Origin: an uncultured Pelagibacteraceae bacterium
GTDB lineage: Bacteria > Pseudomonadota > Alphaproteobacteria > Pelagibacterales > Pelagibacteraceae
Direction: 5' to 3'
DNA length: 62,017 nt
NCBI GenBank assembly: GCA_902526085.1
Contig: CABZJN010000005.1
Location: 1-62,017 of the forward strand
The notes beneath the pieces are model-generated. The model saw nothing but the letters and a program-made list of their open reading frames with translations. It ran no database searches and had not been told where the DNA came from. The position numbers and the translations under genes were made by a program. Shown piece by piece: positions 1 through 62,017 of the stretch; within the stretch, counting starts at the first letter, position 1; each line of letters opens with the position of its first letter.

Positions 1-828
1 ATTCTTAGAGTTCCTGGGGCTTATAATCCATTAACAGCTAAGTTAATTGAGGAAATCGGTTATGATGCGGTCTATGTGTCTGGTGGTGTAATGGCAAATG
101 ATTTAGGCTTTCCAGATATTGGTTTAACAACCCTTCAAGATGTCAGTACAAGATCTTATTTAATTTCTAGGGTAACAAATCTGCCAACAATTGTTGATAT
201 AGATACTGGATTTAAATCCTGTAAAGAAACGATTGAAACATTTGAAGAATTTGGTGTTGCTGCTGTTCATTTAGAGGATCAAATAGAGCAAAAAAGATGT
301 GGTCATCTAGATAACAAAGAGCTTATTTCTAAAGAAAAAATGATATCTAAAATAAAGGAATGTGTTAGTTCTAGAAAAGACAAAAATTTTAAAATCATAG
401 CTAGATCAGATGCAAAAAGTGTAGAGGGAATAGATAGTATGATTGATAGATGTAAAGCATACGTAGATGCTGGAGCTGAGGTGATTTTTCCTGAAGCTTT
501 GAAAGATGAAAAAGAGTTTGAATTAGTTAGAAAATCTTTAGATTGTTATCTTTTAGCTAACATGACTGAATTTGGAAAATCAAAATTGCTTAATTATACT
601 CAGTTACAAGACCTTGGATATAATATTGTTATATATCCTGTATCTTCACAAAGATTGGCAATGAAGAATGTTGAAGATGGTTTACGTGCTATTTTTGCTG
701 ATGGACATCAAAACAATATTATTGATAAAATGCAGACGCGGAAAAGATTGTATGATTTAGTTGAATACGAGAAATACAATTCTTTAGACGAAAAAATTTA
801 TAATTTTAAAACAGACGGACATGAATAA
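1..828 (+). CDS. prpB: Methylisocitrate lyase family protein, 5' end cut by window edge
   Basis: The reading frame is open from base 1, so the gene starts outside the window; the first in-frame ATG at 76 is internal. 275 residues are visible and about 20 N-terminal residues are probably missing. The protein belongs to the isocitrate lyase/PEP mutase TIM-barrel superfamily: it has a DIDTGF metal-binding segment, HLEDQ, and the KRCGH active-site loop with the catalytic Cys. PrpB cleaves 2-methylisocitrate to pyruvate and succinate. The next gene is a citrate-synthase-family gene sharing a one-base TAATG junction, which supports a methylcitrate-cycle role over other lyases of the family. prpD is not in the window. 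Confidence 0.85.
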   Translation: MLRVPGAYNPLTAKLIEEIGYDAVYVSGGVMANDLGFPDIGLTTLQDVSTRSYLISRVTNLPTIVDIDTGFKSCKETIETFEEFGVAAVHLEDQIEQKRCGHLDNKELISKEKMISKIKECVSSRKDKNFKIIARSDAKSVEGIDSMIDRCKAYVDAGAEVIFPEALKDEKEFELVRKSLDCYLLANMTEFGKSKLLNYTQLQDLGYNIVIYPVSSQRLAMKNVEDGLRAIFADGHQNNIIDKMQTRKRLYDLVEYEKYNSLDEKIYNFKTDGHE

Positions 829-1952
829 TGAGTGAAGAAATAAAAAAAGGGTTACTAGGAATAGTTGTTGATGAAACTGAAGTTTCTAAAGTTATGCCTG
901 AAATCAATTCTTTAACTTACAGAGGGTATGCTGCTCAAGATCTATGTGCAAAATGTAAATTCGAGGAGGTAGCCTATCTAATTTTAAATGGTGAACTTCC
1001 AAGTAAAAAACAATTAAAAAAATTTGAAAATGAAGAAAGAAAAGAAAGAAAATTATCTAAAACATTATTAGATGATATAAAAAAATTTCCAAAGAAAGCA
1101 CATCCAATGGATGTAGCAAGAACAGCTGTAAGTATAATGGGTTTAGAAGACAAAGAAACAAAAGACAACTCTCCTAAAGCAAACATGAGAAAAGTAATGA
1201 GAATTTTTGCAAAAATGCCAGTTGCGCTAGCTGCTTTTTATAGAGCAAGAAAAGGAGAGAAAATTATACCTCCAAAAAGCAAGCTCTCATTTTCTGAAAA
1301 CTTTTTTTATATGTGTTTTGGCAAAGTACCAAACAAAGATATAGTTAAAGCTTTTGATGTATCTTTAATTTTATATGCAGAACATAGTTTTAATGTTTCA
1401 ACTTTTACAGCCAGAACTATAACAAGCAGTTTATCTGATATACATGGAGCAATTACAGGAGCTATAGCAAGCTTAAAAGGACCTCTTCATGGAGGAGCTA
1501 ATGAAGAAGTGATGCATATGATGAACAAAATTAAAAAACCTGAGCATGCACTTAAATGGATCAATAAAGCTCTAGATAATAAGGATGTTGTAATGGGATT
1601 TGGTCACAGAGTTTATAAAAGTGGAGATTCAAGAGTTCCAACAATGAGAGAATATTTTGGAAAAGTTGCTAAAATCAAAAAAGATAAAAAGTTTGAAAAA
1701 ATTTACGATATTGTAGAAAAAGTAATGATAGATCGAAAAAATATACATCCAAACGTAGACTACCCTACTGGGCCAACTTACCATTTAATGGGATTTGATA
1801 CTGATTTCTTCACACCAATTTTTGTGATTTCAAGAATTACAGGTTGGTCAGCTCATATTATTGAGCAGCATGCTGCTAATAAACTTATTAGACCTTTGGC
1901 AAGCTACAAAGGAAATAAGCACCGTAAAGTTCTTCAACTAAATCAAAGATAA
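828..1952 (+). CDS. prpC: 2-methylcitrate synthase (citrate synthase family)
   Basis: This 374-residue protein has the citrate synthase fold markers: the active-site His in AEHSFN, a second His in GFGHRVYK, and the catalytic Asp region GFDTDFF. Its length fits PrpC, which is shorter than the usual 430-residue GltA. PrpC condenses propionyl-CoA with oxaloacetate to 2-methylcitrate. The start ATG overlaps the prpB stop by one base, indicating translational coupling. The pair would detoxify or use propionyl-CoA from branched amino acids or odd-chain acids. A citrate synthase with broad specificity cannot be excluded, but the prpB context favours PrpC. Confidence 0.85.
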   Translation: MSEEIKKGLLGIVVDETEVSKVMPEINSLTYRGYAAQDLCAKCKFEEVAYLILNGELPSKKQLKKFENEERKERKLSKTLLDDIKKFPKKAHPMDVARTAVSIMGLEDKETKDNSPKANMRKVMRIFAKMPVALAAFYRARKGEKIIPPKSKLSFSENFFYMCFGKVPNKDIVKAFDVSLILYAEHSFNVSTFTARTITSSLSDIHGAITGAIASLKGPLHGGANEEVMHMMNKIKKPEHALKWINKALDNKDVVMGFGHRVYKSGDSRVPTMREYFGKVAKIKKDKKFEKIYDIVEKVMIDRKNIHPNVDYPTGPTYHLMGFDTDFFTPIFVISRITGWSAHIIEQHAANKLIRPLASYKGNKHRKVLQLNQR

Positions 1953-1954
1953 TC

Positions 1955-2962
1955 TTAAGAAAAAGCCTCTGTCCAAGAACCCCTTGTGGATGCTTTTGAA
2001 TATTCAGTAGCTCTACCTTCAAAGAAGTTCATATGTTCAACTGCATTTAACATAGTATCAAGCCATGTTAATGGATTTTTTTGAACATCATAAATAGACT
2101 CTAAACCTAATTGATCTAGTCTTCTATTTGCAATAAATCTTATATATTCTTTTACTTCTTTGGCGGTTAATCCTTCCATAGGGCCCATTTCAAATGCTAG
2201 ATCAATAAATGAATCTTCATGCTCAACGATTGTTCTACAAGCTTCATAAAGTTCTTTTTTTAGTTTAGGTGTCCAAATCTCTGGATTTTCTTTAATGAAT
2301 TCCTTAAAGATTCTAATCATTGAATTGCAGTGAAGTGTTTCATCTCTTACTGACCAAGTCACAATCTGACCCATACCCTTCATTTTATTGTGTCTTGGAA
2401 AATTAAGTAAAATAGCAAAACTTGCAAATAACTGTAAACCCTCTGTAAATGCGCTAAATACTGCAACTGTTTTTGCTATATCTTCTTTTGAATTTACATT
2501 GAAGTTTTGCATGTAATCATATTTGTCTTTCATCTCTTTATATTTCATGAAAGCTGAGTATTCTGATTCTGGCATTCCAATAGTATCTAAGAGATGTGAG
2601 TAAGCCGCAACATGAACGGTTTCCATAGATGCAAACGCAGTCATCATCATTAAAACTTCAGTTGGTTTAAATACAGTTGTGTAATGTCTTAAGTAACAAT
2701 TATTAACTTCAACATCTGCTTGTGTAAAAAATCTAAAAATCTGAGTTAATAGGTTTTTCTCAGGTTGAGATAAGTTCTTTTGCCAATCTCTTACATCGTC
2801 TCCTAACGGAACTTCTTCAGGTAACCAATGAATTCTTTGTTGGGTTAACCACGCGTCATAGCACCATGGATATCTAAAAGGTTTGTAAACTGGGTTCTCA
2901 ACTAATAAACCCATTTTTTTTGGTTGAATTATTTCTTTATTAATTTTTTCAGCTACTGACAT
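1955..2962 (-). CDS. nrdB: Ribonucleoside-diphosphate reductase, beta subunit (class Ia)
   Basis: This is the ferritin-like R2 subunit that houses the di-iron/tyrosyl radical cofactor of class Ia ribonucleotide reductase. Ligand segments visible are the Asp in FTQADVEVNNCYLRH, the Glu/His in ASMETVHVAAYSH, the Glu in AFTEGLQ and the Glu/His in RDETLHCNSM. I place the start at the ATG at 2962 (335 residues) because GAGGAG lies 8 bases upstream; a GTG three codons earlier is possible. The gene overlaps the end of nrdA by 10 bases, and its ribosome-binding site lies inside the last nrdA codons. It ends 2 bases from convergent prpC. Confidence 0.95.
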   Translation of the reverse strand: MSVAEKINKEIIQPKKMGLLVENPVYKPFRYPWCYDAWLTQQRIHWLPEEVPLGDDVRDWQKNLSQPEKNLLTQIFRFFTQADVEVNNCYLRHYTTVFKPTEVLMMMTAFASMETVHVAAYSHLLDTIGMPESEYSAFMKYKEMKDKYDYMQNFNVNSKEDIAKTVAVFSAFTEGLQLFASFAILLNFPRHNKMKGMGQIVTWSVRDETLHCNSMIRIFKEFIKENPEIWTPKLKKELYEACRTIVEHEDSFIDLAFEMGPMEGLTAKEVKEYIRFIANRRLDQLGLESIYDVQKNPLTWLDTMLNAVEHMNFFEGRATEYSKASTRGSWTEAFS

Positions 2963-4890
2963 GATAAACACTCCTCATAATCTTGTTGATTGTTGCTTTC
3001 GTCTTTTGATTTATAAACGTTTGCTGCAATATCTGTTGAATTTGCATCGTTAACATTTTCAGCACGTTGTATTGATTTAGACCTACAGTAGTAAAGACTC
3101 TTCAATCCTCTCTTCCATGCTTGAAAGTGAATTTGATGTAAATCTCTTTTATGCACATCTGCAGGTAAAAATAAATTAATAGATTGAGCTTGAGAAATAT
3201 GAGGTGTTCTGTCTGCACTCAAATCAACAAGCCATCTTTGATCTAACTCAAAAGCTGTTTTAAAAACGTCTTTTTCATCCTGAGTTAAAAATTCTAAATT
3301 TGTTACTGATCCTTGGTTAGTCGTAATACTTGACCAAACTTCATCTGTATCTTTTCCGTATTTTTTTAATAGTTGTCTTAAATATTTATTTCGAACATTA
3401 AATGAACCTGACAATGTTTTGTGAGTAAAACTATTAGCTGCTATTGGTTCAACACCTGGAGATGTTCCACCACAAATTATTGAGATAGAAGCTGTAGGCG
3501 CTATCGCAGTTTTGTTAGAAAATCTCTCCATTATACCATAATCTGCAGCGTCTGGGCATGAACCTCTTTCCTCAGCCAAATCTTTTGATGCCTTATCCAC
3601 GTTTTTATGAATATGCTCAAAAATTTTTTTATTCCAAGCTTTGCTCATAACAGATTCGATTGGAATCATTTTTTTCTGATAATAAGAGTGTAGTCCCATA
3701 ACACCTAAACCGACACTTCGTTCTCTCATTGCCGAGTAAGTTGCATCACTAAATTGTTCAGGTGCATTTTCTATGAAATCAGTCATAACATTGTCCAGAA
3801 ATCTCATGACATCTTGTATAAAGTTTTCATCATCTTTCCACTCATCGTACTTTTCTACATTTAATGATGATAAACAACATACAGCAGTTCTATCTCTTCC
3901 ATCTTTATCAATTCCTGTTGGAAGTGTAATCTCGCTACAAAGATTTGAGGTTTTAACAGTTAGACCAGCAAGTTTATGATGTTGGGGAATTTGTCTATTA
4001 ACAGTATCTATGAAAACAATATATGGTTCACCAGTCTCAATTCTAGCTGTTAGTAATCTTATCCATAAATTTCTTGCAGATACAGTTGCTTGAACTGCTC
4101 CATCTTTTGGACTTTTTAGTCCCCATTGCTCGTCCAATTCAACAGCTCTCATGAAAGCATCTGAAACCAGAACACCGTGGTGTAAATTTAATGATTTTCT
4201 GTTTGGATCTCCTCCTGTTGGCCTTCTCATCTCAATAAACTCTTCAATTTCTGGGTGATCTATTGGTATATAACAAGCGGCTGAACCTCTTCTTAATGAA
4301 CCTTGGCTAATTGCCATTGTTAAAGAGTCCATTACCTTAATAAAAGGAATTATGCCTGAAGTTTTACCAACTCTTCCTATTTTCTCACCTATTGATCTAA
4401 GGTTTCCCCAATAGCTTCCAATGCCTCCACCACGTGCTGCAAGCCAAACATTCTCACTCCATAGATCGAGAATACCGTTAAGACTATCGCTAGCTTCATT
4501 TAGAAAACAAGATATTGGCAATCCTCTTGTTGTTCCTCCATTTGATAAAACAGGTGTTGCTGGCATGAACCAAAGGTTACTAATATAATTATATAATCTT
4601 TGAGCGTGTAAGTTGTCATCAGCGTAATGACTTGCAACTCTGGCGAATAAGTCTTGAAAAGATTCGTTAGCTCCTAGATATCTATCTTTAAGCGTAGCTT
4701 TTCCAAAGTCAGTTAAATTATCATCTCTGCTTCTATCAATTTTAATTGTTATGCCTTTTGAATTTTGAAATAGTTCTGTTTCACTATTAAGAGAAAATAA
4801 ATCTAATCTTTTATCTTTGGGATCTTGATTCACTTGAGGTGTATAATCAGAGACAGCTTTCCTAATAGCTTGCGATAAAATCTTGTTCAT
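2953..4890 (-). CDS. nrdA: Ribonucleoside-diphosphate reductase, alpha subunit (class Ia)
   Basis: The 645-residue catalytic subunit reduces ribonucleotides to deoxyribonucleotides. It contains N316-x-C318-x-E320 (NLCSE), the transient thiyl-radical site, the partner Cys128 in SCFLNE, the glycine-rich ARGGGIGSYWG segment, and a C-terminal CLSC pair that would shuttle electrons from thioredoxin. There is no N-terminal ATP-cone, since the 10-stranded barrel begins soon after residue 60, so dATP overall-activity regulation of the usual kind is probably absent. It is transcribed leftward with nrdB. Possible NrdR sites lie just upstream. Confidence 0.95.
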   Translation of the reverse strand: MNKILSQAIRKAVSDYTPQVNQDPKDKRLDLFSLNSETELFQNSKGITIKIDRSRDDNLTDFGKATLKDRYLGANESFQDLFARVASHYADDNLHAQRLYNYISNLWFMPATPVLSNGGTTRGLPISCFLNEASDSLNGILDLWSENVWLAARGGGIGSYWGNLRSIGEKIGRVGKTSGIIPFIKVMDSLTMAISQGSLRRGSAACYIPIDHPEIEEFIEMRRPTGGDPNRKSLNLHHGVLVSDAFMRAVELDEQWGLKSPKDGAVQATVSARNLWIRLLTARIETGEPYIVFIDTVNRQIPQHHKLAGLTVKTSNLCSEITLPTGIDKDGRDRTAVCCLSSLNVEKYDEWKDDENFIQDVMRFLDNVMTDFIENAPEQFSDATYSAMRERSVGLGVMGLHSYYQKKMIPIESVMSKAWNKKIFEHIHKNVDKASKDLAEERGSCPDAADYGIMERFSNKTAIAPTASISIICGGTSPGVEPIAANSFTHKTLSGSFNVRNKYLRQLLKKYGKDTDEVWSSITTNQGSVTNLEFLTQDEKDVFKTAFELDQRWLVDLSADRTPHISQAQSINLFLPADVHKRDLHQIHFQAWKRGLKSLYYCRSKSIQRAENVNDANSTDIAANVYKSKDESNNQQDYEECLSCQ

Positions 4891-4926
4891 TTAGCTCCTT
4901 TTTTGTACTATACTTAATTAAGTAAA

Positions 4927-4974
4927 ACAACTAGATGTTGTATGATGGTTTGGTAAATATACTATATGACCAAC
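4927..4974. promoter_or_regulatory. Possible NrdR operator pair upstream of nrdA
   Basis: Two elements lie 36 to 84 bases upstream of the nrdA ATG. The first, ACAAC-TAGAT-GTTGT (4927-4941), has perfect 5-base inverted arms. The second (about 4959-4974) contains ACTATAT, a half-match to the NrdR box ACACTATATATAGTGT. Their centres are about 32 bases apart, close to three helical turns, which is the usual NrdR box spacing. The match to consensus is incomplete, so this is tentative; the region also serves the divergent phosphohexomutase gene. Confidence 0.35.
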
Positions 4975-5049
4975 AAATCAATAGAACATTTATAGAACTT
5001 AAGAAAAAAATTATCAATAAAAAAATAAACAAAATATAAAAATATTAAC

Positions 5050-6504
5050 ATGAAAAATTCAATAAAAATTGATCCTTTTGGCTTTAGAGAATACGACGCG
5101 CGATGGTTATACCCTGATAATATCAATTTGGAAGGTGTGACAAATTTGGGAAAAGGTTTAGGAACGCAGGTTATTCGTCATACAAATAAAAGTAATCCAA
5201 GAATCATAGTTGGTCATGACTACAGATCTTATAGTGAAGAAATTAAGTCAGCTTTGAAAAAAGGACTTATCACAACGGGATGTTATATTGAAGATGTAGG
5301 ATTAGCATTATCTCCGATGGTTTATTTTGCACAATTCAATTTAGAAAGTGATGCAGTTGCAATGGTTACCGCTAGTCATAATGAAAATGGGTGGACAGGA
5401 GTAAAGATGGGTATCAAGAAAGGTTTAACACATGCACCAGAGGAAATGCAAGAATTAAAAGACATAACTTTAAATAACAAATTTATTGAAGGTCAAGGAA
5501 ATGAAAAAGAAATAACTAATTTTCAAAGCGTTTATAAAGATGATCTAGTAAATAAGAATAGAATTAAGAAAAAAATTAAAGCTGTAGTTGCCTGTGGAAA
5601 TGGAACTGCAGGAATATTCGCTCCAGATATATTAAGAGGAATAGGATGTGATGTAATAGAGCTAGATTGCAATTTGGACTATACTTTTCCAAAGTACAAT
5701 CCTAATCCCGAAGATCTTGAAATGTTACATGCAATAAGCAAATCTGTAAAAGATAATAACGCCGATATAGGATTTGGATTTGATGGTGATGGTGATCGTG
5801 TAGGCGTAATAGATGACGATGGTAATGAAATTTTTTCAGATAAAATTGGATTATTGATTGCAAGGAACTTATCTTCAAACTACAAGGGATCTAAATTTAT
5901 TGTAGATGTAAAATCAACTGGGTTGTATTCAACAGATGAAGTTTTGAAAAATAACTCGTGTGAAACATTGTATTGGAAAACTGGACATTCCCATATCAAA
6001 AGAAAAGTAAATAATGAAAAAGCACTAGCAGGCTTTGAAAAAAGTGGTCATTTTTTTTTTAACAAACCTTTAGGTTATGGATATGATGATGGTATAAATT
6101 CAGCTATACAAGTTTGCCATTTACTAAATAATAATCATAAAAAAATGAGTGAAATCATAAGTGAATTACCTAATACCTATCAATCACCTACCATGGCTCC
6201 TTTTTGTGAAGATAATGAAAAATATCAAGTTGTTGAAGAAATAATTAAACAAATTGAGGATTTAAAAATAAATAATATTCAAATTGATAATCAAAAAATT
6301 GAGGACATTCTTACAGTAAATGGTATCAGGTTTTCTTTTAAAGACGGATCCTGGGGTTTAATAAGGGCCTCATCTAACAAACCTTCTCTAGTAGTTGTTA
6401 CTGAAAGTCCAACATCTGATGAAAGAAAGAAGAAAATCTTCGAATTTATCGACGATTTACTACAAAAGACCGGTAAAATAGGTGAATACGACCAAAAGAT
6501 TTGA
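5050..6504 (+). CDS. manB: Phosphomannomutase/phosphoglucomutase
   Basis: This 484-residue alpha-D-phosphohexomutase has all four family signatures in order: the phosphoserine loop TASHN near residue 108, the metal-binding FDGDGDRVG near 244-252, the sugar-binding GFEKSGH loop, and a C-terminal phosphate-binding region (RASSNKPSLVV). It interconverts mannose or glucose 1- and 6-phosphates for nucleotide-sugar and envelope polysaccharide synthesis. The length is slightly above the 460 residues of AlgC-type enzymes. It is divergent from nrdA and abuts the convergent TSUP gene with no gap. Substrate preference cannot be read from sequence alone; phosphoglucosamine mutase is less likely given the sugar loop. 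Confidence 0.9.
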   Translation: MKNSIKIDPFGFREYDARWLYPDNINLEGVTNLGKGLGTQVIRHTNKSNPRIIVGHDYRSYSEEIKSALKKGLITTGCYIEDVGLALSPMVYFAQFNLESDAVAMVTASHNENGWTGVKMGIKKGLTHAPEEMQELKDITLNNKFIEGQGNEKEITNFQSVYKDDLVNKNRIKKKIKAVVACGNGTAGIFAPDILRGIGCDVIELDCNLDYTFPKYNPNPEDLEMLHAISKSVKDNNADIGFGFDGDGDRVGVIDDDGNEIFSDKIGLLIARNLSSNYKGSKFIVDVKSTGLYSTDEVLKNNSCETLYWKTGHSHIKRKVNNEKALAGFEKSGHFFFNKPLGYGYDDGINSAIQVCHLLNNNHKKMSEIISELPNTYQSPTMAPFCEDNEKYQVVEEIIKQIEDLKINNIQIDNQKIEDILTVNGIRFSFKDGSWGLIRASSNKPSLVVVTESPTSDERKKKIFEFIDDLLQKTGKIGEYDQKI

Positions 6505-7335
6505 TTAGAAATCTAAAAATCTTATCAAAAACAGAGTCCCTATTACATATAAAAATACCCCAAACATCCTTTGAGTTTTATTTTTATCTGTGGTGTGAAC
6601 CATATTTGCCCCGACTCTAGCCATAAAAGATGTAATTGGAATAAATATCAAAAAAGCAGGAATATTTACAAAACCTAAGCTTAAAGGAAGGTTTGCATTT
6701 AGCAAAAAACCAGATGTCAAAAAACCAATTGATCCAATAGATGCTATTACAAATCCTATTGCAGCTGAACTTCCAATTGCTCTACTTATAGGATACCCAA
6801 AATATCTTAGGATTGGAACATTCATCATAGCACCTGTAATTCCCATAGGTGCAGATATAAAACCTGAAATGAAACCAAAAATTGCTCTTGGTAGAAACTT
6901 AAATTTTTTATTTTTTTTTAACTCCTGTTTTACAAGCAATAAATATCCACCAAAAAAATATACAACTACAGCGAAAAATAAAACCAAAGATTTTGTATTT
7001 AATAATGCTGCCATGTATGTACCAAGCAAAACCCCAAATATAACAAAAAGGCCATAAGTTTTTAAAATATTTGTATCTACGGCTTTGTGTTTTCTATGTG
7101 TCATAACTGATACAAAAGCAGTAAATATTGTAATAGAAAAAGCAGTTCCTACTGAAAGATGCATTAAATATGATTTATCAACATTTGCTGTTTCAAAAAT
7201 GAAAAAAAGTACTGGTACTGAAATAAGTCCTCCACCTATCCCAAAATAACCTGCAAAAAATCCAACTGGAAATGCAGTTATTACCATTAATATAATCAAA
7301 AGATAATACTGATTAGAAAGAATAGTATTAATCAA
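6505..7335 (-). CDS. TSUP (TauE/SafE) family membrane transporter
   Basis: This polytopic inner-membrane protein has the two-repeat TSUP architecture: GYFGIGGGLISVPVLFF near the N-terminus and the related GFISGFISAPMGITGAM in the second half, with about eight hydrophobic segments. The family moves sulfite, organosulfonates or other small anions. The frame is open to a TTG at 7392, deep inside dusA, but a TTG at 7335, five bases after an AGG and overlapping the dusA stop by 8 bases, is the more likely start (about 276 residues); the first ATG is 17 codons further in. It is the last gene of the leftward run. No substrate can be assigned. Confidence 0.8.
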   Translation of the reverse strand: MINTILSNQYYLLIILMVITAFPVGFFAGYFGIGGGLISVPVLFFIFETANVDKSYLMHLSVGTAFSITIFTAFVSVMTHRKHKAVDTNILKTYGLFVIFGVLLGTYMAALLNTKSLVLFFAVVVYFFGGYLLLVKQELKKNKKFKFLPRAIFGFISGFISAPMGITGAMMNVPILRYFGYPISRAIGSSAAIGFVIASIGSIGFLTSGFLLNANLPLSLGFVNIPAFLIFIPITSFMARVGANMVHTTDKNKTQRMFGVFLYVIGTLFLIRFLDF

Positions 7336-8329
7336 TTCGACCTGCCGAATGTAAATTAGGAGAAAGTCTAACTTTATCCATAATATGATCAATTTTTTTT
7401 ACATCCGCATCTCTTACACACATATTTTCACTCAAATATCTTTTCCAGTAGCTTGAACCTGTTTGCCCATGGAATAAACCTAGTGTATGTCTCATAACTT
7501 GATTTACTCTTGTACCCATTTGTACTTGAACCTTAACATAGTCAATTAACTCCTCAACAATTTCTTCACGTTCTTTAATATCGTGATTGTTGAATATCTC
7601 TTTTTCAATATCAGCCAAAAGATAAGGAGAATGATAAATAGATCTTCCAATCATTGTACCGTCCACTTTATCTAAATGATCTTTCACATCTTCCACTGAA
7701 GTAACGCCACCATTAATAATTATTTCAAGGTCTTTGAAATCTTGTTTAAGTTTATATACGTAATCATATTTTAAAGGAGGTATATTAAGGTTTTGCTTAG
7801 GTGTAAATTTACCCAACATAGCTTTTCTTGCATGTATTATAAAAGTCTTAACCCCCGTTTCCTTTAAAGTTTTTATAAAATTATAAAAATGTTCGTAGTC
7901 TTCTACATCATCGTAGCCAATTCTAGTCTTAACTGTGACTGGCAGAGATGTTGAATTTATCATTTCTGACAAACAGTCTGCTACTAAACTTGGCTCTTTG
8001 ATTAAACATGCACCAAATCTGTTTTTTTGAACTTTTTTACTTGGGCAACCTAAATTTAAATTAATTTCATCATAACCAAATTCTTCACCAATTTTTGCTG
8101 AATTTGCTAATAATTTTGGTGTAGAACCACCTAATTGAAGCGCAACTGGTTTTTCTCTAAGGTCAAAAGATAATAATTTTTCTTTATCTCCCCTTTCAAT
8201 AGCTTCAGAAACAACCATTTCTGTATAAAGATGAACATTTTTACTTATCAATCTCAAAAAGTATCTTTCGTGTCTATCAGTGCAATCCATCATAGGTGCA
8301 ACTGATACCAACCTATTAATCTCAGACAT
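7328..8329 (-). CDS. dusA: tRNA-dihydrouridine(20/20a) synthase DusA
   Basis: This 333-residue FMN enzyme reduces uridine to dihydrouridine in the tRNA D-loop. The N-terminal VAPMMDCTDRHERYF and LYTEMV segments are typical of the DusA subfamily, as is the NLGCPSKKVQ segment followed by the catalytic Cys in FGACL. The FMN-binding end NGGVTSVED and MIGRSIYHSPY are present. The start overlaps the malonyl-CoA decarboxylase stop by 8 bases, so it is probably co-transcribed as a housekeeping passenger of the TRAP/decarboxylase run. Confidence 0.93.
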   Translation of the reverse strand: MSEINRLVSVAPMMDCTDRHERYFLRLISKNVHLYTEMVVSEAIERGDKEKLLSFDLREKPVALQLGGSTPKLLANSAKIGEEFGYDEINLNLGCPSKKVQKNRFGACLIKEPSLVADCLSEMINSTSLPVTVKTRIGYDDVEDYEHFYNFIKTLKETGVKTFIIHARKAMLGKFTPKQNLNIPPLKYDYVYKLKQDFKDLEIIINGGVTSVEDVKDHLDKVDGTMIGRSIYHSPYLLADIEKEIFNNHDIKEREEIVEELIDYVKVQVQMGTRVNQVMRHTLGLFHGQTGSSYWKRYLSENMCVRDADVKKIDHIMDKVRLSPNLHSAGRID

Positions 8330-9629
8330 GTTTTTTAACTTTATTTGAAATATTAACTTTCTTTTCGTTTACATATTCTTGGTGATTTTTCTCAATTTTT
8401 GCTAATTCGTATCTATAATTAACCATTACACCAAAAGATCTTTTAAAACCAACCTCAGATACATTTGCATTTACTGCTATATCATCAATATCAGCTCCAT
8501 TTTTCAAATGAAATCTGCAAACATCATTTATTGGAAAACCAAAGTCATTTTTCTGTTTAACTAAATAATTTACTGCTAGCCTATTAATCAAAGCTTTATT
8601 ATCAGCAATTCTTTTATCTCCTATTTTTAAATTAGATGACTTTAAAAAATCTAAACTATTTTTATTTGCTTCTCCAAGTATTTCTGCGGATTGAGCGCTT
8701 TCCATGTTTTTAAACCAATCGGCAAATCCAACCATTGGGGATAATGTTCCAAAATATTTTATATCTGGAAGTTCCTCTTGAAGCTCATAAACAACTCTTT
8801 TTATTAAAAAATTTCCAAGGGTTACTCTAGATAATCCCTCTTGACAGTTGCTAATTGAATAAAAAGTTGCGGTATCATAATTTTTTATTTTTTCTTCTGA
8901 GGGTCTTGTTAATTCTTGTATTGACTGGCTAAGACCTTTTGTCAAAGCTATTTCAACAAAGATAATTGGCTCATCTTCTAAAGCAGGATGAAAATAAGCA
9001 AAAAATCTTCTATCTTTTCCAAGTCTTCTTTTAAGTTCATTCATATCTTTCATTGAATGTACTTTTTCGTATTTTAATAATTTTTCTAAAATATTTGCTT
9101 TTGTATCCCATGTAATCTTTCTTAATTTTAAAAAGCCTGGGTTGAACCAATTTTTAAATATATCTATTAAGTCATAATCTAAACTTTTAAGTTCAGGGTT
9201 ATCTTTTATTAAGTTTAATAAATCCTCTCTTAAGGAGACTATTTCTGAAGTGCCGTTTGGAGCCATATTTAGTCTTACAAATAGCTCTTTTCTTGTTCCT
9301 GATGTAACCCTTGATAGATTTAAGATAGATGAGGTATCCTTTGATTTGCTATAACTTTTAATGGCTTCATCTATTTTTAATGAGTCTGGTTTATATTTAT
9401 CATTTACTTGAATTAAAAATTTGTTTTTATCCTCTAGAGATAAATTTTGATATCTGAACAAGATATCTCTTGCAAGCGTTATCCCAAAAGCCGCTCCTTT
9501 AGTTGACAACAAATCATCACAAAGATCTAAAAGATCTCTTTTTTTTGCAATGCTTTTAATAGATTTTTTTTCTAAAATCTTTTGTCCAGCATCAGCTATG
9601 GTCTCAAAAATTCTTTTTATATTTAACAT
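8322..9629 (-). CDS. Malonyl-CoA decarboxylase
   Basis: The protein (435 residues) decarboxylates malonyl-CoA to acetyl-CoA. Recognisable parts are a helical N-terminal domain (about 1-140) and the GNAT-like catalytic domain with FFAYFHPALEDEP, FVEIALTKGL, FYSISNCQEGLSRV (the conserved Ser) and GNFLIKRVVYEL, plus the C-terminal RFHLKNGA with the catalytic His. It lies 15 bases after dctM and overlaps dusA. In rhizobia the equivalent gene (matA) sits with malonate uptake and activation genes, so the adjacent TRAP transporter and CoA-transferase suggest malonate or a related diacid as substrate; that link is inference. Confidence 0.9.
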   Translation of the reverse strand: MLNIKRIFETIADAGQKILEKKSIKSIAKKRDLLDLCDDLLSTKGAAFGITLARDILFRYQNLSLEDKNKFLIQVNDKYKPDSLKIDEAIKSYSKSKDTSSILNLSRVTSGTRKELFVRLNMAPNGTSEIVSLREDLLNLIKDNPELKSLDYDLIDIFKNWFNPGFLKLRKITWDTKANILEKLLKYEKVHSMKDMNELKRRLGKDRRFFAYFHPALEDEPIIFVEIALTKGLSQSIQELTRPSEEKIKNYDTATFYSISNCQEGLSRVTLGNFLIKRVVYELQEELPDIKYFGTLSPMVGFADWFKNMESAQSAEILGEANKNSLDFLKSSNLKIGDKRIADNKALINRLAVNYLVKQKNDFGFPINDVCRFHLKNGADIDDIAVNANVSEVGFKRSFGVMVNYRYELAKIEKNHQEYVNEKKVNISNKVKKHV

Positions 9630-9644
9630 TGTGTTTTATATATA

Positions 9645-10976
9645 TTAAAAACCTAAACTTTTGCCCATTATTTTATCAGGTAGCCAGGTAACAATTTCAG
9701 GAAAAATACATAATATTAGTATAGCTAAAGCCATAATTATCATAAAAGGAATAGATCCTTTTAATATTTCTGACAAGCTTACATCTGGAGTAATACCTTT
9801 TATTATATAAAGATTTAATCCAACAGGTGGAGTGATAAGGCCGATTTCCATATTTATTGTAAATACGATTGCAAACCAATATGGATCAAATCCTAAAGTT
9901 GTTATAACAGGTAACAATATTGCTGAAGTCATCACAATGACAGCGACTGGAGGTAAAAAGAAACCCGCTATAAGTAAAAAAATATTAATTAAAATAAATA
10001 CTACCCATTTGTTAGAACTTAATTCTACCATGCTTTGAGCTAATGATTGCGTTACATAAAGTTGAGATAAAGTGAATGCAAAAAGGTAAGATGCAGCAAT
10101 GATAAACATAATCATCACACTTTCTTTCATTGAGACTTTAACAATGTTCCATATTTTTTTTGGTTGATAAATTTTGTAAACTACAGCGATCAATACAAAA
10201 ACCAAGAATGCTCCTACACCTGACGCCTCTGAAGGTGTAGCAACTCCTCCATATAACACATATAAAACACCAGCAATAATTGCTAAAAAAGGAAGAATCC
10301 TTGGTAACACTTCAATTTTTTCTTTAAATGTTGGAGGTGTTCTGTTTTTTAATGCCTTTGCTGAGTCTTTATCTATAAAGTAACTATGTATTAGAGCCCA
10401 GATTGCAAACATACCCGCCAACATAAATCCAGGTACTAAACCACATAAAAATAATCTTCCTATTGAAGTCCCAGTTGCAATTCCATATACAATCAAAACA
10501 ATACTTGGGGGAATTAAAACTCCAAGTGTACCACCCGCAGCTATCGTGCCCGTTGCTATTTGATCTGAATATCCTCTTTTTCTCATTTCAGGTATACCCA
10601 TAGTGCCAATTGCTGCACAAGTTGCTGGACTTGATCCACTTAAAGCAGCAAAAACAGAACATGCTCCAATATTAGATATTACTAAACCTCCAGGAACTCT
10701 CCAAAGCCATCTATCTAGGCCGGTGTACAAATCTTTTCCTGCAGGTGAATTAGCAACTGCCATTCCCATTAAAATAAACATTGGTATTGAAAGTAGAACA
10801 AAAGAGTTTAGTCCTGCGTAGAAGGTTTCAGCAAAAACATCTAACATTTGAAAGCCTTCAAATGCCACTAGAAGAGCTATAGACACAAAACTTAATCCAA
10901 ATGCAATTGGTATTCCTGAAAATAGAACTATAAGAGTAAAAACCGCAACAATTACTGCTATTAATAACGGATCCAT
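9645..10976 (-). CDS. dctM: TRAP transporter large permease (DctM)
   Basis: A 443-residue inner-membrane protein of about 12 hydrophobic segments. It has the DctM hallmarks: SIPMFILMGMAVANS, the AALSGSSPATCAAIGTMGIPEM region, and the GTLGVLIPPSIVLIVYG motif, repeated in the second half as GLITPPVGLNLYIIKG. It forms the sodium-driven channel subunit with DctQ and receives substrate from DctP. Its ATG overlaps the dctQ stop by one base. It is followed by malonyl-CoA decarboxylase after 15 bases. Confidence 0.95.
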   Translation of the reverse strand: MDPLLIAVIVAVFTLIVLFSGIPIAFGLSFVSIALLVAFEGFQMLDVFAETFYAGLNSFVLLSIPMFILMGMAVANSPAGKDLYTGLDRWLWRVPGGLVISNIGACSVFAALSGSSPATCAAIGTMGIPEMRKRGYSDQIATGTIAAGGTLGVLIPPSIVLIVYGIATGTSIGRLFLCGLVPGFMLAGMFAIWALIHSYFIDKDSAKALKNRTPPTFKEKIEVLPRILPFLAIIAGVLYVLYGGVATPSEASGVGAFLVFVLIAVVYKIYQPKKIWNIVKVSMKESVMIMFIIAASYLFAFTLSQLYVTQSLAQSMVELSSNKWVVFILINIFLLIAGFFLPPVAVIVMTSAILLPVITTLGFDPYWFAIVFTINMEIGLITPPVGLNLYIIKGITPDVSLSEILKGSIPFMIIMALAILILCIFPEIVTWLPDKIMGKSLGF

Positions 10977-11470
10977 TAATTATTACCCTCTTCATCAAAA
11001 AGTTTTATAATTTCAGCAATATATTGAAGTATCATTAAAGCTGCACCAATCATCATTGAAGAATAAGGTATCCATAAAGGTGGATCCCAAACTGTTCCTG
11101 TCGAATAATTTTTTGTGAAAGCTTCCTCAACCATTAAGAATCCAAAATAGAATAGAATTAAGAAAAATAATAAGCTTATTAATGATGTAAATATTTTAAG
11201 TCTAAGAATATTTTTTTTTGATAAAAAATCATAAATCCATTCCATACTAACATGTGCTTTTTCACTTAAAACATAAGCACTTCCAATGAAAGTCGAGGCA
11301 ACTAAAAGCATTGTAACTAACTCAGTTTGCCATGTGATTGCTCTTTGAAAAAAATATCTTTCAAAGACAAGCTCAACAATTACTAAAATAGATAATATTA
11401 ATGCTAAAACTGCAAAAGCACCGCAAGCCTTTGACGATAAATTACAAAATTTTAAATATTTTTCTTTCAT
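10976..11470 (-). CDS. dctQ: TRAP transporter small permease (DctQ)
   Basis: A 164-residue protein with four transmembrane segments, containing FQRAITWQTELVTMLLVASTFIGSA, which matches the DctQ signature region. It pairs with DctM. The start codon lies only 6 bases from the foot of the hairpin at 11477-11505, and the best Shine-Dalgarno match (AGGGG) is in the 3' arm of that hairpin as read on this strand, so expression is probably reduced relative to dctP. Confidence 0.92.
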   Translation of the reverse strand: MKEKYLKFCNLSSKACGAFAVLALILSILVIVELVFERYFFQRAITWQTELVTMLLVASTFIGSAYVLSEKAHVSMEWIYDFLSKKNILRLKIFTSLISLLFFLILFYFGFLMVEEAFTKNYSTGTVWDPPLWIPYSSMMIGAALMILQYIAEIIKLFDEEGNN

Positions 11471-11505
11471 AAAAAAAACCCCTATTTAATTTTCAAATAG
11501 GGGTT
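11471..11505 (-). terminator. Hairpin with U-tract between dctP and dctQ
   Basis: A perfect 11-base stem, AACCCCTATTT (11477-11487) with AAATAGGGGTT (11495-11505), encloses the 7-base loop AATTTTC. Read leftward, the stem runs into a row of T residues (11478-11471), the form of a rho-independent terminator for dctP. The 3' arm on the transcript carries AGGGG, 8 bases before the dctQ ATG, so the same structure could also mask the dctQ ribosome-binding site. Some read-through must occur because dctQ has no space for its own promoter here. Confidence 0.88.
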
Positions 11506-11519
11506 CTTTATATATCTTT

Positions 11520-12530
11520 TTATTTAACTGCTAAAGCCATTTCCATCAGCTTATCACCGCCTGGAACTTTTTCAGCAAATGCTTTGTGAGAAGATTGTTT
11601 TGCAATCTCAACCCAAGCCGCATGGTCGTTTGCATCCATATATACTAACTTAACTCCTGCTGCTTTATAAGCGTCTTCAAATTTTTTATCTAAATTTTCG
11701 ACTTGCGCAGTCATATATTTCTCAGCAACTTTACCTGCCTCCATTAAAGCATTTTGTTGTTTGGAATTTAATTTATCAAAACTCATTTTTGACATCAAAA
11801 TTGGCTCATACATAAACCATAATCCAAATTTTCCTGGAGGTGTTGCACAGCTTACTTGTTCATAAATTTTGTAACTTACAAAACTTCCTGAACTAGTGTT
11901 TGCACCAGTTAATACTCCTGTTTGTAATCCAGTGTAAATCTCAGATGAAGGCATACTTTGAATACCCGCTCCCGCTGCTTCCAACATTTGGTTAAATGCT
12001 TTACCAGCTGCTCTCATTACTTGTCCTTTAGCATCTGATGGATTTTTTATACATTTAGATTTTGATGCAAATCCACCACCAAGCCAAGCATCAGATAATA
12101 CAACTACACCAGCATCATTAATGATTCTCTTGATCTCTGTCATCATCGGGCCTTTATTAAATCTTAAAGCATGATCATGATTTTTAACAGTTCCTGGCAT
12201 TAGTGTTGCATCAAATTCAGGATGAAATTTCGATGCATATGCTAATGGAAACGCTGAAATATCTAACTGACCAGTAGTCATTGGTTTCCATTGTTCTTTT
12301 GGTTTGTAAAGCGATTTTGCAGGATAAATTCTAATATCTAAATCAACACCTGCTTTTTTAACTTCATCAGCAATTATTTGAACCATTTCATGTCTTGGAT
12401 CAAAAGAACCATCAGCTCTTGGAGTGCCCGGCCACTGGTGACTTGCTTTTAATGTCACAGCGTAAGCTGATCCAATTAATGAGAAAGCTAAAAATAATGT
12501 TGTGAAATAAAAACTTATTTTTTTTAACAT
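11520..12530 (-). CDS. dctP: TRAP transporter solute-binding protein (DctP)
   Basis: A 336-residue periplasmic binding protein with a clear Sec signal peptide ending at SAYA near residue 24. Family features include the region MRAAGKAFNQMLEAAGAG, which contains the Arg that usually contacts the substrate carboxylate, then PSSEIYTGLQTGVLTGAN. It delivers substrate to DctQM, encoded downstream past a terminator-like hairpin. It is divergent from a class III CoA-transferase with a 21-base palindrome between them. The ligand is unknown; the neighbouring malonyl-CoA decarboxylase suggests a dicarboxylate. Confidence 0.93.
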   Translation of the reverse strand: MLKKISFYFTTLFLAFSLIGSAYAVTLKASHQWPGTPRADGSFDPRHEMVQIIADEVKKAGVDLDIRIYPAKSLYKPKEQWKPMTTGQLDISAFPLAYASKFHPEFDATLMPGTVKNHDHALRFNKGPMMTEIKRIINDAGVVVLSDAWLGGGFASKSKCIKNPSDAKGQVMRAAGKAFNQMLEAAGAGIQSMPSSEIYTGLQTGVLTGANTSSGSFVSYKIYEQVSCATPPGKFGLWFMYEPILMSKMSFDKLNSKQQNALMEAGKVAEKYMTAQVENLDKKFEDAYKAAGVKLVYMDANDHAAWVEIAKQSSHKAFAEKVPGGDKLMEMALAVK

Positions 12531-12549
12531 GTTTTCCCCTCTTTAAATT

Positions 12550-12570
12550 AATTTAATAGTCTATTAAATT
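12550..12570. promoter_or_regulatory. 21-base palindrome, candidate operator
   Basis: AATTTAATAG and CTATTAAATT form perfect 10-base inverted arms around a single central T. The site lies 20 bases upstream of the dctP start and 48 bases upstream of the divergent CoA-transferase start, where a dimeric regulator could control both. The bound protein is unknown and no regulator gene is adjacent. AT-rich sequence makes chance palindromes more likely, but a perfect 10-base arm is unusual even so. Confidence 0.5.
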
Positions 12571-12617
12571 GAACTTATTAGTAAGAGTCAATATAAGTAA
12601 ATGTCATATATTTAATT

Positions 12618-13760
12618 ATGGATGGACCATTAAAAAATTTACTAGTTGTTGATTTAACAAGGGTTTTAGTAGGACCTTATTGTACAATGATACTCTCAGA
12701 TTTAGGTGCAAGAGTTATAAAGATTGAAGCACCTGAGACAGGTGACGACTCTAGAAAATTTGGACCCTTTGTAAAAGATTACTCAGCTTATTTTATGTCA
12801 TTGAATAGAGGAAAAGAAAGCATTGCATTGAATTTAAAAAATGAAGATGACAAAAAAATATTTGAAAAAATATTGTCTAAGGCAGATATTTTAGTAGAAA
12901 ATTTTAAACCTGGCACCTTAGAAAAGTGGGGTTTTGGTTGGGAAGATGTGAGCAAAAAGTACCCTAAATTAATTTATGCATCAGCATCAGGGTTTGGTCA
13001 AACAGGACCCTTAAAAGAACTTCCAGCATATGATATGGTCGTTCAAGGTATGGGAGGATTAATGAGTGTTACAGGTCATCCTAATTCTGAACCTACGAGA
13101 GTTGGAACTTCTATCGGTGATATTACTGCTGGTCTATTTACAGCAATTGGAATTAATGCAGCTTTATACGATAGAAAGAAAACTGGAAAAGGAGCTTTTA
13201 TAGATGTTTCAATGTTGGATTGCCAAATAGCAATTTTAGAAAATGCAATTGCAAGGTATCTCTCCAAAAATGAAATTCCGGGACCAATGGGTTCAAGACA
13301 TCCATCTATTGCACCCTTTGAAGCTTTTAAAACAAAAGATAGCTACATAATTATTGCTGCAGGAAATGATAAACTTTTTACAAAACTTTGTGATGTATTA
13401 AAAATTCCTGAAACTGCAAATGATGAAAGGTTTAATTCTAACTCGTTACGATGTGAAAACATGGATCAATTAAAAGAAATTTTTGAAAAACAATTAAATT
13501 CAAAATCTACAAATGAATGGGTAAAAGAAATGGAAGCATTAAAAATTCCATGCGGACCAATTTTTAATATAAAGCAAGCTGTAGAGAATCCTCAAATTCA
13601 AGAAAGAAATATGATTGTGAAATCATACCATAAAATTATTGGTGAATTTAAATCTGCAGGTAACCCAATTAAAATGTCTACTTATAAAGATGAAGATACT
13701 AGAGGTGATATACCTGATTTAGATGAACACCGAGAAAAAATAATAAAGGAATTTGGTTAA
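12618..13760 (+). CDS. Class III CoA-transferase (CaiB/Frc/BaiF family)
   Basis: The 380-residue protein begins with LLVVDLTRVLVGPYCTMILSDLGA, the family N-terminus, and has the VENFKPG motif, ASGFGQTGP and the catalytic Asp in LPAYDMVVQGMGG. Enzymes of this family move CoA between organic acids through Asp-CoA thioester intermediates. It is divergent from dctP, so it may activate the acid imported by the TRAP system, for example using succinyl-CoA as donor, with malonyl-CoA decarboxylase acting next. That pathway is inferred from position only. It ends one base before rpoZ on the other strand. Confidence 0.88.
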   Translation: MDGPLKNLLVVDLTRVLVGPYCTMILSDLGARVIKIEAPETGDDSRKFGPFVKDYSAYFMSLNRGKESIALNLKNEDDKKIFEKILSKADILVENFKPGTLEKWGFGWEDVSKKYPKLIYASASGFGQTGPLKELPAYDMVVQGMGGLMSVTGHPNSEPTRVGTSIGDITAGLFTAIGINAALYDRKKTGKGAFIDVSMLDCQIAILENAIARYLSKNEIPGPMGSRHPSIAPFEAFKTKDSYIIIAAGNDKLFTKLCDVLKIPETANDERFNSNSLRCENMDQLKEIFEKQLNSKSTNEWVKEMEALKIPCGPIFNIKQAVENPQIQERNMIVKSYHKIIGEFKSAGNPIKMSTYKDEDTRGDIPDLDEHREKIIKEFG

Positions 13761-13761
13761 T

Positions 13762-14280
13762 TTACTCTTGATTTTCTGTTTCGTCTGAAACCGTTTCTTC
13801 TTGATCTTTCATTTCGTCTAAAGAAACATCAACTTCTTCTTCTTGTGCTTCTTCAATAGGATCAGAACTAGGCTGCTCGGTAGTATTTTGCAATTCTTCT
13901 AAATCATCTTTTGATACTTGAATTTTTTCTGGAATTTTTCTTGCTCTTTTAGATGGAAGTATTGGAACACCACTCTTTGAAATCTCCCCTTTGTAAAGAT
14001 TTTCAAAATCATCACCAATATCATCTTCATCTTCAGATGTGTCATCAACTTGCTCAACATGTTTTCTTAATTTGTAAACAGCAGCATCTGTTAAATCTGA
14101 AACTTTTATTGTTTCTTCTGCTATTTCTCTTAATGCTATAACAGTGTTTTTATCGTTATCTCTTTCTAAAGTTGGTTCTAATCCTGAATTAAGTTGTGTA
14201 GCTCTCTCCTTTGCAACTAATACTAATTCATAAGGACTCTCAACTTTATCAATACAATCTTCAACTGTTACTCTTGCCAT
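13762..14280 (-). CDS. rpoZ: DNA-directed RNA polymerase omega subunit, with long acidic tail
   Basis: The start [23 protein letters not shown] and the following RATQLNSG and [12 protein letters not shown] segments are diagnostic of omega, the small RNA polymerase subunit that helps assemble beta prime. I use the ATG at 14280 (172 residues); an in-frame GTG five codons upstream is less likely because family members begin MARVT. Only about 85 residues are needed for the omega fold; the remaining half is a charged, Glu/Asp-rich, probably disordered tail with a short basic patch ([11 protein letters not shown]). E. coli omega is 91 residues. Confidence 0.93.
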
Positions 14281-14321
14281 GGCGGTTAAATACACCTCGA
14301 TTATAAAAAAATCAAGCAGTA

Positions 14322-15530
14322 TTAGAGATAAACTGGATTTAATTTTTTTCTAATGGTGAAAAGTAAAGCTATAGAGCATGCGATTGCAATTGCTGCAATA
14401 AATGCGATTTTTTCAATTGAAAATCCAGCATCTATAAAAAAACCAAACAATGCTGTACCAAAAGCAGTTGCAAATACCATCAAAGCTGTGGTCAAAGCTT
14501 TAATAGATCCAATATATTTTACCCCGTAAATTTCTGCCCATGTTGATGATCCTAATAAATTAGCAAGACCATTAGATATTCCTACCAAACCTAGAAATAA
14601 AAAAGCAGTTTGCGGAGCATCAAAATAGATAATGACTAAAGTTCCTAAGAACAATGGAATATTCATGTAGATTAGTAATTTTCTACTTGTAAACTTATCA
14701 ATTAAATAACCAGCAATAATTAAAGTAATTACAGAAAAAATTGAGTAAGACATAAAAGATTGGGCAATTGTATATTCACCCCACCCTTTTGAATTAGTGA
14801 CGAATGATTGATAAACAAATACTCCTGTAGCTATCCAGGGCATTGCCAGCATATTTAATGAAACAATATAAAACCTATAATCCTTAAGAACTTCAATTCT
14901 TTTCCAATTTTTAATATTATCCTCTTTTAGTTTTTCATTTTGGTTGCTCTCTCTAGTATCTAATTTCACATCTTTAACTAAAATGTAAGATGCTAAAGGT
15001 AAAAAAATTAAAACTATTAAAGAAAAGATTACCCATAAATCTTGCCAAATAATCATTGTTAAAAGGTAAACAATTAATACAGGCATTATAAATTCTGCTG
15101 AAGATAGACCAAACCATATAATGCTTAACGCTTTACCTCTAGATTTTGTAAAATATCTTGAAATAGTAGTTGAAGCTGTATGAGACATTAATCCTTGTCC
15201 AGAAAACCTCATTAAAAAAATTGAAACAAATAAAAAAGCTACTGATGATGTTTTGGAAAAGAAAAATGAGGAAAAAGACAAAAGTATCGTAACAAAGATT
15301 GCAAATTTAAGTACATTTACATCATCAATTTTTTTTCCAATCCATATTAGAAGTAAACTACTAAATAGAGTAGCTGATGCATAAATCGTGCCAAATTGTC
15401 CATGTGTAATAGAAAGTGTTTCTCTGATGCTTAAATTGAATAAACCTATAAAAAAACTCTGTCCAAAACATGAAAAAAATGTAAAAATAAATCCAAATAT
15501 AATTACTTTTAAACTTAAATTTTTAAACAT
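14322..15530 (-). CDS. Major facilitator superfamily permease
   Basis: A 402-residue protein with 12 hydrophobic segments and a central charged loop near residues 195-215 ([17 protein letters not shown]), the usual MFS layout. The loop between TM2 and TM3 reads [13 protein letters not shown] and the matching second-half loop is [13 protein letters not shown], both variants of the MFS G-x3-D-R motif. It resembles the monocarboxylate/oxalate-formate type of MFS protein, but the substrate cannot be inferred. It starts 11 bases from the divergent dehydrogenase gene. Confidence 0.85.
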
Positions 15531-15541
15531 ATAAATAATTT

Positions 15542-16417
15542 ATGACTTGTAATGTTGCTTTCATAGGTCTCGGGGTAATGGGTTATCCAATGGCTGGTTA
15601 TATATCAAAAGCTGGGCACAATGTAACTGTTTTTAATAGAACAACTGCTAAAGCTGAAAAATGGATTACTGAATATAAAGGTAAAATGGCTTCAACACCA
15701 AAAGAAGCTGCAGAAGGTGCTGATTTTATTTTCACTTGTGTGGGTAACGATGAAGATTTGAAACAAGTTACTTTAGGTGAAAACGGATTATTTCATAGCG
15801 CTAAAGAAGGTTCAATCTACGTAGATAATTCAACTGTATCTGCAGAAGTATCAAGAGAACTTTATAATAAAGCGAAAGAAAAAGGATTTGCATTTTTAGA
15901 TGCACCAATTTCTGGTGGTCAATCAGGTGCTGAAGGTGGAATTCTAACTGTTATGGTTGGGGGTGATGAAGAGATTTTCAAAAAAGCAGAACCAGTAATT
16001 GATTGCTATAGTAAAAAAGTAAAATTAATTGGTCCATCAGGAAGTGGTCAACTTACAAAAATGATGAACCAAATGTGCATTGCAGGTGTTGTTCAAGGTC
16101 TATCAGAAGCTATCAATTTTGGAATAAACGCTGGTTTAGATATTGATAAAGTAATGGAAACAATATCAAAAGGTGCAGCTCAATCTTGGCAAATGGAAAA
16201 TAGATATAAAACTATGGTTGAAGACAAATTTGATTATGGTTTTGCAGTAGATTGGATGAGAAAAGATTTAAAGATTGTAATTGAAGAAGCAAAAAGAAAT
16301 GGTTCACCAGTCCCGATTACTGAAATAGTTGATGAGTATTACTCCGATGTTCAAAAAATGGGTGGTAATCGATGGGATAGCTCTAGTTTAATTGCTAGAC
16401 TGAAAAAAAAGAAGTAA
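15542..16417 (+). CDS. 3-hydroxyisobutyrate / tartronate semialdehyde reductase family dehydrogenase
   Basis: This 291-residue beta-hydroxyacid dehydrogenase has the Rossmann start VAFIGLGVMGYPMAG, the substrate-binding DAPISGGQSGAEGG motif and the catalytic-Lys segment GSGQLTKMMNQ. The family oxidises or reduces 3-hydroxyacids with NAD(P). FNRT after the second beta strand (Asn-Arg instead of Asp) favours NADP binding, by family experience. It might act as GlxR/GarR in glyoxylate carboligation or as MmsB in valine breakdown; the sequence does not decide. The next gene follows after 4 bases. Confidence 0.85.
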   Translation: MTCNVAFIGLGVMGYPMAGYISKAGHNVTVFNRTTAKAEKWITEYKGKMASTPKEAAEGADFIFTCVGNDEDLKQVTLGENGLFHSAKEGSIYVDNSTVSAEVSRELYNKAKEKGFAFLDAPISGGQSGAEGGILTVMVGGDEEIFKKAEPVIDCYSKKVKLIGPSGSGQLTKMMNQMCIAGVVQGLSEAINFGINAGLDIDKVMETISKGAAQSWQMENRYKTMVEDKFDYGFAVDWMRKDLKIVIEEAKRNGSPVPITEIVDEYYSDVQKMGGNRWDSSSLIARLKKKK

Positions 16418-16421
16418 TCCA

Positions 16422-17027
16422 ATGTCAAATGCTGTCCCATACTATGAGGACTTTTCTGAAATAATGAAAAAAATTTGGTTAATGCTTGATGATGCAGTTA
16501 CCAATAGATCATCACCTTTTCGAATTCCAGTTTTTGTTTGTGGAGATCAATCAGACTTTGATGGAAGGATTGTAGTTCTTAGAAAATCAGATCAATCAAA
16601 TAATATAATTCAATTTCATAGTGATATTAGATCTGATAAAATTCCAAAGTTAAAAAAAAACAACAGTGCAGCGCTTATATTTTATGATAAAGAGGAAAAG
16701 ATTCAGCTTAGGGTTAAAGTTAAATGTGTTGTCAATCATAATAATGAAATAACTGAGCAATCATGGTCAAAAACTGCTCACGTAAGTCGAAAATGTTATT
16801 TAGTAAACAATGGACCAGGAACAGAAACGGATGAACCAAGCTCAGGTTTAAGTCAAGATATTGAAAAGTCTGGCTTTACAATGGAACAAAGTGAAGAAGG
16901 TTATAAAAACTTTACAGTAATACAATGTAAAATTGAAAGTATTGAGTGGCTTTATCTTGCAGCAAAAGGTCATAGAAGAGCAAGATTTGATATTTCAAAT
17001 AATAAACAAAACTGGCTTGTCCCATAA
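16422..17027 (+). CDS. FMN-binding split-barrel protein (pyridoxamine 5'-phosphate oxidase-like)
   Basis: The 201-residue protein has the split-barrel layout of PNPOx-like flavoproteins: RIVVLRKSDQSNNIIQFHSD, then RSDKIPKLKKNNSAALIFYDKEEKIQLRVK, the phosphate/FMN-binding part, and a C-terminal RRARFD near the flavin site. It is shorter at the N-terminus than a full PdxH and lacks the usual end sequence, so I do not call it PdxH. It probably binds FMN or F420 and reduces or oxidises a small molecule. It is coupled to the upstream dehydrogenase by a 4-base gap. Confidence 0.75.
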   Translation: MSNAVPYYEDFSEIMKKIWLMLDDAVTNRSSPFRIPVFVCGDQSDFDGRIVVLRKSDQSNNIIQFHSDIRSDKIPKLKKNNSAALIFYDKEEKIQLRVKVKCVVNHNNEITEQSWSKTAHVSRKCYLVNNGPGTETDEPSSGLSQDIEKSGFTMEQSEEGYKNFTVIQCKIESIEWLYLAAKGHRRARFDISNNKQNWLVP

Positions 17028-17028
17028 A

Positions 17029-17232
17029 ATGCTAAGTGGATTTATTATTGCTGTAGCACTTGTTTTAGGTGGATTGGCAGTAATGAGGTTTGGAATTTTT
17101 CAAATAAGAAAATTTAAAAAAGGTGAAACTAAAATCACAAAAAAAGTTAGTGAACAAATAGCTTTTTTAATATTTTTTGTGATTATTTTAGGGTTAATTG
17201 TTTATTCTGTTAATGATTTGCTTTTTAGATAA
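17029..17232 (+). CDS. Small two-helix membrane protein
   Basis: A 67-residue protein with one hydrophobic segment near residues 2-20, a basic linker (QIRKFKKGETKITKK) and a second hydrophobic segment near 42-60. The frame is open 32 codons upstream, but that part overlaps the preceding gene; the ATG at 17029 sits directly after the TAA at 17025-17027 and gives a sensible hydrophobic start. It is probably co-transcribed with the two genes before it. I do not recognise the family. Confidence 0.6.
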   Translation: MLSGFIIAVALVLGGLAVMRFGIFQIRKFKKGETKITKKVSEQIAFLIFFVIILGLIVYSVNDLLFR

Positions 17233-17233
17233 A

Positions 17234-18223
17234 TTAGTTTTCCTGATAAATGTTTAACTCATCCTCCCAAGATGCAGTAACATCACTTCTAGCATAAAAA
17301 CATTGATATCCAATACCTTCTTCAGGTTCAAATTTTATATAATCATGTTTAGTAACTTTCCATTTATCTTTTGAAAGGCAGGTTAATTCAAAGGGGTCAA
17401 AAGGAGTGTCTGACGTGGGAGTGAAATAAACACTATCTTGCATATCTGGACAATTTTCAATGTCATGACCCCAATAATCATCATTCTTTGGATCTAAATT
17501 GTGATTTTTTCCATCGCCTGACCTGCTCATCATATCTTTTGTTTTTTTAGTGTTATGTCCTTCAATATAATTTGGTGAACATGTATAAATTGCTCCCATA
17601 GCATGCAAAACCTCGTGTAAAATAAAATATCCAACCTCTTTGTTGTTAAGTGGCCATTTTTTTTGATGTTTAGAAAATACATTAAATATTGGAAATCCAC
17701 CAGAAAATGGCCAATCCTTATAACTAAAGTCTCCAAAGTTAAAATAAATTTTTTTAGGATTATTCATACCACTGTTAATTATAGATCTTCCGAATACATT
17801 TGCACAACTTCCCCATTTTGATTTTTTCATATCTTTTTTGGTTCTATTAACTCTAAGAAATGTAATATCCAGCTTTCCATCTTCACGTCTGTCCCATTTT
17901 AATTTCTGACCTTCACCATTATTAAAATTTGATTTTTTATTTGCTTTTGCAGTTTTCTTCAAAATCCAATTATCTGCAATCTCTACCCATTTTTCTACAT
18001 CTCCATTTATATCGCCTTCTTTATCTTTAGAGTCCTTTAATAAAGTGTAAACAACATGAACTTGAAAATCATCATTAACATCTGGTTGATCCTCAAAAAA
18101 TCTGCCCGGTTTTTTATCGCTATCTAAAATTACTGGAGTTGTGTTACTATCATAGCATTTATCAGCATATGCATTTGAAATTATTAAAATAAATGAAATA
18201 AGTATTATTAATATCTTTTTCAT
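17234..18223 (-). CDS. Secreted protein with HExxHxxG motif, tandem paralogue 2
   Basis: A 329-residue protein with a signal peptide (hydrophobic 3-18, cut near NAYA). It contains ILHEVLHAMGAIYTC, a zinc-peptidase-like HExxHxxG site followed by an aromatic residue and a Cys instead of the third metzincin His. It shares with its neighbour an N-terminal FEDQPDV motif, an ING motif, and a C-terminal HDIENCPDMQDSV then PTS-x-TPF segment. The role is unknown; a secreted metallopeptidase is possible if zinc binding is complete. It lies 2 bases downstream of its paralogue and 1 base from the convergent small membrane protein gene. Confidence 0.75.
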   Translation of the reverse strand: MKKILIILISFILIISNAYADKCYDSNTTPVILDSDKKPGRFFEDQPDVNDDFQVHVVYTLLKDSKDKEGDINGDVEKWVEIADNWILKKTAKANKKSNFNNGEGQKLKWDRREDGKLDITFLRVNRTKKDMKKSKWGSCANVFGRSIINSGMNNPKKIYFNFGDFSYKDWPFSGGFPIFNVFSKHQKKWPLNNKEVGYFILHEVLHAMGAIYTCSPNYIEGHNTKKTKDMMSRSGDGKNHNLDPKNDDYWGHDIENCPDMQDSVYFTPTSDTPFDPFELTCLSKDKWKVTKHDYIKFEPEEGIGYQCFYARSDVTASWEDELNIYQEN

Positions 18224-18225
18224 CT

Positions 18226-19092
18226 CTAGAAATTATTGAACTCTTTATATCTATTATATGTACACCAAGTTCTTTTTTTTTTAATTTTTTTTAGTTTTTT
18301 ATGAGAATATCTATCTCTCCATTCATAATTACTATCAGGAGAAATACCTCGACCAACTTCAGCAGCCATTGCACATTTTAAGTAAACAGGATTAAATGGT
18401 GTACTAGAAGTCGGGTCTAAAAAGACAGAGTCTTTAAAATCAGGACAGGTAGGATCTTTATGATTATACAATGATGAGCCTAAATTATACTTGTCTCCCC
18501 CGTCAGGCCCTCCAATTATTGTTCCAGACTTGTGTGATTTTTTAGCTCCTTTTGTGCATGGCCAAGCAAATCCATTTACATGCATTAATTCATGTAAGGT
18601 AATGAGAATTCTTTTATTTTTACTTGGGTTATGTTTACTTTTTAAAAAAATATATCCATGGTGTACACTTCCTTGTCCCCCATCTCTATGTCCTACATCA
18701 ACCCATGCAAAGTACAATTTATTAGGATTATTAAAACCTAATTTTGTTAAGTAAGCATCAGGGTAGTTCATCCCATAGTTTCCTTCATATTTTTTGTCAA
18801 ATCTAACAAAAGAAATATCCATTTTGCCATCTTCCCTTAAGTCATACCTAAACTTCTGATTACCCTTTGTCATTTCGAACATTTTTTCATTGGCCTCTAA
18901 TAATTCCTTCTCCATTTTTCCATTGATATCCCATTCTCTATCCTCGCTATCTTTGTTTAAGAGATAAATAAAATGAACTTGAGGTTCATTAGTAACATCT
19001 GGTTGATCTTCAAAATATCTTCCAGCTTTTTCATCTGATGCTAAAACGGCATTTGAAAATAGGGAAAAAACTATTATTAAAATTTTAATCAT
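18226..19092 (-). CDS. Secreted protein with HExxHxxG motif, tandem paralogue 1
   Basis: A 288-residue protein with a signal peptide ending near AVLAS. Its zinc-like site is TLHELMHVNGFAWPC, again with an aromatic residue where metzincins have the third His. Blocks shared with the downstream paralogue are GRYFEDQPDV, QVHFIY, DINGKMEK, NNPNKLYFAW and NHKDPTCPDFKDSV followed by PTSSTPFNP. The conserved His four residues before CPD could be the missing metal ligand. Cysteines suggest disulfides in the periplasm. It overlaps the upstream secreted-protein gene by 4 bases (ATGA). Function unknown. Confidence 0.75.
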   Translation of the reverse strand: MIKILIIVFSLFSNAVLASDEKAGRYFEDQPDVTNEPQVHFIYLLNKDSEDREWDINGKMEKELLEANEKMFEMTKGNQKFRYDLREDGKMDISFVRFDKKYEGNYGMNYPDAYLTKLGFNNPNKLYFAWVDVGHRDGGQGSVHHGYIFLKSKHNPSKNKRILITLHELMHVNGFAWPCTKGAKKSHKSGTIIGGPDGGDKYNLGSSLYNHKDPTCPDFKDSVFLDPTSSTPFNPVYLKCAMAAEVGRGISPDSNYEWRDRYSHKKLKKIKKKRTWCTYNRYKEFNNF

Positions 19093-19679
19093 TTAGATAT
19101 GTTTTTATCGTTTAAGTCTACCATCGCTTTTCCTGGAGAAAAAGTATAATCATTATCATCCATTAATTTACCGTTTTTCATATTATATAATTTCCAATTA
19201 AATTTTATGCTGCTATTTTGTTTTTTTCCTAATTTTAAAATTGTTAATTCAATTTTTCTAGGTTTTCCTCCAGAAGATCCTTCAAAAGACCTGGCTTCTC
19301 CTTCTTTCCAAACTCCTAAAGGAAATTTACATCCATTTTCAATTATTCTACCACCACGTCTACTATCCCAAATTCTTCCTATACATTGTCCATCGTTAGT
19401 TATAGTAAATAGCTGGGTTTTGAGACCACTTTGCCCTTTTCTTGTTCTTTTATAAACTTTTATTTTTTTTCCAGTTTCTGGATTATGCCAGTCTTCGGGA
19501 CCTATAATTTTCTTTTTTTTCTTTTCTCCAAACACCAAATTAGCTTTTGTAAATTTAATTTCTGTATCATTTCTAATTTTTCCACCTGTGAAAAGCTCTA
19601 AAGGTATAAATCTCTCAAAAGCTTGGGAGAATTGAGTTAATAAAACTAATATTAATAAACTATAAAAAAGCTTTTTCAT
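19089..19679 (-). CDS. Secreted protein of unknown function
   Basis: A 196-residue protein with a signal peptide (MKKLFYSLLILVLLTQFSQAF). The start is the ATG at 19679, which shares one base with the stop of the preceding carbonic anhydrase-like gene. The mature part is rich in Lys and beta-prone segments, with a Cys pair (GQCIGRIWD, NGCKFPLG) that could form a disulfide. I see no known domain. Being in one operon with the two HExxH proteins, it may act with them outside the inner membrane. Confidence 0.65.
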   Translation of the reverse strand: MKKLFYSLLILVLLTQFSQAFERFIPLELFTGGKIRNDTEIKFTKANLVFGEKKKKKIIGPEDWHNPETGKKIKVYKRTRKGQSGLKTQLFTITNDGQCIGRIWDSRRGGRIIENGCKFPLGVWKEGEARSFEGSSGGKPRKIELTILKLGKKQNSSIKFNWKLYNMKNGKLMDDNDYTFSPGKAMVDLNDKNISK

Positions 19680-20191
19680 TAAAATATAGACTGTGAATAT
19701 TTTTTCCAATTTTCTTGGTACCTAATTGCGTTTTGTTTTATTGCATTAATTTCGTCTTCAGTACACTGCCTTATTACTTTTCCAGGTGATCCCATTACTA
19801 AAGAATTGTCTGGAATTTCTTTATTTTCTGTAATTAATGATTTGGCTCCAATGATACAATTTTTTCCAATTTTTGCTTTGTTAAGAACTACAGCTCCGAT
19901 TCCAATTAAAGAATTATCGTCAATTGTGCAGCCATGAAGCATTACTAAATGACCTATTGTTACATTCTTTCCAATTATTAATGGATAGCCTGGGTCAGTA
20001 TGCAAAACACTTCCGTCTTGAACATTTGACCCTTCTCCTAAATAAATATTTTCTATATCACCTCTTAATGTTGCATTAAACCAGACACTAGAGTTTTTAT
20101 CTAATGTTACATCACCTATTATAACAGCGTTAGGAGCTACCCAATTTTCGCCAAGGTTTTTTGGTTTTTTATCTTTTAAATCGTAAAACAT
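19679..20191 (-). CDS. Gamma carbonic anhydrase-like hexapeptide protein
   Basis: A 170-residue left-handed beta-helix protein made of hexapeptide repeats (for example VIIGDVTLDKNSSVWFNATLRGD). It keeps three His residues in the right places, VLHTD, TIGHLVMLHG, matching the zinc ligands of gamma-class carbonic anhydrases, and ends with the typical GSPGKVIR and a C-terminal helix. It could interconvert CO2 and bicarbonate or act as an acyltransferase-like protein of the YrdA/PaaY group; activity in the family is often weak. It is the first gene of the leftward run with the secreted proteins. Confidence 0.85.
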   Translation of the reverse strand: MFYDLKDKKPKNLGENWVAPNAVIIGDVTLDKNSSVWFNATLRGDIENIYLGEGSNVQDGSVLHTDPGYPLIIGKNVTIGHLVMLHGCTIDDNSLIGIGAVVLNKAKIGKNCIIGAKSLITENKEIPDNSLVMGSPGKVIRQCTEDEINAIKQNAIRYQENWKKYSQSIF

Positions 20192-20211
20192 AAATTATAT
20201 AGTCTTTTAAC

Positions 20212-20763
20212 ATGGCATTAACTAAAACACCAATATGTGACTTCGGCAAAAAAGCTGATAACTTTGAACTCAAATCTATAGATAATAAAATAATTTCCTT
20301 GAATGATGCAAAGGGTGAAAATGGAACACTAATAATGTTTATCTGTAATCACTGTCCATATGTATTAGCTGTCATAAATAATGTTGTTGAAGATTGTCAA
20401 GAATTAGAAAATGATGGAATTAAATCTATAGCAATAATGTCAAATGATCCAAAAAGATATGAGGAAGATTCATTCGATAATATGGTTAAATTTTCAAAAA
20501 ATCATAACTTTCATTTTCCATACGTAATAGATGAAACTCAAGAAGTAGCAAAAACTTATGGTGCAGTCTGTACTCCTGATTTTTTTGGATACAATAAAGA
20601 TCTTGAGCTTCAATACAGAGGAAGGATAAGAGAATTAAAAAATTTAAAACCAACAGAAAATGGAGACAGTGAACTCAAAAAAGCTATGAAAATGATTGCA
20701 AAATCAAACAAAGGTCCAAATGAACAGTTTCCAAGTATGGGCTGCAGTATTAAGTGGTTTTAA
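20212..20763 (+). CDS. Thioredoxin-fold thiol oxidoreductase (AhpC/TSA-like)
   Basis: The 183-residue protein has a peroxiredoxin/thioredoxin-like core: ADNFELKSIDNKIISL, then TLIMFICNHCPYVLAV with a CNHC redox motif, followed by VAKTYGAVCTPDFFGYNKD, the cis-Pro side of the site. No signal peptide is seen, so it is probably cytoplasmic. It belongs to a widespread thioredoxin-family group whose substrate is not established. It starts 20 bases from the divergent carbonic anhydrase-like gene and is followed closely by a glycosyltransferase. Confidence 0.82.
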   Translation: MALTKTPICDFGKKADNFELKSIDNKIISLNDAKGENGTLIMFICNHCPYVLAVINNVVEDCQELENDGIKSIAIMSNDPKRYEEDSFDNMVKFSKNHNFHFPYVIDETQEVAKTYGAVCTPDFFGYNKDLELQYRGRIRELKNLKPTENGDSELKKAMKMIAKSNKGPNEQFPSMGCSIKWF

Positions 20764-20769
20764 TAAATA

Positions 20770-21852
20770 ATGTATTTATTAATTACTAGAACTTTTCCAC
20801 CAGAGTTGGGGGGTATGCAAAATCTCATGTGGGGATTGGCAAGATCTCTGGCAAAAATAAATCTAATAAAAGTTTTTGCAGATTACCATGAAAATCATGA
20901 AGAATTTGATAAATCTGTTTCATTTTCTATTGAAAGAGTTAGTGGAATGAAACTAATAAGAAAATATCGAAAATCTTATTTGATAAATGATTATCTTGAA
21001 AATAATAAAAATGTAGAATGTTTGATTGCTGATCATTGGAAAAGTTTAGAATATATTAAAACAAATAAAAAAAAAATCTGTCTAATTCATTCAAAAGAAA
21101 TAAATCACCCTAAAGGCTCTGGATTAAATAAGAAAGTTTTATCAGTTTTAAATAATGTAGATCATGTTGTTGCTAATTCAAATTTTACAAAAAATTTGGC
21201 TGTTGATCTAGGAGTAGATGAAAAAAAAATAGTTGTTATAAATCCTGGAATTGATCCAGTAGTTGAAGTTCCAAAAAAATATTTAGATGAAGCTGAGGAA
21301 ATATTAAAAGGTAAGAAAAATAGACTAATTACCGTGTCAAGATTTGATAAAAGAAAAAATCATGAAAAAGTAATTATGGCTATTAGAAACCTTAAAGAAA
21401 TTTATCCAGATATAATTTATACATGTGTAGGATATGGAGATGAGGAAGAAAAATTAAAAAAATTAGTTATAGAACTTAACCTTAATGATCAAGTAACTTT
21501 TCTTAAAGATATACCATTAGATTTAAAGAATGCTCTTGTAGCTAAATCAAATATTTTTGTAATGCCATCGATAATTCACAAAAAATCTGTAGAAGGTTTT
21601 GGTATAGCTTATGTTGAAGCTGCCCAATATGGTATACCATCTATAGGGGGTAAAGATGGAGGAGCTTCGGATGCAATAATTCATGAAAAAACTGGTTTAA
21701 TATGCGATGGTAACAAACTAGAAGACATTTACTCAAGTATAGACTCTCTTTTTAAAGAAAATAAATATGTAGAATTCGGCAGAGAAGCAAAAAATAATTC
21801 TGTAAACTTTCTTTGGGATAAGGCAATTGAAAAATATAAAAGAATCCTATAA
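20770..21852 (+). CDS. Glycosyltransferase, GT4 family
   Basis: A 360-residue GT-B fold enzyme. The N-terminal RTFPPELGGMQNLMWGLA acceptor domain is followed by VVANSNFTKN at the domain linker and NPGIDP. The donor domain has SRFDKRKNHEKVI, the GYGDEEEKLK loop and the E-x7-E motif in EGFGIAYVEAAQYGIP, with GGASDAI. It transfers a sugar from a nucleotide donor in envelope polysaccharide or lipid synthesis. Sugar and acceptor are unknown. It sits alone from other glycan genes except the GT9 gene 6 kb away. Confidence 0.87.
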   Translation: MYLLITRTFPPELGGMQNLMWGLARSLAKINLIKVFADYHENHEEFDKSVSFSIERVSGMKLIRKYRKSYLINDYLENNKNVECLIADHWKSLEYIKTNKKKICLIHSKEINHPKGSGLNKKVLSVLNNVDHVVANSNFTKNLAVDLGVDEKKIVVINPGIDPVVEVPKKYLDEAEEILKGKKNRLITVSRFDKRKNHEKVIMAIRNLKEIYPDIIYTCVGYGDEEEKLKKLVIELNLNDQVTFLKDIPLDLKNALVAKSNIFVMPSIIHKKSVEGFGIAYVEAAQYGIPSIGGKDGGASDAIIHEKTGLICDGNKLEDIYSSIDSLFKENKYVEFGREAKNNSVNFLWDKAIEKYKRIL

Positions 21853-21861
21853 AATTTATTT

Positions 21862-22284
21862 GTGATTGATAAATTTAATAATGTTTGGTATTTACTTATA
21901 TTTCTAGTCCATTTTATTGGTATTGGAGCTTACGCTTATCAAACAATTTTTCAAACAAGAAAATTTTGCACAAAGTTTGAAATTGATGATTCAGCATTTA
22001 CAATTGTTAGATTTGTTGGAGCAATGTTTTTAGGTCAATTAATTATGGCTCTTTATATATTATTTTTAAGAAGGAATGGTGTTGTTGCAGCTGGGTCCTT
22101 TTTTAATTTAGTTTTTCTAACAAATCTGTGTATTTATCTTGTAAATTCATATTCAATATTAATTGATAAAACTGGCATAAAATCACCCGAGAGAGCCAGA
22201 GAGGGTATCATAGCTCCATTGTTTTTTTCAGCAACTAGTGCAATTTTATGTTATGGGCTTGCTGATAAGATTTACGGATATTAA
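21862..22284 (+). CDS. Four-helix membrane protein of unknown function
   Basis: A 140-residue protein starting with GTG at 21862, 9 bases after the glycosyltransferase stop. Four hydrophobic segments are visible near residues 8-25, 46-65, 72-95 and 116-135, with polar loops containing QTRKFCTKFEID and KSPERAREG. I do not recognise the family. It ends 6 bases from the convergent tctA. It may be co-transcribed with the glycosyltransferase. Confidence 0.6.
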   Translation: MIDKFNNVWYLLIFLVHFIGIGAYAYQTIFQTRKFCTKFEIDDSAFTIVRFVGAMFLGQLIMALYILFLRRNGVVAAGSFFNLVFLTNLCIYLVNSYSILIDKTGIKSPERAREGIIAPLFFSATSAILCYGLADKIYGY

Positions 22285-22290
22285 TCAAAT

Positions 22291-23784
22291 TTATTTTTTT
22301 AAACTTTTAAATAATTGCCAGCATACAATACTCAATGTAAGTAATAATATTATAAGTGTTAAAGGTCTACCCCATAAAAATTCCCATGATCCGTTGCTTA
22401 ACAATAAAGATCTTCTTAAATTCTCCTCCATTAAACCTCCAAGTACAAATGCGAGTATTAATGGTGGCATTGGGAAATCATAAAGCCGCATAAAAGTTGC
22501 AACAACTGCAATTCCAATCATTAAATAAATATCAAAATTATTAAATGACATTACGTAAATTCCTGTAATTGAAAAAAATAATATTAAAGGAATTAAGTAA
22601 TTTTTTGGAACTGCTAAAATTCTTGCTATATATGGAATAAGAGGAAGATTTAATATTAATAATATAACCATACCTATATACATTGACATTATTATTGACC
22701 AAAATATCTCTGGATTTGTCATATATAATCTTGGACCTGGCTGAACTCCAAAACCTAATAGTGCGCCCAACATGACTGCAGTAGTACCACTTCCAGGTAT
22801 ACCTAACGTTAACATGGGAACAAATGAGCCTGAGCACGCTGCATTATTTGCAGTTTCGGGAGCTGACAAACCATTTACACTTCCTTTACCAAATTTTTCT
22901 TTTTCTTCATCGTTAACGACATTTCTTTCCATTCCATATGCTAAGAAAGATGCAATTGTTGCACCAGCGCCTGGTAATACACCAATTAAAAAACCTATTA
23001 TTGATGATCTAGGAATTGTTTTATACATTTTTAATCTTTCTTCTTTGTTAATTTTAATCGAACCAAGTGCTGTTAATGAAACTTGTTTAGCTGCGCTAGT
23101 CGGATCATTTCTTTTTAATATGATTGTAAGTGCTTCACTCATTGCAAATGTTGCCATAACAACAAGAACAAAGCTAATTCCATCTGTTAAATTCATGTTA
23201 TTGAATGTAAATCTGGTAATATCTGATAAGCTGTCTTGACCAACAGATGCTAGCATTAAACCAAGCACTACCATCATCATAGCCTTTAAAAACTGACCCT
23301 TGGAAGAAAACGCAGCTATAGCAGTCAGACCTAAAATCATTAACGCGAAATAATCAGGAGATCTAAATGATAAACTTACTTTGGATAAACTTGGAGCCAT
23401 AAATAATAAATAAATTGCTGACAACGTACCACCAGCAAATGAACTCCAGGCGGCTATGGCTAAAGCTTTCCCTGCCTTTCCTTGTTGAGCCATTGGGTAA
23501 CCATCAAATGATGTTGCTACAGTTCCTGGAACACCAGGTGCGTTTAACAGTATTGATGATGTAGAACCTCCAAATACTGCACCATAGTAAACGCCTGCCA
23601 TTAAAATTAAACCAGTTGCTGGATCAAAACCATAAGTAATTGGTATCATTAAAGCTATAGCTGTCATTGGACCAAGTCCTGGTAACATTCCAATAATTGT
23701 TCCAAAAAAACAACCAACCATTACCATTAAAATATTTTGAAGAGTAAGAGCTGTTGTTAAACCAATTAGAATTCCCTCTATCAT
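22291..23784 (-). CDS. tctA: Tripartite tricarboxylate transporter, large permease TctA
   Basis: A 497-residue polytopic protein with the TctA signature GLTTALTLQNILMVMVGC, GMLPGLGPMTAIALMIPITYG and APGVPGTVATSFDGYPMAQQG, then GVLPGAGATIASFLAYG in the second half. It forms the membrane channel of a TTT system driven by ion gradients. The ATG overlaps the tctB stop by 4 bases. Order is tctC, tctB, tctA, all leftward. Substrates in the family include citrate and other carboxylates; this one cannot be assigned. Confidence 0.94.
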   Translation of the reverse strand: MIEGILIGLTTALTLQNILMVMVGCFFGTIIGMLPGLGPMTAIALMIPITYGFDPATGLILMAGVYYGAVFGGSTSSILLNAPGVPGTVATSFDGYPMAQQGKAGKALAIAAWSSFAGGTLSAIYLLFMAPSLSKVSLSFRSPDYFALMILGLTAIAAFSSKGQFLKAMMMVVLGLMLASVGQDSLSDITRFTFNNMNLTDGISFVLVVMATFAMSEALTIILKRNDPTSAAKQVSLTALGSIKINKEERLKMYKTIPRSSIIGFLIGVLPGAGATIASFLAYGMERNVVNDEEKEKFGKGSVNGLSAPETANNAACSGSFVPMLTLGIPGSGTTAVMLGALLGFGVQPGPRLYMTNPEIFWSIIMSMYIGMVILLILNLPLIPYIARILAVPKNYLIPLILFFSITGIYVMSFNNFDIYLMIGIAVVATFMRLYDFPMPPLILAFVLGGLMEENLRRSLLLSNGSWEFLWGRPLTLIILLLTLSIVCWQLFKSLKK

Positions 23785-24251
23785 CCCATTACTCCAATTG
23801 ATTGTAAGAATGGATCTCTTAAATAAATATCAAGAACGCCATGAAGCAAATACATAAAGGCTGCTACAAAAGGAAAGGACAATAAAAACATTAAGACCCA
23901 TCTTCTCTCTCCCAAAAAATAATATGAAGAGAACAAAAATAATGATGTAGTTAAAAAATAACCAACTTTTAAAATTGTAGCACCATAAATTATTGCAATA
24001 ACAATAAGTATTAGTGTTTTTTTATATTCTAAAGTTTTATGGTTAACTTTTATTGTATTAGGATCAGGTAAAATTAGTTTTAAACCTGAAAAAAAAAGGC
24101 CTGCATAACCTAAATAAATTGGGAATGTTCTTGCATTAAACGGTGCATTTTCATCGAATGCAAAAACTTGAATTTGATAAGCTGTATATAAATAAAATGC
24201 AGAAAATATAAAAAAGAGCAGTGATATAACTTTTGTAGTATTTATATTCAC
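23781..24251 (-). CDS. tctB: Tripartite tricarboxylate transporter, small permease TctB
   Basis: A 156-residue protein with four hydrophobic segments, start GTG at 24251. The N-terminal helix ISLLFFIFSAFYLYTAY, then ARTFPIYLGYAGLFFSG, and the later GYFLTTSLFLFSSYYFLGERRW match the TctB family pattern. It lies between tctC and tctA, 27 bases after tctC and overlapping tctA by four. It pairs with TctA in the inner membrane. Confidence 0.9.
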   Translation of the reverse strand: MNINTTKVISLLFFIFSAFYLYTAYQIQVFAFDENAPFNARTFPIYLGYAGLFFSGLKLILPDPNTIKVNHKTLEYKKTLILIVIAIIYGATILKVGYFLTTSLFLFSSYYFLGERRWVLMFLLSFPFVAAFMYLLHGVLDIYLRDPFLQSIGVMG

Positions 24252-24265
24252 TGCTCTAATATTTA

Positions 24266-24282
24266 ATAATCGTTAAGATTAT
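24266..24282 (-). repeat. Weak hairpin at the tctC stop
   Basis: ATAATC and GATTAT form a 6-base inverted repeat around the loop GTTAA, overlapping the tctC stop codon. It is AT-rich and short, so it may be a chance feature. It is listed because the other binding-protein genes in this window have much stronger hairpins at the same place. Confidence 0.3.
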
Positions 24283-25259
24283 ATAACTCCTAATTTCTTC
24301 ATAAGAGCTGTCATTTCCTCAGTTTGTTTTTCTAAGAAGGATACAAACTTACCTTCTGGATTGTAAATATTAACCCATGCATTTCTTGCTCTAACAGTTT
24401 CCCATTCTGAAGTCTTTTGTACATCGCCTAACATTTTAGCAATTTTTGATTTATCTGCACTACTCATTCCTGGAGGTCCAAAGAAACCTCTCCAGTTAAC
24501 AAATTGCACATCATAACCTTGTTCTTTAAGAGTTGGTGCATCTGGAGCATCAGAAACTCTTGAAGGAGCTGTTATACCAATAATTCTTACTTGGTCTCTT
24601 GCACCCATAAGCTCACCTAAACCTGTAGAGATAATTTGTGTTTCCCCAGATAACAGTCCAGCTAATGCTTTTCCACCTGCATCATAAGGAATATAAGCAA
24701 CATCATTAGGATTAGCACCAGCAGCTTGGAATGCTAAAGCACCAATTAAATGGTCCATACTTCCTCTCACTGATCCACCTGCCATTTTAATAGAACTTGC
24801 ATCTTTTTTGTATGCATCAACAACATCTTTAAAATTTTTATAAGGTGAATTTTTAGCAACTGCTATTGCACCGTAATCTCCAATAACACCAGCTATTGGC
24901 ACAACATCTTTATAAGATAAAGTTCCACTTCCACTTACATAACCTTTGTGTCTTGTAATTGATCTTAATACTAATGGTGTTGATTGAACTAAGACTGTAT
25001 TTGCAGGCTTATTATTAATCATATAAGCTAATGCTTTTCCACCACCACCACCTGACATATTTTCAAATGATGCACTTTTTAACATACCGGCTTTTGTTAA
25101 AGCTTCTCCAGTGCCTCTAGCAGTTCCATCCCAACCACCACCAGCACCACCGCCAATTACAAAGTGCAATTTATCAATTGCTATTGAACTAGTTGTTGTT
25201 GCTGAAAGTATAAGAGTTGCTGAGAATAAAACTGAAATTATTGATTTAATTAGTTTCAT
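24279..25259 (-). CDS. tctC: Tripartite tricarboxylate transporter substrate-binding protein TctC
   Basis: A 326-residue periplasmic protein with a signal peptide ending near SIAID. TctC features include the N-terminal GGGAGGGWDGTARG loop that binds one end of the ligand and the middle GGSVRGSMDHL and YIPYDAGGKALAGLLSGE segments. It captures a carboxylate and hands it to TctBA. The gene is preceded by an 88-base divergent region shared with an AbrB-family gene. The Gly-rich loop is longer than in many homologues, which may affect specificity. Confidence 0.93.
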   Translation of the reverse strand: MKLIKSIISVLFSATLILSATTTSSIAIDKLHFVIGGGAGGGWDGTARGTGEALTKAGMLKSASFENMSGGGGGKALAYMINNKPANTVLVQSTPLVLRSITRHKGYVSGSGTLSYKDVVPIAGVIGDYGAIAVAKNSPYKNFKDVVDAYKKDASSIKMAGGSVRGSMDHLIGALAFQAAGANPNDVAYIPYDAGGKALAGLLSGETQIISTGLGELMGARDQVRIIGITAPSRVSDAPDAPTLKEQGYDVQFVNWRGFFGPPGMSSADKSKIAKMLGDVQKTSEWETVRARNAWVNIYNPEGKFVSFLEKQTEEMTALMKKLGVI

Positions 25260-25347
25260 TATTTTTTCTCCTATTATAATTATAATTAGTTATTAAACAT
25301 AAATTAAAATTCAGTGTCAATGAGGATTTATTATTTAAATATTAAAC

Positions 25348-26430
25348 GTGATTCCATTTAAAAAATTATTAAATGAGCTTAACATTAGTTATAAGGCTTT
25401 AATCATAGGGGTAATAGGAGGTTATATTGGAACTCTAATTGGTCTTCCTTTGCCTTGGTTGCTAGGTGCTTTAGGTTTAAATCTATGTATTGCATTTACT
25501 AATTTTAAAATTGAATTCTCAACAAAATTACTTAATCCAGTTTTTCTGATGGTTGGTATTATTTTAGGTGGAACGTTGAATGTATCTTTATTATATAAAA
25601 TTCATTTATGGATATTCTCATCTATGGCTATGGTTGTTTGTACTGTAGTCAGCACTATTTTAGCAGGATATTATTTTATTAAAGTTTGTAAATTTGATAA
25701 GTTTATTGCAACACTTGCCGCACTACCTGGGGCATTTGTCCCAATAGCTGCGGCACTTTTAGAATATGGAAAAAAAGAAAATCATAAACAAGTTTTAATT
25801 CCTCAGGCTACAAGAGTTATATTTATTGTAAGTTTTGTACCTATATTATTTATAAGTAAGTTAGGATTTTCTGAAATTGCAGGATATAATTATGAAAATA
25901 TTTACGATCTAAGATATTTTTTAGAAATTATTTTTTTAATAGTCATTTGTTATTTATTTTCAAAATTGCTCAAAAAATTTAATATCCCTTCACCTATACT
26001 TGTTGGTGCAATGGCCTTATCTGGCTTGTTTTATACTTTTGAGATTGTTAACTCTAGATTCCCAGATACTGTAATAAATATAGCTTTCATTTTTTTGGGT
26101 ACTGCTCTTGGAAGTAGATTAAATGGATTAAAACTTAAAGAATTATTTTTTTATATTTTTCATGGAATAATTGTTTGTTCTATTTTAGTTGTTGTTGCGA
26201 TGATTACAGCCTACTTTCTTCAGTATTTAGGATTTGATTTTATTCCAACTTTTTTAAGTTTTGCTCCAGGAGGAATTCATGAAATGGTTGTGATTAGCGT
26301 TGCCTATAATATTGATCCTATTTTTGTAAGTTATCATCATTTTTTAAGAATATTAATAATTGTAACTTTTTTACCATTTTTGCTTAAAAAATTTGGAAAC
26401 AACTCTATTAAAAATACAAAGTTAAAATAA
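25348..26430 (+). CDS. AbrB-family membrane protein (COG3180-like)
   Basis: A 360-residue protein with two similar halves of hydrophobic helices: GGYIGTLIGLPLPWLLGALG near the N-terminus and PSPILVGAMALSG in the second half, and APGGIHEMVVIS near the end. This is the duplicated-domain membrane family sometimes annotated as AbrB or putative ammonia monooxygenase; its true role is uncertain and no oxygenase function should be inferred. Start GTG at 25348. It is divergent from tctC, and its end overlaps the convergent TSUP gene by 23 bases. Confidence 0.75.
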   Translation: MIPFKKLLNELNISYKALIIGVIGGYIGTLIGLPLPWLLGALGLNLCIAFTNFKIEFSTKLLNPVFLMVGIILGGTLNVSLLYKIHLWIFSSMAMVVCTVVSTILAGYYFIKVCKFDKFIATLAALPGAFVPIAAALLEYGKKENHKQVLIPQATRVIFIVSFVPILFISKLGFSEIAGYNYENIYDLRYFLEIIFLIVICYLFSKLLKKFNIPSPILVGAMALSGLFYTFEIVNSRFPDTVINIAFIFLGTALGSRLNGLKLKELFFYIFHGIIVCSILVVVAMITAYFLQYLGFDFIPTFLSFAPGGIHEMVVISVAYNIDPIFVSYHHFLRILIIVTFLPFLLKKFGNNSIKNTKLK

Positions 26431-27166
26431 AATCAAATATTAACTTTGTACTACTGACAAGAATTAAACCATAGATAATGTTATAAAACAAATTTTCCTC
26501 TATAATTTTAAGCAATTGATAACCAATAAATATTCCAATTAAAGCTAATGGAAAAAGAGATACTGATTGAAACAATGTATCCAGATTCATCATTGATAGA
26601 TAAATATACAAAGGTAGCTTTATTAAGTTCACACAACAAAAAAAGATAATTCTAGTTCCTACATAAATTTCTTTTTTCAATCTTAATGGAAGTAAATAAA
26701 GACTTGTAGGTGTTCCACCAGCATGAACACAAAAACTCGAAAAACCTGCAATTGACGAACAAATTGCACCTTTCAAAAAGTTCTGCTTGACAGGAACTGT
26801 CTTTTCTTTTTTAAACAAAAAATAATGCCCAGCAAATAAAAATCCCATTATTCCAACTATTAATTTAAGAAAATCCTCTGAAAAATGATTGAATGTAAAG
26901 GAACCAATTAAGATTCCTATTCCTGCAAAAGGGACAATTAATTTGAGTATTCTAAAATTAAACTCTCTTCTAAATCTGTAAACTGCAATCATGTCTGAAA
27001 AAATTAAAATAGGTAGAATAATTGCTAAAGCTTGCTGTAATGACATTACGACTGTCATCAATGGGACTGATATTAATGATATTGAACCTCCTAAACCAGA
27101 TTTTGCAATACCGTACAAAATTATTGCAGGAACAACACTTATAAAAAAAAGGAAATTTATTTCCAT
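26408..27166 (-). CDS. TSUP (TauE/SafE) family membrane transporter
   Basis: A 252-residue protein with about eight hydrophobic segments and the TSUP repeat motif in variant form, AKSGLGGSISLISVPL at the start and GFSSFCVHAGGTPTSLYLLP in the second half. The His in CVHAGGTP is common in one TSUP branch. Substrate unknown. Its ATG shares one base with the stop of the upstream GT9 gene, so they are co-transcribed, though no functional link is evident. Confidence 0.8.
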   Translation of the reverse strand: MEINFLFFISVVPAIILYGIAKSGLGGSISLISVPLMTVVMSLQQALAIILPILIFSDMIAVYRFRREFNFRILKLIVPFAGIGILIGSFTFNHFSEDFLKLIVGIMGFLFAGHYFLFKKEKTVPVKQNFLKGAICSSIAGFSSFCVHAGGTPTSLYLLPLRLKKEIYVGTRIIFFCCVNLIKLPLYIYLSMMNLDTLFQSVSLFPLALIGIFIGYQLLKIIEENLFYNIIYGLILVSSTKLIFDFILTLYF

Positions 27167-28107
27167 TAATTTAATGATTTTGTTAAATATTCAAAAACTT
27201 TTTCAGGTGATAGTTTATTTAAATCTGTTACTTGTATTGCTTTAAAATTGTCTCTCTCTATACTTACTTTGTGTGCTGTAGTATGAGAGCCGAATAAAGC
27301 TAAACCTTTAGTTCCCAAATGAGCAGTCATGTGTGCTGGACCAGTATCATTTGCGACAACAAAAGAACTATCTTTTATTAGTGTAGCAAGCTCAGAGATG
27401 TCTAAAGATTTATTTTTTTTTAAAATTGAAATAGCATTAATTTCTTTTGTCCTATCAATTTCATTAGGACCTGGAGCCACTATAATTTTATATTCATCTT
27501 TAAATTTATCCTTGATTAAATCAATAAGTTTGTTGTAATTAGGCCATTTTTTTATCTGTAAATGCGGTGAGCAAAAAGGGAATAAAATTATATATTTATT
27601 TAAATTAAATTCCTTTTTTATACTATCTATATTAGAACAAGCCCATTCAAAATCAGGAAACATTGTTTTATTTGTTGTCAGTCCTGAAGTGCCCAATTGA
27701 TGTTTAAATCGATCTAATACTGGTTTTTTATCAAATTCCGCTTTTGACTGATCCTTTGGTAAAGTGGTTTCTGATGATGACCAAATGGTATGATCTGCAT
27801 TTGGAAATAATATTCTTTTATAAAAACTTGATCTTGAAGAATTTTGTAAATCAAAAACTTTTTTAAATTTATATTTTTTTAATTCACGCATCATGCTGAA
27901 CAAATAAATTAGATTAAACCTTGATAATCTTTTATCTAAAATAATATCCTTTAAATGTGGATTTTTTTTAAAAAGATTAAAGTAAGGCTTAGTTGTTAAT
28001 AAATAGATGCTATCACCCTTATGAAAATCAAAAATATCTTGAATCGCACCACTAGCTTGAGCTATATCTCCTAAAGAACCATGTTTAATTATAAGAATAT
28101 TAGACAT
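27166..28107 (-). CDS. Glycosyltransferase family 9 (heptosyltransferase-like)
   Basis: A 313-residue GT-B protein with the family 9 start NILIIKHGSLGDIAQASGAI and the donor-binding NDTGPAHMTAHLGTKGLALFG near the C-terminus. Relatives add heptose from ADP-heptose to the lipopolysaccharide inner core. It is divergent, by 32 bases, from a small protein of a family that often neighbours such genes, which supports a lipopolysaccharide role. The exact sugar is not readable. Confidence 0.87.
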   Translation of the reverse strand: MSNILIIKHGSLGDIAQASGAIQDIFDFHKGDSIYLLTTKPYFNLFKKNPHLKDIILDKRLSRFNLIYLFSMMRELKKYKFKKVFDLQNSSRSSFYKRILFPNADHTIWSSSETTLPKDQSKAEFDKKPVLDRFKHQLGTSGLTTNKTMFPDFEWACSNIDSIKKEFNLNKYIILFPFCSPHLQIKKWPNYNKLIDLIKDKFKDEYKIIVAPGPNEIDRTKEINAISILKKNKSLDISELATLIKDSSFVVANDTGPAHMTAHLGTKGLALFGSHTTAHKVSIERDNFKAIQVTDLNKLSPEKVFEYLTKSLN

Positions 28108-28139
28108 ATTTTAAACAACTTAACACACTACGTTTTTTT

Positions 28140-28529
28140 ATGAATAAAATTTTAGTTGAAGTATCTGTAGGTGAACTTTTAGATAAAATTTCAATTTTAG
28201 AAATCAAAAAAGAAAGGGTTAGAGATTCAGATAAATTAATATTTATTAATGATGAATATCTTGTTTTAACTAAACAATTAGATGATAACATAGCTCTAAA
28301 TGATGAATTAAAAAAACTTTATGAAGAATTAAAGGCAATAAATGCCAAACTTTGGGATATTGAAGATAATAAAAGAATGTGTGAAAAAAATAGCGATTTT
28401 GGTGAAAATTTTATTAAACTATCGAGGGATGTTCATTTTCTAAATGATGATAGAGCAAAAATTAAATTGGCAATAAACAATAAAACTGGTTCAAAAATAA
28501 AAGAGATTAAACAATACACAAACTATTAA
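28140..28529 (+). CDS. Small soluble protein, DUF6165-like
   Basis: A 129-residue, charged, mostly helical protein beginning KILVEVSVGELLDKISILEIK, with later ELKAINAKLWDIEDNKR. I recognise this as like the DUF6165 family, small proteins commonly encoded by lipopolysaccharide glycosyltransferase genes; their function is unknown. Heptad-like spacing suggests coiled-coil helices. It is divergent from the GT9 gene and overlaps the convergent amidase gene by 4 bases. Confidence 0.7.
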   Translation: MNKILVEVSVGELLDKISILEIKKERVRDSDKLIFINDEYLVLTKQLDDNIALNDELKKLYEELKAINAKLWDIEDNKRMCEKNSDFGENFIKLSRDVHFLNDDRAKIKLAINNKTGSKIKEIKQYTNY

Positions 28530-29311
28530 AGCATACTTGGAATAACTTTTCTTAACTCCATCGCTATTTTTGGTTTTATATTTGAATATATAATTCCTTT
28601 TCCAAATTTCTTGAGCGCCATTATTTTACCATCGGGTGAAATAATAACTGTATGCCCAAAAGTTTCTCTTTTAATCGTATTTTTTCCTGTTTGATTAGGT
28701 GCAAAAATATAACAAAAGTTTTCAATTGCTCTTGCTTTTAATAAAGTTAACCAATGTCTTTGACCAGTTGTTTTAGTAAATGCAGATGGAACAGTTATAA
28801 AACTTAGATTTCTTTTTGATAAGTTTCGATAAAGTTCTGGAAATCTTAAATCATAACAAATTGAAAGACCTAATTTTCCCCAGGGTAATTTAGCAGATAC
28901 TAATTTTTTACCTGCCGTAAATACTTTACTTTCTTTATGTTGCTCTTTTTTTGAAACTTTAACATCAAACATATTTATTTTATCATAATAAGTATTTATT
29001 TTACCCTTAGGTCCAATAAGAATAGACCTGTTTCTTAATTTGTTTTTTTCTTTAATGCACATTGATCCAAGAAGTATCCATTTCTTCTTTGTTTTAGCTA
29101 TAATTTTTACTTTTTTTATTATTGGATCATTTTTCATTTCATATGAATATTTAAATAAATTATCTTTGTCAGCAGACATTAATGAAGAGGTTTCTGGTGT
29201 AATTATTAAGTCTGCTTTATTTGCAATTGCTTGATTAATATATTTTACAATATCTTTGAAATTTTTATTATAATCTTCTCCGCTAGATAATTGAATACAG
29301 CCTACTTTCAT
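28526..29311 (-). CDS. Carbon-nitrogen hydrolase (nitrilase superfamily), Nit-like amidase
   Basis: A 261-residue enzyme with the Glu-Lys-Cys triad: E40 in TPETS, K111 in YYDKINMFD and C152 in SICYDLRFPELYRN. CYDLRFPE and the following VPSAFTKTTGQRHW are typical of the Nit1/Nit2 branch, which hydrolyses deaminated glutathione or alpha-keto acid amides, rather than of N-carbamoylputrescine amidases. It overlaps the upstream permease gene by 4 bases, so it is the last gene of the ABC-transporter operon; it may act on an imported amide or simply be a repair enzyme. Confidence 0.85.
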   Translation of the reverse strand: MKVGCIQLSSGEDYNKNFKDIVKYINQAIANKADLIITPETSSLMSADKDNLFKYSYEMKNDPIIKKVKIIAKTKKKWILLGSMCIKEKNKLRNRSILIGPKGKINTYYDKINMFDVKVSKKEQHKESKVFTAGKKLVSAKLPWGKLGLSICYDLRFPELYRNLSKRNLSFITVPSAFTKTTGQRHWLTLLKARAIENFCYIFAPNQTGKNTIKRETFGHTVIISPDGKIMALKKFGKGIIYSNIKPKIAMELRKVIPSML

Positions 29312-29985
29312 GTTTGAAATCCGTATTTTTTTTCTAAGTACTTTATAATATTGTGAATTATAAATGTTATAAATAAATAAATTATCCCTGCTGTAATAAA
29401 AGCCTCAAAAGGTTTAAAAGTTAAAACATTTACTTTTCTAGCTTCACCCATTAAATCCATAATTGTTATAACGCTTGCTAGAGAGGTACCTTTAAGCATT
29501 AATATTATTTCATTTCCATATGCTGGAAGTGATTGTTTTATAGCTATGGGTAATTGAATTCTGTAAAAAGTTATTTTTTTTGTTACTCCTAAACTTTGAG
29601 CGGCTTCAATATAACCTTTTTTAATTGTCTGAAATGCTGATCGTAGTATTTCAGACGTATAAGCTCCCGTATTTAAAGAAAAAGCAATAATTGCACACCA
29701 ATATGGCTCTTTTATAATTACCCAAAAAAAAGAATTTCTTAAAAATTCAACATTAGCTAATCCATAATAAATTAAATATAATTGAACTAGTAGAGGTGTT
29801 CCTCTAAAAAAATAAGAATACCCATAAGCAAACTTATTAATTATTAGGTTTTTATTAATTCTTAAAATTGCAAAAATTAAACCTATTATTAATCCAAAAA
29901 ACATTGAAACTACTAAAAGTTGAAGAGTAATAACTGCACCATTCAGCAAACTGGGAAAAATACTAATCATTAAATTTATATCCAT
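29308..29985 (-). CDS. Amino-acid ABC transporter permease (HisM type)
   Basis: A 225-residue polytopic permease. It has the HAAT-family start GAVITLQLLVVSMFFGLIIGL, FFRGTPLLVQLYLIYYG, and the ATPase-contacting EAA loop EAAQSLGVTKKITFYRIQLPIA. The ATG shares a base with the upstream permease stop. No ATP-binding subunit gene is in the operon or elsewhere in the window, so the transporter must use an ATPase encoded at another locus. Confidence 0.92.
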   Translation of the reverse strand: MDINLMISIFPSLLNGAVITLQLLVVSMFFGLIIGLIFAILRINKNLIINKFAYGYSYFFRGTPLLVQLYLIYYGLANVEFLRNSFFWVIIKEPYWCAIIAFSLNTGAYTSEILRSAFQTIKKGYIEAAQSLGVTKKITFYRIQLPIAIKQSLPAYGNEIILMLKGTSLASVITIMDLMGEARKVNVLTFKPFEAFITAGIIYLFITFIIHNIIKYLEKKYGFQT

Positions 29986-30677
29986 CAGTATCCTTTGCTA
30001 TATTTCATTTCTAATTTATTAATTAATTTCATGCTTAAGAAGGTAAGCATTAAGTATAATACCGCTGCTACTGAATAAAAAAATAAAGGATCTCTAGTTG
30101 AACCAGCGGCAATATAAGATTGCCTCATTATTTCTACTAATCCTGTTACAGAAATTAAAGAAGTATCTTTTAAAGTTATTTGCCAAACATTACTTATGTT
30201 AGGAATTGATAACCTCAACATTTGTGGTAAAATGATTTTGTAAAATTGAATATTTTTTTTTATTCCCAAAACTTTTGAAGCTTCAAATTGACCTTTATCG
30301 ATTGATAAAATAGCTCCCCTAAAAACTTCAGTAGAATAGGCTCCAGAAATAATCCCAATTGCAAGAGCACCAGTTATAAATGCATTAATTTCAATATAAC
30401 CATCATACCCAAAAATTGAAGCTACATACATTACAGCCCCAGTGCCACCAAAAAATAATAAGTAAATTACTAACAGTTCTGGAACACCTCTAATAATAGT
30501 AGTGTAACAATTTCCAATAATATTAAATGATTTATTTTTAGAAAGTTTTAAGGGTGTAAATATTAAAGCAAATAAAAAGCCTATTGCCATAGCTGCAATA
30601 GAAACAGCAATTGTCATTAAGGTTGCAAAAAAAAGCTCATCTCCCCAACCAGTATCTCCAAATGAAAGAAGTTCCAT
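29985..30677 (-). CDS. Amino-acid ABC transporter permease (HisQ type)
   Basis: A 230-residue permease with LFFATLMTIAVSIAAMAIGFLFAL, TTIIRGVPELLVIYLLFFGG and the EAA loop EASKVLGIKKNIQFYKIILPQML. The longer loop between the first helices is common in HisQ-type subunits of basic amino acid or opine transporters. It starts just past a perfect 11-base hairpin (30684-30708) that separates it from the binding-protein gene. Confidence 0.92.
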   Translation of the reverse strand: MELLSFGDTGWGDELFFATLMTIAVSIAAMAIGFLFALIFTPLKLSKNKSFNIIGNCYTTIIRGVPELLVIYLLFFGGTGAVMYVASIFGYDGYIEINAFITGALAIGIISGAYSTEVFRGAILSIDKGQFEASKVLGIKKNIQFYKIILPQMLRLSIPNISNVWQITLKDTSLISVTGLVEIMRQSYIAAGSTRDPLFFYSVAAVLYLMLTFLSMKLINKLEMKYSKGY

Positions 30678-30683
30678 ATAGAC

Positions 30684-30708
30684 TGGCGACTATATATTAT
30701 AGTCGCCA
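30684..30708 (-). repeat. Perfect hairpin between binding-protein and permease genes
   Basis: TGGCGACTATA (30684-30694) pairs with TATAGTCGCCA (30698-30708) around the loop TAT. It is GC-rich for this genome. There is no run of U after it in the leftward direction, so it looks more like an mRNA-stabilising 3' structure or partial terminator than a strong terminator. It ends 7 bases from the permease ATG. Confidence 0.85.
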
Positions 30709-30721
30709 TATCTAAAATTAA

Positions 30722-31549
30722 TTACATAGAAGCGTCAAAACCGAACCATTTGATGGCTAGTTTGCTAATAATTCCATCATCTCTAGCTTTATCAATTGCT
30801 GCATTAAATTCATTAAGAAGCTTAGAGTCTCCTTTTCTAATTCCTACACCAACTCCATTGCCAAATGCTCCACCAGAGAAAGTAGGACCAGTCAAAACTA
30901 CTGCTTTTCCAGATTTTTCTGCATAGTCAGTGAATGCAACTGCAGCTGCAAGAGCAACATCACATCTTCCATTTGTCAAGTCTAGATTAACTTCGTCTTG
31001 AGTTTTGTAAGTTTTAAGTTTTATCTTGCCAACATCACCAGACTCTAAAAAGTTTTGATGAATTGTACCTATTTGTGTACAAACTGTTTTACCAGATAAA
31101 GAACTAGTTAATGTTTTAAGAGCTTTGTCAACATCAGAACCACCGATATTAAGGTTAATACCTTCTGGTGTGTTGATATTTTCAATACTTGATCCCTTCA
31201 TTACAGCTAAGGATGCAACTTCATCAGCATATCCTTGAGAAAAATTTATAGTTTTTAATCTTTCAGATGTAATTGACATTCCAGCCATTATTGCATCAAA
31301 TTTCTTTGAAGTCAGAGCAGGAATCATCCCATCCCAGTCCTGTTCAACTACTGTACAATCATGATTCATTATTTCACACAAGGCATTAGCTAAATCAACC
31401 TCAAATCCGTTAAGATTGCCTGATGAATCTTTAGAATTCCAAGGAGGATAAGCTCCTTCAGTTCCTATTTTTATCGACCCCGCATTTGCACTAAATACTA
31501 GGAAAAAAGAAATTATAATTCCTAGTCCAAATTTTTTAAATTTACTCAT
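30722..31549 (-). CDS. Amino-acid ABC transporter substrate-binding protein (family 3)
   Basis: A 275-residue periplasmic protein with signal peptide ending near SANAG. It shows family 3 features: IKIGTEGAYPPWNSKDSSGNLNGFEVDLANALC, DWDGMIPALTSKKFDAIMAGMSIT, and the NGRCDVALAAAVAF hinge region. This is the LAO/HisJ/ArgT type that binds polar, often basic, amino acids or opines. It lies 58 bases downstream of the polyamine gene on the same strand, and may be co-transcribed with it. Confidence 0.93.
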   Translation of the reverse strand: MSKFKKFGLGIIISFFLVFSANAGSIKIGTEGAYPPWNSKDSSGNLNGFEVDLANALCEIMNHDCTVVEQDWDGMIPALTSKKFDAIMAGMSITSERLKTINFSQGYADEVASLAVMKGSSIENINTPEGINLNIGGSDVDKALKTLTSSLSGKTVCTQIGTIHQNFLESGDVGKIKLKTYKTQDEVNLDLTNGRCDVALAAAVAFTDYAEKSGKAVVLTGPTFSGGAFGNGVGVGIRKGDSKLLNEFNAAIDKARDDGIISKLAIKWFGFDASM

Positions 31550-31607
31550 TTTACCTCCAAATTATTTTAAAAGATTATTTCATAAATTTAATCAATTAAA
31601 AAGAAAA

Positions 31608-32648
31608 TTAGTGGTTTATTGATGATGAAAAGTTCCATGAACAATCAAAACTTGGAATATAAACTCTTGATAATTTTGTATTACCAAAGTTTTGATTGAA
31701 TACATTTAGCCAACTCTCAACTTGTTTGGGTTTTTTATCTTGGCTACCAACTTGTGCAGTAATAACTCCTTTTGGTTTTAAAATTCTTACAAGTGAATGC
31801 ATATTTTTAGAGGCCAAATCTATGCAATATTGATCATCATTTAAATCAACATATATCTGATCATATGTATCATCTTTGACTGATTTGATACTCTCAAATG
31901 CATCTCCCCAAACACATTTTACTGAATTTTTTTCATTTGCTTTATTACCAATCTTTCCAAGATGTTTATCACATACATCTACCACTTCTGGATCTAATTC
32001 ATACCAATCAATAAAACCAAAGTTTTTAGATATACACTCTCTAGCTACACCTCCATCTCCCCCGCCAATTATTGCAGCTTTTTCCTTATTAGAGTTCAAA
32101 TCTAAACCAGCATTAACAAAAGTAGAACTATAAAGGTGTTCATCTTTTTCAGCTACTTGAATTTCATTATCTATAAATAATGCTTTTCCAAATTGTTCTA
32201 ATTCTAATATCTCAATATGTTGCCCAACATTTGATTTAAAATTTTCTAATACTTTATTAACTACGTATGATTTTTTTAATCCTGGCGAGCTATAAATGTC
32301 ATGATAAAGATCCACTGTATCTCTATTAAATTCCTTTTTAACTATTCTACTGTGTTCAATTTCCTCTTTAATAACATTTATTGCTACTGAAGGTGAAATT
32401 TTTGCACATGTAAAAAAGTCAAAACTGATAATGCCTTTTTCGGGAAAAGTATGGAAACTGATGTGACTTTCTGCGAGAAGTGCAATTAAAGTAAATCCTT
32501 GTGGCTCAAATTTATATTTAGAAATTTCAAGCACAGTAACCTTCGCTATTTTCGCGATTTTATAAACTAATTTCTCAAAGAAAACAGGATCGTATTCCCT
32601 TTTTGTACCTATTATATCAAGCGTAATATGTTCTCCAACTTTAGTCAT
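31608..32648 (-). CDS. speDE: Fused S-adenosylmethionine decarboxylase / aminopropyltransferase
   Basis: This single 346-residue protein joins two steps of spermidine synthesis. Residues 1-115 form a class 1b AdoMet decarboxylase: E60-S61 is the self-cleavage site that makes the pyruvoyl group, H66 lies in SFHTFPE and C81 in FFTCAK. Residues 130-346 form an aminopropyltransferase with GQHIEI, FGKALFIDNEIQ and the AdoMet-binding GGGDGG at 195-200. Two family positions differ: YHE is replaced by YSS after DEHL, and the Asp loop reads YVDLNDDQY instead of the usual DSTDP. It makes methylthioadenosine, the substrate of mtnP here. Both halves appear intact, so I infer it is bifunctional. Confidence 0.9.
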   Translation of the reverse strand: MTKVGEHITLDIIGTKREYDPVFFEKLVYKIAKIAKVTVLEISKYKFEPQGFTLIALLAESHISFHTFPEKGIISFDFFTCAKISPSVAINVIKEEIEHSRIVKKEFNRDTVDLYHDIYSSPGLKKSYVVNKVLENFKSNVGQHIEILELEQFGKALFIDNEIQVAEKDEHLYSSTFVNAGLDLNSNKEKAAIIGGGDGGVARECISKNFGFIDWYELDPEVVDVCDKHLGKIGNKANEKNSVKCVWGDAFESIKSVKDDTYDQIYVDLNDDQYCIDLASKNMHSLVRILKPKGVITAQVGSQDKKPKQVESWLNVFNQNFGNTKLSRVYIPSFDCSWNFSSSINH

Positions 32649-32733
32649 ATGAATATTTAATGACTTTACTAATTTAATTTTTTCCTTCTTTCAAATAAAA
32701 AACTACGATAATAATTTATGCGAGGATATTACT

Positions 32734-34767
32734 TTGAAAAATAATTGGTCAAATACAGAAGCTAAAAAATATATATCAAAATACAAGAAACTGGGTCATT
32801 CTAGGGATATGGCATTGAGAGTTTATACAACTAGATTACTAGGAAGAAATACTGAATTGGTTTTGCATGGAGGTGGTAATACCTCTGTTAAAACTACCTT
32901 AAAAGATATAGATGGAAAAAACTATGATGTTTTGTGTGTGAAAGGTAGTGGATGGGATATGGCAGAAATTGAACCAGAAGGTTTGCCAGCTGTAAAAATA
33001 AATCCTCTTTTGGCATTAAAGAATAAAAAAAAATTATCAGATGAAGAAATGGTAGCATATCAAAAAAGGAATTTAATTAACATTAAATCTCCAAATCCAT
33101 CTGTTGAAACTTTTCTTCATGCTTTTTTACCATTTAAGTTTGTTGACCATACGCATTCTGATGCGATTATGAACGTAACTAACAGACCAAATGGTATTAC
33201 TTTTTGCAAAAAGATATTTGGCAAAAAAGTAAGTATTATTCCTTATGTAATGCCAGGGTATGGATTAGCTCAGAGGATTAAAGAGGTTTACTCAAAAAAT
33301 CCAAATATAAACTGTCTTATTTTACTTAATCATGGAATTTTCACATTCTCTAACGATGCGAAAAAATCATATGATCTAATGATCAAATATGTGAGTGATG
33401 CTGAAAAGGCTATAAAAAAATTAAAAAGAAAAAAGATCAAACAAATAAAAAATTTAAATACTAAAATTACTCCTGCTCAAATAGCACCAATACTTCGAGG
33501 ACTAACATCTAATGGTGCAAATAAAAAATTTATTCTTACTTTTAGAAATAATAAAATATTGAAGTATTTTATTGATGGAAAAGAGGTGTCAAGATATTCC
33601 ACAGAAGGAACCGCAACACCAGATCATGTAATAAGAGTTAAACCCTTTCCTTTAATTATAAAACCTAAAGCTAGATCCTCAATTAGTGAATTTGAAAAAA
33701 CTGCAAAAAAAGCATTTATAAATTATAGGAAAAAATATTTGCAATATTTTGAACAAAACCAAAAAAAGGTTAAAGAAAAAAAGACAATGCTAGATACTTC
33801 ACCAAGAGTAATAATAGTACAAAATATTGGTATATTTTGCGTAGGTAACAGTCTTAAGGCTGCAAATATTGCTGCTGATTTGACAGAGACTAGCGCAAGA
33901 GTAATTTCATCCGTTGAAGAAACCTCTAAGTATAAATTTATAACAAAAAAAGATATTTTTGATGTTGAATATTGGTCTCTTGAACAAGCAAAATTAAAAA
34001 AAGAAAAAAAGGAATTAGAAGGAAGTATTGTTGTTATCACTGGTGCTTTTGGTGGAATAGGAACAGCAACATATAAATTATTCAAAAAATATGGCGCAGA
34101 AGTAATTTTAATAGACAATAATAAAAAAAAGGTTGATGAAATGAGCAAGAAATTAAATGATCTTTGCATTTATTGCGATGTAACAAACAAAGAAAGTGTT
34201 AAAAGAGCATTTAATTTAATTTCATATAAATTTGGGGGGATAGATATTTTAATATCAAATGCGGGTACTGCTACAGGAGGTTCTATTGCCGAGGTAAGTG
34301 ACAAAATATTAAGAAAAAGTTTTGAAGATAACTTCTTTTCTCATCAATACTGTGCTTCCGAAGCTACAAGAATTATGAAACTTCAAAATAATGAAGGATG
34401 CTTATTATTTAATATTTCAAAACAGTCTGTAAATCCAGGTAAAAATTTTGGACCCTATGGTTTGCCAAAATCTGCGTTATTAAATCTTTGCAAACAATAT
34501 GCTGTTGATTATGGTTCTTACGGGATAAGATCTAATGGGGTTAATGCAGATAGAATTAGAAGTGGTCTTCTAAATGATAAAATGATCAAATCAAGGGCAA
34601 AAGCCAGAGATGTTACGACTGATAATTATATGAAGGGCAATTTACTTTTAAATGAAGTCAAAGCCGAAGATGTAGCCAAAGCATTCTTTCATCTTTCAAT
34701 TTCAAAAAAAACAACTGGAGCTATTTTAACAGTTGATGGTGGAAATATTGCAGCATCTTTGAGATAG
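32734..34767 (+). CDS. Fused class II aldolase / short-chain dehydrogenase
   Basis: The 677-residue protein has an N-terminal class II (RhaD-like) aldolase domain, residues about 20-400, with the phosphate-binding HGGGNTS, zinc ligands in DHTHSD and LLNHG. A C-terminal SDR domain (about 425-677) has the cofactor motif TGAFGGIG and catalytic YGLPK. Start is TTG at 32734 with GAGG 8 bases upstream. Homologues are annotated as rhamnulose-1-phosphate aldolase/lactaldehyde dehydrogenase, but no rhamnose isomerase or kinase gene is present. A BKACE gene follows after 3 bases. An aldehyde formed by the first domain could be reduced or oxidised by the second. Confidence 0.87.
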   Translation: MKNNWSNTEAKKYISKYKKLGHSRDMALRVYTTRLLGRNTELVLHGGGNTSVKTTLKDIDGKNYDVLCVKGSGWDMAEIEPEGLPAVKINPLLALKNKKKLSDEEMVAYQKRNLINIKSPNPSVETFLHAFLPFKFVDHTHSDAIMNVTNRPNGITFCKKIFGKKVSIIPYVMPGYGLAQRIKEVYSKNPNINCLILLNHGIFTFSNDAKKSYDLMIKYVSDAEKAIKKLKRKKIKQIKNLNTKITPAQIAPILRGLTSNGANKKFILTFRNNKILKYFIDGKEVSRYSTEGTATPDHVIRVKPFPLIIKPKARSSISEFEKTAKKAFINYRKKYLQYFEQNQKKVKEKKTMLDTSPRVIIVQNIGIFCVGNSLKAANIAADLTETSARVISSVEETSKYKFITKKDIFDVEYWSLEQAKLKKEKKELEGSIVVITGAFGGIGTATYKLFKKYGAEVILIDNNKKKVDEMSKKLNDLCIYCDVTNKESVKRAFNLISYKFGGIDILISNAGTATGGSIAEVSDKILRKSFEDNFFSHQYCASEATRIMKLQNNEGCLLFNISKQSVNPGKNFGPYGLPKSALLNLCKQYAVDYGSYGIRSNGVNADRIRSGLLNDKMIKSRAKARDVTTDNYMKGNLLLNEVKAEDVAKAFFHLSISKKTTGAILTVDGGNIAASLR

Positions 34768-34770
34768 TTT

Positions 34771-35556
34771 ATGACTTTTTATCAACCAGATAAATTACCA
34801 AAATTAATGGTAGCTCCAAATGGAGCAAGAAAAGTCAAGAAAGATCATCCAGAAGTTCCTCTAACAATTAGCGAAACCGTTGAAGTTGCCAAAAAATGTT
34901 TTGAAGCAGGAGCAGGTGCTATTCATTTACATGTAAGAAATGATAAAGGGGAACATGTTTTGGACGCTGGATTGTATAAAGAGGCATTAAACGAATTAGA
35001 ATACCAAGTTCCTAAAATGCATATTCAGGTCACTACTGAAGCAGTTGGTAAGTATTCTCCTGAAGATATGAGAAAACTGGCGTATGATGTTACTCCACCA
35101 GGCACATCAATTGGAACAGTTGAATTAATACCTTCCAGAAAACCATCAGAGGAAGATATAAAATTATATAAATATTTGACAGAAGCTGGAACTAAAATAC
35201 AGCATATTTTATATAATCCAGAGGATATAGACTTATTAGTGAACCTTTTAAATAAAGCAGGTATTCCGATTAATGGGGCTTGGTGCTTATTTGTAATTGG
35301 TCATTACACAGGTAAAATTAGTTATCCAGAAAAAATTCCAGATTTCTTAAAAGTAATGAAAGATAATAATGTCAGTTTAGATTGGTCGATATGCGCTTTT
35401 GCAAAAGAAGAAATGAGTTGCTTGGAGAAAGCGATTAACTTAGGTGGCAAAATTAGAGTAGGTTTTGAAAATTCTTTGTATATGCCAAATGGAGGGATTG
35501 CTCCAAACAATCATTCAAAAATATTAGCTGTGAATGAAATGTTCAAGTTATCGTAA
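34771..35556 (+). CDS. Beta-keto acid cleavage enzyme (BKACE, DUF849 family)
   Basis: The 261-residue TIM-barrel protein has the family metal site HLHVRN and the distal Glu in RVGFENSLY, preceded by LMVAPNGARKVKKDHP. BKACE enzymes condense a beta-keto acid with acetyl-CoA, giving acetoacetate and a CoA ester; the best known acts on 3-keto-5-aminohexanoate in lysine fermentation, but substrates vary widely. The gene is coupled to the aldolase/SDR fusion, and its end overlaps the convergent flavin hydroxylase by 9 bases. The substrate is unknown. Confidence 0.85.
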   Translation: MTFYQPDKLPKLMVAPNGARKVKKDHPEVPLTISETVEVAKKCFEAGAGAIHLHVRNDKGEHVLDAGLYKEALNELEYQVPKMHIQVTTEAVGKYSPEDMRKLAYDVTPPGTSIGTVELIPSRKPSEEDIKLYKYLTEAGTKIQHILYNPEDIDLLVNLLNKAGIPINGAWCLFVIGHYTGKISYPEKIPDFLKVMKDNNVSLDWSICAFAKEEMSCLEKAINLGGKIRVGFENSLYMPNGGIAPNNHSKILAVNEMFKLS

Positions 35557-37008
35557 AATTGAAGAATATTTTTTTAAAAGTAAACTAACATCTTTATTTG
35601 ATCTTGCTGAAGCTAAAATAAATCTATCTGGTCTTACTAAAATAGCTTTTGAATTAATATTTTTTAAATATTTTGATACATTACTCAAATTCTTTGCTTT
35701 CAATAAGGAGCAATTTTTTGAGATTTTGGGTTTTATATCTGAAGATAAAATTATCATTCCTTTTTTTGAAAAATGATCATCTAGGGTTTTATTATTTTTA
35801 AGTTTGAATTGAGGAAAAGTTTTTCCTCTATTTTTATCCTTTAGGTTGCCTAAGCCTTTTCCTAGTTTAGGTTTAATTGACTGCATACTTTTTATACCTT
35901 TATTATCAGATTTTATATTGTCTGTTATTTGAATGGACTCAACAGCATTTACAAATTCTCCCATCCTCATAGTGGTCTCAATATATTCTTTAACATTGAG
36001 AGATCTTTCTGATTGATAAGTGCTTAAAAGTGTCTCATCAAATTTATTTCTTATACAGTTAGCAATTTTCCATGCTAAATTCGATGCATCCCTAATTCCA
36101 GCACACATTCCTTGACCCATAAATGGTGGCATTAAATGAGCGGCATCACCGGCTATAAAAACTCTACCTTTTCGCCATTTTCTAGCAATAGCAGATTCAA
36201 ATGTATAAATTGTTTTTCTTTCAATAATTGCTTCACTTTTATTTAGCCAAGGTTTTAGAAAATTCCAAATATAATTTTCTGATAAAACTTTTTTATCACT
36301 ATGATTTCTCTTAATTGCAAATTCCCATCTTCTTCGTCTGCCAACATTTCTACAATATGTTGCTGGTTGTTTTGGATTTGAATATTGAATTGTTCTATCT
36401 GGTAAATTATTTTTTTTCTTTTTCAATATTAGATCAACTACTGCCCATTTTTGAGTAAAACCTAAATTATCCATTTTTGTTTTCATTTGTTTTCTAGTTA
36501 TAGAGTTGGCACCATCACAACCAACTAAATATTTTGATCTTATAAAATGCTCCTTATGATTATTTATATTTAAATAAGTTATATCCACATGATTTTTTGA
36601 ATTTTTAATTTTTATAACCTCGGAGTTTTGTTCTATTGAAACTTTTTTATAATTTTTTAATTTTTTTCTAAGTATTTTTTCTAGATCTGGTTGATGAAAT
36701 CTATAGCTTGGATACCATCCATTATCTGTAATTTTTTTCGGTCTTGGCCAATCTAGTATTACTTTATGTTTAGAATTAACGAATTTAGTACCTTTATTAA
36801 TTATAGTGTGTTTCAAAAATTCTTTTGTAATTCCTATTGTTTGAAATACTCTCATTATTTCATCGTCAAAATGAACCGCTCTAGGCAGAGGATAAAAACT
36901 TTTTTCTCTATCAAGAATTAATATTGAAAAGTCATGCATTGCTAGAAGGTTTGCTAAAGTTCCTCCCGCAGGCCCTAATCCTACTATTGTGACATCAAAT
37001 TCTTTCAT
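35548..37008 (-). CDS. FAD-dependent aromatic hydroxylase (MhpA-like, group A)
   Basis: A 486-residue flavoprotein monooxygenase. It has the GxGxxG FAD motif in TIVGLGPAGGTLAN, the DG motif in GCDGANSITRKQM and the GD motif in VFIAGDAAHLMPPFMGQGMCAGIRD. The end contains ILVRPDRFILAS, the mark of the C-terminal thioredoxin-like domain found in phenol and MhpA-type hydroxylases. It would hydroxylate a phenolic ring to a catechol using NAD(P)H and O2. It follows the extradiol dioxygenase by 15 bases, which could open such a catechol. The substrate is not identifiable from sequence. Confidence 0.85.
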   Translation of the reverse strand: MKEFDVTIVGLGPAGGTLANLLAMHDFSILILDREKSFYPLPRAVHFDDEIMRVFQTIGITKEFLKHTIINKGTKFVNSKHKVILDWPRPKKITDNGWYPSYRFHQPDLEKILRKKLKNYKKVSIEQNSEVIKIKNSKNHVDITYLNINNHKEHFIRSKYLVGCDGANSITRKQMKTKMDNLGFTQKWAVVDLILKKKKNNLPDRTIQYSNPKQPATYCRNVGRRRRWEFAIKRNHSDKKVLSENYIWNFLKPWLNKSEAIIERKTIYTFESAIARKWRKGRVFIAGDAAHLMPPFMGQGMCAGIRDASNLAWKIANCIRNKFDETLLSTYQSERSLNVKEYIETTMRMGEFVNAVESIQITDNIKSDNKGIKSMQSIKPKLGKGLGNLKDKNRGKTFPQFKLKNNKTLDDHFSKKGMIILSSDIKPKISKNCSLLKAKNLSNVSKYLKNINSKAILVRPDRFILASARSNKDVSLLLKKYSSILR

Positions 37009-37023
37009 TGGTATTTTTAAAAA

Positions 37024-37995
37024 TTATTTTTTTTTTAAATTTGAATATAACCAAGGACAATCAATTAACAATGGAGCTTGTTTTCCTTGGGAAGCAGTTT
37101 CGAGTCTTTTATTTCTAAATTTCATTCTCTCATCATCGGGTAAATAAAGTCTCTCATGTCCCCAAAAACTAGGACCCTCAAATGTTTCAATTGGCTCCCA
37201 TGTGTCTGGATTAATAATTCTCCCACCCCATCCATTTTCAATAAAAAATCCTGAAGGTGTAATTGAATAAAATGATGTCATATAATCGTTAGTATGCCGT
37301 CCCATTGTGTAAGCAATTGCATTATCCTTGTATTGTAATAAGTCATAACCTTGACCTACATCGTCTAAGTTATTGTATTCAACCATAAAATGATGGAAAC
37401 CGGTTCTACCTGAACCAAATAAAGCTAAACTATGATGCCTACCATTAACATGAAAAAAGCATAAAGATATTGGAGTATGACTATAATCACTTATCTTGAA
37501 ACCCATAATGTCTCTGTAAAAGGGAATTAAATCATCGATATTTTTAACATGTACAACTGCATGCCCCATCCCTAGTGCCCCAGTCTTAAATCCTGAAATT
37601 GGTCTACCTGGTTTAAAAGGATCTGTGTCTAACATAGGCTTATACACTAATTCAATACGATTTCCTTGTGGGTCATTAAAATATATTAAATCCTCAACAA
37701 AACGTTTGTCAGCAAAAGAAGTCTTACCATGATTTACTACTATTTTATTTTCTTCTAATTTATTTGCAAAGGTTTGAAGATCTTCCTTAGTCTCAACTTC
37801 CCATCCTAAAAATCCTAATCCATCTCCTTTATCACCTGTTATTGTTAACCTTTGTTTTTGGTCATCCATTCTAAAAGATAGAATTTCTTTTCCACGGTCT
37901 ATCTGTTGCATACCGAGGTATTTTTGAGAATACTCTGACCAATCCTCAAATTTATCTGAATTAACTCCAATATAACTTAAAGCTTTTACTGCCAT
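37024..37995 (-). CDS. Type I extradiol ring-cleavage dioxygenase (BphC-like)
   Basis: This 323-residue protein has two VOC modules (about 1-120 and 140-290). The Fe(II) facial triad is complete: H145 in GMGHAVVHV, H202 in FHHFMVEY and E253 in FFIENGW. Secondary active-site residues are also present, H187 in GRHHS, H234 in MGRHTND and Y243. It would cleave a catechol next to the hydroxyl pair (meta cleavage). The substrate may be a substituted catechol made by the adjacent hydroxylase. It lies 25 bases downstream of a hairpin that separates it from a TRAP binding-protein gene. Confidence 0.9.
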   Translation of the reverse strand: MAVKALSYIGVNSDKFEDWSEYSQKYLGMQQIDRGKEILSFRMDDQKQRLTITGDKGDGLGFLGWEVETKEDLQTFANKLEENKIVVNHGKTSFADKRFVEDLIYFNDPQGNRIELVYKPMLDTDPFKPGRPISGFKTGALGMGHAVVHVKNIDDLIPFYRDIMGFKISDYSHTPISLCFFHVNGRHHSLALFGSGRTGFHHFMVEYNNLDDVGQGYDLLQYKDNAIAYTMGRHTNDYMTSFYSITPSGFFIENGWGGRIINPDTWEPIETFEGPSFWGHERLYLPDDERMKFRNKRLETASQGKQAPLLIDCPWLYSNLKKK

Positions 37996-38020
37996 TTTAT
38001 TATTATACTTAATTTTGAAA

Positions 38021-38046
38021 GAGCCCGCTATGAAATTAGCGGGCTC
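38021..38046 (-). terminator. Hairpin between dctP and the dioxygenase gene
   Basis: GAGCCCGCTA (38021-38030) pairs with TAGCGGGCTC (38037-38046) around TGAAAT. The stem is perfect and GC-rich. Leftward of it the transcript reads UUUCAAAAUU, a weak U-tract, so partial termination or 3'-end protection of the dctP message is likely, with reduced read-through to the dioxygenase and hydroxylase genes. Confidence 0.8.
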
Positions 38047-38057
38047 GAATTTAACTA

Positions 38058-39071
38058 TTAACCGTCTATTTTAGAAATTACTTCTCTTGCTCTTTTTAAT
38101 ACAGCATCTCCATCAAGACCTTTGCCTTTCATTTCTGCTAACCAGTCTGATTCGATTGGAGCTAATATTTTTTTATATTCAGCTAAAACAGAGTCTGATG
38201 CAACTGTTATTTCGTGTCCTGGAGTGTTTTCAACTTGAACTCTCATCTTGGCATTCTGAGTATCAATTAAATTAGATGCCCAATCGCCAAACCATTGACC
38301 TGAATGTTTATCAACACAACCTTTAGCTGCTGAAGAAAGACCGTTATATTTCCCTTCATTCATTATTAATCCAAAAGTAGCATTAGTGATGTTAACTTCT
38401 GTATGGTATTTAGTAACATCAAATAATCTAAATGAACCAATTGCTGTGTATGGGAAAGGCGTTCCATCAATAACACCTTTATTTAAGGCTTCTGAAGTTC
38501 CTGGTGCTGGTACTTTAACCCCAGTTGCTCCTAAAGTTTTAAGAATAGTTCCAGCTATTTTGCTTGGAACTCTCATTTTTTTTCCTTTAAAGTCTGCAGG
38601 CTTAACTACTTTTGTATCTTTCATATGGATTTGGTATCCAGGATTTGAATGAAGTCCTATAAGCTTAATTCCTGCCATTTCTTTATTAAGGTAACCTTCT
38701 TCAAAAAGAGTATTTAAAGCTCTAGATCCAGCTTTTGAAGTTTTGGTCAAGAATGGCAGTTCTACAACTGAACTTAAAGGAAATTGACCGCCAATATATC
38801 CAAGAACTGTCCAAGATATATCTGCAACTCCTGAAGTTACTATATCGTATTGTTTGGGAGGACTTCCTAGCACTCCTCCTGCATACATTTTTACGTTTAA
38901 AGCACCATTTGAACATTTATTAACTTTATCTGCCCAAGCGGCTAAAATCTTACTTGCTATAAATGCTTTTGGTGGTTCAAAAGTTGCTAACTTTAATTCT
39001 GTAGCTGATGCTGTACTAATAATGCTTAAGGAAAAAATTCCTATAACAAAACCAATTATTTTTTTTTTCAT
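38058..39071 (-). CDS. dctP: TRAP transporter solute-binding protein (DctP)
   Basis: A 337-residue periplasmic protein with signal peptide ending at TASAT near residue 24. DctP features include GKKMRVPSKIAGTILKTLGAT, containing the carboxylate-binding Arg, and the following ALNKGVIDGT segment. Its membrane partners are encoded on the other strand at 40042-41843, with an FAH-family gene between, so the transporter is split around a divergent promoter. The ring-cleavage genes downstream suggest an aromatic acid ligand, by inference. Confidence 0.93.
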   Translation of the reverse strand: MKKKIIGFVIGIFSLSIISTASATELKLATFEPPKAFIASKILAAWADKVNKCSNGALNVKMYAGGVLGSPPKQYDIVTSGVADISWTVLGYIGGQFPLSSVVELPFLTKTSKAGSRALNTLFEEGYLNKEMAGIKLIGLHSNPGYQIHMKDTKVVKPADFKGKKMRVPSKIAGTILKTLGATGVKVPAPGTSEALNKGVIDGTPFPYTAIGSFRLFDVTKYHTEVNITNATFGLIMNEGKYNGLSSAAKGCVDKHSGQWFGDWASNLIDTQNAKMRVQVENTPGHEITVASDSVLAEYKKILAPIESDWLAEMKGKGLDGDAVLKRAREVISKIDG

Positions 39072-39122
39072 ATTAATCCCCTCTTAATTATTAAATAATT
39101 ATTAGAAAGTTTAACTTGAAAA

Positions 39123-39974
39123 TTAGATTATTTCATCCTTAATTGTATTAGATAAAGTGCCAATTTCTGTGATTTCTATTTCAACATTATCTCCAGGCTT
39201 CATAAATATTGGAGGATTTCTTTTGAACCCTACACCTCCAGGCGTACCAGTGACTAATACATCCCCAGCTCTCCAAGCCATAGCTTTAGAAACATACGAA
39301 ATTAAAATTGGAATATCGAAAATAAGTTGACTTAATTTTGCGTTTTGCATTACTTCGCCATTTAGTCTAGTTTCAATTGTTAAATTTTTATAATCATTAA
39401 TGTCTTCAGCTAAAACCATATGTGGACCAAAACTCCCTGTTTTTTCAAAGTTTTTGCCCATCCCAAATTGTCTAGTATGTCGCTGCCACTCTCTTACAGT
39501 ACTTTCATTATAACATGAATAACCAATTATATGCTTTAAGGCATCCTCAGGTTTTATGTGTTTGCCACCTTCATCCATAATTACTGCCATCTCACCTTCA
39601 AAATCTAAACTTTGTGAAACAGCAGGTCTTTGAATTGGCTGTAAGTGTGCAGTTTGACTTTCTGGAAATCGATGAAAAATTACCGGGTTCTCTTCAACTG
39701 TTCTGTTTGTTTCTTTAACATGTTCACTATAATTTAAACCAACACAAATAATTTTTCCAGGATTTGGAATTAATGGCAAATATTCAATATCTGAATCATT
39801 AATATTGCCTGGATTATTTGTTGCATAGGATTTTGCTTCTTCAATTCCTTGGTTTTGAATTAAATCTTTAAGTGTATTAGAATTAGATACTTTTCCAGTT
39901 AGATCTGTAATTTTATTATTATTTATAATACCGAACTTATTTTGTTTATTATGTTTAAAAGAAATAAACTTCAT
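39123..39974 (-). CDS. Fumarylacetoacetate hydrolase (FAH) family enzyme
   Basis: A 283-residue protein with the FAH fold core: KIICVGLNYSEHVKE, then LDFEGEMAVIMDEGG with the metal-binding Glu residues, GYSCYNESTVREWQ, and TGTPGGVGF at the end of the barrel. The family includes hydrolases, decarboxylases and isomerases acting on 2-oxo or acylpyruvate compounds such as ring-cleavage products. Placed with an aromatic hydroxylase and an extradiol dioxygenase, it may process the meta-cleavage product. It is the first gene of the leftward set and starts 67 bases from divergent dctQ. Confidence 0.87.
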   Translation of the reverse strand: MKFISFKHNKQNKFGIINNNKITDLTGKVSNSNTLKDLIQNQGIEEAKSYATNNPGNINDSDIEYLPLIPNPGKIICVGLNYSEHVKETNRTVEENPVIFHRFPESQTAHLQPIQRPAVSQSLDFEGEMAVIMDEGGKHIKPEDALKHIIGYSCYNESTVREWQRHTRQFGMGKNFEKTGSFGPHMVLAEDINDYKNLTIETRLNGEVMQNAKLSQLIFDIPILISYVSKAMAWRAGDVLVTGTPGGVGFKRNPPIFMKPGDNVEIEITEIGTLSNTIKDEII

Positions 39975-40041
39975 GATTAATACTTTCTATTTTTGAAACT
40001 ACTTATATGTTAATGTTTAAATAATTTGAAGCAACATTTTT

Positions 40042-40533
40042 ATGATTTCTAAAGTCAGTAAAGTTTTTGATTATTCGGCGATAGCTTCAGGAATTGTTTT
40101 GTTTTTATTAGCTGTATTAACTTTTTGTGATGTATTTGGAAGAAGGTTTTTAAATTCACCAGTTACAGGCACAATAGAGTTAGTTGAAATAGGAATGGCA
40201 TTAGTAGCTTTCCTTGCAATGCCAAGAGCGTTTTATTTAAATGCAAATGTTTCAGCAGATTTTATAAATAATTTAAATTTGGGTACATTTAAAACCTATT
40301 TGGTAATTTTAAAATTTGTTTTAATGATATCGATTATGTCCTTAATGGCATACTCTACAACTTTGACATCATACAAATTTATGAACAATCAAAGAGTAAC
40401 GATTGATCTAGAGCTTTATTTTTATCCTTTTTATTTCATATGCTCAATTGGGATGTGGTTAAGTGTTTTTGCTATAATCATATGGTTTACCAAAACTATT
40501 TTTAAAATTAATTCAAAAGCTGAGAATTTGTAA
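40042..40533 (+). CDS. dctQ: TRAP transporter small permease (DctQ)
   Basis: A 163-residue four-helix protein with LLAVLTFCDVFGRRFLNSPVTGTIELVEIGMALVAF, the classical DctQ pattern (F-R-x-x-x-N then E-x-x). It is divergent from the FAH gene and is followed by dctM with a one-base TAATG overlap. It should pair with the binding protein encoded at 38058-39071. Confidence 0.92.
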   Translation: MISKVSKVFDYSAIASGIVLFLLAVLTFCDVFGRRFLNSPVTGTIELVEIGMALVAFLAMPRAFYLNANVSADFINNLNLGTFKTYLVILKFVLMISIMSLMAYSTTLTSYKFMNNQRVTIDLELYFYPFYFICSIGMWLSVFAIIIWFTKTIFKINSKAENL

Positions 40534-41843
40534 TGGGATTAGAGCCTGTAATTAATGGTGGATTGTCTTTTGCTGCTGTATTAATTTTGATGGTATTAAA
40601 CGTACCAATAGGAATTGCAATGTTGGTTGTTGGTTTTACTGGCTTTGCAATGATTTCAGGATTTGACCCTGCAATATTTGTATTGGGAACTGCTCCTTTT
40701 GATGCTGTCTCAAAATATACATTATCAGTGTTGCCTTTATTTGTTCTAATGGGAAATCTTGCAAACAGTTCAAATTTATCAAGAAATTTATATGATGCAG
40801 CTTATGCAATAGTGGGCCATTACAAAGGTGGTTTAGCGATGTCTACTGTAGGGGCATGCGCTGGATTTGGAATGATTTGTGGATCATCGATTGCAACAGC
40901 TGCAACAATGTCTCAAATGGCAGGCCCTGAAATGAGAAGACATGGTTATAGTGATGCCCTAATAAGCGGATCTATTGCATCTGGTGGAACGCTTGGAATC
41001 ATAATTCCTCCGAGTGTAATATTAGTAATATATGCTTATTTAACTGAACAGTCTGTTCAAGAATTATTTTTTGCTGCACTGATACCAGGAATAATAGCAG
41101 TGGTACTGTATATGATTGCTATTAGGATTTATCTTTTAATTTATCCCTCACAAGGTGGTTATGGAACAAAAATGCCTTTCAAGGAAAGAATTTCTGCATT
41201 ATCAAAAGTTTTTCCAATTTTTTTAATATTTGCAATCATGATGGGTGGACTTTATTTAGGTTTTTTTACAGCAACAGAAAGTGCTGCAGTAGGTGTAATT
41301 TTAGTTTTAATTTTTATTTTTTTTAGAGGTCAATTAAAATTAAGTTTATTGAAAGATGCTTTATGGGCCACTATAAAAACTGTTGGTTCATTATATTTAA
41401 TTGTTATTGGTGCAAGTATATTTAATTATCTTATAACTGTCACACAGTTACCTTTTGCGGTTGTTGATTTTATAAATTATCTTGAGCTTACTCCATTAGG
41501 AATAATTCTAGTAATTTGTGTAATTTATTTAGTTCTTGGTACTGTAATGGACTCTTTGGCAATGTTATTTTTAACTATTCCAGTATTTTATCCAGTAATT
41601 ATTGATGCTGGAATTGATCCTGTTTGGTTTGGTATATTTGCAGTAATAGTTGTTGAATTTGGATTGATTTCACCTCCTGTTGGAATGAATTTATTTGTTA
41701 TTAAAAGTGTAATGCAAAAAACACCTTTGCAAACTATATGGTTTGGCACTCTTCCATTCTTAATGACTGACGTAATTAGGCTTGCTTTAATTATAGCTTT
41801 TCCTGCAATTTGTTTATATTTGCCTAGTCTGATGGCTCACTAG
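40533..41843 (+). CDS. dctM: TRAP transporter large permease (DctM)
   Basis: The 436-residue channel subunit contains LSVLPLFVLMGNLANSS, CGSSIATAATMSQMAGPEM, GGTLGIIIPPSVILVIYA and a second-half GLISPPVGMNLFVIKSV. About 12 hydrophobic segments are seen. It is transcribed with dctQ. Its last 20 bases overlap the convergent small membrane protein gene at 41824. Together with DctP of the same locus it would import an organic acid with sodium. Confidence 0.94.
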   Translation: MGLEPVINGGLSFAAVLILMVLNVPIGIAMLVVGFTGFAMISGFDPAIFVLGTAPFDAVSKYTLSVLPLFVLMGNLANSSNLSRNLYDAAYAIVGHYKGGLAMSTVGACAGFGMICGSSIATAATMSQMAGPEMRRHGYSDALISGSIASGGTLGIIIPPSVILVIYAYLTEQSVQELFFAALIPGIIAVVLYMIAIRIYLLIYPSQGGYGTKMPFKERISALSKVFPIFLIFAIMMGGLYLGFFTATESAAVGVILVLIFIFFRGQLKLSLLKDALWATIKTVGSLYLIVIGASIFNYLITVTQLPFAVVDFINYLELTPLGIILVICVIYLVLGTVMDSLAMLFLTIPVFYPVIIDAGIDPVWFGIFAVIVVEFGLISPPVGMNLFVIKSVMQKTPLQTIWFGTLPFLMTDVIRLALIIAFPAICLYLPSLMAH

Positions 41844-42162
41844 TATCTTTTATTTTTTTTATATAATTAAAATAAATAAAGCCAAAAACTAAACCTACAA
41901 TCATTAAAATATATTGATAAAATTTTAATAATACAAACACTATTGGTAATTCTTTACCTGGATTCCGAGCATAAAAATTATCTGTACCATCTTTATATAA
42001 ATCCATTGGGCCTAAAGTTGCATATAAACCAAAGATAAATATATAAATACAGGGCAATAAAGAAATAATTAATAAAATTCTATTTCCACGAATTAATTTT
42101 ATTAAATTTGCAGATACTCCGACTGAAACTAGACAAATTAGCGACAATATTAAAGGGTTCAT
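41824..42162 (-). CDS. Three-helix membrane protein of unknown function
   Basis: A 112-residue protein with hydrophobic segments near residues 4-18, 28-50 and 78-100, and a polar loop LYKDGTDNFYARNPGKELP. I start it at the ATG at 42162, which shares one base with the sulfatase stop and has GGAG 7 bases upstream; a TTG two codons earlier is possible. It is the last gene of the mtnA-sulfatase operon. Family not recognised. Confidence 0.6.
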   Translation of the reverse strand: MNPLILSLICLVSVGVSANLIKLIRGNRILLIISLLPCIYIFIFGLYATLGPMDLYKDGTDNFYARNPGKELPIVFVLLKFYQYILMIVGLVFGFIYFNYIKKIKDTSEPSD

Positions 42163-43745
42163 TACCAAACTCCTATCATAATTCCATCATCTTTTGTATA
42201 ATCTCTTTCTTTTAAAACAAATTCATCTGTTGCTGCAACCCTATTTTTTCTATTTGTAATTCTTTGAAGCAATATATCCTTCATTTCATCAATAATTTTT
42301 TTATGATCTGATGATTGTCCTAAATCATTGAATTCATCTGGATCATTTTTTAAATCAAATAATTGAGATGGAAAACCTTTGTAATAAATATACTTCCATC
42401 TATCATTTCTTATCATATATGCTCTTGCATCTGATGCTCCAATATTAAGAATTTTTCTTGCTTCATTAAATGAATAATCTATTTCACTAAATACACTGTT
42501 TTTCCAATTAGGGACTTCATTTCCTCTTATAATTGGTAGCAATGATTGACCCTCAAGACGATGTTTGCTTACTTTACTATCTACAGATTCTAAAAAAGTT
42601 GGAAGCAGATCAATAGCCTCTACAAATCTTTTTTCTCTTACTCCCCTATTATTATCTGACAAATTACTTGGATCATAAATTATCATTGGAACTTTAACAA
42701 TTTGTTCATGAAAAAGCTCTTTTTCTCCTAGCCAATGATCTCCCTGATAATCACCATGATCTGATGTAAAAACTATCATTGTATTATTCATAAAATTTTT
42801 TTCTTCAAGAAAATTAAATAGTCTCCCAAGATTATCATCTATTTGTTTTATCAATCCCATGTATCCTGAAAGAACAGTGTTTCTCACTTCTTCTCTTGAA
42901 AAAGTCTTTGAAATATTATTTTCCATGAAAGCTTTGTAGACTGGATGATCTATTTCTTTTTCAGCATTACTTCGATGAACTGGGTAAAATTGATTTGAGG
43001 AGTACATATTATGATAAGGTGCAGGAGCAATGTACGGCCAATGAGGTTTAATATAAGATAAATGTAAAAACCAAGGCTTTTCTCCACTTTCTTGAATAAA
43101 CTCCATTGATCTATTTGTCATAAATGCAGTTTCGGAATGTTTTTCTTTAACTCTTGCTGGTTTATTTGAATTTCTTAACCTCCATCCACTCAAAATATTT
43201 CCACTTTCATCCTCTGATGAATTTGCCCAACTATCCCAAGGATTATCACCCTCATATCCAAGTTTATTTAGCCACTCATTGTAAGATAATTTTTTGTTTG
43301 AGTTTTTAATATGGTTATTTGGGTGAAGACCATCATCTCTTTCATAAGGCTCAAAACCTGGTTCACTAACCGTCAGACCTATTTCTGTATCTTTTGAAAT
43401 TCCAAGTCTATTCATTCCATCTATATCGGGTCTCATATGTGTTTTGCCTACAACACCAGTCCTAATTCCAGATTGCCTCAAATAATCACCAATTGTTAGT
43501 TCACCGATTGGCAAAGGTATTTGGTTCCAAGTTGATCCATGGCTAAATACTGTTCTTCCAGTATAATAGGATGCTCTTGATGGGCCACAAACAGGGGCTT
43601 GAACATAAGCAGACTCAAACAAAACTCCTTTTTTTGCTAAACCGTCTATGTGAGGTGTTTTAAGGTGCGGATGACCATAACAAGAAAGATAATCAAATCT
43701 TAGTTGATCAGCCATTATAAATAAAATATTTTTAACTTTATTCAT
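42162..43745 (-). CDS. Type I sulfatase / phosphonate monoester hydrolase family enzyme
   Basis: The 527-residue alkaline-phosphatase-superfamily hydrolase has the metal site NILFIMADQLRFDYL, the formylglycine motif C53-G-P-S-R (CxPSR) and the second metal site FTSDHGDYQGDHW, with GKTHM in between. The Cys must be converted to formylglycine for activity; no converting enzyme gene is in the window. The substrate could be a sulfate ester or a phospho/phosphonate diester. There is no signal peptide, so it acts in the cytoplasm. It shares one base with mtnA and one with the next gene. Confidence 0.87.
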   Translation of the reverse strand: MNKVKNILFIMADQLRFDYLSCYGHPHLKTPHIDGLAKKGVLFESAYVQAPVCGPSRASYYTGRTVFSHGSTWNQIPLPIGELTIGDYLRQSGIRTGVVGKTHMRPDIDGMNRLGISKDTEIGLTVSEPGFEPYERDDGLHPNNHIKNSNKKLSYNEWLNKLGYEGDNPWDSWANSSEDESGNILSGWRLRNSNKPARVKEKHSETAFMTNRSMEFIQESGEKPWFLHLSYIKPHWPYIAPAPYHNMYSSNQFYPVHRSNAEKEIDHPVYKAFMENNISKTFSREEVRNTVLSGYMGLIKQIDDNLGRLFNFLEEKNFMNNTMIVFTSDHGDYQGDHWLGEKELFHEQIVKVPMIIYDPSNLSDNNRGVREKRFVEAIDLLPTFLESVDSKVSKHRLEGQSLLPIIRGNEVPNWKNSVFSEIDYSFNEARKILNIGASDARAYMIRNDRWKYIYYKGFPSQLFDLKNDPDEFNDLGQSSDHKKIIDEMKDILLQRITNRKNRVAATDEFVLKERDYTKDDGIMIGVW

Positions 43746-44818
43746 TATCTATTAAACATTTGTTTTAAACCGACAGCTGATGCCTGGCATATACCTTTCT
43801 CTGTAATTAAACCTGTTACATATTTTGCTGGAGTTATGTCAAACGCTAAATTCATTGATTTACTGTTTTCAGGATAAATTAAAACTTTCTTTATATTATT
43901 TTTTTCGTCTTTTCCTTCTATATGGGATAGTTCCTCAGAATTTCTTTCTTCAATAGGTATCTTATTATAATCTTTAGTTTCCCAATCAATTGTGGAGCTT
44001 GGTAAAGCTACATAAAAGGGCACATTATTATCATGTGCTGCTAATGCTTTCAAATATGTACCAATTTTATTGCATACATCGCCAGTTGATAGAGTTCTAT
44101 CTGTTCCAACAATGCACATATCAACCTCTCCTCTTTGCATTAAAATACCACCAGTATTATCTGTAATAATTGTATTTGGTATACCCTCTTCGTTTAATTC
44201 AAACGAAGTTAGATTTGCGCCTTGGTTTCTTGGTCTTGTTTCATCAACCCATACATGAACTGGAATACCTTTTTTGTGAGCGTGATAGATTGGAGATGTT
44301 GCAGTACCCCAATTAATTGTTGCTAACCATCCTGCATTACAATGGGTTAGTATATTGACTGTATTCTTCTTTTCCTCATAAATTTTCTCAATAATCTTAA
44401 GACCTTCTAAACCTATATTTTTACAAAAATTTATATCTTCATTACATATTTCCTCAGCTTCTTTTAATGCAACATCAAATAAATCCTCAGATTTTATAAA
44501 TGATAATTTATTATTTATTCTGTGAACTGCCCATTGTAAGTTAATCGCAGTTGGTCTAGCATTGACTAATTCTTCTGAGCTTTTTTTAATGAATTTTAAA
44601 TCATTATTTTCCTTGATCGCTAAAGCTATACCGTAAGCGGCCGTAGCTCCTATTAACGGGGCGCCCCTTACTTCCATTGATTTAATTGCGTTAACAGCAT
44701 GATCTACTGTTTCAAGATTTTTTATAATGAAATTATGAGGAAGTTTTGTTTGATCAATTATTTTAACAACATCATTTTCATACCAGATAGTTCTATATTC
44801 TTTGCCTAATATTCTCAT
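43745..44818 (-). CDS. mtnA: S-methyl-5-thioribose-1-phosphate isomerase
   Basis: A 357-residue eIF2B-like isomerase. It has the MtnA start (LGKEYRTIWYENDVVKIIDQTKLP), SMEVRGAPLIGATAAYG, the catalytic Cys in LTHCNAGWLAT and Asp in IVGTDRT, and NKIGTYLKALAAHDN. It turns methylthioribose-1-phosphate into methylthioribulose-1-phosphate. Its ATG forms an ATGA overlap with the stop of the out-of-frame tail of mtnP, evidence that the two genes were once, or still are, joined by translational coupling. It is followed by the sulfatase-family gene. Confidence 0.93.
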   Translation of the reverse strand: MRILGKEYRTIWYENDVVKIIDQTKLPHNFIIKNLETVDHAVNAIKSMEVRGAPLIGATAAYGIALAIKENNDLKFIKKSSEELVNARPTAINLQWAVHRINNKLSFIKSEDLFDVALKEAEEICNEDINFCKNIGLEGLKIIEKIYEEKKNTVNILTHCNAGWLATINWGTATSPIYHAHKKGIPVHVWVDETRPRNQGANLTSFELNEEGIPNTIITDNTGGILMQRGEVDMCIVGTDRTLSTGDVCNKIGTYLKALAAHDNNVPFYVALPSSTIDWETKDYNKIPIEERNSEELSHIEGKDEKNNIKKVLIYPENSKSMNLAFDITPAKYVTGLITEKGICQASAVGLKQMFNR

Positions 44819-44962
44819 TTATTCAATACTCTGCCAGCTATTGTTTTCAATTTATCTTTTGTTTTTTTTGTTCTTTTTTCTGGAGAAGTTATTATAGCTG
44901 TATCTAGACAATTGTTTGTTGGATCGTTTGGGTTAATATGATTTTGAAAGTTATGAATTAGA
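44815..44962 (-). other. mtnP: Out-of-frame C-terminal tail of mtnP
   Basis: After the mtnP stop at 44951 the family-typical C-terminus continues in the +1 frame: residues NPNDPTNNCLDTAIITSPEK and then KTIAGRVL, a close match to the Cys-containing ending (CDHALDHALITAPxxR...AGRVL type) of alphaproteobacterial MtnP. It ends in a TGA that overlaps the mtnA ATG. Removing one A from the A6 tract at 44963-44968 (T on the plus strand) joins it to mtnP to give about 290 residues. Confidence 0.85.
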
Positions 44963-45688
44963 TTTTTTAATCATATTTTTAGCTTTAGATGTGTTGTCTG
45001 TTAATACTTTAATAACTTTCTGAACATCAACATTTTCGTGATCTGGATGCCAACAATCATAATCAGTAACCATTGAAACAGATGCATATCTTATTTCAGC
45101 TTCTCTAGCTAACTTGGCTTCTGGCATATTAGTCATACCTATAACATCGGCTTTCCAAGATCTGTACAAATTAGACTCAGCTAAAGTTGAAAATTGAGGA
45201 CCTTCCATTACCACGTATGTTCCTCCTCTTTGGTATTCTATTCCAGCCTTCTTAATTGCCTCCTCACATGCATTCATTAATCCCTCAGAAGTAGGATGGG
45301 CCATTGACACATGAGCAACAATCTCATCCTCAAAAAAAGTTTTATCTCTTGCAAATGTTCTGTCTATAAATTGATCAATAATTACAAATTTACCAGGAGG
45401 CAAATCTTCTTTTAAAGATCCAACTGCTGATACTGAAACTATATCAGTAACACCAAGTTGTTTGAATGAGTCAATATTTGCTCTAAAATTAATATTAGAT
45501 GGAGAAATATAATGACCCCTTCCATGTCTTGGTAAAAAATAAACTTCTATATTGTGAAAATTAGTTTTTAAAATTTTATCAGATGGTTTGCCCCAAGGTG
45601 TACTTATATCGAGAAATTCTCTTTCTTTAAATTGCTCTACATCATAAAGTCCACTACCACCAATTATTGCTAATTTATTAATTGCCAT
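44951..45688 (-). CDS. mtnP: S-methyl-5'-thioadenosine phosphorylase, C-terminus lost by frameshift
   Basis: The 245-residue product splits methylthioadenosine into adenine and methylthioribose-1-phosphate. It has the start LAIIGGSGLYD, PRHGRGHYISPSNINFRANI, the MEGPQFSTLAE purine/ribose site and MTNMPEAKLAREAEI. It lacks the last 45 or so residues of its family, which are encoded downstream in another frame (44815-44962). It is followed by mtnA and divergent from apt, which would recover the adenine. Methylthioadenosine should come from the aminopropyltransferase fusion at 31608. The core is complete, so the short form might keep some activity. Confidence 0.88.
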   Translation of the reverse strand: MAINKLAIIGGSGLYDVEQFKEREFLDISTPWGKPSDKILKTNFHNIEVYFLPRHGRGHYISPSNINFRANIDSFKQLGVTDIVSVSAVGSLKEDLPPGKFVIIDQFIDRTFARDKTFFEDEIVAHVSMAHPTSEGLMNACEEAIKKAGIEYQRGGTYVVMEGPQFSTLAESNLYRSWKADVIGMTNMPEAKLAREAEIRYASVSMVTDYDCWHPDHENVDVQKVIKVLTDNTSKAKNMIKKSNS

Positions 45689-45726
45689 ATAAAAAAGTAA
45701 TTATATTGTACTTATAAATAACTATT

Positions 45727-46254
45727 ATGAATTTAAAAGATTATATTCGTTCCATTAAAGATTATCCAAAAAAAGGTATTTTATTTAGAGACATCACAAC
45801 TTTGATTAAAAGCGAAAATGCATTTGAAGAAACTATTAACCAAATTGTTAGCAGATCCAAAGAATTTAAAGTTGATAAAATTGCAGCTATAGAATCAAGA
45901 GGATTTGTATTTGCTTCTGCAGTTTCGTATTTATTAAAAAAACCTTTTATAATGTTAAGAAAAAAAAATAAACTACCAGCTGAACTACATTCAGTTGATT
46001 TCCAGCTTGAATATGGTACTGCAACAATTGAGGTTCATAAAGACTCAATTTCAGAAAATGACTCAGTTTTAATTATCGATGATTTAATAGCCACAGGTGG
46101 TACAGCAGAGGCTGCTGCAAAGTTAATTAACATTTCTAAAGGTAAAGTTGCAGGATTTATATTTGTAATTAATCTGTTTGATTTAGGTGGAAGTGATAAT
46201 CTAAAAAAACTTGGTTACAAAGTTGAAAATTTAATGGATTTTCCAGGTCACTAA
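45727..46254 (+). CDS. apt: Adenine phosphoribosyltransferase
   Basis: The 175-residue enzyme makes AMP from adenine and PRPP. It shows DYPKKGILFRDITTL near the N-terminus, AIESRGFVFASAVSYLL, the flexible loop RKKNKLPA and the PRPP-binding VLIIDDLIATGGTAEAAAKL. It is divergent, 38 bases away, from mtnP, whose product is adenine, so the two probably form one salvage unit. The length is typical for the family. Confidence 0.95.
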   Translation: MNLKDYIRSIKDYPKKGILFRDITTLIKSENAFEETINQIVSRSKEFKVDKIAAIESRGFVFASAVSYLLKKPFIMLRKKNKLPAELHSVDFQLEYGTATIEVHKDSISENDSVLIIDDLIATGGTAEAAAKLINISKGKVAGFIFVINLFDLGGSDNLKKLGYKVENLMDFPGH

Positions 46255-46261
46255 ACGGAAA

Positions 46262-47869
46262 ATGTATTTAAACAAATATATTAAGTTTTTAGCTATAACA
46301 TGTTTCTTAATTTTAAACATTGTACTTTTATACTTTTCTTTTTCAGACTACAAAGGTCAGATAATATTGTTCTTAGCTTTACTGTTGATTAGTAATGCCT
46401 ATATCTATTTTTCTTTTAAACACAGTAAACTATTCCTAGATAAAACCTTATCAGTATTTTTGTGGTTAGGTTTTTTTTATAAACTATGCATTATTTCAAT
46501 ATTTCAAACATCATTTCCTGAGGGAGGCGGTGCCTTCTCATACTCTGCTTATGATTTTGACAGATTATTAAAGTTTTCAAGTATTGGTATTTTAGGTTTT
46601 TTAGTTGCAAGTATAGTTTTCAACAAAATTTTAAATTTTAAAAATTTGTCTTATACTCATGATAATCCTATTTTGCTCAATTTTTATAGAAAAAATAGAA
46701 AATATTTATTTTTAATGTTTTTAATGCTTGTCATTATTATAGGTTCAACTAATTTTTATTTAGGTTTTTATCAAAAAGGGTTGTTGCCTAGGTATGAAAT
46801 TAATTTTATTTTTGGTGCTTTTTTAAAATGGATGTTAATTTTTGGTTTAACATCAATATCATGTTTGCTACTAGAGTATGAGCTAAAAGTTTTTAAAAAA
46901 TTAAGTACTTTTGTATTATTTTTATTTTTTTTTGAATTAGCATTTACAAATTTATCTCTTTTAAGTAGATCAATGATTTTTGGTGGGTCGGCAGTTTTAT
47001 TTTCAATTTATTTAAATTATGAAGATAAAATTTTCAAAGATAAATTAATAAATTCTTTAATATTAAATGTTTCAATTTTATTGATAATTTTTGTGTTGAT
47101 GATATTTCCAATTAATAAAATAAGAAATTCAAGCTACATTGATGCTATGTATTTTGCAAAAGAGACAGCAAAACAAATGGTTTTAGATAGCAAAGGAATT
47201 ATTGAAACAAATAGAACTAATGAGAATTTTAAAAAACCTGAAATACAGAATATAGAAATTAAAAAAATTATCGACAGCGATATTTCAGACGAAAAAAAAA
47301 TTGAGATTATTTCTCAAAAAATTGTTAATAGAGAAAAACAAATATTAGATATTAACGAAAATATTGAACGAATTATGTTTGTTATCAAAAATAGGTTTGT
47401 AGGACTAGATGGAGTTGCTGCTGTAACAAGTTACCCAAAACAAGATTACAATCTATTAAAGAGAGCTTTAAATGAGGAATTTAATCCAAACTTGTACGGA
47501 TTTTATCAAAGAATATTTGTAATTCCTTTTGAAAATAATAACGAAACTACTTATAAAAAATCATCTAAAAGACATTATGGTATTATAATACCTGGTATTA
47601 TATCTTTTTTATCTTATCCAGGATCATTATCTTTCTTAATTTGTGCTGTAATCTTGGCACATTTTTTTTGTTCATCAATTGAGTATTTATCCAAAAGATT
47701 AACATTTAACAGTTCTATATTTTCAAGTTTTATAGGTTTTGTTTTAGGATATAGATTAGTTCATTTTGGTTATTTGCCTAAACAAACATATCTAATTATT
47801 TTAGCAATAGTTATAACTATATTATTAATCTTTTTTCTAAAATTTTTAATTATTAAGAATTTCAAGTAA
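46262..47869 (+). CDS. Polytopic membrane protein, O-antigen polymerase-like
   Basis: A 535-residue protein with about 12 hydrophobic segments and a large polar loop near residues 285-420, a layout found in Wzy-type polysaccharide polymerases. There is no decisive motif. The loop carries Lys/Asn/Ile-rich sequence and a conserved-looking FVGLDGVAAVTSYPK. It begins 8 bases after apt and is followed without a gap by a second such protein. Base composition is even more AT-rich than its neighbours, as is common for surface-polysaccharide genes that vary between strains. Confidence 0.6.
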   Translation: MYLNKYIKFLAITCFLILNIVLLYFSFSDYKGQIILFLALLLISNAYIYFSFKHSKLFLDKTLSVFLWLGFFYKLCIISIFQTSFPEGGGAFSYSAYDFDRLLKFSSIGILGFLVASIVFNKILNFKNLSYTHDNPILLNFYRKNRKYLFLMFLMLVIIIGSTNFYLGFYQKGLLPRYEINFIFGAFLKWMLIFGLTSISCLLLEYELKVFKKLSTFVLFLFFFELAFTNLSLLSRSMIFGGSAVLFSIYLNYEDKIFKDKLINSLILNVSILLIIFVLMIFPINKIRNSSYIDAMYFAKETAKQMVLDSKGIIETNRTNENFKKPEIQNIEIKKIIDSDISDEKKIEIISQKIVNREKQILDINENIERIMFVIKNRFVGLDGVAAVTSYPKQDYNLLKRALNEEFNPNLYGFYQRIFVIPFENNNETTYKKSSKRHYGIIIPGIISFLSYPGSLSFLICAVILAHFFCSSIEYLSKRLTFNSSIFSSFIGFVLGYRLVHFGYLPKQTYLIILAIVITILLIFFLKFLIIKNFK

Positions 47870-49198
47870 ATGAATAAAACTTTAATAGAAAAAACCAATT
47901 TATTATTTTTATATATTGGAATTTTTTGTTTCTTGTTTCTATGGGATATTAAAAGTGAACTCTTTGAATTTAGATATCTAATTGTCTTACCATTTTTTAC
48001 ATCAATTTTAGTTATTTATAGAAATAATCCTCTAAAAATTATTAATGAAATTACTATTCCAATTCTAATATTTTTACATTTGTTTATTCTAAGCAGCTAT
48101 TATGATTTTAGTTTAAACAAAAGAGATTATTTTGGATTATTATACTTGATTATAATTTTTTTAATAATAACGAAAAATAAAAATATAATTTATTCAAATT
48201 TTCATAAAATCTTAAATTATTTTATAATATTATTTACATTAAGTTATATATTTTTTTTTGTTTACTCTAATTCAGATATTGTTTTAAGTTGCTACAATGG
48301 ATGGTTTTTTAGAACAAAATTCATTTTTTTAGAAAATTCACACTTTGCAATCATTTCTGTCCCTCTTATAAACTATTATTCTCTATATTTTTCGCAGTTA
48401 AAAAGTTTAAGTAAAAAAAATCTTATTTTGTTAATTTTTTCAATAATTTTTCTATTGATTTCGTATTCTAATTTTTCAACAACTTTTTTAGTAGGAATGG
48501 CATTAAGCCAATCAATGATTGTTTTTAAAAATTATTTTAATTCAAAGTTATTCTTTTTTTCTGTTTATATAATAACGGTTTGTATAGTAACACTTTTAAG
48601 CTATGAACAATGTAGTGAAAGGTCTTTTGGCGCCATAAAGCCTATTAAAGAATTCTACATTTTTAAAAATACTCAAGATCTAAGTGAAAATGAAATTATT
48701 AATATTGACCAAAATAAAGAGTTTAACGAAGATTTTAGTAAATTTAAATTGCAAGACATTAATATGTCAATGTCAGTTGAAACTTTTCTTGTTTCATTAG
48801 AGATAACGAGAAAATCTTTTTTTGAAAAACCATTTGGAGTCGGTTTCAATAAATATTATTTGTCACATTCAGAATATATAAACAAGATTATACTTTCCGA
48901 TCCTGATATTAAAAAAAACAATATTAAAGATGGTTCAACAAACATATCAAAATTAATTACTGAGTTTGGTGTTTTTGGAATTTTTATAATACTCCTATTG
49001 CCAATTTTTTATTTCAGAAATAAAAAAATTGATAATTTAGATTTTTTTTTATTAAGTGTTATTTCAATGCAATTTTTAAGAGGAGTTGGTTATTTTAATG
49101 GAGGTTTTATTTTTGCATATATATTGCTAATTTATAAGCTAATATATTTAAATAATCTAAATTTTAGATTTCTTAAGCTTTGGCACAATTCCAAATAA
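47870..49198 (+). CDS. Polytopic membrane protein, O-antigen ligase/polymerase-like
   Basis: A 442-residue protein with about 11 hydrophobic segments and a periplasm-sized loop near residues 245-330. The segment ENSHFAIISVPLINYYSLY and the end KLITEFGVFGIFIILLLP resemble the O-antigen ligase/Wzy_C superfamily, in which a loop before the last helices binds the glycan. It starts on the base after the previous stop. The two proteins may polymerise and transfer a surface glycan. The call is based on topology and weak motif likeness. Confidence 0.6.
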   Translation: MNKTLIEKTNLLFLYIGIFCFLFLWDIKSELFEFRYLIVLPFFTSILVIYRNNPLKIINEITIPILIFLHLFILSSYYDFSLNKRDYFGLLYLIIIFLIITKNKNIIYSNFHKILNYFIILFTLSYIFFFVYSNSDIVLSCYNGWFFRTKFIFLENSHFAIISVPLINYYSLYFSQLKSLSKKNLILLIFSIIFLLISYSNFSTTFLVGMALSQSMIVFKNYFNSKLFFFSVYIITVCIVTLLSYEQCSERSFGAIKPIKEFYIFKNTQDLSENEIINIDQNKEFNEDFSKFKLQDINMSMSVETFLVSLEITRKSFFEKPFGVGFNKYYLSHSEYINKIILSDPDIKKNNIKDGSTNISKLITEFGVFGIFIILLLPIFYFRNKKIDNLDFFLLSVISMQFLRGVGYFNGGFIFAYILLIYKLIYLNNLNFRFLKLWHNSK

Positions 49199-49229
49199 AA
49201 ATTTGAATGTCTATAAATTAATAAATATT

Positions 49230-49306
49230 TGGTAGCGGGAAGTGGGATCGAACCACTGACCTCGGGCTTATGAGTCCCGCGCTCTAACCAACTGAGCTAC
49301 CCCGCC
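49230..49306 (-). tRNA. tRNA with CAT anticodon, probably elongator tRNA-Met
   Basis: Reading leftward from 49306, the 77 bases fold as a tRNA: acceptor GGCGGGG with TCCCGCT (two G-U pairs at the ends), D arm GCTC-GAGC, anticodon stem CGGGA with a loop CTCATAA, T arm AGTGG-TTCGATC-CCACT, and an encoded CCA at 49232-49230. The anticodon CAT is at 49272-49270. It is not the initiator type, because there is no C-A mismatch at the acceptor end and no three-GC anticodon stem. A lysidine-modified tRNA-Ile2 is the alternative. Confidence 0.9.
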
Positions 49307-49366
49307 ATAAAAACATGAGAGTTATAATAGAAATTTTTAACAACGCAATCAACTATTTAAAAAAAA

Positions 49367-50053
49367 CTAAGTTTTTTTAACTCCTGTTGGATGTGGAATT
49401 CCATCAATAACTAATTTTGGTTCAACACTTACATCAATTAATTCAGGTCGTTTATCTAAATAAGATTTTACATTATCAATAGACATTATATCTTCTAAAA
49501 ATTTTTCTAATCTAGGAAATTTTTTTATAATTGATGGATCCAGCATTTTAGATAAGTCTAAATGATGAAATGCAGTAAAATCACATGCTCTCGGTTCATC
49601 ATAAATAAAGAATTTTCTATCATTTTCTTTCATTGCCTTTTCAAGGTCTCCAAATCTTGACATCAAAAACGGCATCATATCTTCTCTTTTTTTTTTAAAC
49701 TTCTCACCTGTCGCAAAGTTTACTGTTGGATTAAGAGGCATAAACAGTTCTTGTGAACTTTGCATTATAGCGTTTGCTTTTGCATTTATTATTGGATCAG
49801 TAATACTCATACCAGCTAAATTTTCAACAAATGTCATAATTGCTAAACTTTGACAAATTTCATGTTTTTCATCAACTATCAACATAGGAAGTTGTTTAAA
49901 AGGAATATATGGTTTTACCTCTGACCAATCCTTATCATAATAATCCCATGACATAACGTCATCATACTTAATCCCAGTATAATGAAATAATAAGCGAGGA
50001 GCTTCTGCTAGTGCTCTCATTTTGAAATAAATTAATTCCAATTTATGTTTCAT
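49367..50053 (-). CDS. Glutathione S-transferase family protein
   Basis: A 228-residue protein with a thioredoxin-like N-terminal domain (LELIYFKMRALAEAPRLLFHYTGI), where the Tyr near residue 9 matches the catalytic Tyr of sigma/mu-type enzymes. QLPMLIVDEKHEICQSLAIM holds the cis-Pro and the glutathione-binding QS pair. The helical C-terminal domain has RACDFTAFHHLDL. It would conjugate glutathione or reduce peroxides. It is 9 bases downstream of a small membrane protein gene and ends 60 bases before the tRNA. Confidence 0.85.
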   Translation of the reverse strand: MKHKLELIYFKMRALAEAPRLLFHYTGIKYDDVMSWDYYDKDWSEVKPYIPFKQLPMLIVDEKHEICQSLAIMTFVENLAGMSITDPIINAKANAIMQSSQELFMPLNPTVNFATGEKFKKKREDMMPFLMSRFGDLEKAMKENDRKFFIYDEPRACDFTAFHHLDLSKMLDPSIIKKFPRLEKFLEDIMSIDNVKSYLDKRPELIDVSVEPKLVIDGIPHPTGVKKT

Positions 50054-50062
50054 ATTAATTTT

Positions 50063-50245
50063 TTAGGAAGCTATAAATTTTATTAAGTAATAGAGAATAC
50101 CAGTAATTATTGTTGCGTAAATGAAACCAACCACAAATAATTTTATTACAGTTTTATTATCATCATATTTAGATTTTAAATAAACATATATAATCGTATA
50201 TATTCCGACGATTGCAATACTTAGTAAAATATCAGTTGGGTTCAT
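50063..50245 (-). CDS. Small two-helix membrane protein
   Basis: A 60-residue protein with hydrophobic segments near residues 6-22 and 35-56 joined by a charged linker (KSKYDDNKTVIK). The start ATG overlaps, as ATGA, the restored stop of the broken secreted-protein gene upstream, and the next gene follows after 9 bases, so it lies in a real operon. I do not recognise the family. Confidence 0.6.
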   Translation of the reverse strand: MNPTDILLSIAIVGIYTIIYVYLKSKYDDNKTVIKLFVVGFIYATIITGILYYLIKFIAS

Positions 50246-50701
50246 TGAATTTCATCAAAAAATAATTTTTTTTGTTTGTATTTAAAAGGATACTCTTTTC
50301 CAATTGGTTGAAATTTTGTTTTAATGACCATTAAGTTTTCTTTTCCAATTTTAATTTTCCAGGTGAGTTTTATATCACCGTTAAATAATCTTAGTGCTCC
50401 TAATTTGGAAAATCTCCATCCATCTTCAGATATGATATTACCATCCTTATATCTTTTATAACTCTCGCTATCGAAAATATAGGTTACTTCCCCGTCAGTT
50501 CTCTCATCTTTAAGGGTAATCGCATAATTATTTAAAAATTCAGCTGTTTGATTTTTGTTCAGTCCTCTTTTTTGAAACAGACTTTAAAAAATCTGTAGTT
50601 TTGTCAACAGCTTCGTCTATTTTAGTCTCGCTATAAGAATAATTTGAGAATAAAAGCAGAAAAAAAAGCAAAAAAAAGCTTTTTTGTAATTTGTTAAACA
50701 T
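50242..50701 (-). pseudogene. Secreted protein of unknown function, frameshifted
   Basis: From the ATG at 50701 the frame codes a signal peptide (MFNKLQKSFFLLFFLLLFSNYSYSE) and about 50 residues, then stops at a TGA near 50548. The +1 frame continues as LNKNQTAEFLNNYAITLKD, RTDGEVTYIFDSESYKRY, EDGWRFSKLG and GDIKLTWKIKIGKEN to FFDEIQ, stopping at 50242 with an ATGA overlap to the next gene. Deleting one A from the A6 tract (T6 at 50568-50573) restores about 152 residues. This fills most of the stretch between the small membrane gene and dctP. Function unknown. Confidence 0.75.
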
Positions 50702-50756
50702 GTTTAAGATTAATATAACATTTAGCCCTTATTATTCAAATTTAACCAGTTTTATT

Positions 50757-50786
50757 TTGATTGTTTTAATTCACTCAAAATAATAT
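50757..50786 (+). promoter_or_regulatory. Possible sigma-70 promoter for dctPQM
   Basis: TTGATT (50757-50762) and TAATAT (50781-50786) are separated by 18 bases and lie 26 bases upstream of the dctP ATG at 50812. The ribosome-binding site GAGGG follows, 5 bases before the ATG. In such AT-rich DNA similar hexamers are frequent, so this is a guess supported mainly by position. Confidence 0.3.
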
Positions 50787-50811
50787 GATTATTTAAAAAG
50801 AGAGGGAAAAT

Positions 50812-51828
50812 ATGAATATAATAAAAAAATTATCAAAATGTTTAGTTAGCATTTTCTTAGTGTTTTCATTTGTAATTTCATCAACTGCAGCTTTTGCAGA
50901 GATTGTTGGACGTTTATCTGTTCATTGGAGTCCAAAACATCATAGTGCAAAGCATGCTCAAATTTTTGCAGATGAAGTAAATAAAAGAGCAAATGGGAAA
51001 CTTAAAATTGAAGTTTATCCATCTAAACAACTTTTTGGAATTAGAGAAGTTATGGGTGCTGTAACATCAGGTGCTGTTGAATTAGGAGGGATTGTTGGAG
51101 TTGTAAGCTTTCCACCAATTAATAAAAACTTTAATGTTGCCTCTTTTCCAGGATTATTTAATTCTTGGGAACAACAAAGAGGTTTTTTCCAAAATTCAAC
51201 TAAAGGAAAAGAGATATGGGGAGAGTTAACAAAAAAAACCAATTCTACTTTAGTTATGTACAACCCAGTTGGACCAGTAATGTCAATTTCAAGTGCAAGA
51301 GAATTAACTGGTATTGATGCTATGAAAGGTCTTAAAGCTAGAAGATTGCTTAAGAGTGAAGAACCTATGTGGGACGCTCTTGGAGCAAACCGTGTATCTT
51401 TAAAAACTGGTGAGGTATACAATGCTTTGCAGTCTGGTATGATTGATACAATAAATAGTCCTCCAGGAAGTATTAAAGCATATAGTTGGTGGGAATTTTT
51501 AAAATACGCTCAAAAACCTTACCAATACTATGCTGATGCTTACATAATGGCTAACTCTACTTGGTTTAATAGCTTACCTGCTGATTTACAGAAAATAATC
51601 ATGGATGTTGGTAAAGAAGTGGGAACACTTTCAACAGACCGAATTATGGATCATGGTGAAACAGTTCTTAAAGAATTCCAAAACAGAGGTGGTGTAGTAA
51701 CAACTCTTTCAGGAGCTGAGAAAGCGAAATTTGATAAGCTAATGAAGGATAAGGTTATGCCTGCAATGGCTAAAATGATTGATGCTGATGCTTTAAAAGC
51801 AGCACAAGATTACGCAAATAATAATTAG
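50812..51828 (+). CDS. dctP: TRAP transporter solute-binding protein (DctP)
   Basis: A 338-residue periplasmic protein with a signal peptide ending at AFAE near residue 29. The region LKARRLLKSEEPMWDALGANRVS holds the expected ligand Arg, and GEVYNALQSGMIDTINSP the following conserved part. dctQ and dctM follow on the same strand in normal order. No strong hairpin separates it from dctQ, unlike the other binding-protein genes here. Its nearness to xsc and suyAB suggests a sulfonate or related acid, but three unrelated genes lie between. Confidence 0.93.
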   Translation: MNIIKKLSKCLVSIFLVFSFVISSTAAFAEIVGRLSVHWSPKHHSAKHAQIFADEVNKRANGKLKIEVYPSKQLFGIREVMGAVTSGAVELGGIVGVVSFPPINKNFNVASFPGLFNSWEQQRGFFQNSTKGKEIWGELTKKTNSTLVMYNPVGPVMSISSARELTGIDAMKGLKARRLLKSEEPMWDALGANRVSLKTGEVYNALQSGMIDTINSPPGSIKAYSWWEFLKYAQKPYQYYADAYIMANSTWFNSLPADLQKIIMDVGKEVGTLSTDRIMDHGETVLKEFQNRGGVVTTLSGAEKAKFDKLMKDKVMPAMAKMIDADALKAAQDYANNN

Positions 51829-51854
51829 AAGAAGTTTTTGCTTAATCTAAAAAA

Positions 51855-52346
51855 ATGAATGCGTTGCGAGCAGTTAATAATTTTTTAGCTTCGGCTTCAT
51901 TAGCTCTCGCAATGTTAATCATTTTTATAATGGTTGCTGCACTATTTTTAAGTGCAGCTACAAGATTCATAACTGGAACTGGATTTGCTTGGTTTATAGA
52001 ATTACCACCTGTTTTGGTTAGTTGGTTAGTATTTCCATTATTAGGACCCCTGCTAAAAAAAGGACAACATATTAAAGTTGATTTTCTAACGCCCTTACTT
52101 TCAAAAAAAAATAAAGAAATTTTGTTTTTAATTGTAAATATGGTTGCACTTATATCAGCTTGTATTTTTTTTAAAGCTGGTGTTGATGCAACGATAATGT
52201 ATTTCAATTTAGGTCAAGTCATGGAAATCGAGATTAGTATTCCTATATGGTGGATGTTTTTGGCATTCCCTGTTGGTTTTTTTATATTAGCTCTAACCTC
52301 ATTGGAATTATTATTCGAAAATATTATAAATTTACAAAGAAATTAA
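51855..52346 (+). CDS. dctQ: TRAP transporter small permease (DctQ)
   Basis: A 163-residue protein with four hydrophobic helices. ALFLSAATRFITGTGFAWFIELPPVLVSWLVF is the DctQ signature region with the conserved Arg and Glu, and KKGQHIKVDFL follows the second helix. It starts 26 bases after dctP and directly abuts dctM. It forms the membrane complex with DctM. Confidence 0.92.
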   Translation: MNALRAVNNFLASASLALAMLIIFIMVAALFLSAATRFITGTGFAWFIELPPVLVSWLVFPLLGPLLKKGQHIKVDFLTPLLSKKNKEILFLIVNMVALISACIFFKAGVDATIMYFNLGQVMEIEISIPIWWMFLAFPVGFFILALTSLELLFENIINLQRN

Positions 52347-53612
52347 ATGTTTGCATTAGCATCTATATTATCTTTAGTAACTTTAATAATTTCTGTACCA
52401 ATTTTTTTAGTATTTGGGTTAGGTAGCTCTATTGCTGCTATTGGTGGGCTAAATCTTCCTTGGTCTGTTTTAATTCAAGTATCTTTTGGGGCTTTAACAA
52501 AACATGTTCTTATAGCAGTGCCATTATTTATTTTCAGTGGAATGGCAATGCTAAAAGGTGGAGCAGCACTACGACTTGTAAGATTTGCAACAACTTTAGT
52601 TGGACATTGGCCTGGCGGTCTGGGTGTTGCAATGGTTATTGCAATGGGATTTTTTGCAGCATTCTGTGGATCTATTTTAGCAGCAATTACTGCAGTAGGA
52701 ACAATTATGATGCCTAAAATGATTGAGCAGGGCTACCCTACTCCATTTGTTGTTGTTTTAGCTGCATCAGCTGCATTACTTGAAGCTCTAATACCACCAT
52801 CAAATGCTGCTATTTTATTTAGTGCGCTTACATACGTGCCTGTTTCTAAAACATTTGCAGCTGGCATCATACCAGGAATTATACTTTTAATTTTAATGGT
52901 TCTGTTAGTTTTATTTAAATGTAGACATATAAGAGCAAATAAAAAAGCAACCTTTAAAGAGAGATTAAGTTCTTTTGTTGCAGCACTTCCAGCTTTAATT
53001 ACTCCAATTATAATTTTAGGTGGTATTTATGCAGGTTTTTTAACGCCATCTGAGTCTGCGGCTATAGCTGGGGTTTATGCTGTTGCAATAGGATTTTTAA
53101 TATACAGAGAATTAACTTTTTCATCTTTGCTAAGTTGTTTAAAAGATACGGCAATAATTACTGCAGTTATATTTTCAATTATTGCAACTGCAACTTTTTT
53201 AAGTGTTGTGCTTACTTATACTCAAGCCCCTCAAAAAATTATAACTTATTTTACAGATATGGGAGTAAGTGTGAATTTATTTTGGATAATGTTAGGAACA
53301 ATATGTTTAATTTTAGGAACATTTATAGAAATAGTTCCAGTGTTTTATCTAACAGTTCCAATTTTTGCGGCTTTAACATTATCTTTTGATCAAAGTCTAC
53401 TTCATTTATATGTTGTGTTTGTAGCTTTTGCTGGAATAGGAATGATTACCCCGCCAGTTTGTGTGGGAATATATACTGCTGCTGGTGTTATAAAAGAAAA
53501 TCCAGCTAACGCATTTAAAGAGGTTCCTCTATTTACTATAGTAGGTATTATTTATGGAATATTAATGATATTATTTCCAATTCTTTCAACTTGGCTACCA
53601 AGTCTTCTTTGA
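52347..53612 (+). CDS. dctM: TRAP transporter large permease (DctM)
   Basis: The 421-residue channel subunit shows VLIAVPLFIFSGMAML, AAFCGSILAAITAVGTIMMPKM, EALIPPSNAAILFSA and GMITPPVCVGIYTAAGV. The first PPS loop reads LIPPSNAAI where the other two DctM proteins here have IPPS(I/V)(V/I)L, and the second is PPVCVGIY rather than PPVG(L/M)NL(Y/F), so it belongs to a different DctM subgroup and may move a different substrate. It ends on the base before a convergent small gene. Confidence 0.93.
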   Translation: MFALASILSLVTLIISVPIFLVFGLGSSIAAIGGLNLPWSVLIQVSFGALTKHVLIAVPLFIFSGMAMLKGGAALRLVRFATTLVGHWPGGLGVAMVIAMGFFAAFCGSILAAITAVGTIMMPKMIEQGYPTPFVVVLAASAALLEALIPPSNAAILFSALTYVPVSKTFAAGIIPGIILLILMVLLVLFKCRHIRANKKATFKERLSSFVAALPALITPIIILGGIYAGFLTPSESAAIAGVYAVAIGFLIYRELTFSSLLSCLKDTAIITAVIFSIIATATFLSVVLTYTQAPQKIITYFTDMGVSVNLFWIMLGTICLILGTFIEIVPVFYLTVPIFAALTLSFDQSLLHLYVVFVAFAGIGMITPPVCVGIYTAAGVIKENPANAFKEVPLFTIVGIIYGILMILFPILSTWLPSLL

Positions 53613-53813
53613 TTATTCTAATTGCTCTCTAATTTCTTTTTCACAAATAATTCTTGCTTCTTGTGGGGCGATTTCTTTAAGTATTTTTCCTTTGGCTATA
53701 ACACAAGCTGATATAGATTTTTGAAGACTAAATTCCTCGTATTTTTCAACACTAAAATAAAGAAAAACTATTGCTGCTCCCAAAAATAATAACAATTTAT
53801 AATTTTTATACAT
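53613..53813 (-). CDS. Small membrane-anchored protein of unknown function
   Basis: A 66-residue protein with one hydrophobic segment near residues 7-20 and a charged remainder containing two Cys (SACVIAKG, ARIICEKE). Its ATG shares one base with the stop of the desaturase gene, so the two are coupled. A partner role for the desaturase is possible but unproven. Family not recognised. Confidence 0.55.
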   Translation of the reverse strand: MYKNYKLLLFLGAAIVFLYFSVEKYEEFSLQKSISACVIAKGKILKEIAPQEARIICEKEIREQLE

Positions 53814-54814
53814 TAAGAAACTTGTTGCTCTGGTAATGAAATATCTAAATGATAGTTTGGTTCATTTCTTTGTTTTTTAAGAGCTGGAATTATTTCTTTA
53901 TAGGTTTCAAATAATCCATCTTTAATTTCGGGTAACTGATCTTTTAAATGATGATGTAATTTTTCTAAATTATAAGCGGGGACAGTTGGAAACATATGAT
54001 GTACACAATGATACTCCATCTTCCAATAAAGAAAGCTTAGTATTGGGTTCAATTTCATATCCCTTGCTGACAATCTGTGATCTTTTACATCTCTAGCTAA
54101 GCCAGCGTGTTGGGTAAATGCAACGAATTTATGTAATCCTTTCCCATAATAATGAGGTAATAAAAGATATAACACAGGTAGCCATGAAGATATTAATAAG
54201 GACCAAATAATTATAGATAACCAAAGACCAACATAAATTCTTGAGATCAAGATAGCTCTTGGTCTTGCATTTTGAGGAATACTATCAATCATAACTTTAG
54301 TTTGTATGCCAAACGCATGTTTTATAACTTCAAAAGCAATACTTTTTTTAAAAAATAATAATTCACCAAAAGGAATTAAATTCATTATTAGTTTTTTAGG
54401 AGTATCTTTTAAATTATTGTCATATTCAATTTCATGATCATAAGGGTCTTTTGTTGAATAAGTGTTTCCATGATGAACAAAGTGGGTAAATCTCCATCTT
54501 GTAGGCTCAAAGTATGCCATGAAACATGAAATATAGTAAAATATTTCATTTAAAAATTTAGTCCTGAAAGCAGTTTTATGACCTGTTTCGTGCCAAATTG
54601 GATTACAAAAACAAAAGATATTTCCATAAATGTAAAACAATAATACTGACCACCAGGTACCCCAAGTTAAATATGCTAAATATCCAACAATGCTTAGTAA
54701 GATAAAATAAATACTTACATGCATTAATCCTTTGACGTCTGATTTTTTTGTTAGTTCTTTTAAGACATCTTTATCAATATTTGGTCTGAACCACTTTTCT
54801 AATTTAACGTCCAT
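53813..54814 (-). CDS. Fatty acid desaturase family protein
   Basis: A 333-residue membrane di-iron enzyme with three His boxes: HETGHKTAF, HFVHHGN and HCVHHMFP, and about four hydrophobic helices in two pairs. Such enzymes insert double bonds in acyl chains or hydroxylate related substrates. It lies between a TRAP operon and xsc, and follows xsc on the same strand by 37 bases, so it may be in the xsc transcript. Desaturation of lipids or of another substrate cannot be told apart by sequence. Confidence 0.85.
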   Translation of the reverse strand: MDVKLEKWFRPNIDKDVLKELTKKSDVKGLMHVSIYFILLSIVGYLAYLTWGTWWSVLLFYIYGNIFCFCNPIWHETGHKTAFRTKFLNEIFYYISCFMAYFEPTRWRFTHFVHHGNTYSTKDPYDHEIEYDNNLKDTPKKLIMNLIPFGELLFFKKSIAFEVIKHAFGIQTKVMIDSIPQNARPRAILISRIYVGLWLSIIIWSLLISSWLPVLYLLLPHYYGKGLHKFVAFTQHAGLARDVKDHRLSARDMKLNPILSFLYWKMEYHCVHHMFPTVPAYNLEKLHHHLKDQLPEIKDGLFETYKEIIPALKKQRNEPNYHLDISLPEQQVS

Positions 54815-54851
54815 AAACTACAGTAAGAATAAACATCATACATATATTTAT

Positions 54852-56636
54852 TTAACCTACCAACGATTTTTGAGGCTTCATATCACTTTTTTCAATTCCT
54901 GCTACCTCTACTGGTTTCTTCATAGCATCTCTTCTAAATGGTTCGCCTAATTCTTGATTTAAAATTATCTCTATGAATGTTGTAATTCCTTTTTTTTGAT
55001 CTTCACAGGATTGCTTAATTGCTTTAGTTGTTTCTTCCATGGTTTTGACAGCAACACCTTTTAAACCACAAGCATTAGCAACCTTAGCATAACTTAATTC
55101 TGGATCTAGTTCTGTGCCAATAAAATTATCATCAAACCATAGAATTGAATTTCTCTTCTCTGCTCCCCATTGATAGTTTCTAAATATAACCATAGTTATT
55201 GCAGGCCATTCCTCTCTTGCACAAGAACTCATTTCGTTCATACTTATTCCAAATGCGCCGTCACCTGCAAAACCAATTACAGGTGTATCTGGACATCCTA
55301 TTTTTGCTCCAAGTATTGATGGGAAACCATAACCACATGGACCAAACAAACCTGGTGCTAGATATTTTCTTGGCTTTTCAAAAGTTGGGTATGCATTACC
55401 TATTGCACAATTATTTCCAATATCACTAGATATAATTACATCTTCAGGCATTCCAGCTTGAATTGCTCTCCAAGCTTGTCTTGGAGACATTCTATCTGAG
55501 TCTCTTTCTCTAGCTTCTTTATTCCAAACTGTTCCTGGATCATCATCTTCATGGTCTAAACTGGTAAGAGTTTGTAACCATGCAGATTTTGTTTGATGAA
55601 TTAAGTTTTTTCTCTCATCTCTGCCAATATCTCCAGCTGTTGGTGAGAGTTTTTCTAAAATCTGTTGAGAAACCATTTTAGCATCACCACAAATACCAAC
55701 TGTTACTTTTTTTGTGAGTCCAATTCTATCTGGATTCATGTCGACTTGAATTATAGTTGCATCTTTTGGCCAATAATCAATTCCGTATCCTGGTAAGGTT
55801 GAAAATGGATTTAATCTTGTTCCTAAAGCTAAAACAACATCTGCTTTTGAAATTAATTCCATTCCAGCCTTAGATCCATTATATCCTAACGGTCCTACTG
55901 CTAAAGGGTGACTTCCTGGAAAACTATCATTATGTTGATATCCATTGCATACTGGAGCATCTAATTTCTCAGCTAACTTTTTACATTCTTCAATTGCATT
56001 ACCTATTACAACACCTGCTCCTGACAAAATTACTGGAAATTTGGCATCTGATAAAAGTTTGGCTGCTTTTTCGATGGCTTCTTTTCCTCCGCCTTGTCTT
56101 TCAAATCTTACAATTGGTGGTAATTCAATATCTATTACTTGTGTCCAATAATCTCTTGGTACATTTATTTGTGCTGGTGCTGAACCTCTAAATGCTTTTT
56201 CAATTACCCTATTTAATACTTCTGCCATCCTTGAAGGATCTCTCACTTCCTCCTGGTAGCAAACCATATCTTTAAATAAATTCATCTGCTCTACTTCTTG
56301 AAAACCACCTTGACCCATAGTTTTATTTGCTGCTTGAGGAGTAACTAATAATAAAGGTGTATGATTCCAATAAGCTGTTTTAATTGGTGTAACTAATCCG
56401 GTAATTCCTGGCCCATTTTGAGCAATAACCATTGACATTTTTCCAGTAGCTCTTGTGTAACCATCCGCAATTAAACCACCATTAGTTTCATGAGCAACAT
56501 CCCAAAAAGTAATTCCTGCTTTAGGAAATAAATCTGATATTGCCATAAATGCTGATCCTATTATTCCAAACGAGTGTTCAATTCCATGCATTTGAAGAAC
56601 TTTTATAAACGCTTCTTCAGTTGTCATTTTAGTCAT
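54852..56636 (-). CDS. xsc: Sulfoacetaldehyde acetyltransferase
   Basis: The 594-residue thiamine diphosphate enzyme converts sulfoacetaldehyde and phosphate to acetyl phosphate and sulfite. The N-terminal GIIGSAFMAISDLFPKAGI and DVAHETNGGLIADGYTRATG match Xsc rather than acetolactate synthase; the catalytic Glu is in AHETNGG and the TPP/Mg site is GDGAFGISMNEMSSCAREEWP with RNYQWGAEKRN. Start ATG at 56636 has AAAGG 7 bases upstream. It is divergent from suyAB by 91 bases. Sulfite made here can go to AprBA or the TSUP protein nearby. Confidence 0.93.
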   Translation of the reverse strand: MTKMTTEEAFIKVLQMHGIEHSFGIIGSAFMAISDLFPKAGITFWDVAHETNGGLIADGYTRATGKMSMVIAQNGPGITGLVTPIKTAYWNHTPLLLVTPQAANKTMGQGGFQEVEQMNLFKDMVCYQEEVRDPSRMAEVLNRVIEKAFRGSAPAQINVPRDYWTQVIDIELPPIVRFERQGGGKEAIEKAAKLLSDAKFPVILSGAGVVIGNAIEECKKLAEKLDAPVCNGYQHNDSFPGSHPLAVGPLGYNGSKAGMELISKADVVLALGTRLNPFSTLPGYGIDYWPKDATIIQVDMNPDRIGLTKKVTVGICGDAKMVSQQILEKLSPTAGDIGRDERKNLIHQTKSAWLQTLTSLDHEDDDPGTVWNKEARERDSDRMSPRQAWRAIQAGMPEDVIISSDIGNNCAIGNAYPTFEKPRKYLAPGLFGPCGYGFPSILGAKIGCPDTPVIGFAGDGAFGISMNEMSSCAREEWPAITMVIFRNYQWGAEKRNSILWFDDNFIGTELDPELSYAKVANACGLKGVAVKTMEETTKAIKQSCEDQKKGITTFIEIILNQELGEPFRRDAMKKPVEVAGIEKSDMKPQKSLVG

Positions 56637-56727
56637 AGTACAGCCTTTCTAATTCTTTTTTTTTAATTGTCAAAGAGCACGATTAATATATAAGATTCAG
56701 CGAATTTCAAATAAAGAAATCGTCACA

Positions 56728-57015
56728 ATGTCTAATACTGATATAATAATACATGATGAAAAAGACAACGTTGGCGTAGTTGTTATAGAGAAAATAAACC
56801 CACATAAAGATTGTAATTGTTGGATAATGGAAAACGATAAATCTGTTTCAATACAATCAAAAGACGAAATACCTTTAGGCCATAAAATTGCAATGGTGGA
56901 TCTAAATGAGGGTGACACTATTTTAAAATATGGGCATGATATTGGAAAAGTAGTTAAAAGTATTAAAAAAGGTGAACATGTACATGTTCATAATGTAAAA
57001 ACAAAAAAGTGGTAA
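56728..57015 (+). CDS. suyA: (2R)-sulfolactate sulfo-lyase, small (alpha) subunit
   Basis: The 95-residue protein is a SAF-domain (UxaA N-terminal) polypeptide: NVGVVVIEKI, IPLGHKIAMVDLNEGDTILKYG, then IKKGEHVHVHN, the typical metal-binding His stretch. With the next gene it forms a split lyase that eliminates sulfite from (R)-sulfolactate to give pyruvate. The same fold serves altronate or galactarate dehydratases, but the xsc and apr neighbourhood favours SuyA. There is no clear ribosome-binding site before the ATG. Confidence 0.85.
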   Translation: MSNTDIIIHDEKDNVGVVVIEKINPHKDCNCWIMENDKSVSIQSKDEIPLGHKIAMVDLNEGDTILKYGHDIGKVVKSIKKGEHVHVHNVKTKKW

Positions 57016-57018
57016 TAA

Positions 57019-58185
57019 ATGGAAATTCCAAAAAGTTTTTTAGGATATAAAAGAGAAAATGGTCGTGCTGGGACACGTAATCACGTTATTATACTTCCTG
57101 TAGATGATATTTCAAATGCATGTGCAGAAGCAGTAGCAAATAATATAAAAGGTACGATAGCTCTACCTCATTCTTATGGGCGACTTCAGTTTGGTGCAGA
57201 CTTAGAGCTTCATTTTAGAACAATGATTGGTACGGGAAAAAATCCGAACGTTGCTGCTGTTATAGTTGTAGGTATTGAGCCGAAATGGACAAAAAGAATT
57301 GTAGATGCGATCGCTACTACAGGTAAACCAGTTGAGGGTTTTAGTATAGAAGGTGTTGGAGATATAGATACTATTGCAAAAGTTTCAAAAAAAGCACAGG
57401 AGTTTTCTATGTGGGCATCAGAAAAACAAAGAGAAGAATGTCCCATGAGTGATTTATGGATTTCTGTAAAATGTGGAGAGTCTGATACAACTTCAGGATT
57501 AGCATCAAACCCAACAGTTGGAAATCTAATGGATAAATTGGAACCTTTAGGTGTTCACTTATGTTTTGGTGAAACTTCAGAACTTACAGGTGCTGAAACA
57601 GTTTGTGAAAAAAGAGGTAAGACCCCTGAAGCTCAAGCAAAGTTTAAAAAGACATGGAATGATTATAATGATTTCATTCTTAAAGAAGCAACAGATGATT
57701 TGTCTGAAAGTCAACCAACTGCAGGAAATATTGCCGGTGGATTAACTACTATTGAAGAAAAAGCATTTGGTAATTTTCAGAAAATTGGAGGATGTCAATT
57801 TATTGATGTTTTAGAGCCAGCCGAAGAACCAACAAAAGGTGCGGGATTGTACTTCATGGATACTTCTTCAGCTGCCGCAGAATGCGTTACTTTACAAGCA
57901 GCAGGTGGGTTTAATATCCACCTATTCCCAACTGGACAAGGGAATATTATAGGAAACCCTATAGAACCTGTGATTAAATTGACAGCAAATCCTCTCACAG
58001 CAAAAACTATGAGTGAACATATTGATGTAGATGTTTCAAAAATTTTATCTAGAGAAATGAATTTGAGCCAAGCGGGAGATGAGTTAATCAAATCAACTTT
58101 AAAGGTTGCAAATGGAAGATTAACTTGTGCTGAAGCTCTTGGTCATAAAGAGTTTGTAATGACTAAATTATATAGAAGCGCCTAA
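57019..58185 (+). CDS. suyB: (2R)-sulfolactate sulfo-lyase, large (beta) subunit
   Basis: The 388-residue UxaA-family protein starts [27 protein letters not shown], then has [20 protein letters not shown] with a conserved Cys, and [13 protein letters not shown]. It carries the iron-dependent elimination site. It follows suyA after 3 bases. Product sulfite and pyruvate feed central metabolism. An altronate dehydratase role is the alternative; no hexuronate genes are present. It directly abuts the convergent TSUP gene. Confidence 0.86.
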
Positions 58186-59271
58186 TTATTTTTTTAATTT
58201 TGCTAATCTTTTATCATCCCAATTAGAATAAACTCTTCTAATCATTGCAGCTCCAACTCCAAGTACCACAGCAAGTAAAACTGAGGTTAGGCCATAAAAT
58301 ACGGGTAAATCTCTTGAAAAATTTAATATAAATTCACTTAATGGTCCTAAATTATCTGCAGCATTAACAATAGCACTTGTTGTTTTTTCATCTTTGATAA
58401 AAGTATCATAAGCAATTGCTATACCAACTAATAATAATAATATTGCTAAAATAGTTTTAAATTCTGAACTATCAATTTTTTCTCCAATTTTTTGTCCAAA
58501 CTGTACACCGATTATCGAACCTAAAATTAATACTGTAACTAAAATTAAATCTATAGTTCCATAATTTAAAGCATGTAAAATTGTTACAATCGCACTTATA
58601 AATATAGTTACAAAAAGAGAGGTTCCTGGAATTAACCTTGTTGGCATTCCAATAATATAGATCATTGCTGGAACTAAGATAAAAGCACCACCAATCCCCA
58701 TTATTGCAGCAATGAAACCAACTATCAAACCAATTATTATTGGAGTAAACGCACTTTCATAAAGTTGAGACTTTTTAAAACGCATTCTTAAAGGAAGACC
58801 ATGTATCCAATAATGTTTATGTAATTTTTTTCTCTCAGTAATTTTTTTTCTTGCTTTATCAATTTCTGAAACACCTTGAATTAGCATAAAGGTTCCTAAA
58901 ATTGCAAGGATGTACATATAAGCTAAAGAAATAACAACATTAATTTTACCAATATCTTTGAAATATGAAAAAGTTATGATTCCAAGTATTGTCCCGACAG
59001 TTCCTCCAATTACAATCATGAAACCCATTTTATAATCAAGTGTTCCTTTAAGATAATGGGTTGTAGATCCAGAGACAGAAGTTCCTAAAATATTACTAGC
59101 CTCATTAGGAACTGCATAAATAGGAGGTACACCTAAAAAAATTAAAAAAGGTGTCATTAAAAATCCACCACCAACTCCAAACAAACCAGATAAAATTCCT
59201 ACGACTAAACTAAGACCAAAAATGAAAAGTAAATTTATTTCGACTTGTGCGATTGGAAGAAAATACTCCAT
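58186..59271 (-). CDS. TSUP (TauE/SafE) membrane transporter, probable sulfite exporter
   Basis: A 361-residue protein with eight or nine hydrophobic segments and both TSUP motifs, GLFGVGGGFLMTPFLIFLG and AIMGIGGAFILVPAMIYIIG, separated by a basic cytoplasmic loop (KARKKITERKKLHKHYW). It is longer than the two other TSUP proteins here, with a C-terminal part ending in an extra helix. Its place between suyAB and aprBA suggests sulfite or sulfonate transport; this is inference from context. Direction of transport is not readable. Confidence 0.82.
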   Translation of the reverse strand: MEYFLPIAQVEINLLFIFGLSLVVGILSGLFGVGGGFLMTPFLIFLGVPPIYAVPNEASNILGTSVSGSTTHYLKGTLDYKMGFMIVIGGTVGTILGIITFSYFKDIGKINVVISLAYMYILAILGTFMLIQGVSEIDKARKKITERKKLHKHYWIHGLPLRMRFKKSQLYESAFTPIIIGLIVGFIAAIMGIGGAFILVPAMIYIIGMPTRLIPGTSLFVTIFISAIVTILHALNYGTIDLILVTVLILGSIIGVQFGQKIGEKIDSSEFKTILAILLLLVGIAIAYDTFIKDEKTTSAIVNAADNLGPLSEFILNFSRDLPVFYGLTSVLLAVVLGVGAAMIRRVYSNWDDKRLAKLKK

Positions 59272-59509
59272 TTAAAGTAATTATTCCTCTAGGAATATAA
59301 AGTCAATAAATATGAGTAGTTTTAGATAAAATTTTGTGCAGTACTAAGAAGTATTATACTCCACGCAAAAAAGATAAATAAATATAAAAATGATTTAATT
59401 ATTTTACTTATTTGATTTTGGAAGAATGAGGGAATATTTTTGAAATTTTCTTTAAAATTAGCTTGCATTCTCCAAATAACCATAAGTTATATAAAATGCA
59501 AATAATTTT
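59272..59509. other. Intergenic region between TSUP gene and the apr operon
   Basis: The 238-base gap is one of the longest in the window. It holds a 6-base inverted repeat (TATTCC at 59282-59287, GGAATA at 59292-59297, loop TCTA) 11 bases before the TSUP start, possibly in its leader, and a possible 53-codon frame on the minus strand (59322-59483). Near 59495-59510 runs of T and A form an AT-only dyad that could end the apr transcript. Confidence 0.5.
59322..59483 (-). CDS. Possible small single-helix membrane protein downstream of aprA operon
   Basis: This 53-codon frame would give an amphipathic N-terminal part (QANFKENFKNIPSFFQNQ) and one hydrophobic segment near residues 31-46 (SFLYLFIFFAWSIILL). 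There is no good ribosome-binding site; an inner ATG at 59468 has GGAG only one base away. It lies 26 bases after the 116-residue apr-linked gene on the same strand. It could be a chance frame in AT-rich DNA. Confidence 0.3.
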   Translation of the reverse strand: MVIWRMQANFKENFKNIPSFFQNQISKIIKSFLYLFIFFAWSIILLSTAQNFI

Positions 59510-59860
59510 TTAAAAAATAGTTGCTCCAAAAACTTTTACTTCGTCACCTTCTTCTCCAAGCACTAACCTTCCCAAAAAGTCACCTGGTATCTCAGTACTT
59601 GTCTGTCTATACAACACAGTTATATAAAGTCCTCGTCTTAAACACCCAATAGCTTTACATCCCTCTGCTAAACTTGAGATTAATTTATTACTTGCCCATT
59701 GTTTTCCTAGCTCAACTTCATTAGCCCCGTACATCATTTGAGATGAAAGATCTCTAGTAAAACCACCATAATCCTTAATATTTGAAGATTTAACTAAGTT
59801 TGCCCAAATAGGATCTGCAATTTTAATTATTTCCTCGTCGGATTTCTCTAAAAGACTCAT
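59510..59860 (-). CDS. Conserved-looking protein encoded behind aprA, function unknown
   Basis: A 116-residue soluble protein without signal peptide. Visible features are DPIWANLVKSSNIKDYGGF, a Cys pair in EGCKAIGCLRRGLYITVLYRQ, and a C-terminal VLGEEGDEVKVFGA. It starts 16 bases after aprA, so it is probably translated from the aprBA message and may help assemble or regulate the reductase. I do not recognise a family; it is too short and too polar to be the AprM membrane subunit. Confidence 0.7.
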   Translation of the reverse strand: MSLLEKSDEEIIKIADPIWANLVKSSNIKDYGGFTRDLSSQMMYGANEVELGKQWASNKLISSLAEGCKAIGCLRRGLYITVLYRQTSTEIPGDFLGRLVLGEEGDEVKVFGATIF

Positions 59861-59876
59861 TTACTTATCTTAAAAA

Positions 59877-61733
59877 TTAGGAAGCTTCTTTTTTCTCTTT
59901 TTCGTCTACGATATGATAAACAGGAGCTTTTTCCATTGTAAATTTGCCTGTTTTTGGATCTCTTCTAGATAATGTTAAACAATGCCAATTTTCATCATCT
60001 AGTTTCATATAATCACCTCTGTAATAGTATCCAGGCCAACGTGTTTCCTGCCTAAATAAAGTATGCTCAGTTACACATTGTGAGGTTAATGTTCTGTGTT
60101 TGAGCTCCCAAGCTCTCATAAGTTGATGGTAGTCTTCAGCACCTACATTTTCCAAATCTTCTTCAAGCCATGCTAACAACTCAAGACCCTTTTTGAGAGT
60201 GTTTTCATTAGTCATATAATTATAACTTATTCCACCAACATATTCGTCCATAATTTTTTGTAGTCTCTGTAAACCTTGAATAGGAGAAATATAACTTGGA
60301 GACACTGTTCCTCCAGTTATTTCGTTTCTTCCAACCGTGTAATTTTCAAGGGGTTTATAAATCACTTCTTTAAAATCCTCACATTGCTTATCACTAACGT
60401 TAATGTCAGCTGCTTTTTGTTCTTCTATGTATTTAACAGCTGCTTTTGCTGCAAGTCTCCCTTCAGTAAATGATCCAGATGAAAATTTGTGAGCACTACC
60501 TCCTACAGTATCACCAGCTCCAAATAAGCCTTCTATTGTTGTCATTCTGTTATAACCCCAGAAATATTCAGGTGGTGATAAGTCTTCTGGTCCACTGACC
60601 CATGCACCAGAACAAGTTGCGTGTGAGCCCATAACGTATGGCTCAGACGTTGTTAATTCTGGATTAGTATATTTTGGATCAATATTTTGAGATGCCCAAA
60701 CTACCGCCTGTCCAACAGTCATACCTAGGAAATTTTCCCAACCCACTGTTTCTAAGTGTGGATCTTGGAAAGCTTCTTTGGTAACCATATGAATAGGTCC
60801 TCCACCTGCCATAGTTTCTTGAATGAAAGCGTGATTACGTAAACATGTTGGAGTTGGATGATGATCAATATACTCTCCAACTAATTCTTTGGTTTTTTCA
60901 TACCATTTCTTCTCATAATTCTCACCATTTGCGTTTTGGGTGTATGTTTTAAGATGTAAAAAATATGCACCAACTGGACCATAACCATCTTTAAATCTAC
61001 AAAGGACAATTCTATTTTCCATTTGAGTCATCTTAGCACCAGCAGCAATAGGTAATGCATATGCTGAACCATTGCTCCAAGGGGCATACCAAGTTCTACC
61101 CATTCCTTCACCAACTGCTCTTGGTTTAAAAATATGTGAAGCTCCGCCAGCGGCTACAATAACTGTCTTTGCTTTAAAGACATGGTAGTCACCAGTTCTC
61201 ATATTAAATCCAACAGCTCCCCCAACTCTATTTTCCTTGTTTTCATCCATTAAAAGATGAGTAATCATAATTCGGTTATAAATTTTATCTGCTGATTTCT
61301 TTGCTGCCTCAGCTACGATTGGTTTATAGCTTTCGCCATGTATCATTATTTGCCATTTACCCTCTCTTTGGTAACGACCTGTTTCTTTATTCTTCATCAT
61401 TGGAAGACCCCATTCATCAAACATATGAACAGTTGAGTCTACGTGACGTGCCATATCATATCCAAGATCTTCCCTTACTAATCCCATTAAATCATTTCTT
61501 GCATATCTTACGTGATCTTCGGGTTGATTTTCACCCCACTGCATTCCCATGTAACAATTGATTGCATAAAGTCCTTGCGCGACTGCACCACTTCTATCTA
61601 TGTTAGCTTTTTCAACACAGACTATTTTTAAATCTCTTCCCCAATGCCTAGCTTCAAAAGTTGCACCAGTACCAGCCATACCTCCCCCAACTACGAGTAC
61701 ATCACAATTTTCTACGATAGTTTTTCTAGCCAT
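59877..61733 (-). CDS. aprA: Adenylylsulfate reductase, alpha subunit
   Basis: The 618-residue FAD subunit belongs to the dissimilatory APS reductase family. It has the dinucleotide motif VLVVGGGMAGTGATFEARHWG, DRSGAVAQGLYAIN, FKAKTVIVAAGGASHIFKPRA and GLFGAGDTVGGSAHKFSSGS. With AprB it interconverts sulfite plus AMP and APS; in an aerobic heterotroph the direction is most likely sulfite oxidation. It shares one base with the aprB stop. The sulfonate genes upstream would supply sulfite. Confidence 0.95.
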   Translation of the reverse strand: MARKTIVENCDVLVVGGGMAGTGATFEARHWGRDLKIVCVEKANIDRSGAVAQGLYAINCYMGMQWGENQPEDHVRYARNDLMGLVREDLGYDMARHVDSTVHMFDEWGLPMMKNKETGRYQREGKWQIMIHGESYKPIVAEAAKKSADKIYNRIMITHLLMDENKENRVGGAVGFNMRTGDYHVFKAKTVIVAAGGASHIFKPRAVGEGMGRTWYAPWSNGSAYALPIAAGAKMTQMENRIVLCRFKDGYGPVGAYFLHLKTYTQNANGENYEKKWYEKTKELVGEYIDHHPTPTCLRNHAFIQETMAGGGPIHMVTKEAFQDPHLETVGWENFLGMTVGQAVVWASQNIDPKYTNPELTTSEPYVMGSHATCSGAWVSGPEDLSPPEYFWGYNRMTTIEGLFGAGDTVGGSAHKFSSGSFTEGRLAAKAAVKYIEEQKAADINVSDKQCEDFKEVIYKPLENYTVGRNEITGGTVSPSYISPIQGLQRLQKIMDEYVGGISYNYMTNENTLKKGLELLAWLEEDLENVGAEDYHQLMRAWELKHRTLTSQCVTEHTLFRQETRWPGYYYRGDYMKLDDENWHCLTLSRRDPKTGKFTMEKAPVYHIVDEKEKKEAS

Positions 61734-62017
61734 TAATAATAAACCCCTTTTTTAAAGGCACTCTTATCAACTTTAGGTAATTCTTGATTTGTGTTTAGTC
61801 CTTCTGGCTCTGAATAAAGAATTTGAGAATTGATTTCTCCTTGATTTGGTTTGTCGCCTTCAGCTAAATTTGGAATATATTCACCCCAAGGCTTTGTTGT
61901 TATAGGTGATACAAAATTCTTTTCAGTTCCATTTCTAAATTTTATTCTCCAAGAAATAGTTCCTTTCTCTTCTTCTCTTCTAACTCTTACGCTATGACCC
62001 ATTGGAGCAAAATCTGC
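61733..62017 (-). CDS. aprB: Adenylylsulfate reductase, beta subunit, cut by window edge
   Basis: Only the C-terminal 94 codons are inside the window; the frame is open to the last base, and the in-frame ATG at 62002 is internal (codons for ADFAP precede it). The visible part has MGHSVRVRREEEKGTISWRIKF and a long tail, LNTNQELPKVDKSAFKKG, typical of the AprB C-terminal extension that wraps around AprA. The ferredoxin-like part with the two 4Fe-4S clusters lies outside. It overlaps aprA by one base. Confidence 0.9.
   Translation of the reverse strand, partial: ADFAPMGHSVRVRREEEKGTISWRIKFRNGTEKNFVSPITTKPWGEYIPNLAEGDKPNQGEINSQILYSEPEGLNTNQELPKVDKSAFKKGVYY

Follow-up and report, generated by a model that had tools for sequence, protein, structure and literature searches.

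How many steps of polyamine synthesis can a single polypeptide of a SAR11 bacterium carry out? The question is raised by an open reading frame in the window, the whole stretch of 62,017 nucleotides analysed here from the draft genome of an uncultured Pelagibacteraceae bacterium, in which an AdoMet decarboxylase (AdoMetDC) is joined to an aminopropyltransferase. The encoded protein is understood, with high probability and by analogy to assayed relatives, as a bifunctional polyamine enzyme of SAR11 that would decarboxylate AdoMet and then form spermidine and, from it, a mixture of spermine and thermospermine, with the initial putrescine possibly derived from arginine. Domains, residues, distribution and gene cluster were determined in this study; the activities and products are those of two Ca. 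Pelagibacter fusions reported by Li et al. 2024 (PMC11107197); the activity of the window protein itself, like the route to putrescine, we infer.

Results

Domain architecture and active-site residues

The initial annotation had read the frame as one chain composed of an AdoMet decarboxylase and an aminopropyltransferase, and the Pfam domains, all of which score above their cut-offs, bear this out (Table 1). The N-terminal domain additionally reaches 91.9 bits with TIGR03330, the NCBIfam equivalog for Bacillus-type AdoMetDC (cut-off 75.65), and it unites the attributes of a class 1b AdoMet decarboxylase, that is, the AdoMet_dc domain, the E-S site and the conserved histidine and cysteine. The C-terminal part has those of a polyamine aminopropyltransferase, namely Spermine_synt_N, Spermine_synth and the hhhhGGG(D/E)G(G/A) motif. 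Its nearest NCBIfam families are polyamine aminopropyltransferases, each matched far under cut-off; with the spermidine synthase (speE) equivalogs in particular, it scores 104.7 against the required 249.55 bits (TIGR00417) and 124.3 against 260 (NF002010). The draft genome, rated 78% complete, holds one match to the whole fusion and a single match to Spermine_synth. An N-terminal class 1b AdoMetDC, a single C-terminal aminopropyltransferase and a SAR11 genome are the features by which PMC11107197 describes the SAR11 AdoMetDC-APT fusions, and all of them are present.

Table 1. Features of the fusion gene and of the genes 3' of it, in window coordinates.
Feature	Position	Strand	Basis
AdoMet decarboxylase-aminopropyltransferase fusion	31608..32648	-	One ORF, 346 aa
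Class 1b AdoMet decarboxylase domain, residues 7-109	32322..32630	-	Pfam PF02675 (AdoMet_dc), 89.7 bits, cut-off 25; aligned to 2iii and 1tlu
E60-S61, expected self-cleavage site giving the pyruvoyl group	32466..32471	-	Alignment with Thermotoga and Aquifex class 1b enzymes
Spermine_synt_N, aminopropyltransferase N-terminal domain, residues 119-167	32148..32294	-	Pfam PF17284, 34.5 bits, cut-off 22.1
Spermine_synth catalytic domain, residues 170-340	31629..32141	-	Pfam PF01564, 83.4 bits, cut-off 22.9
GGGDGG, dcAdoMet-binding motif, residues 195-200	32049..32066	-	Row alignment; motif as described in PMC11107197
VDLNDD substrate loop, residues 267-272	31833..31850	-	Counterparts: DSTDP-type loop (SpeE), NDLTA (human spermine synthase)
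ABC transporter solute-binding protein, lysine/arginine/ornithine type, directly 3' of fusion gene	30722..31549	-	TIGR01096, 235.8 bits, under cut-off 256.35
ABC transporter permease, ArtQ/HisQ-like	29985..30677	-	Profile matches
ABC transporter permease, ArtM/HisM-like	29308..29985	-	Profile matches
Carbon-nitrogen hydrolase	28526..29311	-	PF00795, 158.5 bits

An intact pyruvoyl site had also been claimed, consisting of E60-S61, H66 and C81. These residues, which we take to be those of cleavage and catalysis, align with their counterparts in the class 1b structures from Thermotoga and Aquifex, and they are invariant, together with GGGDGG and DLNDD, in all 106 distinct SAR11 rows. The alignment concerned is made up of the window protein and the distinct proteins of loci L001-L122, all from SAR11 and at least 83% identical to the window protein. 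The peculiarities pointed out for the transferase half, which besides GGGDGG are YSS in the place of YHE and DLNDD in that of the DSTDP-type loop of SpeE, proved equally real and conserved: YSS is found in 105 of the 106 rows (the remaining one has YST), and six SAR11 rows from five genera retain DLNDD without exception and YSS in five, the sixth row showing YSG. Kept in this way across SAR11 rows and genera, the DLNDD loop represents a fixed trait of the enzyme rather than a peculiarity of a single genome. Loops of DLND or DLTD type are present, too, in other proteobacterial fusions and in one standalone enzyme. An aspartate in motif 2, a glycine two residues on and a glutamate in motif 3 are tied to spermine synthases in PMC11107197, and the window protein has all three (D198, G200, E217); the pattern lends weak support, because most ordinary SpeE rows carry the same residues.

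Putrescine supply in the same genome

Another contig stretch of the draft genome (L170, 6175-10335) contains a cluster of genes, all in one direction, for homologues of a putrescine route: an ODC-fold decarboxylase, a deoxyhypusine synthase-like protein, and homologues of N-carbamoylputrescine amidase and agmatine deiminase. The deoxyhypusine synthase-like protein exceeds the cut-off of 500 for the NCBIfam 1,9-bis(guanidino)-5-aza-nonane synthase (578.5 bits); the amidase and deiminase homologues stay under their equivalog cut-offs, as does the ODC-fold decarboxylase, for which diaminopimelate decarboxylase is the best NCBIfam name. PMC9992855 reports ODC homologues, one from a Ca. Pelagibacter and one from a Ca. 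Fonsibacter, that act on arginine and are encoded in such clusters. Considering the cluster together with these homologues, a route from arginine via agmatine and putrescine to spermidine appears reasonable. The SAR11 spermidine synthase has been proposed to run in reverse as well (PMC8437039).

Distribution and gene neighbourhood in SAR11

The fusion is the usual polyamine enzyme of SAR11. In the sample of the order, a match was present in 172 of 247 genomes, in 122 of the 149 best genomes and in 5 of 10 genera; for the window's genus, the counts were 47 of 61 sampled genomes and 10 of the 10 best. Nearly all of the carriers listed have one match per genome. Relatives from a scan of genome contigs, considered here as the best 80 of 442 (the named loci), belong without exception to Pelagibacteraceae or Pelagibacterales, hence to SAR11, and are 83-98% identical; among the full-length relatives in the genus group, identity to the window protein ranges from 71 to 97%. 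When six carriers were tested, the decarboxylase match and the only transferase match over cut-off were located in one open frame of 350-359 codons in every one of them. The match in 172 of the 247 genomes of the order argues that the fusion is not due to chance. A fusion created by chance or by frameshift was ruled out, the frame being open across the whole query in most of the matches listed.

Origin from, or carriage by, phages was also considered and rejected, for no fused copy was found in the two collections searched, viral contigs and phage records. The viral contig scan with the fusion as query gave no relative. Queried by itself, the decarboxylase half matched 147 phage records (E 1e-3), all below 60% identity and 132 of them named Synechococcus, Prochlorococcus or cyanophage, and the transferase half matched one, from a Microcystis phage (25.6%). 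Judged by the first word of their names, none of these 147 records belongs to a Pelagibacter phage, despite the AdoMetDC-like arginine decarboxylase published for a pelagiphage (PMC9992855).

No match was obtained in 75 of the 247 genomes of the order. Absence was checked in 14 of 20 matchless genomes listed, comprising G069, G113 and twelve of the window's genus, all rated 90-99% complete. Profile search detected AdoMet_dc in none of the 14, and Spermine_synth in two, where it was weak and partial (in G138 barely above cut-off, at 23.6 against 22.9 bits). The binding protein was matched at E 1e-40 or better in one (G182), with no fusion gene beside it on that contig. Part of the absences can be put down to missing contigs, but the G069 assembly consists of one contig and is rated 99% complete. 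Given that AdoMet_dc is lacking from these 14 genomes while 13 of them keep the deoxyhypusine synthase-like gene, some SAR11 may forgo spermidine made via the fusion.

The genes 3' of the fusion gene code for components of an ABC transporter and a carbon-nitrogen hydrolase (Table 1), the latter having deaminated glutathione amidase as its best NCBIfam name (197.6 bits vs a cut-off of 500). In 79 of the 80 named loci (best 80 of 442 relatives), the binding protein is encoded at most 400 bases 3' of the fusion gene, and both genes are present in all 41 of loci L001-L041. The same order is seen in genus g6, represented by one genome; in genera g2, g4 and g5 (one genome each), the C-N hydrolase is placed directly 3' of the fusion gene instead. 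Search of the open literature for a published ligand of the neighbouring binding protein found none. We consider it possible, if rather doubtful, that the fusion gene is part of a conserved SAR11 polyamine operon whose C-N hydrolase and, in some genera, ABC transporter are not chance neighbours and would act on polyamine precursors or derivatives, such as an acylated or carbamoylated amine, or arginine. On its other side, the fusion gene is adjoined by divergent genes for a bifunctional aldolase/short-chain dehydrogenase and a beta-keto acid cleavage enzyme (32734-35556); the former lies directly upstream of the fusion in just 29 of the 76 loci that leave space for it.

Transferase phylogeny and structure model

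Trees were computed from the catalytic region of 32 rows, six of them from SAR11 and one, the only animal row, from human. All six SAR11 transferases fall into a single clade (100/100), to which a very long branch leads. This clade groups, at moderate support, with two standalone enzymes and another set of fusions from Proteobacteria, separately from other SpeE rows; support for the split between SAR11 plus other fusions and other SpeE was 91/79 with the human row and 89/77 without it. The other fusions were drawn from a search of the window's own phylum, and the bacterial fusions named closest to animals in PMC12803844 were left out. AdoMetDC-aminopropyltransferase fusions of other Pseudomonadota (L142, L143, L144, L157) were noted to have frames of 410-451 codons and loops of DLND or DLTD. 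In the free tree, the human row, which has the longest branch, is located beside Bacillus SpeE and other spermidine synthases, a placement flagged by the program as a possible false long-branch join. Holding SAR11 and human spermine synthase together was not rejected by the AU test (p 0.185), both being long branches and the animals being represented by one row; likewise not rejected were SAR11 plus other fusions plus human (p 0.104) and other fusions plus human (p 0.0701). The phylogeny called for by the initial annotation therefore sets the transferase apart, at moderate support, from ordinary SpeE, with a different loop, and leaves its kinship with animal spermine synthase neither shown nor rejected. 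Over the catalytic domain, the window protein is 20% identical to human spermine synthase (151 columns) and 25% to Bacillus SpeE (1iy9; 150 columns).

The AlphaFold model, for which 41 near-identical sequences served as input, is of poor quality (mean pLDDT 58.8, pTM 0.46), and the Foldseek result obtained with it supports the two-domain layout only. To that extent, the layout does resemble that of human spermine synthase, as had been suggested: the top six matches are chains of this enzyme, aligned over both domains (350-361 columns) at low TM-scores of 0.33-0.35, followed by Thermotoga AdoMetDC. Human spermine synthase (3c6k, 3c6m) and the SAR11 fusion each have an AdoMetDC-like N domain and a transferase in one chain, a loop starting with D-L and, close to the C terminus, a P-S-[FY]-x-x-x-W motif; unlike the assayed SAR11 fusions, the human N domain is without decarboxylase function (PMC12803844). 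The SpeE of neighbouring speD-speE pairs in other Alphaproteobacteria shares transferase family and dcAdoMet-binding motif with the SAR11 fusion, but it is encoded separately, has a YHE- or YQE-like motif and mostly a DSTDP-type loop, and stands apart in the trees.

Discussion

Evidence of function comes from Li et al. 2024 (PMC11107197), who used E. coli to express two such fusions, one from Ca. Pelagibacter HTCC1062 and one from HTCC7211. Both restored spermidine in a speD deletion strain, so the decarboxylase half of these fusions works. In a strain without speE, both made spermine and thermospermine, from which it follows that their amine use is wider than that of SpeE. The spermine and thermospermine peaks were of the same order for either fusion: HTCC1062 gave 8.07e7 and 4.18e7, respectively, and for HTCC7211, spermine reached 7.92e7 vs 7.88e3 in the empty vector, and thermospermine 4.95e7 vs not detected. 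Norspermidine was formed from diaminopropane by both. Compared by description, the two fusions (WP_011282223 and WP_008544956, respectively) agree with the window protein in bacterial group, domain order and a single aminopropyltransferase per genome, and the window protein appears to be their orthologue. The initial annotation had proposed that dcAdoMet is made and used within one polypeptide and that the altered loop may change the amine used. Production and use of dcAdoMet in one chain, and an amine use different from that of SpeE, hold for the assayed fusions of the same kind and, by analogy, probably extend to the window protein; the loop is a candidate determinant of the amine. With SAR11 fusions of this kind already expressed and assayed, the protein is not a new kind of enzyme; these two proposals and the comparison with human spermine synthase are already in print (PMC11107197, PMC12803844).

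The enzyme is thus suggested to operate as follows. The class 1b domain at the N terminus would cut itself between E60 and S61 to generate the pyruvoyl group and, in this form, would decarboxylate AdoMet. The C-terminal domain would transfer the aminopropyl group from dcAdoMet to putrescine, giving spermidine, and a second aminopropyl group to spermidine, giving spermine and thermospermine as a mixture. Putrescine may be supplied from arginine through the separate gene cluster of the same draft genome.

A plain AdoMetDC-spermidine synthase fusion that in vivo goes no further than spermidine, the spermine and thermospermine of its relatives being products of overexpression, is in our judgement unlikely. 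Earlier work had already presented AdoMetDC-SpdSyn fusions (Green et al. 2011, cited after PMC12803844), spermine in seawater is reported below putrescine and spermidine (PMC8437039), and a spermine measurement in SAR11 cells was not found in the text consulted; against this, the tetraamine peaks of the HTCC7211 assay are far above the empty vector (PMC11107197). We attach very little probability to a switch of the N-terminal domain to decarboxylation of arginine or ornithine, like that of some AdoMetDC homologues from phages and bacteria. Such shifts are documented, one of them in a pelagiphage (PMC9992855, PMC10407285), but both assayed Ca. Pelagibacter fusions compensate for the speD deletion (PMC11107197), the genome has a separate PLP-type decarboxylase in the putrescine cluster, and the domain passes the equivalog cut-off for Bacillus-type AdoMetDC. 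An inactive decarboxylase domain kept as a mere scaffold, like that of human spermine synthase, would suit the common layout and the top Foldseek matches but is hardly credible in view of the invariance of E60, S61, H66 and C81 in 106 of 106 rows and of the activity of the assayed Pelagibacter fusions (PMC11107197).

Fusions of this layout have been reported outside SAR11, too. Li et al. 2025 (PMC12803844) trace animal spermine synthase to the acquisition of an AdoMetDC-spermine synthase fusion from bacteria, with later loss of the decarboxylase function, and report a deltaproteobacterial (MBW2649524) and a Ca. Krumholzibacteria fusion (MCK4773364) among the closest bacterial matches of the animal enzyme. 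By description, these two combine an active AdoMetDC with a spermine-making transferase, as in SAR11, but they favour spermine over thermospermine by ~10,000-fold and 60-fold, respectively, whereas the assayed SAR11 fusions give a near-even mixture (PMC12803844, PMC11107197).

To the published picture, our study adds the conservation of the fusion across five SAR11 genera, together with its active-site residues and its unusual loop, as well as a conserved gene neighbourhood and the apparent lack of the fusion in some SAR11 genomes. As far as the openly available text of PMC11107197 and PMC12803844 goes, we found in it neither the conserved neighbourhood of ABC transporter and C-N hydrolase nor the absence from some SAR11 genomes. 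SAR11 are among the commonest bacteria of the sea, and in them one enzyme appears to carry the path from putrescine to tetraamines, as already published. It has likewise been published that the bacterial ancestor proposed for animal spermine synthase had this fused layout.
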